Shown: positions 1 to 64,000 of the stretch, in pieces
Layout: each line of letters starts with the position of its first letter
Numbering within the stretch: position 1 is the stretch's first letter
From: Ascidia mentula
Taxonomy: Eukaryota > Chordata > Ascidiacea > Phlebobranchia > Ascidiidae
Direction of reading: 5' to 3'
Assembly (NCBI GenBank): GCA_947561715.1
Contig: OX387204.1
Coordinates: 15,939,001 to 16,003,000 of the forward strand
DNA: 64,000 nucleotides
Translations under genes and position numbers: made by a program
Notes under the pieces: generated by a model
Databases searched by the model: none
What the model was told of the DNA's origin: nothing
What the model saw: the letters and a program-made list of their open reading frames with translations, nothing else

Positions 1-71
1 TTCGCTTATTTTATTTTCATCACTCGACGTCTCACTGTATACCAAGGGGTAAAGTATATGTTTATTCCCAG

Positions 72-22973
<22,902 letters not shown>

Positions 22974-23932
22974 TCGTCCGCGTTCCTTATAATTTTCCGA
23001 TTTTGAATCGGCCTGCCTGTGGGGACGTACCCTGTGGGAAAGTCCCTGTAATTTGCTTCGGTGCACAAACTTTTTGCGGTACTAATCAGTTTGGTAGCAA
23101 AAAAACATCCCATGCCATTCCATATTTGCTGCTAAACGTTGATGAATTTTCCCATTGCAATAATGCTGTGTATATAATTTTAGTCGTGCTACAATGATCT
23201 GACAGATATATGATATACAAAAATATTGTTTGTGTATATTGGATTATATTGTTTTGTGAACTGCAGCACTTGGGCTTCTGTCGTCATTGTATCCCCATGT
23301 GTATTGGGTGTCATTGTGTAACAGAAATTGAACCTATTGCGCATAATAAACAAATGACATTTACCATGCTCACTTTTGTGTTAGACGTCCTGGTCATTTT
23401 TAGGCCGATCTCAAGGGTGTGAGTTGGATATCAAAACAACCAATTTACTTACAATTCTCAGAATAAACTGTTCAGCACTATGGCCCAGTCTTTTTGCTCT
23501 CAAAACACCCATGTTTTTGCTGCAGTTACACACAATTTTGAAGGCACTAAATAGTGTATACAGAGCTGCCATCCACTAAATATGCAAAATCAAAGCCAAA
23601 TTTACTTATTTCTTTACACAAAATCTGGGGTGCAACGTATTCAAGTCTAGGTGCTTTTTACTGGAGGTGGTGACCCACACAAAATACTGCTAAGTTTTTG
23701 ATAAATAATCAGTCAAGCATGGTTTCAAACACTTAACATTGTCAGCAGCAAAAACAGTTGCACATATTTTGTGTTCAGCAACATGGCACAACAGAATGAC
23801 CATAATGCTTAAAACAAGTTCAAAATAACAGAATTACTGACACAAGCTAAACAGCTGAAAACATGAAAAATTCTGATCAATGCAATATTTTAACAAATCA
23901 TGGAACTGTGCATTATGAAAATAATATTACAT

Positions 23933-25456
23933 TTAAATGCAATCTTCAACGTCACTCATGCAATTAACATCATAAATTAGTTTGACATTTAAATTATTAT
24001 CTGTCACATAGTTATGCAATTGAATAAAATGTGAACAGTGAATATCTTGACATTCCATGAAAGTGATTTTAGAAAGATTCCCTTCGCGCAAAACCAGATC
24101 CCATAATGTTTCAGAACTTACACATTTAGAATCACTAACATCGAGATGCTCCAACGATTCTAGATGCCCATGTTCCAATGCTTCCTGTAGGAGTTGGTTA
24201 ATACCTGGGTGTGGCATTGCATTAATTCTGGCCTCAATTAGGGTCTTACGCGACCCAGCAAATATCTGTTTCAACACAGAGATATCAGAACTGCAGACAT
24301 TGTTATTCCCAAAGCCAAAGTGCAAAGACATTATTTCAAGTTTGGACCACGGAGAATGATTCAGGACACGATTAGCTTGAAATGCCTCAAAAGAATCTCG
24401 CACATTAACAACAGTTTCATCAACACAATGCATGCTCAATTGCATGGTTACTAAATTGGGACACTCTTTTCCAATATATTCAATGTAAGAAAAAGGTGCA
24501 TTCCAGTCAACATTTAGAGACATGAGGCAACTACCCCGCACACTGATAATATCAAACATTTCAATATCCATTGGGTGTGACATATACTGCATAGAAAGGT
24601 GTTTAAACTGGGGAAGGCATGCCATCACTTTTGAAAAGTCCACTGAACCCTTCAAATCCGTCATGGGTATTGGAAATTCATAGACAAGTCCAGTCAATGC
24701 AAACATGTGAGTGTAGTTGGTCTCTTCACAAATCTGAATGACTGCTTTCCAAAGTTCTGCATGTCCTAAAGTTGTTATTTTTGGGCACCAATCAGATAAT
24801 ATATTTTTCAGTAATTGACCTTCATCTTCACCAGGGGAGTTAAACCATGTCATGTGCAACACCTTTAAAGTTTCAGAAACATCAGTATATTGTTGTTCTT
24901 CTGTGCTTTCGTCTGTTCTAAAAAGCTTTCTTACTTTACTTGCTGCCAATCCATTGGTATGTGAAATATTTAACACAAGGAGCTTTTTACAATACAGACC
25001 AATGGACTCCATGACTTTACCATCCATTTTTGTATGACTTATATCCAAGTTGGTGAGGCTGGCTCCAAATTTTTTTACCAGCTCCACAATTTTTCTGCTT
25101 GAAATACGATTACAGGAATCCAAGTTTACAGAATTTAAATGGTCACATCTCTCTATTGTGATATCAATAAGCTCATTCGTGACGTGTTTAGGTGCCATAG
25201 AAAGGTCTAGTTCAACGAGAAATGGGGTGATAAGCAAATGGAGATGAAGCTTTTTTAGCTTTCTTCTCGCGTGCATTGCCTGTAAGATCTTTTTCAGACA
25301 TATGGTGTCCAAGTAATGAAACGGCCCAATAACAAATTTTAACTTGTGATTTGCGAACTTTTCCCGAAAATCGGCACACCACAAATTGTCCATGTTGTCC
25401 GCAATACTGGCAACACAAAGGTCGCCAAGTTTTTCTGTGTACTTGTGCAATGGCAT
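23933..25456 (-). CDS. Intronless leucine-rich-repeat protein with BC-box-like N terminus
   Basis: A single-exon frame of 507 aa. The first ATG in frame gives MPLHKYTEKLGDLC; an upstream TGA near 25.49 kb closes the frame, and the codons between lack an ATG. The body is built of irregular AMN1/ZYG11-style LRRs (LNSVNLDSCNRISSRKIVELV, LTNLDISHTKMDGKVMESI, LLVLNISHTNGL, LEHLDVSDSKCVSSETLWDL). Residues 10-18, LGDLCVASI, fit the elongin BC-box pattern L-x3-C-x3-[AILV]. I see no canonical F-box, signal peptide or membrane segment. A role as a cullin substrate receptor of the ZYG11/PRAME kind is an inference. It converges with neurobeachin and is divergent to the RhoGAP gene. With no introns among intron-rich neighbours, it could be an old retrocopy that kept an intact frame. 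Confidence 0.9.
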   Translation of the reverse strand: MPLHKYTEKLGDLCVASIADNMDNLWCADFREKFANHKLKFVIGPFHYLDTICLKKILQAMHARRKLKKLHLHLLITPFLVELDLSMAPKHVTNELIDITIERCDHLNSVNLDSCNRISSRKIVELVKKFGASLTNLDISHTKMDGKVMESIGLYCKKLLVLNISHTNGLAASKVRKLFRTDESTEEQQYTDVSETLKVLHMTWFNSPGEDEGQLLKNILSDWCPKITTLGHAELWKAVIQICEETNYTHMFALTGLVYEFPIPMTDLKGSVDFSKVMACLPQFKHLSMQYMSHPMDIEMFDIISVRGSCLMSLNVDWNAPFSYIEYIGKECPNLVTMQLSMHCVDETVVNVRDSFEAFQANRVLNHSPWSKLEIMSLHFGFGNNNVCSSDISVLKQIFAGSRKTLIEARINAMPHPGINQLLQEALEHGHLESLEHLDVSDSKCVSSETLWDLVLREGNLSKITFMECQDIHCSHFIQLHNYVTDNNLNVKLIYDVNCMSDVEDCI

Positions 25457-26344
25457 TGTCACCTTTGCTGCCAATATATGACTAGTAGCACCTCAGAAAA
25501 CAATAACAAACCATGTAAACCTATTCACGTTGCCCGCACTATAAGTTTTCACATCATTAGGTTTTACCTCATCCGTTATTGCCGTAATTAAAAACGCATT
25601 TGCTAAAGTAACTTAAAAGTATCCATTACAGTTTTAAATTTTAGTTACATTTTCATGAATTTTTGTCAAACTGACAATAATAAACACCATATACAAAAAA
25701 ATTTCTTTTATTAGAATTCGAAAAAAAGATGTTTCTGCTAAATTTAAAAGGCGTGGGGTAATTTGGTGACAATTGTTAAATAAATTATAGCATAATTTAC
25801 AATACCAAATAATGTTATCATTAATCTAAAAATTGTTTATGTTATCGCTGTCGTCGGATGCGAGGAGGTAAAGGTATCGAACAATGGCAATTGGCAAACT
25901 GCTTCAAGCTTGAAGGGTTTGTTCGTGACAAAGCAAACAGTGAAATAACCTTTATGTTTCTTGTAAGTAGCGCGTAGTGTCACGTAGTTCAATATTACAG
26001 ATATATGCTGTGAAACAGTAAAAGTGCCAACACATTATGTGTAACGATACGATATAACATCAGTTTATACAGTGATAATAAAAACACTATAATAAATGGC
26101 GGAACAAGTCCCAACAACATAGTATAGGGATGGGATCATGCCTTATAATTTCAAATACGTCGGTTGGTATTAGGCTATTGTCATAAATGAAAGTCGAAGA
26201 TGTTCTGCATGTATAAATGTGATGGCTAGTTGGGTAATTTACTGATAATTCCTCTTTTTGTATGTTGTAGGAGAATTTTGAGAAAACTGTTGTCTTTATA
26301 TTCTTCAGTTCATTTAAAGCTCAGTTTCTGGGACAGATAAAAGA
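25457..26344. promoter_or_regulatory. Divergent intergenic region between LRR and RhoGAP genes
   Basis: An 888-bp AT-rich spacer between two outward-facing start codons (25456 minus, 26345 plus), so it probably holds both promoters. Two good acceptor-like sites just upstream of the RhoGAP ATG (ending 'gttgtag' about 26271 and 'ttcttcag' about 26311) could mark a 5' UTR intron or a spliced-leader site; tunicates use SL trans-splicing. Confidence 0.5.
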
Positions 26345-29300
26345 ATGTCTGCAAGTGAAGGACTTCTGGTTGATATTGTCGGCGAAAATCCAACAGAGGG
26401 AACTGAATTTTATTCCAATAAAACACAACAATGCGAAGATGCAGAAATGACTAAAGATTTGCAACAAGAAGTGAATAATGATCTTGGTATGTGATTCATA
26501 ATACATCAATTTTTTTGTTTATTGTAGCAGATAATATTCAACATTGATAAGGTAACATATATATATATATATATATATAATAAAGGGCCTATGCAGTGGG
26601 GCGATCCTGCCTTGCTATGCGAAAGCATGGTATTTCTTCTGCGTTAACAACTGTGTGCAGAATAATACCCAAAGCTCAATACAATGAAACACAACATTAC
26701 AGAGTAAATAAACATTCTTTCCACTATTGCCACCATTTAAAGTTGGAAGAAATCATTATTAATATTAACAAATGCTACCCAGTTGATTACTAATGTTAGA
26801 AAAGATAGATTTTAATGCAGAATTTGTAGCTCAAAGGTGTATACAACTGTAAGATAACTAAACTAATTTTCTTCAGTAATGATTAAGGAGCATTCGCTTC
26901 ACAATTTTACTATTTATGACATGACATGCTTGAAAAGAATGTGTTGTGGGATTGGGATATTATTTGTTTGTATTCTTTGCAGTGATTCACAATGTTGTGA
27001 TGGTTCACTGATTCATTAGAGGTTGTATATTCATGTTTGGCATTTAATTGAATAAGGAATTACTGTATATACATGAAATTGTTTCATGTTTTGAAAGTAA
27101 TGTTTAAAATGTCTATATTATATCTATTTATTGTGTAACCATGCAATGCCTTGTTACTTTCTCAGTGGTGTGCTTTTGTTTCCAGCAGATAAAGCATTGG
27201 CGCAATCAGGCTTTGTTTTCACTGTTCATTAATATTTCATATTCCTGAATTGTTGTAGCTGGACTGTCATCTATTCACTTAGAGCAAGCTTTATGGTAGT
27301 ACTAGCGACTGGGTATGCTTTTGCTGCATTTTTTTAATTTAAGTTTTCATAGGTTTTTTTACTTGGTTTTGAATGCAAAATTTGGATTGATGAAGCAGGT
27401 TTTGTCTTAACATTGTGGTGATGTTTGTTACAGTTAAATTGTTAGTTGAGACTGGTGGCAGTAAGTTGGTTTGGAAAATGGTGATAAAACATGTTTTGAA
27501 ATTTACAAAGCGGTTGACAAATTTTGATTCAATTTTAAATTTCATCACAAAATATCAGGATCCACCCTTGTTGTTAGTTAAGTAGTGATGTTTTTTTGAA
27601 TATGGGTGATTCCCCTATTTGCGCCACTTATACCCACGTTACGATGCGCTCGGCCGCCCTTGATTGGCTCCTTTACGATTATGACGCAGCGGGAAAGTCG
27701 ACGGAGCGAAACGCGTCCTCCGTCGCGAGGAAAGGAGAACAATAATCGCGTTTGTTTCGTTTCAGACACACGATACGTAGGTCAGCCCAGGAAATCGGTT
27801 TCTCTCTCTCTGTGTCTGACAACAACCGTCTGTTTCGCGAGGTTCCGAATGGTCTTGTTTGTTAAACGTAGTATGTTTGACTAAAACATTGTATACGGCT
27901 GTAATGATGTGTTGAAATTTTAATTTTTGGCAATTTTTAGGGCCATTGAGTCTTTGAAACGCGCTTGATCTGTAAGATGCATTAGATGGCAAGTATGGTC
28001 CCGTCTTGTTCGTATGCACATGTTACAGTGAAGACCCTCGGCGTTGACCACATCTATGTATGACATGTGTTAGCAACTAGGTTTAACATATTAAAAAACG
28101 AAGGAAGCGTGAAGATGGATAGGATTGTTGGTCTGTTTGCCTCCGATATTTTCAGAAGCAGTCTCCATAGTGCACTCAACGCGATTCGTGTTATTTGTCT
28201 TAATCAAACAAACCAGTTCAAAGAGTTTCTTGACGCTGGGCGAAATAGCCATTTGAAGCATTTGTTCATGCTTTGCAAGGACGGCGAGACAAGTTGATGA
28301 AAAACAGTCCGCACTGCTGCCAGTCTTTTGAGGTTGTAAAGATATCCTTAAGTGAAAGCAGTGTAAAACCATAAGGTTGTTAAATGCGCTGGGGCCTGCT
28401 GTGTTTGCTACCTTGGTAACGCAGGTAAACGTTTGTGTTGCGCTCGCTAAGCCTACTCTTCGGCCTTGTAATGTTTGACAAATTAACGATTTGGCGATCA
28501 CCCACCAAGTGCCTTTCTTGCCGGACTAATCCTGGCCTTTGCGTTACAAGGCACTTAAAAAACGAGTCTTGCTACGTGATTAACTGTGGTATTAAAACGT
28601 AGCATTGCGTGATTTTGTGCTCTGCCACACTTACTTTTATAGAACAACGTTATGACGTGGTTAAAATATGCAATTTTCGAAGGTGCGGCGCTGTGTTTTG
28701 TGGCTTTATTGTATAGGGCGTTTACAGACTCTGAATTGGCCTCTGGCGAAATGCGTCGGTAAATTGGGCGAATCTTGGCAGATGTTCTAGAGTTGAGGCT
28801 TTATTGATCTTACCTATGTATATTGCCAAGCTGTTACAATATCTTGTGTTAAAATAATGATATTACTGAAGGTGTCTCAGTGTGTAGCTTTATACTATGA
28901 AGACAGAAATCTATTGTTTGTTTAATATATGTAAGCATATGTAATAGGTATTTCTCACTTAAATATGTAAGAATGTTTAGGAATTACAGTTGTCTGTCAG
29001 AGAGTTTTACAGCACAAACTATTCTAAAAGCTTATTTTTTTCAGTAATTTATTTCATGTGAAATATGTAGATAAAAACAATAACAAAACAATTTATATAC
29101 TGAACTTTAAAATGTGTGGATCACCATCAGGGTGATGAAAAATGGGCATTTGTTGCTGTAAATCCTCATCAACCATCATTCCACTCGGTAAACATTTACT
29201 TGTGCCTGTTTAAACCACTATTTGGATTGATATACAGCAATCCTTAATCAATTTCAAATGTGTAAACATTTGGATGTTTAATAGGGACTACTTTAAGTTA

Positions 29301-32300
29301 TATATATTGTTGAGTTTTGACACATAAGGAACATGACTTTATTCACATTAGATCTATTGTGGCGGCATGTTACTCATGCGTTTCCGGGGTCATTTATTGG
29401 ACTTCACAATCCGTTGTGACCTTGTTTTTTAACGGTCATAAAATCGCTTTACTCAATTTAAACATATATATAATTTTGGGGGCTTTTTACGTATATCCAT
29501 GGTTGTGCGGACCCAATGATAATATACATATAATTAATTTTGCATTGACTTCTGCCCAATTTTTCTAAATTTTATTTATGTTTGTGACAGGTCTTGTTGA
29601 AAGTAGAACTACTCTTGGTAGCATCAATGGGAGCACAGAAGGGCAACAACCCAAAAAGGAAGCATGGCTTGATTCAGAGGCAGCTGCACGAGCCCAGTTC
29701 GCTGATGTTGCAAAATATAACATTGTTGAGGTCTGACCACAAATTGCTTCATTATTACTAAGTATAATGATTCATAATGTTTACACTTCCTTGTTCATAC
29801 CCACGCCAATCATTGTTAAGCTTGCTAAAAAATTAAGCTAGATTTGTGTGGAAATAATTGATGCATGGGAACTATTTTTTTTTAGGTATCGGGTGTGGAT
29901 AAAAGTGGAATGCCAGTGATATTGGTCAGTGCCACGAGACTTCCTTCTAACAAAGAACTCGACCAGAAGAAACTGCTCACGTAAATTTTTCTCTACTTCC
30001 TTTAAGATCCATATTCCATTTTTGGTTTGAAACTCTGCCATTTCACATGAGCCAAAATTATTGTTGAAATCTGATTTAACACTTTTAAACACACTCACTT
30101 AATATTTACAGAGTTTGATTAGTTTACATGTACGTTTGTTGTTGCACTTTTTGCACAATAGCTTGTTAAATTGGATAAAATGACTGTTGTGGTGCCATAT
30201 ACTGCATCAACTTTTACTGCTATGTACTGTATCCAAACTTTGATAGATAAACATACAAAGGAACTTGTTTAAAAAACTATTTTTTTGAAACTGAAAAAAA
30301 AGAATAACTTTAAAATCACACACTCAAAGTATTTGTAGGTAGAAAGGATAGTATTTAAGCAGTTAAAGCAAAGTCATGAAATTTTCATTTTCACCTGGGA
30401 CAGGAAATGTCATTTATCTTCATTTGGGTGCTGTCAGCTAATCCATTTTAATGCATAACAAATATTGTAAACACTAAAGGTATGAATACATTACAAACAA
30501 CTTTCTTACTAATTTTGTCAATGCAAAAGAAAAGTGTTTTCAGTGCAAGTTTATGACTTTTAGTTCCACTCAATGTGAAACATATCTGTTGTGCAGGTAC
30601 CTGAAGTTCTCACTGGACAAATATGTGGAATCTGATTACAGTGTGGTATATTTGCATTATGGTTTAACCAGCCTCAACAAACCGTCATTCGCTTGGTTGA
30701 GAGAGGCATACAGAGAATTTGACAGAAAGTAAGTTCTCTTACCTTAGTGTAAAACCATGAACTACAGAAATAATAAACACATTTTCGTAATCATTTTACT
30801 GTATTTTTTACATTTTTTTACAAGTTATTAAATTTTTGTGGATAAGTCACTATTATGTAACGTTTTTTACTGAACTAAAATGTACTGTTTATTATTTCTG
30901 TAGTGCATGACTTTTTTTACAGTGATGTAATTCACGCCAACATTTACTCCATTATCTGTCAGATATAAGAAAAACTTGAAGAAGTTGTACATCGTCCATC
31001 CAACCACCTTTATCCGTGTGTTAATGAACGTTCTAAAACCTCTGATCAGCGCAAAGTTCGGTCGTAAAGTGGAATATGTGAACTATCTCCACAACCTCGA
31101 CGAATATGTAAAGATAAGCCAACTTCCCATTCCAGAAGATGTATTAAAGTAATTTGTAGTTTGCTAAAGTTGTTTAATGTGTTAGTCTGGATTTTTTTGA
31201 ATGTCTTTTAACACCATTGATGTATCATATTGTGTTGCGGTATATGCACACAAACGACTTATTTGGGCAAATGATTTGGTTTTATATTTTGAAAGAAAAC
31301 ATCTCTTTTGTAAATATTATTTGTAAATTTTAATAATATTTACAAAAGAAAACAAATTGAAAAAAAAGAATGTTTATCGACACCTGTCGTTTTTGAAAAA
31401 TTTGATTTTTATGTACAGTCTGAAGATAAATATATATATTGTTATTTTAGGCATGATCGTGAATTAGTGCTCAAGAACCAAAAGTCTTCAGCAAGGCCAA
31501 AGGATGTCGCAGATAGTTACAAACCAGTAGAACCTCTTCCAACTCAACAGTTTGGGGTGTCCTTAAACTTGTACGTACATATTTTATGCATAATCAAGTG
31601 TAGGAACAGTTCAATCTATCTTAAAAAAGATAAGATTTGAATATTGGGGACAAGACTTATCATGAAAACCTGATTTACATTCTGATAATTAGCATTTACT
31701 TTTAATGGTTGCCCCAACCAAAAAATATTGTTTTTAAACCTGGTTATTGTTTCACTGCAGCTTAAAGGAAAACAACCCAGGTCTTTCCATTCCGAAGGTT
31801 ATGTACGAAACCATTACATATTTGAAAGAGAATGGTATGTTTTTTAATCAGTTTTAAAATTTTATTTCAAGTATATATTTGATGAAACTGTTTGCATGGT
31901 TACATGTTATTTTCATTCGTTTAGGACTCATGACAGTGGGACTTTTCAGAAGGTCTGCATCTGCGATTGCTCTTAAAGATGTCCAATCATTATATAACAG
32001 TGGAAAACCAGTAAGTGTCATTTGCATTTAATCAAGGATATTAATAATAGCTGGAGCATTGTATGTACTGCTCAAATGAACTATGACAACTAAAAAGGCA
32101 CTTCATTTGTAATGGGAAAGTGTATTATTTATGCAGTCATACTCAGGACCAGCCTACTGCAAAAGATGTTTACTTGGCAATCTTAGGCCCAGACATCATG
32201 TGCCTTGGCTTTGCCAGTGAATCATTTGTAATGGAGGTTCCATTATTCTTAGGTTGTGTATGAAGAGCCCCACCTAGCGGCTGTTACTTTGAAGACGTTT

Positions 32301-33410
32301 CTTCGACAGTTGCCAGAACCACTTCTTACTTATGACTTGTATGAGTACATACTTAATATAAACCGTAAGTAGAAACAAAAATTATACTGATTCAGTAGTT
32401 TCCATTGGAAGGTTCTATAGACTTCATGTAATATAAACAATAATTTTCACTTCTCTCTACCAAATAGTATGATTACCCTGAATAAAATGTCTCTAGCAGA
32501 CTTTTAAAACAAAAATACTAAAACGTTTTTAAGAATAGAATAGATGCCCATTGGTAATATATTGTAAAAAAGTTTTTTTTTTATTTGTAACAGCAAAATG
32601 TGCCTGTACTGCTCCATCAAAATATTGCCATTGTATTGACACATTTGCATTGCAAATAATATATGTTGTAACATTATGTTTCATAACCCTAGGTTTGCAA
32701 ACCCCCATGTTCATATCCAAAGCAACAATTGTTTTGGCATATATTACTAAACGACTGGCTGAACTCCAGACTTATCACAACAAGACTCTGTGACTTTAAA
32801 GTTTATGATTCACTGACTGCTAACCTTCTTGCAGATGTGGAGGCCGATACAAGAGTGCGAGTTGTGTCATCCTTGCTGCAAAAACTGCCGGCCGACAACC
32901 TCACAATCCTCAAGTACCTCATGGAGTTCTTGTCAGAGGTGGCAAACCAATCTGAAACCAATAAAATGACCAAAAGCAATCTGGCCGTGGTTTTCGGGCC
33001 AAACCTGGCCTGGTCACGTGACGAGGTAAGTTTGGTTGTAATGACTTCTCGTGGTATCTAGCTATCTGGCAATAATTTCACAAAAACAACGTTTTTAGAA
33101 CTGATAGGAAACGAATACTTCCAGTTAACCTGTTTTACTGTGATTGTTACTGGTTGATTTTGTTAAAACGCAGTTGCTTGAACAACGGCAATATTTAGTG
33201 ATCTTATTGACAAAAGTACGACACCAGCATAAAACATGGCCCCACCGATAATTAATCGAGATTCTGAAAAACGACGACCAGAAAAGCTGAATTTACGATT
33301 TATTTACGTCACAGGTTGCGTCACTTGTTGCCATGGGACCAATCAACACTTTCACAATGTTGCTGCTGGAGAACGCCGAACAGCTTTTCGCCGACGATTC
33401 CGAATGTTAA
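26345..33410 (+). CDS. ARHGAP1/8-like: SEC14/CRAL-TRIO-RhoGAP protein, ARHGAP1/ARHGAP8 type
   Basis: Exons 26345-26486, 29591-29730, 29886-29980, 30597-30728, 30963-31148, 31451-31570, 31761-31834, 31925-32010, 32253-32364, 32835-33025, 33315-33410; 457 aa, complete (human ARHGAP1 is 439 aa). The N-terminal about 90 residues are acidic and unconserved. The CRAL-TRIO/SEC14 domain follows ([53 protein letters not shown]), then the linker [10 protein letters not shown] and the RhoGAP domain ([21 protein letters not shown] to the C terminus). The arginine finger is R305 in [25 protein letters not shown] and [17 protein letters not shown] are also family hallmarks. The protein is expected to stimulate GTP hydrolysis on Cdc42/Rho at membranes. 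All exon joins keep frame. Confidence 0.96.
26487..29590 (+). other. RhoGAP first intron with a GC-rich island
   Basis: The 3.1-kb first intron is mostly AT-rich, with a TA microsatellite near 26.56 kb and a fragment of repeat family A near 26.59 kb. The stretch about 27.60-28.56 kb is distinctly richer in GC and CpG, and includes an inverted CCAAT box (attggctcc, about 27664) and a CRE-like tgacgc. It could be an alternative promoter or hold a separate small gene: a 60-codon frame from ATG 28115 in good context and a longer antisense frame overlap there, neither recognisable. Confidence 0.4.
26556..26579. repeat. TA microsatellite
   Basis: A short run of alternating T and A (about 24 bp) in the first RhoGAP intron. 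Confidence 0.85.
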
Positions 33411-34221
33411 TTGTGACGTCACGGACAATTTTCTTGTGTCTGGTGATGCTGATGACGTCACGCGATCTTTAGCTCCGCTGCTTAGTCCGCTTTTTATTTC
33501 TTCAGCACTTTCTTCTACGTCACTGTGTCGTGTTGATGACGTCAATAAGTGTTAGTCATCCGGTAGCAACGTGATCTGGTTTCCGTTAATGTTGAAAATT
33601 GTGTACGATTAAGTTTTTATAAACGCCAACATTCTGTTTATGGAGTAAGTTGAACTTTCGTGGGTCGATTTTTTTCATTCAAAATTTACAACAATCAGCC
33701 AAACACGTGTATGTGCTGCTCGGTTTTACAATTGGTGATTACCAGCTCTGTGTGTTACTGTACGTCGTAAATCACTCACAAAATAACTAGTTTTCAGTTT
33801 TATGAAACGAGTTAACCCGGTTGTAACCACTCACGGCATGCGTATTTGTCAAGTGCAATTTACTGCGTTTATTGTTCCGTGTTCCTCTGAATACATTCGC
33901 TCCTATATCAACTGTAACATTTATGCGGACATTTCTATCACATGATTGTTTCAATCGACACCGAAATAGGTTCACGAAATTTGATTTCTTCGATTATATT
34001 TATTTAAAGACCAATTGTTCTTTTCCAACCGACGACGCTTTTGCTTCATGGTCCTCCTTTGCTTCTGTGCGAATTCACTGCATGGGAACATTTAAATGGC
34101 GAATATTTAATTCTTTCCATTGCTGGCGGTGGATGGGGTAATTTTGCGGAAATGACGATTGTTTACTATCTTGTGTGTCGTCGTGCGAATAAACTTAAAT
34201 CGTGACAAATCGGTTCCATGT

Positions 34222-34478
34222 ACAACCGATGGCGATCAGTGAGCTGCAGAGAGTGCAAGTTGTTTCGACCTAACACTTCATCAGTGCAGTGTTGGTCAAA
34301 GAGTCCAGTAGGTTTCAAGTAATTAGGCAGAAAGTTTGCGACAACCGCCGATCCGTTAGGTGCCAAACCATGAGGGCGAAACACATACAGTATGGCTGGC
34401 TGTTAAGCTCACAAGACCGTCCGTGGTCAACAACTGCACTGATGAGACCTGATAGGTCAAAACAGCCTGAACTGCCTC
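34222..34478. repeat. Degenerate hammerhead-family inverted repeat
   Basis: The left end on the minus strand has CTGATGA, a ggtcGAAAC block and a TGCAGCTCA arm. The right end on the plus strand has 'ctgcactgatgagacc' and 'aggtcaaaacag', in which the GAAA box is changed. Layout resembles the inverted copies at 16.7 and 36.9-37.2 kb, but the body between the ends has diverged. Confidence 0.6.
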
Positions 34479-34619
34479 CGAATCAGTTGTGTTCTTCTGT
34501 GGAACTTCCTCGTCGCTCGTTTAAGACAGAAAGCAACCTCATTTATGTCCGCTATAAACTGGTTTGTTTGAAGCAAATTACGAAAAGTTTATAATGTTTC
34601 ACCTATTTTTTTATTTTTT

Positions 34620-34765
34620 TGACCACACCGGGCTTTAAACCCAGGATATCGTGGACACGAATCCCGATCAGGTTTCTTCTTGGAGTATGGGTCGGGCGCT
34701 TGACCAATGCTGCCAATCATGACCCCCGATTGTGACGTATTCAATGTAATGTGATAAATCACAAG
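34620..34765 (-). repeat. Possible tRNA-derived SINE fragment
   Basis: On the minus strand, 'ggtcaagcgcccgac' followed about 45 bp later by 'gggattcgtgtcc' resembles the spacing and sequence of worn A and B boxes of a tRNA-derived promoter. No intact tRNA cloverleaf can be formed. Confidence 0.35.
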
Positions 34766-35731
34766 CATGGCGCGTATGAAAGTGTCAAATATAAAGGCAC
34801 ATGATAGAAAAACATCAATTGCGGTTGATACAATGCTAAAAGTAAAGCACAATGTACGGATTAGTTGATCCAGATGCGGTAAAACGCATGACGAACACAA
34901 ATACAAAGCATGGACAGCGCAAAACACAAAACTGCATGACGAGTTCAAAGCTACAATAAAACGAGGAGAGACGCAAAAGTAACAGCGAGGAATGTATTGT
35001 ATTCACAATCGATAATGTATAGTTATGACCAATTGATAAAACGCAGCGGGCCATCGGTTGCTAATTAGAGCAATAAAATCATGTACAAACTGAGATTTCA
35101 TCCTTATCACTAGTGAATGCAGTGAATGCCATAAAACGATCTAAAACGAATCAAGAACAAAGATAAGGAAGGGGCAAATTTGCTGAAATAGGAAAACGAT
35201 TGCCAAGGCAAAAATGCAATAATTTTTTGTTTCGTGCTCATTATTCAGTGTCAAAACTGCCCCATAGGAAGAAAATGGTTGGGGCGGTCTTTGGCAAGCT
35301 TCACCGATGTTATCAAATCGGAGACCGCGCTAAGAAAGCACTACACCAAGATTTGATGAACTGCAGTTATAACACCACTATTTAGTGGTTCATACACAAA
35401 CCCAGCATTTCGTGTCACCTCAGTTGCTCCGAAGAACGATTTCCGTGGCGTTTGATTGTGGGTTAAATTTAAGTAAAAAAATGCAGGTACATATAAAAAC
35501 GCTAGGTGGTTACAGTCTTACTTCAACACTAGAAGTAAACATAATGTTCGGTTTGCTATTTGGTCTGTTCACAAAACAAAAAGAGAATGTTGCAAAGACT
35601 ACTATATACAAGAAAATTTTGGCAATGTTTGTGAATAACATGAAGTTTGCTTCTGATTTTTGCACATGTAAGACACGTTATATGACAGTTTAATTTACAA
35701 CAACTGCGTGCAAACAGCCGCGTTCAGAAAA

Positions 35732-38700
35732 TCATGCCGATATACTGTTTATAAGCTGATCTTCGTAGAGTGAAAGAAGAAGAAGGATTGCCCATCCCAT
35801 CAGCATCCCCAGATTTTGGACGAGAAATTGAGCTATCGGGTAGCCAGTTTCATCTGCAACCATTTCATGAAGCTGCACAAACACACCGTTGCCTTTATAT
35901 TGTGTCGTATTGTTAGTTAGTATATTTTTAGATCAAAAAGTTTCTAATTTCTGTAATTTTAAGAAGATAGGCTAAAAATAACAGCATTTGACGATACACA
36001 CTTTGTAATGCTTTGTTTAATGTATTTTCAAAATTTAATACAAACAAATTAGCCAATGCAATAGTCGAGAATTTCATGATACAGACGTTTCGATTGCTGT
36101 ACTACAATCATTTTCAATGTATAATGCAGGCGAGCCGTCAAAACGGTGCGATGAAGTGCCATTTTGTTTGTATTGAAGATTTACTAAACCGTCAGTTACG
36201 TTCCTATTTCCAAACTATTTCAAAATCCCGCAAGTATTTGGATACTTCCAGAACATAAACAAAAAACTCAAAGAACAAAAAGGCTGGCCCATATTGCAGA
36301 AAACATGGACAACATAAGGTTAGCCCTTTTGTTCTTCGAATAATGTGTAAATTCGTGAAGAAAGTTTCTAAAACACGACGAAATATGTAAAAATATGTAC
36401 TTACGACATTGACAAGAGCAATGTAAAGGAACATGCCGCCCACTATGGCCAAAAGCCAGTGTCGAACTTCCACGTTAGAGGAGAGGGCGATTCCAATGTA
36501 AAGACCAATAAAAGAACAACAGGCGGCCGCAAAATTAAGCAGGAGAGCCTTCCATTTGGATAAGCCATTACGCATGTAGATGGCGAAGTCCCCTGGACAA
36601 AACAGAATATATCGTTTTTTAATTAATAGGTCTTGACTAGTTTACAACTAAATTGGTTTCGAAACATTTTAGTGTTTTGCTAGAAACGTAACAACCTTGC
36701 TTCTGTTGTAAGTCAACTTTTCAACAAACAATATGATTGTAAAGAAGCTTCCACTGCAACGGATTAAGAAAAATCAGGTTCGTCTTATAAATTAATTTGC
36801 TTCAAAACGTACCAATTATAATAAACAACGATGACTTAATGACGAAAGGCAGCCTAACTTTCAAACAAATGAAATTTTAAATGAGAAAGACAAGTTTTTA
36901 TTGTGTAAGCTGCATACAGATAGCCACTGTTTCGACCTACAAAGTTTCTCGATCAAGTGTTTCCACCTTATTGTTTTCTCCGTAAGGTTGCACCTAGTTT
37001 GGTGCCCTGCGGATTACGGTGATTGTATAGTCACCACAAAGTGGAAGTCTTTGCTTGGCCGTTTGGTCGGCAAAGTCGTCTGATATAGACACATCAGTTG
37101 CACTGATGAGACCTCATAGGTCGAAACAGTGGCTATCTGTCAATTCGTATTATTGGCTCCACTTTGCTTATCATAAGTTTTTATATTTAACAATATTAGG
37201 CATTAACATAAATATTTTCAGAAATGAATTTTATTCAACAATGAATGCATAAAAGACAAAAGTTGGCAAACGTTCGCCTGTCGGTCGACTCACCAAACTC
37301 GTGCGGCAACTCGTGACAGAAGATAGCGAGGGAGGTTCCAATTCCTTGAACCCAGGAGGCACTGAAAGCGGCCCCCAAAGCGATGCCGTCACCGAAATTA
37401 TGAAGTATGTCACCGATAAACACCATGATACAGAGGGTGTTTAATCCTACAATAAACCAAAAGTGAATTAAGGAATTAAAAGTATTTCTATTGCATTGAG
37501 CCTCAGCAAAACAAATAGGATTTTTGTTGAACTAATTGTACATGCAACTTATTTTAAACCATCACTAAACGCCATGGAAATTGTTCTTTGGACCAACTGT
37601 GGTGACTCGAATATCTGGTTTTGTGAATAATGCACAATATAGTGGCGTTATAGACTGCAGTTCATTACGTCTTGGTGCAATGCCTTTGTCACGTTCTGAA
37701 TCTACGCAAGAAGTATAATGAAGCTGGAAGGGAAGTCATCAGATTTAAGCGAGTAAACGAGTTTGGTTTGGAACATCGCCATACGAAGAACAAAACGAAA
37801 CTGGTCGTGCTGGGCGGCAATTATTCTGTAAAAGGCTAGAAATCGCATTTTTGGAAAATCCCAAACTGACGAAACTTCTCTTAGATACCTTTGGGGTTTT
37901 ACTGTCTGCGTTATTATGATTGTCATTAGTGTCATATTACTGTTAAAGTTTAATGGCGAAAAATCCGTTCCAACGGGGAGATTTGTATTTGTAAATTTCA
38001 CTTTGGTGTAGAAAAATATATCTTACCTCCGCAAACTGGAGCATCCACCTTCTGCTTAGTTTCCTCAGCCTGAAATTGAGCAACAAATTTACAGGTTTTT
38101 AAAAAAAATTGGCCAGTTTTTTAATTTTATTCAAATTTCAGATGTAATTGTTAAAAGGTGGAAATATCAACATATCTATCAACACTTTTAAATGCGTACA
38201 TTGTAAACGTCATGACGACATGAAATGGTTTGGGCGGGAACGAATAACGAGAGTGTTTAAATTCAAATGTTATTGGACACGTGCGACCGCAAATTTGAAA
38301 AGTTTGTTGATTCGCTGATCGAAACTGGAAACATTTCCACGAATCCAAATATTTCCGGGCATTGAATGACTTGGTCTTGAGACTGCCTGGCAACCTACCC
38401 GGAATACGTCACCGTTGGTTGGCGGGGGCTGCGAGTCCGATTCACTGAACTTCGTCACGTGACAGTGTACGTTGACGGCGCTGTGGCTGTGATCGTGAGT
38501 CTAGAAAACGAGATGGATCATTTTTGAAGCATATTTTAACTGCAAGCGACAAACATTAAAATTCGCGGAAAAAAACGTTCATGAGATAATTTCCTATTGT
38601 TATCAAAAGAACAACGCAGTAGTTCGAGCTCCAATGTTCTTTGGTTCAAAATAAAACAAGAGATCGATGCGGTCACGAAAGAAAAAGAAACCGTTATTCG

Positions 38701-41700
38701 TGTCAGAGCCATATTCGAAACAAGTTGGCAAGGAGTCACAAAAAATCAGGGTCAGTCGCAGTACAGGCGAGGCATGTTTTGGCAAGACCTTACCAGTTAC
38801 CAAAAAAACTGTCCGTACATCCCTAAAATGATTTCTTCGGATTATTTGTGAGGTAAGCACACAAAAACATTGTTCTCATCGAAAGTGGAAAACAACTCAC
38901 GTGGCGCTTTCCAAGGATGAGTTTGATGATATTTTCGAAAATAAACAAAACGTAAATTCCGGCGATAACGACCAATAATTTCCACACGTAAGTGCGATCC
39001 TCGTTCTCGTGGTCGTGCGCCGTATCGGTTGGTGAATGACCGTGCAACCCCACAATCTGAAAGGGAATCAACATGGTCAAGTAATCTGCGGAATTTGAGG
39101 TAATTCCTGCAGCAAATCTGCGGGATTCGCGGAAATAAACAAGTAAAAATCCTATTGTAAAATAATGATATTGAGCAACATTATGTCGTTATTGGGTATA
39201 CAGAATAGTAAAACATCTTCAACTTTGGCGCTGGATGTACAAGCTTTTTGTATATGGCATTTGGGTCTAATTGTGATGTTTAATGTATGAGAATTTTTAT
39301 GGGAAAGACATATTCTAGTGTTAAGCATTATTATTTTATAGCAAGACATGCGACGAAGACAGGCTAATTAAAATCAGAAGAGAACTAAAAGGATTAATTG
39401 TTTATTTGCACCAATTCAATTCAATAAAATTAAAAATCAAACGAGGCGCCGAACAAACTATAATGACCGCATTTATCACCTCTGGGATGATATGGAGAAT
39501 TGCGTCACCAGACAAGGTTCCAACTCCAAGAGCAATGAAGAACTGCATGACAAGTTTAAACCAGGCGGTTGAAAGTGCGGGAAAAAACAGAATTCCGACA
39601 AACGCGAGAAGGCTGATGACAGCAACTGCAGCCGTTCCGTAACCGTACCCTGAAATGGGTGATTGTAGGTGTTTTAATCGTGTACCTGTTGCTATATCCA
39701 CTTTTAAAGCATTTCGAAGTAATTGTTTTACAACACCGGGATTCGAACCCATGCCAATAAAAAACTTTTTATAGTGGTCAGTCTGTCAAAATAAGCGCAC
39801 CAAAACTACACAAGTTGAAAACCCGAGACTGACACGTCGTATTGATTGCAGAAATTGTATTTCATATAGCACCACTTACTGTGTGCATCGGTGTAGCTTT
39901 CGTCTACCGGGGTTGGAGTTGCATTCACCGCCGGTGGTTGACAAGAACCCGATATAATCTGTTGGAGAAAAGCAGGACACATGCTCAGGAGGGTGGTCCT
40001 AGTGAGATTCCCGCTCAGACCGTGGATCGTCTTCAGCTGTTCGCCGCTGTAACACTGCAACAATGATCAGCACCAGATAAATAATAAAGTTATAAAAGTT
40101 GTATCGTGAAATATAATCGAAAACTCATATTTTTCTTGAATTTAACATTTTTTTTTTATGTAATACCAGCTTTTGAGATACAAATTCAAAAGTCACAAGA
40201 TAGGGAATTGCATTTTTTCCACACATACTTGAGTTATCTCAGCATGGCCATGTTCATGGTGGTCGTCAGTTTGTCTCTTCCTGATGGAGTGTTCCTCCAA
40301 GGATCTTCTTCTCCTCTTGTGATCGTGTCCATCGTGAGCGTCACCACCAGCATCCGTGGAGTTGGATGTTGTCCCGATTCCCAGGTCCGTGAGAAGTTCG
40401 TTGTACGCTGAAAAAAACATCAGTTTTAGAAACAATTCCTCTTGATTCTGAAATTTTTTAAATAATTTTATCGTTTTTTTTTCATTTTCAGATTTGTCAA
40501 AAGTTGTCAAAATGATTTGAACTCCGACAGTGCAAGAGTTTAATTACCATTTGGTTGGAAAGTCTATTAATTGATTGATCATCATGCAAATCTATATCAT
40601 GCAGTCAAAGCTTGGCTGCAATGTCTGGGCTGCAAAGCCTGCAAACCTAATGATTTTGATGCGATAGCTGTGATCGCCAAGGACCTGCGCAGTGGGGCGA
40701 TCCTGCCAATCATGACGTTGCATCAAACATTACTGCGTTGTTATGCAGTCAAATTTGTTTTTACATGAATCTAACTTCCACAAATTTTACTCGATTTTCA
40801 CTCTAGAACGTCATTGTGACGTAACAGTCAACCAACCTGCGTCAGGTACATCCTCTCCTTCAACACCGAAATGCTCGAAGAGCGAGTTTTCCATTTCATG
40901 CTCGTCTGGGAAGATGCAAAGACCCTCGAAGAAGTTTACCAACAGTTGGTAAGTTAGATTGTTACCGAACAAACCCATCTCGAAAAGCACATGGGCGTTG
41001 AAACACTGTGTTGAAAAATGTTCATCGTTAGGATATCGTATATATTATGATTTCTATGCTAAACACAAGAAAGTATTATATTAGATAAAATAATAAAGCA
41101 GCGCACCACTAGCTACTAGTGAACTAATCTTCTCTTGATAATTTTTTGTGCTGTCTGTATAGATACTGACGGTGCTTTTCAAAGCAAAATGTATGTGTCT
41201 TAATAAAGAAAAACCTGCTGTAAACAAACGATTCCATGTTTGTGGTATAAAGTATATAAAGTGGAAATTGTCACAGTAATTGCAGTAAGTCTGGAACGAA
41301 TTAACAAAAGTTGTTCGTTAATGGTATTCTCACCGTTGTGACGTCATGCTCAGATTCATATTCTACTTTCAGTCGCTCAAGAAGTTCTGCGACCTCTGTT
41401 TCTAGGACAACTCCAAAGGTGATGTTGGGATGCGTTCCGTCTAGGTTTTAAAAATTTAAATGATTTGTCGGTACTGAACTGACGCTAAATAAGAAAAGTA
41501 CACTTTAATCCCACACTTTAACAGAAGCAGTGTAACATTCTTCCAATCCGTAAAATACATCAGGAGACTCACTTATCGAAGCACACTCTTCTCTGAGTAA
41601 GATTTCTATGATCAACTGTGCTGGTCCGGAGAAAGTCTCTTCAGTGAAATTAAAACCAGTGGCCGGATCAATTCCGAGCAGATTTTTCATGCCGGTCAGC

Positions 41701-43325
41701 GAAAGACACTAAAAATTAACGTTGATCTTTACAATGTGACCCCAACATAGATGGATAAACGTCAACGTGAGAAAGAAAGTCATTCACACCGTCCTTTTTC
41801 ATCACCCTCGGCCGTTATATTTTCTTGAATTTTCGCTATTTATTATACACATTCAATATAATGGAATCGGCTGTTATGATCTACTATAGGAAAACTTGAA
41901 CTTAAGTTTCCATATGCAAGTAAATCTCAAATTCAAATCCATTCGTTTTTGTATACAACCCACACAACTTGATTAGATAGCGAATACGATATTGTATGAG
42001 TTAAATTATAACACTATCACCGTATTAAATTGAAACGTTATAAAACGGTTGCAACTTACATCGGCGCAAGGACCCGTGCAAGCTTCAAATCTCGTTAACA
42101 GCCGCTCAGTGAGGTTGGAAAATGCAGCGTCATCGATGTAGCCTTCCTGCGCAGCACCCGTGATTTCGCTTAGATGTGTGAAACTATCTTCTTCCTCGTG
42201 ATCATGATCGTGATCATCATCGTGATCATCATTGTGATCATCATCGTGATCATCGTCGTGATGTTCTTCTTCCTCGTGTAAATCTACTTGAGCTGCAACG
42301 AAGAACCAAATTATCATAAAAATCTTCAGCAGTATCTCGAATAAAATAAAAAAAGTATTTGATTTATTCGAGAATGGACGGAGTGACGTGAAAGTTATCT
42401 TCTGTCAAATTAAACTTATTGCTATCGACAAGGTTGCAGTCGATATGCAATGGAATATTTTGGAATATTCACACCGCGGTCGATCAACCACTGACCCATC
42501 ACAGAACTCGAAGGTCGCGAGGTCGCAAAGGTGCGGAACAAGTCAAGCTTGTCACCAACAATGACGATGTGAAAAATTTGAACATACGGAATTTGACTCG
42601 GGCTTTTAGGTTTAACGGTCTGTTAAGTCCCTGCAGGAAGCTACTCGAAATATTGCTGCACCTGGCAGAGTCAAATTCCGAGGCTTATTTTAACCGACTT
42701 GTTTGGTGTAAAACGACTTAAAGGTTACGGAAGCAATTTTAACTGTTACATTGCCATCACGTAATGGTTTGCATGAGACCAACCCGTACTACCTATAAAT
42801 TATGAAGTAAATATCATTAACATGGCATGTCACCCTTTTTCGTCATCTATCTGTGGTGCACTGTGAGATAAATATCTTGTCATAGGTTTCATACACATGG
42901 TCTGTGGTTTAAATCTTAAATTGACCAAACACCTGCTTGACTCTATAATCAAACATTTATCAAAGCAATTTTTAGCATGTCGTAACCGCACTTAGAATGA
43001 CGTCACCCGAAAATATGGTCATTTTGCGGATGTACTTTACATGGTGTCTGCGCCCCGGTTAATATTTTTCCAGGCAATCCAGCTGAATCCCTTTTAAATT
43101 TACCGTTCTAATTCCATAACAAACTTCAAAATTTTCCCCGTTTGAAAATAATAGAGAAATCAGCCGACCGTGACGCAAAGTCATCGACCAGTTTCTGAAG
43201 AAGCATTGGATGACGCACGAGGAAATAGCTATAAACAGGACAAGGTACTTACTTGGATTAGCGAAGCTCCGCCCGGCTAACAGTACAACACAGAGCAAAA
43301 TGACTGGCTTGGCACTAAACAGCAT
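35732..43325 (-). CDS. SLC39A4/12-like: LIV-1 family zinc transporter, ZIP4/ZIP12-like
   Basis: Exons (minus): 43325-43253, 42292-42060, 41708-41573, 41440-41334, 41005-40837, 40407-40229, 40054-39880, 39649-39480, 39056-38901, 38500-38399, 38079-38037, 37446-37294, 36592-36405, 35872-35732; 674 aa. It has a signal peptide ([22 protein letters not shown]) and a His/Asp/Glu-rich segment just after it. The Cys-paired ectodomain follows, with CPAFLQQI (about residue 325) matching the CPALLYQ motif before TM1. A His-rich intracellular loop (THDHSHS) comes before the metal site of TM4, HNFGDG (530-535), and TM5, [10 protein letters not shown] (559-568). Ectodomain layout and length match ZIP4/ZIP12 (about 650-690 aa) better than ZIP6/10. 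Expected function is Zn2+ import at the plasma membrane. The usual LPEM near TM6 reads LHEM here, formed across a splice junction. Confidence 0.95.
36903..37180. repeat. Hammerhead-bearing repeat, head-to-head inverted copy
   Basis: Inserted in the ZIP intron between exons at 37294 and 36592. The left about 50 bp is in minus orientation and its ribozyme core is eroded. From about 36955 the plus-orientation body ('ggttgcacctagtttggtgc', 'gtggaagtctttgcttgg') runs into a ribozyme core at 37.10 kb and on to 'ttggctccactttgctt'. The same body segments occur in the 56.6-57.1 kb array. Confidence 0.85.
37092..37147 (+). ncRNA. Hammerhead ribozyme, 3' arm of stem I altered
   Basis: CTGATGA at 37103-37109, stem II GACC/GGTC with loop TCATA, GAA, stem III ACAG/CTGT with loop TGGCTAT, cleavage C at 37141. 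The sequence after the cleavage site (aattcg) no longer pairs with the 5' arm because the usual TGCAGCT stretch is absent. It is antisense to the ZIP transcript. Confidence 0.65.
40600..40735 (+). repeat. Dispersed repeat family A, copy 2
   Basis: Shares the ordered blocks 'gggctgcaaagcctgc', 'aaacctaatgat', 'tgtgatcgccaag' and 'gcgcagtggggcga' with the 20.2 kb copy. It sits in the ZIP intron between 40837 and 40407. Confidence 0.7.
42190..42270 (-). repeat. In-frame GAT/CAC coding repeat (His/Asp tract)
   Basis: A near-perfect 12-bp periodicity on the minus strand (GAT GAT GAT CAC) within ZIP exon 2 encodes DDDH units. This is the extracellular metal-rich stretch after the signal peptide. 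The simple-sequence nature suggests length polymorphism between individuals. Confidence 0.85.
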
Positions 43326-43733
43326 GCTTTCAGCAGAAAATACGTTTTGGTATCCTAGTTTGGGTTTTGCTACGTAAAATAGGTAAATCTTGAAAAACAA
43401 CACATATACATATAAGGGTTCACTTTATTTGAAATCTAAAGTTGTTTGAACTTTTTACGGCGTAATCATTATAAAAACATACGTTTTATTGCTAAAAACA
43501 CACTAAACTGTAGGAAGACCCGTGTTTCTTCGACTTGTTTCAACTAAGCGTATGTGCGTCTATTTACCCAGTAGCATATCTTGACTCATATATGTAACTC
43601 AAAACCCGCAACTCCTGCAGCCCTACATCAAAAATACTGTCTTGCATTTACGATGTGATCCGTTCAACCACACATCCCAGTCCAAGTCAAAACAGTCGCC
43701 TCGACTTAAAGCTTTCTATACATCTTTTCCGGA

Positions 43734-43741
43734 TGACGTCA
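43734..43741. promoter_or_regulatory. Full CRE palindrome upstream of the ZIP gene
   Basis: TGACGTCA about 410 bp upstream of the ZIP start codon (43325, minus strand). Its position suits a promoter-proximal CREB/ATF site, but function is inferred only from the motif. Confidence 0.35.
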
Positions 43742-45931
43742 TCGCCTGTCACGCGCTTATGTAAGCCTGCAAGGTTCATGAGTTGAAAGAACAAAACCTT
43801 TCGCGCTAATCTACATAAACTTTGCCAGATGTTTGACTTTAATTCTAACTCCTCAAGGAGTCAGAAAATAACTTCGTCTGCCACGTACGAACACCAGGGC
43901 TGATGTGTTCGTGTATCACGTTCGTTATAGTGTTGCTTTAGAAATAGCATTGCACCTTAACGTTTCTTTACCATTGGCATTAGGCAACCAGTTTCGGCAA
44001 AAAACACTGGCTTGCATTTTGTTGCAAAACGAAAACGATCCGTCGTGAGCGCAAAGGTCAATCGGAAAATAGTGGAATTGCTTATTCTAACAACGGTCTT
44101 TACTTCTGAGGATTTCGTTGTTATAATATGTTATAAAATAATGAAATGTTATATATAAAAAATACATGCTGCAAGTCACGAATAACACAAAATTTCAAAT
44201 ACCTTCTATCCTAAATATAAAACCGTCATAAACTACAAACATAATACGAATTTTTGGTAAAAGTTTCTTAAGCTTTACTGAGCGTCACTCCGCAGCCTTA
44301 AAGGAATGTACAAGACCACGTGTAGCAAATAATTTGTAGTCATTTCTACAGGTAGCCGAGCAATACAAGCGACAAAAACCTCAGCCAAACTATTATATCT
44401 TTCAATTGCGTTCAAAACCGATCAGTTGGAAATGTCAACGAACTAGTGTATCCCACCCAGCATTAAGGTACGCACCAACTTCCATTGCGTTCTGCCCGGC
44501 AAACCCGAATGATCTGCCAGGATTGACGCGTTGTTCCTTTGTCAATAGAACGTTTGCCGAAATTTCCCCTCGGATAAATGACGTGGTCAGTATGAGTCAT
44601 CTCAATCATGTTTTCGCGTTTTGGGATCTAATTTCGTTGACCACTCCTCGTTAACTGCCTTAAAAAGCACAGCAATGGGAGACCCCGAATTTTGACGTGA
44701 TACCTCGCTACGTCATGACGTCCCGCAAAAGGACGTTGATATGTCAGGATACATTTCCGGGGGTTGCGATTGCAAAATAAGCACAATGAAAAGCATAAAT
44801 TCCGCAAACTTTTCCACTAATTTGTTGTGTTTTAAATGTGAGGAAGCACGACCTTGTGCACCCAACACTACCGGATACAAACGGCACTCTGCAAAAGGAT
44901 GGAACGTTTTTTTTGCACGATCGCTTTTTCAGACAAAAGTTTTGCTCATTTTTAAAAAACAGGAAAAGATAGAACGCAAACGTGCACAAGCGGTACAAGT
45001 TTTCGTCAATATTCGCATATTTTTCCACGCATTATACATAAATAACAGCCATTATACCCTGAACACTTTTCAATAAAGTTCCTCAACGGTGTAAGCCAAA
45101 AGAGCTATGTTTTCACTATATATAAAGTACTTCGACATAAAATGCGTTTTAGTGGGCAGAATGACAGATATCAACGTTAAAATACTCTAGAAACAGATAA
45201 AAGTCTGAATATGTTTAAAGGCAAAATATCTTTTAAAACCATCGACATCATTATATTTTCACGCACGCAAACTTGTGACGGTGAAAGGGCATTTTTCTCC
45301 CAACACATCAACTATACGTAAAACTACCGTGTAAACGGCGGTAAAGACACAAGCCACATTTAAAAACTTAGTTCGTTTGCCGCAGGCTGTGTACGTCTTG
45401 ACAAATTTCAAGTGGCAACAGAGGATTTATTTTTGCTTAAACTATATGTAGTTTTGCCGTCAAAAAGTCGAATAAAATAGACGGCGAAGGGTGTAACGTC
45501 ATGTTAATGCCCAACTTCAAACAACTTGACCTGCTTCTGTCTGTCCTTGACGATTATAGACGTGTTCTCTACATAGCTGGTTTTCAAATGGCTTTTCGCG
45601 GTGTGGTTGCGATTATAAAGGGAAAAAATTACCCGCCTTTCCAATGTACAAAAACCAAAACAACTCACAAAGCCCCACAAAACGACACAAAACGACACTT
45701 TTGCAGCCGGCACCAAGCAAACTGTCTAACACTTAAAGGCTAAGATGACAACCGTAATTAAACACTTTCAGGCGATTAACCTCTCCCTCATCCGATGTGA
45801 ATAATGTCACCCCGGCCTCGTTAAACGTAATGCGGCACGATCGCCGGTCGTAGCAGCGTTGAATATCCTTATAGCGATCAATTATTTCGCTAACTACCAG
45901 CTTTTCTGGTTTTGCGCACGGGACATTGCAG
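43742..45931. other. Intergenic, no gene seen
   Basis: AT-rich sequence upstream of the ZIP gene. Short open frames occur on both strands, none with convincing splice signals or recognisable protein similarity. Confidence 0.6.
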
Positions 45932-46674
45932 GTTTATTTGTTTGAGTCTCTGCTGCGCAAGAAGCAAAGTTTTGAGGCCGGAAGTTACTGCTTCTAGTAG
46001 GTGGTTAAACGCTAAATGGCATTGTTTCTTAATTCGCATTTTAGTGCCAAATACGTGGAGAACTTTGTCACATTACCCTAAAGGTTTTTCTCAAGATTAA
46101 AAAAGGTCACGAAAACTCTAAAACAGATAAATCACAAGCGTTTTTCCTGAACCAAAATGAGCTCTGTTAGTTCCAACTTTTTCAAACCGATTGACTTGCT
46201 CGCATGCGCTGGACCTAACTTTCAATGTTTTGTCAGAGAGCAATATACACCTTTTTAACCGATATGTTGACGCGGAAATGTTTTATGCAATCGTAAGATT
46301 GGCAGGATCGACCCACTGCACAGGTCTTACTCGGCGATCACAGCTATCGTATCGATACCATTAACTTCGTATCCCAGGCATTGCAGCCATACGTTAACAA
46401 ATGATCAGTTACAAATTCCAGTTGGTATTTTACACATAAACACCACAAGTTAAGTGAAGATTTTTTTTCAGATTATGAAAGTAGATGCCACAGTTCCTTT
46501 AAAACATACAACAAACCCTGCGACGAGGAAGAACCGATCTTGGATTTCTCCAACCTCGCTTTCCCAATGTATGAAAAAACACGCCAAGACCAAAACTATA
46601 AGGTCGAATGTTGCGGTCAAATCTTTGGAAGGCCAAGGGAACAAGTCGTGTTTATTTTCCAGACCAACGCATAG
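45932..46674 (+). CDS. Weak candidate: last exons of an unrecognised gene
   Basis: The better-supported part is 46472-46674. After a long pyrimidine tract ending 'ttttttttcag', one frame reads YESRCHSSFKTYNKPCDEEE..., continues through DFSNLAFPMYEKTRQDQ and VECCGQIFGRPREQVVFIF, and stops at TAG. Its acidic/Cys-containing composition and acceptor are typical of a real terminal exon (phase 1). A possible preceding exon at 45932-45983 (VYLFESLLRKKQSFEAG, acceptor 'attgcag', phase 1 donor) joins in frame. I do not recognise the protein and cannot find a start. Confidence 0.25.
46286..46395 (-). repeat. Dispersed repeat family A, copy 3
   Basis: Minus-orientation copy: 'ttggcaggatcgacccactgc', 'ggcgatcacagctatcg' and 'cattgcagcc' are the reverse complements of blocks in the 20.2 and 40.6 kb copies. 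Confidence 0.7.
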
Positions 46675-49600
46675 GTGTCCTACATGCCTGAATGAACGTA
46701 AATTTACTCAGCGCTATGTTATGTCTAACCAGAACCCGCCATGTCTTCACTGTTGATCCAGAACATTGGTAAAACAGTCCGTTAGCTGTTGGGAGAAGTA
46801 TAAAATGATTCACATGTTAACCTCTCAACTGAAATTCTGCTACAAAATCACAAAACAATTCGTATTTTTTATCGCTTTCAGCTGTTCCTGCCTGGAGTGA
46901 TCATAAGTCCACTGCAGAAAGCGCCAAAAATACCTGTAGTCCTCAGCCTTCATAAAACTGGCATAGCAGATTCATACACCCCCACTATACCCCAGGCTTT
47001 ATTGCGGTTTTAAACGTAACTCGTTCCGCTTCTTTGAAAGCAAACAGGCCCTGAAAACTTTGCTTCTTGATATCGACCACGCAAATCTGCGCAAATGTAG
47101 TTTTTGCAAAACATTTTTTTTTGTCTTGAGTTAAATCTCTCACATACAGACCACAGGGTTATCCTAACACGCCATATAGCAACGGGCTGCCATTGACATT
47201 AAAATGAACTAGGTTGCTTGAGCGCTATTTTGTCTCGCAAAACTATTGAAGCGTGGAAACAAACGCATTCTGTGCACTTCACAATGTCGCGGAGAGCTTT
47301 AGGAAGATTTGCTGACTAACATGTTTTACCGCTCTGCACGTCATAGATGACGCAGAGCGAGGTGGTAAACCCATCCCTAAACAGGGCGATCAGGTGTGCG
47401 TTGCAGAAAAACAGCACTGACTGTTTACTAAAGAATAACAATACACGTAGGCAACAAACTTTTCACCTAAACAGCTTCACGAAGTCGTGGCTAATAATAA
47501 ATGTTTGCAACGTAATCGCATTCGAGAACCGTTGCACAAAAATGATCATGCCGCAAATCAGATCCGATAAGTTTCACGTACAATTGTCAGAAGTTCGTAT
47601 TTTGCAGCATATAACCGAAAATTGGTGTAAAATCTGCGCGGGGAAAAATAACCAAAAATTGCCAGAGTAGTTAAGATTGCATCTATAAATAGGCTGTGAA
47701 TTATCGCCCGAGACTTCATAAAGATCTTTGCCGAATCGCTGTAACAAATGTTTAAAAATTTCTCAACGTGTCTGGCATAACTCTGTTTGGAATTGCGCTT
47801 AATGGTATAAACCTCGTTTAATCCGAAACTGAAAATAAATCACAAAGCAGACGCGTTTTCCCTTTGGCAATGAACGCATTTCCTTTTACGATAAGTATTG
47901 TATTTCTGCGTCACTTGCGTTTTGATGTTCGGTGACGTCATGTGCATAAGGCTTCACACGTGGTGCGGTTTTGTGTTCAGTACGAGGCTTGGATTAGAAT
48001 TTCTCCTTTTGTGGCAAGACGTTAAGACTGACAAGAAACTTTCCTTGGACGTTAAACCATGGGTAGACGTTTCATAATACTCTATTTAAAGTAGGTTTTA
48101 AACGAAACGTATTGCGCAAGAGTCCTAAGGGTCAAGGTTTTTCATTTATTATCTTTCGACCAAACGTTAAATTTCGTAAGAAAGTTTTGTAATAACCCTG
48201 TCATCCACCAAAGTTTGCACTAAGCGTATTTTTATGAGCATGACGTGCGTCATTCAAGCGGTGTTAATTGCAAAATTCCAAGAAATTTGACAATCGGATA
48301 CCGAAACCAAAATTAGCATTGCTTCGTGCTTTTGAAATTGAAGGGAATGATGTTTCAACAGTTACGAAATCACAGGCCAACAATGCATGAAAACTAATAC
48401 AATATTTGGCTTTGAGAAGGGAAACTAATGCAACCGACATGAATGAAACCTCCAGACACATTACAGGAACATAGACCAATATAGCCTACCGTTGAATAAA
48501 ATAAACTATACTTATGATAAACCCAACGCCAACATTAACTATTCGAGCGCGAAATAAACCCATCGTTTAGGGATTGTCTCGAAATTGCCTCGGAAAGTTC
48601 AAACGTTTTGCTTTAAGCGAAGCGTGAAACATGTTGAAGCAAAGGGTTTTATTGATTATGCAAACCAAGTTCGTATTAAATGATTCATTTGTTCGATACG
48701 CCGCCAAGCAAATAACGCAAAGTTGCAAAAACGTCGCACTCGCATTCTGGCAAACTTAAATTTGTAATCTGATAATGATGCAACCACAGCACGCTTCCGC
48801 ACACAGAAAATTTCCGTGAAATCGAGAACTTTCGAAATACCGCAGTCGTTGCCAACTTGCTGTGGGCGTGGCGTACAATTAAACGCGTGCGTCGACAGAC
48901 GGGTTCAAGAAAGCAAATTCATTGCGTCCAAATGGAACATTGAAAAAGAAGTATGTGATCTCGGTTGTTTACAACCGTTTATTTAGGCGCTGTGCCAGGG
49001 CGATACCACGATCTGTGCTTAAATTAATCCAATAGTAATACAAACCAAGTAAACACAGTTGCTTTGGTTTCGAAATGATTTGTTGGGTATGTAGGTTTTT
49101 CATAGTTTTGGATGTTTATAATTTGTTGTCAAAAATAATGCAAACTTACATCGATGAAAGGAGCCCCATCCCACATATTGCGCACTTGCTATATGCAAAC
49201 ACGTGTCCGACATGGGCAGCCAACTAACAGCGGTTTTACATACATTAACATAAACACAGATTAACGAGAAAAATATTGTCGGCCACAGGCGGTCGCAACA
49301 CTGCTAGCAGCCAACACACTACTTCATTAGGGAAGCTGCCACTACAACTGATACTTTTCTGTGCAAGCAACAAGTAAACATGGCTGGCAACCTCACCTGC
49401 TGCTAGTCAAAATGAGAAACGCAAATTTCAGTCACCAATTTCCTCGCCTGTGGGTAATTATCTGACGCCGACTGGCCTGAAGGCTACTGAATTCTACGCA
49501 AAGCGCCAAAACATAATCGCCTGCGACCTATCTCAATGTATGCGTTTGTTGTTTTCGGTTCGGTTGGTGCCACACTGGCAACTGCAAACACGGAATAAAC

Positions 49601-49854
49601 TTTAGGTAATGCTAAAACACGTGACAGCAACCTTAATTTTTTAAACTGACTTTATGTGTGGAAAGGTAAACTGTACTTTGGCACGTGGAAAGCATCAGAA
49701 ATAACTTCGTGCAAAGAATGCCGCCAAGTGAAAAACTCCAACGGATAGCGGATAGGATTTGCATGTAAGTAATGAGAAATGGGCAAACATGTTCTGTCTT
49801 TCGCTCCTAAATGAATACCTCAGCAATTTGGAAAGATATTTCCGAGAGCGACAA
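46675..49854. other. Intergenic, no gene seen
   Basis: AT-rich sequence with short frames only; the longest (about 107 codons near 47.35-47.67 kb) lacks family similarity or splice context. Confidence 0.55.
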
Positions 49855-50145
49855 CCTGTTTACCCTGGAAAATACTACTACATCGGGTCACAAAGTTCTT
49901 TCCAAACTTGATCCACATATAAGATAAGTCTATGTAAAACAGAAATCTGTGCGAATTTTAATGATTAGGTGTAAACAGGGCCACCACCGTTATTTTTGTT
50001 TATAAATTTAACATGAAATACTACACGAAATCGTAGCGCTAATATTCGCCAAGATTTTTATGTTACATAGGTTTATATGTAGATCTTTGGAAAAAACTTT
50101 GTGACCCGGTGTAAAAGTATCTTTCGTTTACCCTACAACACAAGT
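49855..50145. repeat. Imperfect inverted repeat (foldback element)
   Basis: Arms at about 49.86-49.94 kb and 50.05-50.14 kb share 'gggtcacaaagtt.tttcc' and 'cacatataa'-type blocks in opposite orientation, with a roughly 120-bp spacer. Identity by eye is about three quarters. It may be a MITE; no transposase is present and target duplications are not obvious. Confidence 0.55.
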
Positions 50146-51049
50146 GTTTCCTAACCTGGTGGTTCACCCCAGGGTAATGCAATTTGTGCAGTGGTAAATG
50201 AAAGTGACAGGGCAGGTGAGAAATTTTTTTGACGATATCTATTTTGTATCCAATCCTCTGGCTGGAAGTCATATCGTTCTTATTTCTATGATTTTTCCCT
50301 GTTTTTTTACAATCTGCAAGCACTTCTACACTTATAATAATAACCCAGTATTGTTGCTCTGTGTGTTTGTTCTGAACTGTTTGCTGGAAGGCAAATGAAC
50401 TGTTGCTGATACCTTTATTACAACAAGTGTCAGAAGCCTTTAGTGGAGTCAATTCGAAGAAAGGTTTTACATGGTCGCCTGCCCACTGTAACACGCTGTA
50501 CTGCGTCACTCAACAACATTTAACCACAGTATTTTCATAACGCCAGCCATGGAAAGTTTCCGGATTTGTGCAACTCGAAACTCTGAAGCCAGCGTAAAAT
50601 CCCAGCATCGCTCGTGGCTGCAAACCAAGGTATTTCGAAATACTATATAGTTTCGAACTCGCTGCAAATGACACGACTACAAACCGCCGTTATCGTCTAT
50701 ATGAACATTTTAAGAAATATTAAAGGCTTACAGCTGAGCAAACAGCTTTTAAAGTTGCAAACAACTTTAGATTTGGAATTTTCACTTATCGTCGATCGCA
50801 GTCATAACCTTATGTGGGGCGCTCTTACACTAATGCATAAATATTCTCTAAGTATTTTTCAAACTTCTGTAAAGATGTGTCCTCCGTCGAAACGCAGTCT
50901 TTAATTCCTTCACGATCGCATATCCACATTTATATGCGCATATACTTTTTACTTCCTACCAAACACACTTTGATGTAACAAGCCCACATCACGTGACGTA
51001 GTTATTCGACTGTTGAAACGTATTTTAAACATCAACCACGCCAAAGGTT

Positions 51050-51240
51050 GCACTATTGGAGAGGTTGGCAACCCGTGGCTCTTTCATCTCTGATATGGCG
51101 ACATAGTGACTGTTGTGTGCGTTGGGAAGTCAAAAAAATCCATGCCAACATAGGTTTTGCGGCCCAAAACTTGTTTAGTTTAATGTAAAAAGAATATAAC
51201 TGGCTCTTTGCTTGTCAAAGGTCGCAGACCACTGCACTAA
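51050..51240. mobile_element. hAT-like non-autonomous element remnant
   Basis: The left end 'gaggttggcaacccgtggctc' and the right end 'aaaggtcgcagaccactgc' are imperfect inverted termini of the hAT/Charlie kind. The interior has no coding potential. Confidence 0.5.
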
Positions 51241-52999
51241 CGCAACAGACGCGGGCGTGTGCGGTGTGACGTAATAAATATATATTCTATACCACTTAAA
51301 AGGTAACGCACATACAAGAGCGTATATGCAATATTAATACACAGTAGCGAAATACTAAACGCTACTGGCCAAAGTCTAGCTTGGTTTTTAGAAATTTACA
51401 ATTTTTTTCATAGCACCCACGCATTATTAATTTTTGCTTTATCACAACTCTTGCTGAAATTATTAGACTAGTACCAAAAACCCAAGGCACGGTTAAAAAA
51501 CGAGTAAGTCAAACAGGTTTAATATCAGTTACTTCCATCGTTATCTTTACATAACCTTAAATCAACATCGTAAACGCCATGTAGCGAAGCTGGCTGCTAT
51601 TTCGGTCTGCAAAGAGTGGAATGACCTTTTCACACACTGCCATGACAAGGTAGAAAGTTTATGACTCAGACAAAGGTAATTCTGTGGAACGCAAAACCAT
51701 GAAATAGAAGTTAAATTGACTTCTAACATACAAAAACGTTACAGGCAATACATGCATGTAATTGCTTTCTTTTCAAAGGTAATGCAAGATCATAATACAA
51801 GTCTACTTGCGAAATGCTTTTACTGATGCTATACCAGACATATTCATTTTATAAAACGGCCCTTTTGGCAAAACAAAACCGCTGATCTTTTACCTGACTT
51901 TATGATTTTTGTACAACATACGACAACTTTCATCAACAGTGCATAAATTTAACTACGCACTTAGTTATCTATGAATAACTCCACAAGAGGAGAATAAATA
52001 AGTTAGATCTTGCTTTTTAAATGCGAAATAATCGTTCCATCAGTTTTGAAACAAATAGGAAAATGCTGGTTGGTTGAATTTCTGGGACATCACGCAATCA
52101 TCAGGTGCTCCTCATCTTTCCACCCACCTGGGTCACACCAGGCACTTGAGTCCTATCTAGTAAGACCCACCGGCCCTACGTTTTTTGGTCCAAATTTTAA
52201 ATTTATTTAATGTAAAGCAGAAAAGCAATGCTGAAAACTTGGTCTGGGGCAGACGTTTCTCTCATATAACTTAATATAACAACTTCGTCTGGCAAACGTC
52301 TCTGTCTGGCGTGTTCTAAATGTGCTGACATGACTGAAGATATCACGCGCTCAACACGCGCTCCCCAAAGTTTGGGAGCAACCTAGCTATGCCACACGCT
52401 ACGCAGGGATTTTGAGGTCATTTCTGCCCCAAATATTTGCATGCATTATTCGCTGGATTGAAACCGACCAGAAACGATATTTCAATCTTATATGCGTATT
52501 TGCATTATGACATCACAGGAAATAAATTTAAGGTAAAAAATGCAATTTTTTTTTTAAAATGGCTTGCATATATCATCAACTATTGGGGCAAAAACAGCCG
52601 AGGATTTAAAGTAAATTTGGTTGCACTGTATACTCATTCGAAAGCATGATTCTGCAAAGCTAAAATTGAGGAAATTTGTCCGCGAGGGTATTTTCAGCCT
52701 TGAGCCATTTCGGAACGAAACTCTGCGTTAGCTTTCCAGCGAACCGTGAAGATTCCTTACGCCGTGCTCGCTCACGTGTAAATTTAGTTTTTGCGAATAA
52801 GCTTTACGTAGATTTTAAGCTCGTCAGCAAACTCGTATTGTGATGCAAACATCGTGTAAGGTTCAAGTCTGTGTGCATGCGGATAAATTTAAAGTTTTGC
52901 GGTGGAATTTGATTACGAAAACTACACAAGAAGTAGGAATGTTTCTGCTCGCCAAAGTGGAAACCCTGTAGAATTTATAAAACTTCTGCACAACAGATA

Positions 53000-53455
53000 G
53001 AGAGCACAATTCTAGTGTGGGATTCACTCGCCCACAGTATGTTCACTGACGCGCTACTTCTCGTGGTCACAAAAATCAGCCAACTGCTGTTAGCCTAATG
53101 TTGTTGTCCTACGTATTTATCAGTTTGGAGTAAAGCATAAGCATCAATAAAGCCAATTTATGACGAACACCTGACAAACAGATACCCGTGTGATGTGGTC
53201 AAATATAGAAATCAAACAGTTCGTCGGTTGCCTCGTCCTACAAGTTGGCTCTGACTCCACTGGTATACACGCGCAGACCACATAACTGAGAGCTGATTTT
53301 AGCTCTCCCACATCGTTTTTAGACGTAGTTTTTGCACAGCTACGAATTGGCACGAAACCAGCTAGTAAACTAGTTTGAACTACGCCCGCAGCGATTTTTT
53401 TACCGTTAGCCAGGCGGTATCTCCTCGTCTGCCGGTGTTTTGCACACAAAGCCAA
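53000..53455 (+). repeat. Dispersed repeat family B, copy 1
   Basis: About 460 bp matching 62.56-63.03 kb in opposite orientation. Collinear blocks include 'gtgtgggattcactc', 'cagataCccgtgtgatgtgg', 'tcctacaagttgg', 'gacgtagtttttg' and 'gcccgcag'. A minus-strand 103-codon frame overlaps this copy but is not kept in the other copy, so I do not call it a gene. Confidence 0.75.
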
Positions 53456-55535
53456 GAAAAATCACATACAACTCGTGGTTTGTGTGGAGTCAATTGCTCT
53501 CAACCAATGCTACCCAGGATGTTGCTGGCCCGATGACGAAAACCACTTATAAGGACACTGGAATCTATGAAGTACCACAGCCATGAAGTTAGTTCTCGTA
53601 TTTAATTTCATGGAGTGGCGTTTTGAATTTTTAAACTTTGAATAACTTCCAGTGTTTTATTCGTTTACAATTTGACAAAACTTAACCTGCAGAATTGCAT
53701 CCAGTCAAAGCACAAAAACAAAACATCTGAATATTAAGCTGTTTTTAAGATGAAGAAAACCGATCTGCCTTTGTTGCGGACAAAACCTTCTTCTATGCTG
53801 TGACTGTCGTGTCTGCGCTATAAAACGTGCGTGGGCATCCAGGTGTAACCAATGCTGAATACGTTAAGTGGCCTGAAATAATTACAAATGCATTGCGTTC
53901 ACCACGAATAAAGGAAAAACGACACAGATGAAATTCGTCGATCAATAAGTTCCTGTAAAGGAATTATCATTCGATGCGCAAAGAACTCTCTTTATCCTGA
54001 ACTTGCGCCAAACAGTTATGTAAGTGGTCTGCATTTTTGGCTGGCCCGTGCCTTGTATAACTTACGTTTAATCCAACACTGGGTATTCCCAACATTTTTG
54101 CAGAGATGGATAGCTGAACCTGAATATACATTGGGGTGAAAGGACGGACTTTGTGATGAAGTAAAGTTTGCAAATACACAAAGATCATAAAGCTCAACGA
54201 CGTCACTGGGCAAACACGTGTTAAATAGTGACAAAGCTGACTATTGCATAAAAGCGAACTGGGGTGGCTTAAAGTTCAGCCTTCAAAGGACAAAAGTTTG
54301 CAGTACCCTCTGGTGTACAATAGCTGCTGCTGCTGCCCTGGCAATTCCCTACTTCTCTAGACTGCAGGAGTTCCTAGGATTAAAGCACAGCAAAAGTGTT
54401 GGGGTTTTACGTAACTCGAACAATGGCTCTTATGTCCGGCTGAAGTGGTTCCACAATTCACAAGAACCCTCTTGAAACGAAGAAAAAATGATCCGCAGCA
54501 TTTATGGTCTCAGTATCGGTTTAGACTCGCTCTGTTGCGTCCCCTTGAAAAGGTTGTTTTAAATCAACAACCATGAAAAGTGCACGTGTATTCGTTTCTG
54601 TGGCAGACCGCCTCGTTATATATTTAGCTACGAAATGCCTTTTGGTTATAATATGACACACTACATTTGACTTATTTAACATTTTTCAAAAGGAAATGCC
54701 ACGATCAAACTGGCGTATATTAACTGAAGCATGACGGACTGCAAAGAAAAAGCATTTCTAGTGTATATTATAATAGTTACAAGGAAAGGATACCACGATC
54801 ACAGAAACGTTACATATATTTGACTTACATACCAACACTGACAGATTTTAGCCTGAAATTGACGTTTGTGGCACGTGGTAAGCATTTGCTAATTGTGGTA
54901 ACAGCAAGATCGTTTTAAAAGTTGTGCGACATGTAAAGTTGTGCGACGTGTCAAGGTTCCCAACTCCTTGGTAAACATGTGATCCCGGGAGTGGCGCTTC
55001 ACCGTTAATTCAGTGAAAGAACTTGCTCTGTTCGTTCGATGTCGGCATGACATAAACCCTATGTAAATACTGTAGCCGGATATATTCTTCGGAGGGAGAC
55101 TGACTTCAATGTTATCAAAAAGCCACTGGAACTATTACAAAAGTTTGAGATTCCATCTATATACCGCAAACGCATATTCATCACGCTTTTCACAAAAGGT
55201 GGCTATTGAGCTATTTTGAGCATACATATTCCTTGATCTCTTTAAAGATATTTATGTTTGCGCCATCAGTTCGTTCACCATGGTTCCTCCTAGCTAGGGA
55301 GTATAATATGGATAAAGAATGCGTGTCTTGTTTAAGACCAATCACTTACATGTAAAAATGCTCCGACAGCATTACCACTGGTTCCTGCTAACCTCAAGTT
55401 AAGGACACAATATTATTTTTACCTCCGTATAGTTGCAACAGTTCGTTACACTCGGTAAAGCTAAAGGACGAAGCAAACACATGATTTTTTATGTAGACTC
55501 ATAGACTGACAAAGATTTCGTGGTAAGTCGTAACG
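53456..55535. other. Intergenic, no gene seen
   Basis: No supported exon, ribozyme motif or repeat family was found here on either strand. Confidence 0.5.
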
Positions 55536-56398
55536 TCATGTCAAGTATGGCTTCAGTTCCCTCTCGAGTACACCAGGATGTCTCACAAATTGTGGCAGAT
55601 TCTCTTGGTGAAACACTTGTTCAAACCGCGTTGCTTTCGTCCTACGTCTGTGAATTAATCGCCTGGTGCGCCTCTGTGACCCATCTTCTTTTAGTAAATC
55701 TTTCTTCCTGGCCTTATAGTCCGATTTTTACTGGTGTTTAGTTTAACAATGACTTTTTCTGAAGAGCAATTTTTCCCAATATATTTTTATGCGACCCCAA
55801 TTTATAAAAAATCCTGTTTTGCAAATTCTCCCAACCCAATGATTAGAAGTCATTTTCGTTATCACAGGGCAGTCATTCTCAATGTCTCCGACGCCTTAAC
55901 CTGTTTATTACTTTTAGCTGCAATCTGTAGGCATTTGTTCATGGCACTTTCTTGCTGTATAGATTTGCATGATGACCAACGTTGTCTGTAGCAATCATTT
56001 TCATACACATAACTACACGTCTTCTGTGGAATTGAATTTAATACCTTTGTATTTGAAGTTATGTTCACGAAAAGGGATTTCTATTAAAAAAGCCATGCCA
56101 GACAAAGCCCGGAACGATTAACGAGATTCAATCTTAAGAGAACCCTTTTGTCTGTTGGGCGCTTGGTGACGCTGTACAGTAACTTTTTGTTTCTGCCCCC
56201 AATTGATTCGAAAGTGTTAAAGAAAAGTGGACGATACAACAGGGAGTTGAGATCCATGCAAGCCGCCTTTGTACAGCGTATTTCACCACACTCAATTTTA
56301 CATATATTTGTTGGAATTCAAGTTGCCAAAATGATCGATAAATGTTAATTTCTTGATGTTGCACTCAGTGTTGTTCTGTTGAAAGTCGAGTTGATGCT
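55536..56398 (-). CDS. Candidate 3' part of a secreted-ligand gene, possibly FGF-like
   Basis: Four minus-strand exons join in frame: 56398-56302 (acceptor 'cctgcag', donor gtaaaa), 56192-56123, 56023-55912 and 55687-55536 ending TGA. They read HQLDFQQNNTECNIKK..., KYINKKLLYSVTKRPTD, TCSYVYENDCYRQRWSSCKS, then IAAKKDGSQRRTRR...TRF and a tail FVRHPGVLERELKPYLT. The run [VI]A-x-KK-x-G-x2-[RK]-R...T-x-F after a Cys and an EN-x2-Y resembles the C-terminal half of FGFs (ENxYNTY...WYVALNKxGxxxRG...THF). The conserved Trp-Tyr is replaced and the loop is longer, so the resemblance is weak. The 5' exons and signal peptide were not found; the hammerhead array at 56.64-57.09 kb would lie in the next intron. 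It could be a chance set of frames. Confidence 0.28.
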
Positions 56399-56639
56399 CT
56401 GCAGGTGAGGATATATGTTTGATATGATTATTCTAAACGCAACACGAGCCAACTTTAGTGCAAACACCGGTCAAATTACTGTTTTTTTACTTGTCGGCGT
56501 TTTTACAAATGTTGATATTCGAAGTGCATTAAAGGAAATTATGCTTTCCAAACTAAAACCATAATTTAGTGAATGCAGAACACAGCCACCGACTTACGGA
56601 GATACTAAATCTTCCAAATAAGTATTATTCATTGCGTAA

Positions 56640-57091
56640 AAGCTGCAGACAGATGGCCACTGTTTCGACCTAAAGGGTCTCATCAGTGCAGCTGCTATAA
56701 CTATCAGACGACTTTGACTAAACGGCCAAGCAAAGACTGCCACTATGTGGTGACTATACAATCACCGTCATACGTTGAGCACCAAACTAGGTGCAACCTT
56801 ACGGAGAAAACAAGGTGGAAACACTATGACCAAGCAAAGCTTAACCAATAGTGCCGTCAGGCCCCGTGTCGCAAATGATCATATGATAAGCAATGTGGAG
56901 CCACTAATATGAATTGTGTATAAGCTGCAGACAGATGGCCACTGTTTTTTTTGTTTTTTTTTGGAAGGTCTCATCAGTGCAGCTGATGTGACTATCAGAC
57001 GACTTTGCTGACCAAACGGCCAAGCAAAGACTTCCACTTTGTGGTGACTATACAATCACCATCATCCGTTGGGCACCAAACTAGGTGCAAA
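56640..57091 (-). repeat. Tandem two-unit array of the hammerhead-bearing repeat (retrozyme-like)
   Basis: Two consecutive units in minus orientation. The start 'agctgcagacagatggcc' at 56641 recurs at 56923, a period of 282 bp. The second unit is partial and ends within 'accaaactaggtgca', near 57.09 kb. Both units share the body blocks 'acggccaagcaaagac', 'gtggtgactatacaatcacc' and 'gcaccaaactaggtgca'. Unit 1 has an intact ribozyme; in unit 2 the core is interrupted by a T-rich tract. Confidence 0.9.
56641..56693 (-). ncRNA. Type I hammerhead ribozyme
   Basis: Same fold as 16708-16760: stem I AGCTGCA/TGCAGCT, CTGATGA, stem II GACC/GGTC with loop CTTTA, GAA, stem III ACAG/CTGT with loop TGGCCAT, cleavage C. 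All core nucleotides are conserved and every stem is fully paired. The only differences from the 16.7 kb copy lie in the stem II loop, as expected for a structure under constraint or of recent common origin. Confidence 0.88.
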
Positions 57092-58082
57092 AAAGTGGCT
57101 GACCTGTTTTTAAATGTAAACAGAAAAAATTGTTCGTTAACATCAGCATGGTGTCGGTCGCTTGATATAAATGCCTTGGCATAGCATGTGAGACAGTTTA
57201 AGCAGGTACTTTGTAACAGTATTTGGACATAACAGTAAACAACACAATTTTTGTACGCCCAATTGTAAACACTGCCACGCCACTGGCGACAGGAATAACA
57301 AAGGGCCAATATTGAAAAACAAATCATTAATCAACGTGCGGCAAGCAAGCCTTGCGCAATCTTTGTCGCTAGGTGAGGCTTTGGAGTGTTTTTAAAAAAA
57401 ATATTTGCATAATTTATTTATTGCCCCCCAAAAAAACCATCAATCGCAAACACCAAATGCGTGTTACATGATTAGGAAGCCGATGGCACAATGCTAGCCG
57501 CATTAAATACATCAGTAAATACATCAGTATTTAATCAAATTCAAGTTTACCTTCGTTGGTAAAATTTGCATCGACGTTGTTGGGCGATCGTCTTTTTAAA
57601 TGCTGTTTACCAGTGTTGACGTTCAAAAATGATTTAATACATTACATGCAATTTTATCAGTACTATCTCGGTTAAACATTAAAAAGGCATTGTGGGACGG
57701 ATGTGCGGATACATTTAATGAGTTGTAATTTCACCGATGATGACATACGTTTTTACCAAAACATCTCTAAGAAATAAATATGTCAAAAATATGTGCACGA
57801 CTACACATATATTGACCATTTGATAAAACGACGAGTTGTGGTTCAGGTACTGTCGGAATTCAAGCTTCAGTGTGTTTTGGGTGTGAATGACGTCATTAAG
57901 AGCCACAGTCAGTTATATTGCCACTTCCATGCAAATGATAGCTGACGAATAACACGCACTGGATCGTTAAAAAACTGTTTATGGCACCCAGCAGTAAATA
58001 CTTCAAAGCCGATTTTGAATGTTGAAAACAGATGTGGGTGCGCTTTGAAAGAAACGTATGTTTTAAATTATTCGAACCTGGT

Positions 58083-58089
58083 TATAAAA
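58083..58089 (+). promoter_or_regulatory. TATA box of the small membrane-protein gene
   Basis: TATAAAA at 58083-58089 precedes a likely noncoding first exon that ends at about 58146 (donor 'gtaact'), with the acceptor 'gctttag' at 58202 leading into the first coding exon. The spacing is typical for a start site near 58113. Confidence 0.5.
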
Positions 58090-58263
58090 AGCTTTTAGCT
58101 TTATCCCACCAAACTGTTTATAATAACATTGTGGTCTGTGAAGTCAGTAACTATTTGCGTACGTATAAGTGTATATTTTGTCTCCATTTGCACAAGCTTT
58201 AGGTCTGTACCACGACCAGCAGGAATTATTAAGGTTGGGAATTGTCCGCTGAATTCAACAACT

Positions 58264-60058
58264 ATGCCAGTGGTGGCTATTATCGTGGGTGTTTCGCTTG
58301 GTGCTGCTGCTTTGGGTGCTGCTGCTGCTACCGGTGCAAGATACTTATACACGCGTTTTATGCGTCGAAGAATTCAAGGTGATTGTTGAATATGACTATT
58401 TGTATGAAATATACTTTAACAAACTGGTATATGCGTCGTGGCACACTTCTTTACGAATTTGTTCTTTAGTGAATTAAAGTGAAAAAGAGTATAAGTTAAA
58501 GGAAATGGTTTGGATTTGAAAGTTTTGTTTTAGTACTGCAAATTACTTTGGGTTTAAAAGGTTTCTTTGCAATAATATAAACAAAATGTCTGATGCCAAA
58601 ACGTTTGCGAACCACCGACACACACAGCAATTTGTTTGTTTGCATATTCTTTCATGTATATTGTCAATAAATAATCGCAATAAAAAGAGTTGTCTGGAAA
58701 TTATATACTTTACACTTAACTGTGTGGTTTATAAAGAGCAAACACACAACCCCCAAAACGAAGAGCATTCACAAGATCGGATAAATACCTCTCCTGTTCG
58801 GTATCGCCGAGAAGATCTTCAACCAAGTAACTTGCGCTTGTTGTAAACTTGAACCATGTGTAAATACTCATTTACACATAGTTTATTGCAAATCTGAAAT
58901 CGTTATTAGCCGTTGCAACTGGAGATGTTGCTTATTTAAAATCACCCAAAACATAATATAACAGTATCATTCATGACATAAGCACGATTAAAGAACAAAC
59001 ATTTTGGTCATATGCGAAACTGAATGGTTTGCTGTTTGGTCGAGTTAATATTAAAATTTACTTCGGGTGGCAATAGTTTCTTTGCCATAAAACAATAGGT
59101 TTGGTTAATGACGTCATTTACATTGGTTTACCATTTTATGTCCAATTCACCAAAATGTATGAATTTTTGATTAAGGAGGGCTTTTACCCTGCAATTTAGG
59201 AAGACATACAAATATTACGAAACAATCGACAGTTAGCCGTAAAGTCAAACGTTCATTTAGATGTAACGGATGATGACACATTTGACGAAGGACAGCAAAG
59301 TCCAGAAAGTGAAGAAGCTGTGTTATTCCCGCTGCACAGCACTATGCGACGTCGTCAGATGACAGAACTTACAGGTTAATAACAAGCATTTCAAACCTAA
59401 GGCATACTTTTTATTTATAATAATAAGTAAATCTCCGTTTAGTAACAACGACAAAATGAAACCCTTGTTATATATTAGGCCTTTACTGATCACCTTATAC
59501 TGATAAAAGGGCAAAATCAGTGTGAACTATGTCAGGGTTTGTCATTGAATAAAAAACAATGTCGTGTCTATGTAGAGACTCGTAAAACGGGAGAGCGATA
59601 TACAGAGAGAAAAGAAAGAAACTTACATTACAACGATGTAGAACGTCGCCAGACACCAATGACCGGTAACTATAAGGAAAACAAGATATTACTTCAAGGA
59701 AACAATTGGCTCAATTTTGATTGAAATAATTGGCTTTAAGAAACATGGCAATGACAACGGAGAAAGAGGACACCGTTATTAAACTTTTTTTTTTAATCGA
59801 ACTACACGATAAAACGTAAACGTGGGAATCCTACTACCTGTTAAATAAACGTGTTCCAAATGCACAATATACTGGAGATGTTGCTACTTCAATGCAACGC
59901 AAATTTGATTTACATATTAGTGTAGGACAGATTTACATTTCTTAACAGATGGACGACACCGCGTTCCAACCCACCAACAAAGTAACATGCCATACAAAGC
60001 TATTGACGGCAGTGTTTTTGATTTCGACCCAAACAAGGATATTGACAAGTATAAGTGA
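58264..60058 (+). CDS. Unrecognised small single-pass membrane protein, complete
   Basis: Coding exons 58264-58378, 58737-58826, 59204-59374, 59594-59665, 59949-60058 give 185 aa plus stop. Every intron is phase 1 and each junction has GT-AG. The protein starts MPVVAIIVGVSLGAAALGAA, an Ala/Gly-rich membrane segment at the very N terminus, followed by a basic stop-transfer (RFMRRRIQ). This predicts a type III protein with a hydrophilic cytoplasmic tail of about 150 residues: an Asn/Gln-rich part, an acidic patch (DVTDDDTFDEGQQSPESEEA), then basic runs (MRRRQMTELTERYTERKERN) and the end VFDFDPNKDIDKYK. I know no family with this layout. If the frame upstream of the ATG is used through another exon, it could instead be the tail of a larger receptor. 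The AATAAA at 60084 supports the 3' end. Confidence 0.68.
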
Positions 60059-60083
60059 ATGTTCATACAAGTTCAAGTGCACA

Positions 60084-60089
60084 AATAAA
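60084..60089 (+). terminator. Polyadenylation signal of the small membrane-protein gene
   Basis: AATAAA 26 bp after the TGA at 60056-60058. Confidence 0.55.
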
Positions 60090-61040
60090 TCATCTTAATC
60101 TGTGTTAAGTGATATATTTAACCGAAAAATTTGTGAAAAATTATTGGCTATTGAATGAAATTCCTGTGATTTATTTTGATTACATTGGTCACCAAAACTA
60201 TATTTGTCAAGCCAGCTGTCTCGGTGCAGGTGAAGAGTATTATTCACTAGAAATTAGAAACCATTCCCACAAAAAATACAGGCTACCTTTAATTTATGTG
60301 GACCAATTTGGCAAAATCTGGGCCTATTGTGTTATTTGAAAAACGACCACATAAAATCACTCAACGCTTTCTTTTACGCAGTCGCAATTTAGTTTCAAAT
60401 GAGTTGAGCTTAACAACTGCAGTCAAATGATTACAACTTAGATTTTTTTGAGGAAATGCAGTTGAGTTTTACCTCAGACCAATCAAATCGTTGCAATGCA
60501 ATAAGCTGTAGCAGTGAGTACTCTGGAAAACAAAGTTTGCACAAAAACTAGAACTCTGATGGCCGATGTGGTTCATTTTTGTGGTTACCTGAAACACCTC
60601 GTTGATACATCATATCGTCAGTAACGACCGACTTCTTTCTTTTGACAATACAGTGGTAACTTTCATTTGGTCATGTTTGTCACGTACACCCATACTTCTG
60701 ATGCAAATACCCCACTTTACGACCCAACAGGCACTCAGGTTAATCGCTTACAGAACTGTAAAGGTTTTCACGGTAATGGGCCGTAAACGCAACATTAACA
60801 GTCTCACAATGCAGAAGTTTGTTTGGCTTACATAAATACTCTGGCAATGAAGAACTGAAACAAACAAATGACATTTTTAAACAAGTCAGGAGATAAATCC
60901 CGTGACGTGTTTGGCAACAACCATTCGTATTTACCAATGACCTTGGTAGCTTGAAGGAGCATCCAGTTTGTATTTCAGGTTCATCTCTGCCATAGTATTG
61001 TTAAGTTGGTTGTTTTATTTTGTACTTTTTCAAAGTCAAT
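60090..61040. other. Intergenic with one unexplained open frame
   Basis: A 76-codon + frame at 60109-60339, bounded by TAA and TGA, reads as Tyr-rich, coding-like sequence (QNYICQASCLGAGEEYYSLE, LPLIYVDQFGKIWAYCVI). It has no ATG and only a modest acceptor (ttaag). It could be an alternative last exon of the gene ending at 60058, or chance. Confidence 0.3.
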
Positions 61041-61058
61041 TTAGTCAATATAGATGCC

Positions 61059-61397
61059 GGTACTTTTAATTGTGGGTGCCGCATAGCTGGAGCTGACATT
61101 GCTGCAGTTGGTGCTGCAGGAGGTGAAATTTTTGTTTTTAAAAGATGTTCAACTAACAGAGGCAGGGGAGGAACCAACCCAGGGTATCGGTATTCTATCT
61201 ATTGGAAAAACGTATTGGCACATTAAACATTTTATATTCGTTTAAAATATTAGGGGGAAAACACAAGAGATACAGATGAGCAGCATCCAGGTTTTCACAG
61301 ATAATGGAAGGCAAGATACGTCAAATATTTTGAGATATCGCCAGATGTCAGCAATAATACACATTTTGTTCGGTTGCTTTGGAACTGTTTATTGAAT
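61059..61397 (+). pseudogene. Possible degenerate paralogue of the 58.3-60.1 kb membrane-protein gene
   Basis: ATGCCGGTACTTTTAATTGT mirrors the start of the intact gene (MPV..I/L-VG) but meets TAG after ten codons. The Ala/Gly-rich continuation (IAAVGAAGGEIFVFKRC) is found in a second frame. A second block at about 61.25-61.40 kb, after a 'tattag' acceptor, can be joined in frame and includes NILRYRQMSA, faintly like MRRRQMTE of the gene. Same strand, 1 kb downstream, suggesting a decayed tandem duplicate. The similarity is short. Confidence 0.3.
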
Positions 61398-62071
61398 TAG
61401 GAAAAAAAGAACTGTAGCGGCACCTAGTGAGTGGTGACCTATATTGCAATTGCTAATGGCCACCAGACGGTGGCGAATTCTTTTTTTTTTCAGGAAAAAA
61501 TTGCATCGCGTACAGATCATCATGACTTATGAGTTCTTTTGTTGGAATATTCAAATACACTTTTTATTATCCGAGTTGTAGCCGAAATTACAGATCTCTG
61601 CCGTGAATAGCTTTGTACGCCATTTGGCTGGAATTTCTTTGGTGGGTTGGTACTGCCTATATGTTTAATGGATGCGAGTGTTTATGGAAGTAATACAGCA
61701 AATTAACGTATAATAGATACCGGTTATAGCAATCTGGTGATGTTCTGTCTCGACGTAGTGGATATCCCCATTCTATCTATATATTGCTGCCTGATGTCTT
61801 GAGTTTTCCGCAAGACATTTATATTAAAATGACAAAATTTGACACGGCCTGCCACTGGCTGTCATATTGTAATAGCTGAACAGGAAAGGCATTTGTAAGA
61901 TCTTGCAGATGATCTTCGTTTTAGGGATTGAATGTTTGCTCTTTGGAAACAACACAGTTAGTATGAAGTACATAATATCTAGACAATTTTGTTTTTGGAT
62001 TTTGAGGGCGATAATATATTGGTGGCACAGATCGGACTTTATTTCCCCGACGCTTTTCTTGCATGCGCTCA

Positions 62072-62116
62072 TTGTAGTACTGATGATGAACCCAGTTAGT
62101 GTTCGAAACGTTTACT
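62072..62116 (+). ncRNA. Hammerhead motif of a second, unrelated family
   Basis: TAGTA, then CTGATGA (62080-62086), stem II GAAC/GTTC with a 9-nt loop, GAAAC (62105-62109), and a stem III reduced to the palindrome ACGT. A U at the cleavage position is followed by TACTA, which pairs with TAGTA as a 5-bp stem I. One unpaired U separates the core from stem II, as in the PLE motifs at 21.4 and 22.5 kb. Likely the end of a PLE-type copy; no coding part is visible next to it. Confidence 0.55.
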
Positions 62117-62559
62117 AATGATTAACAGCATTTTAGCTTTGGCTTTCATTTTCAAAGTTATCAACTCCATATATTTTGCACCCAAGTATATTTGAGCATA
62201 CATACATTTGAACAAGAACTTAGGATGCTTGTTATAACATGTGCATAGAAACAAGTTCGTTTTATATTTTGAAATTGACTGTGAACTATCCACGTGTCAC
62301 GAAAAAGAGTTGTTGCTGGAAGGTGGATTTGTGCAATAAAACGTTTTCATTCTTGAATGAACAGTTGGCATCTGTGCGAGCACAATGGTTATCATGACGG
62401 AAACTTGGGACAGCAGGAACAATAGTGAAAGAATAAAAACCACAAATGTTATATATCTTGAAAAAAAACACGGAAAATGTACGTTTGTACAACGAAACGA
62501 CTGTTTTAAATAAACTTATTTGTATACGTTTTGGAGTTTACAGAAACTTTTGTGGTGAT

Positions 62560-63025
62560 TTTTCTTAGCTTTGCGTGCTTCAAAGACAGATGTGGGAATT
62601 TTGTCTAACTGTAGATAGAAAGTTACTGCGGGCATCGGTCAAATCAGTTTACTATTACGGTTCGTTCCTCATCCTACATGTACAAAAACTACGTCGAGTG
62701 AAAACAGTGTGGGAGTGCTGAAATCAACGCTTAGCTATGTGGTGACGAGTGAAGTCTGATCCAACTTGTAGGATGAATACGCTTCATACTACGTCAAGAC
62801 GAGGTTAACGAAAAACTTCTTTGTTTCCATATTTGACCACATCACACGGTTATCTGTATGCCAGGTGTGCGTAATAACTTCGCCTTTTTGTTGCTTGCAT
62901 ATTACGTCAAAGGGATCAAATTGAGACATTAGGTTAACATCAGTTGGCTCAGTGTTACCACGGGAAACGCAATGCGTCAGTGAACACTGTGGGTGAGTGA
63001 ATCCCACACTGGAATTAAATTCACT
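62560..63025 (-). repeat. Dispersed repeat family B, copy 2
   Basis: The reverse complement matches 53.00-53.46 kb over its whole length, with small gaps and roughly 70% identity by eye. The divergence indicates an old insertion. Confidence 0.75.
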
Positions 63026-64000
63026 GGCAGTTGTGCATTTTTTTTCTCTGGTCTACGATATAGTTGATAAATTCCAGAGTGTCCATTATAGTAAGCAGCA
63101 TTTGCTGTCAAGTACTGCCGATGAAAGTTGTTGCATGACATAAATTGTCTGTAAGAATTTGGATGTTTTAGGGTTTATTGAACTTCTATTTTATGGTTTT
63201 ACTTTCCGCAGAATTCCTAATATCGGAGTCATTAACTTTCAGCCCTGTCATGACAGTCTGTAGAAAGGTTATGCCACTCGTTGCAAACTACCAGTCAGCT
63301 TTTGAACTATACGTTGATTTAAGATTCTGTTAGGGTAACTGAAGTTAACAAACTAATTTCAAACCTGGTTGAGTGCAATCGTATTCTCCAATTGTGTGTT
63401 TTTGGTACAAGTCCGAAAACACCGGGAAGATTTGTTAAAAGCCCGTTGATTAAGCGAAAAATTAATATTTTGTACGTGTTATAAAAACATTCTGCCTTTT
63501 AACTAGAGTTTCCCTACTGTGTATATTGTTTCATATACGCACTTTTGCAAGCGTTGCCTATAAAGTTGTGAGGAAAATATATTATGTCATGCCGCTCAAA
63601 TATATTACGTCATGCCGCCTGCGTCTGTTGCATTTGTGAGGCCTTTGACGTGGCTGACTGCAATGCAAAAATATGAAGTTTGCGTTTGATGTGCGCCACA
63701 CCAACCGAATACCTACGTCAGAATGTGTTTAGTGGTATGTAAATGTGCATATGCTGCAATTTTAGAGAAATTAACGACTGCGTTGTGACCTCCATGCATT
63801 TAGATAGGCTGACCATGCCCAATGACACATCTTTTCAGAAGTTGTTAAAAATTTGAACAGACTTACAGAAACGGGAAGATATTTGTTCATTTGGGTGCAA
63901 GGACCCCACATAAGGTTATGACTGCGATTGACAATTAGTAAAAATCTCAAACCTGAAGTTGTTGGTATCTTTTATGGCCGTTTGCCCAACTGTAAAAAGT
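63026..64000. other. No gene seen to the window end
   Basis: AT-rich, with no supported exon, repeat family or ribozyme motif recognised. Confidence 0.5.

What the first reader, a model, noticed from the sequence alone, without database searches (positions are those of the whole stretch)
56640..57091. Tandem 282-bp units with type I hammerhead ribozymes: a retrozyme-like element
Seen: two head-to-tail units with exact 282-bp spacing of the ribozyme start; the first has a complete hammerhead with fully paired stems and every core nucleotide. Known: animal retrozymes are tandem monomers of a few hundred bp with type I hammerheads that self-cleave to monomers and accumulate as circular RNA, probably copied back by PLE machinery. 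Inferred: this locus could yield 282-nt circular RNA. The second unit's core is broken by a T-rich tract, so cleavage would occur at only one site here.
Basis: partly seen in the sequence, partly recalled or inferred. Interest (0 to 1): 0.85.

Follow-up and report, generated by a model that had tools for sequence, protein, structure and literature searches.

The report
Sea-squirt retrozyme with Penelope-style insertion scars
A tiny RNA-cutting repeat in a sea-squirt genome is one worn copy of a large family whose insertion scars match those of neighbouring Penelope-like jumping genes, which points to the machinery that copies it and suggests that a circular RNA is the template.

Summary
Confirmed, with corrections. 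Window 56632-57090 holds about 1.7 head-to-tail units of a type I hammerhead (HHR) repeat. The ribozymes lie on the MINUS strand: 56641-56693 is intact in sequence, 56923-56984 is broken. Only the HHR start is spaced 282 bp; family units are 283-286 bp. The host is Ascidia mentula. This old copy has no detectable target-site duplication (TSD) and no second arm, so it should not release a monomer.

The family shows more. In 27 of 40 loci, two arrays face outwards from a variable centre. One outer end stops about 16 nt past the cleavage site (A), the other about 46 nt past it (B). No resolved locus is A+A or B+B; one nested locus is unresolved. TSDs are mostly 12-13 bp. Three Penelope-like (PLE) families of this genome show the same A/B ends, outward arms and TSDs (12 of 15 copies examined). 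The roughly 30-nt extension matches the PLE 'tail', explained in 2024 by two adjacent internal start sites of reverse transcription.

Best reading: a retrozyme family moved in trans by PLE machinery, probably from an RNA circle. It is a new member of a known kind; in the papers I read the PLE link was conjecture. No RNA or biochemical data were available here.

The parts
56632..57090 (-). Retrozyme copy, single arm, about 1.7 units; RNA 3' end is end A (near 56632), RNA 5' end at u133 (57090); no TSD and no B arm found
   Evidence: locus L047
56641..56693 (-). Type I hammerhead, complete core and three stems; predicted cleavage between 56648 and 56647
56923..56984 (-). Second hammerhead, broken: one side of stem II and the GAAA replaced by a T-rich (RNA: A-rich) tract
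16663..16862 (.). Another copy of the family: two short outward arms (16663-16763 minus, 16762-16862 plus), each with a hammerhead core; the plus arm ends inside the ribozyme
36902..37180 (.). A third, more diverged copy: outward arms 36902-36948 minus and 36956-37180 plus (84-87% identity)
21274..22618 (.). Penelope-like element (PLE1), two outward arms with endonuclease ends and minimal hammerheads; left end B, right end A
21261..21273 (+). Left TSD copy of the PLE1 insertion (ATAAAGTGTGAAC)
22619..22631 (+). Right TSD copy of the PLE1 insertion

Best explanation
A worn copy of a non-autonomous animal retrozyme family of Ascidia mentula that is copied by the machinery of resident Penelope-like elements. 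Transcripts of tandem copies are cut by the hammerhead and the monomer is closed into a circle (inferred). A PLE protein (reverse transcriptase plus GIY-YIG endonuclease) cuts both strands of the target with a stagger of about 12 bp, preferring GTT just outside, and starts reverse transcription inside the retrozyme RNA at two fixed places: A, about 16 nt past the cleavage site, and B, about 46 nt past it, one for each target strand. Both cDNAs run round the template, often more than once, and join where they meet. The result is two outward-facing tandem arms, one ending at A and one at B, between TSDs. Shown here: the arms, the fixed A/B ends, the TSDs, a target preference, near-uniform units inside an insertion, and the same scars in PLEs. 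Inferred: transcription, cleavage, circularisation, and that PLE protein does the copying.
For: Of 21 loci with ribozymes on both strands, 20 have arms facing outwards. Of 40 loci, 27 are A+B, 10 A only, 2 B only, 1 unresolved, 0 A+A, 0 resolved B+B (three calls mended). Flank repeats of 9 bp or more at 32 of 39 loci tested against 55 of 1482 cross-locus control pairs; 12 bp or more at 28 of 39 against 5 of 1482. GTT just outside the TSD at 9 of 16 A sides and 5 of 16 B sides, background 2.5%. Three PLE families: 12 of 15 two-arm copies are A+B with 12-16 bp repeats and ends 24-44 nt apart, median 31.5. PLE proteins carry RVT_1 and a GIY-YIG match below its cut-off. Purified Anolis PLE protein starts cDNA at two adjacent internal sites that bound the tail, and cuts and extends both strands (PMC11167929, parts 1-2 read). 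Template: 66 of 68 arms aligned run past the cleavage point and 47 exceed one unit, up to 5.9; units differ by 0.82 on average within an insertion against 7.32 when permuted, 0 of 500 as low.
Against: No RNA, protein or cleavage data. The end-module sequence of the main retrozyme subfamily resembles no PLE module beyond chance; that of the second subfamily resembles PLE2 weakly (40, 10 and 86 of 2000 shuffles for three real copies). GTT preference is seen for PLE2 (4 of 6 flanks) but not for PLE1 (1 of 10) or clearly for PLE3 (1 of 4), so the helper is not identified. 13 of 40 loci are not A+B. Units of L013 (up to 6 differences) and L020 (up to 4) are not uniform. PMC11167929 infers that unprocessed RNA is the main substrate and that the HHR is not needed in vitro. 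The loci are best matches to a two-unit query, so long copies are over-represented.
Confidence: 0.7

Rival explanations
1. Same PLE machinery, but the template is an uncut multimeric transcript of a genomic tandem array rather than a circle; the hammerhead plays no part in copying. The A+B rule comes from an asymmetric enzyme dimer.
For: PMC11167929 (parts 1-2): HHR mutants do not change insertion in vitro and unprocessed RNA is taken as the substrate. Non-uniform units in L013 and L020. Arrays are uniform when young, so their transcripts would be uniform too. In a strict nearest-neighbour test only 22 of 50 units are nearer to their own insertion than to any other, because many insertions share identical units.
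Against: A multimer offers several A and B sites, so A+A and B+B would be expected unless the enzyme forbids them; none resolved among 27. The two arms of one insertion differ by 0.48 on average over 23 unit pairs.
Confidence: 0.22
2. The family is mobilised by a LINE-type element, and the shared look with PLEs is convergence.
For: LINE twin priming also gives inverted arms (PMC2837659, abstract in the listing). The 2020 paper leaves LINEs open as helpers.
Against: LINE second ends are not expected at a fixed place; here both ends are fixed and one copy of each is used, as in the PLEs of the same genome. LINE insertions of this genome were not examined.
Confidence: 0.05
3. An ordinary satellite repeat with a hammerhead by descent, spread by unequal crossing-over.
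For: Head-to-tail arrays of about 285 bp exist.
Against: Dispersed copies on all nine large contigs listed, arms of at most 5.9 units, head-to-head pairing and TSDs far above control.
Confidence: 0.01

Closest known systems
Animal non-LTR retrozymes (PMC7229834, parts 1-4 of 6 read; PMC7761336, passages)
   Same: Type I hammerhead, non-coding tandem units of a few hundred bp, GC under 50%, no LTR features reported, TSDs longer than 4 bp, many dispersed copies.
   Different: The parts I read describe head-to-tail repeats and do not describe two outward arms, paired A/B ends or a 12-bp TSD, and tunicates are not named there. Circular RNA was shown there and not testable here.
Penelope-like elements with hammerheads and an optional tail (PMC11167929, parts 1-2; PMC3846280, passages)
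   Same: Outward or inverted arms, optional 30-40 bp tail at one end, TSDs, hammerhead just upstream of the start sites.
   Different: PLEs code for RT and endonuclease and have minimal hammerheads; the retrozyme codes for nothing and its ends share little sequence with theirs.
Plant LTR retrozymes (PMC7761336, passages)
   Same: Non-autonomous, hammerhead-processed, expressed as circles.
   Different: Type III hammerheads in LTRs, PBS and PPT, 4-bp TSDs, thought to use Gypsy machinery.

Membership tests
animal non-LTR retrozyme | type I hammerhead with complete core | tested here: met
   Sequence and topology at 56641-56693 and genome-wide; but no Rfam gathering hit
animal non-LTR retrozyme | tandem units of about 150-450 bp | tested here: met
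   Units of 283-286 bp, second subfamily 293 bp
animal non-LTR retrozyme | low GC (under 50%) and no coding capacity | tested here: met
   GC 0.467 and 0.464; longest ATG frame in the circular unit 46 and 45 aa
animal non-LTR retrozyme | TSDs longer than 4 bp in dispersed copies | tested here: met
   32 of 39 family loci; not at the window copy itself
animal non-LTR retrozyme | self-cleavage in vitro | not testable with these tools
   No bench data
animal non-LTR retrozyme | accumulates as circular RNA | not testable with these tools
   No RNA data
Penelope-like element | encodes RT and GIY-YIG endonuclease | tested here: not met
   No long frame in the unit; so it is not a PLE, though it inserts like one
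Penelope-like element | optional tail from two start sites, with TSD | tested here: met
   A/B ends about 30 nt apart in retrozymes and in 12 of 15 PLE copies
Penelope-like element | same end-module sequence as a resident PLE | tested here: inconclusive
   Main subfamily not significant; second subfamily with PLE2 40, 10 and 86 of 2000 shuffles

The most novel reading that the evidence does not exclude
The hammerhead's job in both retrozymes and PLEs is to make a monomeric RNA circle. The PLE enzyme starts cDNA only a few dozen nt past the cleavage site, so on a cut linear monomer it would copy almost nothing; only a circle lets it copy the whole element. Each circle carries exactly one A and one B site, one for each strand of the cut target, which gives the strict A+B rule and the outward two-arm insertions. 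Reads ending at the cleavage site would be missing from RNA-seq because a circle has no ends there.
Probability: 0.4. Interest if true: 0.9.

Novelty: new member of a known kind. Interest (0 to 1): 0.7.

Why it matters
A 2020 review says that animal retrozymes show no conserved motif that would tell which autonomous element moves them, and calls the role of hammerheads in PLEs a mystery (PMC7761336, passages). The paired A/B ends, found in a retrozyme and in the PLEs of one chromosome-level genome, give structural evidence on the first question and a testable idea for the second. My searches (open-licence PMC papers only, ranked lists) showed no paper that reports it.

Tried and rejected
Rejected: satellite DNA (TSDs, dispersed two-arm copies). 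LINE-type mobilisation: unlikely, but LINEs of this genome were not examined. This locus as a source of 282-nt circles: its second HHR is broken. Clear homology of retrozyme and PLE end modules: not shown. Rfam confirmation: none at gathering. A PDB search with the PLE1 protein found nothing up to E 1. Pfam on the window's PLE open frame found nothing at 0.001. Circular folding: the unit is more stable than shuffles (z -3.2; second subfamily -2.3), but the HHR is not the fold predicted for the circle. The GTT preference was noticed by eye and then counted on the same loci, so its P values are after the fact.

Rows dropped: TSD script left out L035 (39 of 40 loci tested). The GTT count used only the 16 of 32 loci whose repeat is exactly 12 bp. 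The PLE GTT count used 10 of the 15 pairs (L053, L069, L071, L056/L051 and L068 left out). In one search a 40-nt, 88% filter removed 11 of 77 segments; 9 are other or diverged pieces, 2 are real short arms of 38 nt (L026, and L040 whose 5' end lies at the cleavage site), put back in my counts. One further short B arm (L013) is in none of these counts.

Full report
OBSERVATION. Two head-to-tail copies are present. The ribozyme is on the minus strand, 56641-56693, with every core nucleotide and three stems. The second, 56923-56984, lost the GAAA and one side of stem II to a T-rich tract. The 282-bp spacing holds for the ribozyme start only; other marks are 291 and 294 apart. Rfam found nothing at gathering and only weak hammerhead matches in the permissive scan. 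The hammerhead fold lies 2.7 kcal/mol above the predicted optimum.

HOST. G000 has 195.8 Mb in 79 contigs. Contig C1 is 27,920,005 bp, the length given for the longest scaffold of Ascidia mentula kaAscMent1.1; the nine large contigs that I met agree with that assembly's chromosome table to within rounding; the mtDNA contig is 19,461 bp against 19.46 kb; COX1 reads well with AGR as glycine, the ascidian code (PMC11109543, abstract and section 5 read). The published assembly is 197.0 Mb in 95 scaffolds, so the held copy is slightly smaller. The window lies on the contig that matches chromosome 8.

FAMILY. The 541-bp query gave 100 listed matches out of 2234 first-look candidates, of which 40 were scored. 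The hammerhead pattern occurs 2419 times, 4 for the reversed control, all hammerhead families together. I clustered the places by eye into 40 loci and fetched them. They are best matches to a two-unit query, so long copies are over-represented.

INSERTION ANATOMY. In 20 of 21 loci with ribozymes on both strands the arms face outwards; L025 is the exception. Unit coordinates u1-u285 start after the cleavage site (unit from L017). Outer ends fall at two places: A near u16 (..TATACACAA|) and B near u46 (..CACATTGCTTAT|). Script classes for 40 loci: 26 A+B, 10 A, 1 B, 1 B+B, 1 B+o29, 1 A+o7. I corrected three from the alignments: L024 (its second end belongs to another copy about 1 kb away, so B only), L026 (u29 is an A end with a chance extension, so A+B) and L029 (its 'o7' is another copy and its true left end is B, so A+B). 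Result: 27 A+B, 10 A only, 2 B only (L024, L039), and L025, a nested insertion that the script scores B+B, unresolved. If ends were drawn independently at even odds, 27 of 27 mixed pairs would have probability 7e-9. Flank repeats of 9 bp or more occur at 32 of 39 loci tested, 55 of 1482 control pairs; 12 bp or more at 28 of 39, 5 of 1482. Lengths: 16 of 12 bp, 8 of 13, 3 of 14, 2 of 10, 2 of 9, 1 of 16. Of the 27 A+B loci, 25 are among the 32; L034 shows a repeat by eye outside the script's frame, L021 only a degenerate one. GTT directly outside the repeat: 9 of 16 on the A side, 5 of 16 on the B side, background 2.5%, counted on exact 12-bp loci and after the fact.

SECOND SUBFAMILY AND OTHER COPIES. 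A 293-bp unit (L079) aligns to the first along its length but has a different stem III. It inserts in the same way: L076 and L077 are A+B with 8- and 12-bp repeats, L078 shares the flanks of L077. Two more copies of the first subfamily, L081 and L082, are A+B too. Of four copies taken from the pattern list without regard to score, L094 reads as A+B by eye, L091 and L092 are single short arms, L093 is complex.

PENELOPE-LIKE ELEMENTS. The window's own PLE piece (21274-22618, 13-bp TSD) led to 151 matches, many in outward pairs. L068 holds open frames of 814 and 642 aa, L069 one of 634 aa, with RVT_1 at 29.2, 30.3 and 29.8 bits against a cut-off of 29.6 and GIY-YIG at 20.1 against 22.6. In three families 12 of 15 two-arm copies examined have one short and one longer end, 24-44 nt apart (median 31.5), with repeats of 12-16 bp. 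The other three: L071 and L056/L051 have one B and one odd end; L068 has the same flank on both sides. This longer end is the PLE 'tail'. PMC11167929 shows with purified Anolis protein that reverse transcription starts at two adjacent internal sites that bound the tail and that both strands are cut and extended. PMC3846280 (passages) reports an optional 31-bp tail, inverted pLTRs and 8-10 bp TSDs in a rotifer.

TEMPLATE. Of 68 arms aligned, 66 run past the cleavage point and 47 exceed one unit, the longest 5.9 units; 2 of 68 have 5' ends within 3 nt of the cleavage site (L040, L045). A linear, cut monomer would give arms of at most about 46 nt ending at u1, so it is not the usual template. Within an insertion units differ by 0.82 on average, permuted 7.32, 0 of 500 as low; between the two arms of one insertion 0.48 over 23 pairs. 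Of 16 loci with more than one full unit, 14 have one unit length throughout and 5 have identical units; L013 and L020 vary. With strict A+B this fits one monomeric circle per insertion, but a uniform multimer plus an asymmetric enzyme dimer would give the same. A strict nearest-neighbour test is less clear: 22 of 50 units.

COMPARISON AND NOVELTY. By repeat length, type I hammerhead, GC, lack of coding and TSDs this belongs with animal non-LTR retrozymes (PMC7229834, parts 1-4 of 6 read); circular RNA, the key trait, was not testable. That paper proposes PLEs, LINEs or others as helpers, with PLEs a strong candidate from co-occurrence; PMC7761336 (passages) says no motif tells which. The scars described here supply structural evidence for one genome; they do not single out which PLE family is the helper. 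Type I hammerheads have been counted in another tunicate (9 loci in Didemnum, PMC8704543, one passage). I rate the element a new member of a known kind and the mechanistic evidence as the interesting part. After checking, the sequence likeness of retrozyme and PLE end modules came out weaker than I first had it; the odds did not rest on it and stay as they were.

Noticed in passing
L080, L083, L084 (hammerhead loop CTGACAG): A third hammerhead family whose sequence runs on alike past the A/B region in all three loci, so it may sit inside a longer element of another kind.
   Followed up: no
family loci L002, L009-L047, unit positions u230-u253: 16 of 66 arm 5' ends fall in this 24-nt stretch at the start of the hammerhead, near a self-complementary AGCTGCA; the two cDNAs may join there by short homology.
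   Followed up: no
L070-L073 (PLE2): The PLE2 hammerhead core reads CTGAAGA; from memory that position is variable in hammerheads, so it may be active, but it would be missed by CTGATGA searches.
   Followed up: no
L068: A PLE1 two-arm copy with the same flank on both sides (a 218-bp match at 99%), perhaps a later inverted duplication.
   Followed up: no
L025: One retrozyme appears inserted into the hammerhead of another; arms face inwards and no TSD was found.
   Followed up: partly
window 34284 (minus) and 34427-34464: A diverged hammerhead-like motif and a short match to the second subfamily.
   Followed up: no
window 23933-25474 (minus): A 513-aa open frame that looks by eye like a leucine-rich-repeat protein, next to the PLE.
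   Followed up: no
window 1923-2012: A tandem array of the 9-base unit GGCCCGCGA, 10 copies, 97% matches.
   Followed up: no
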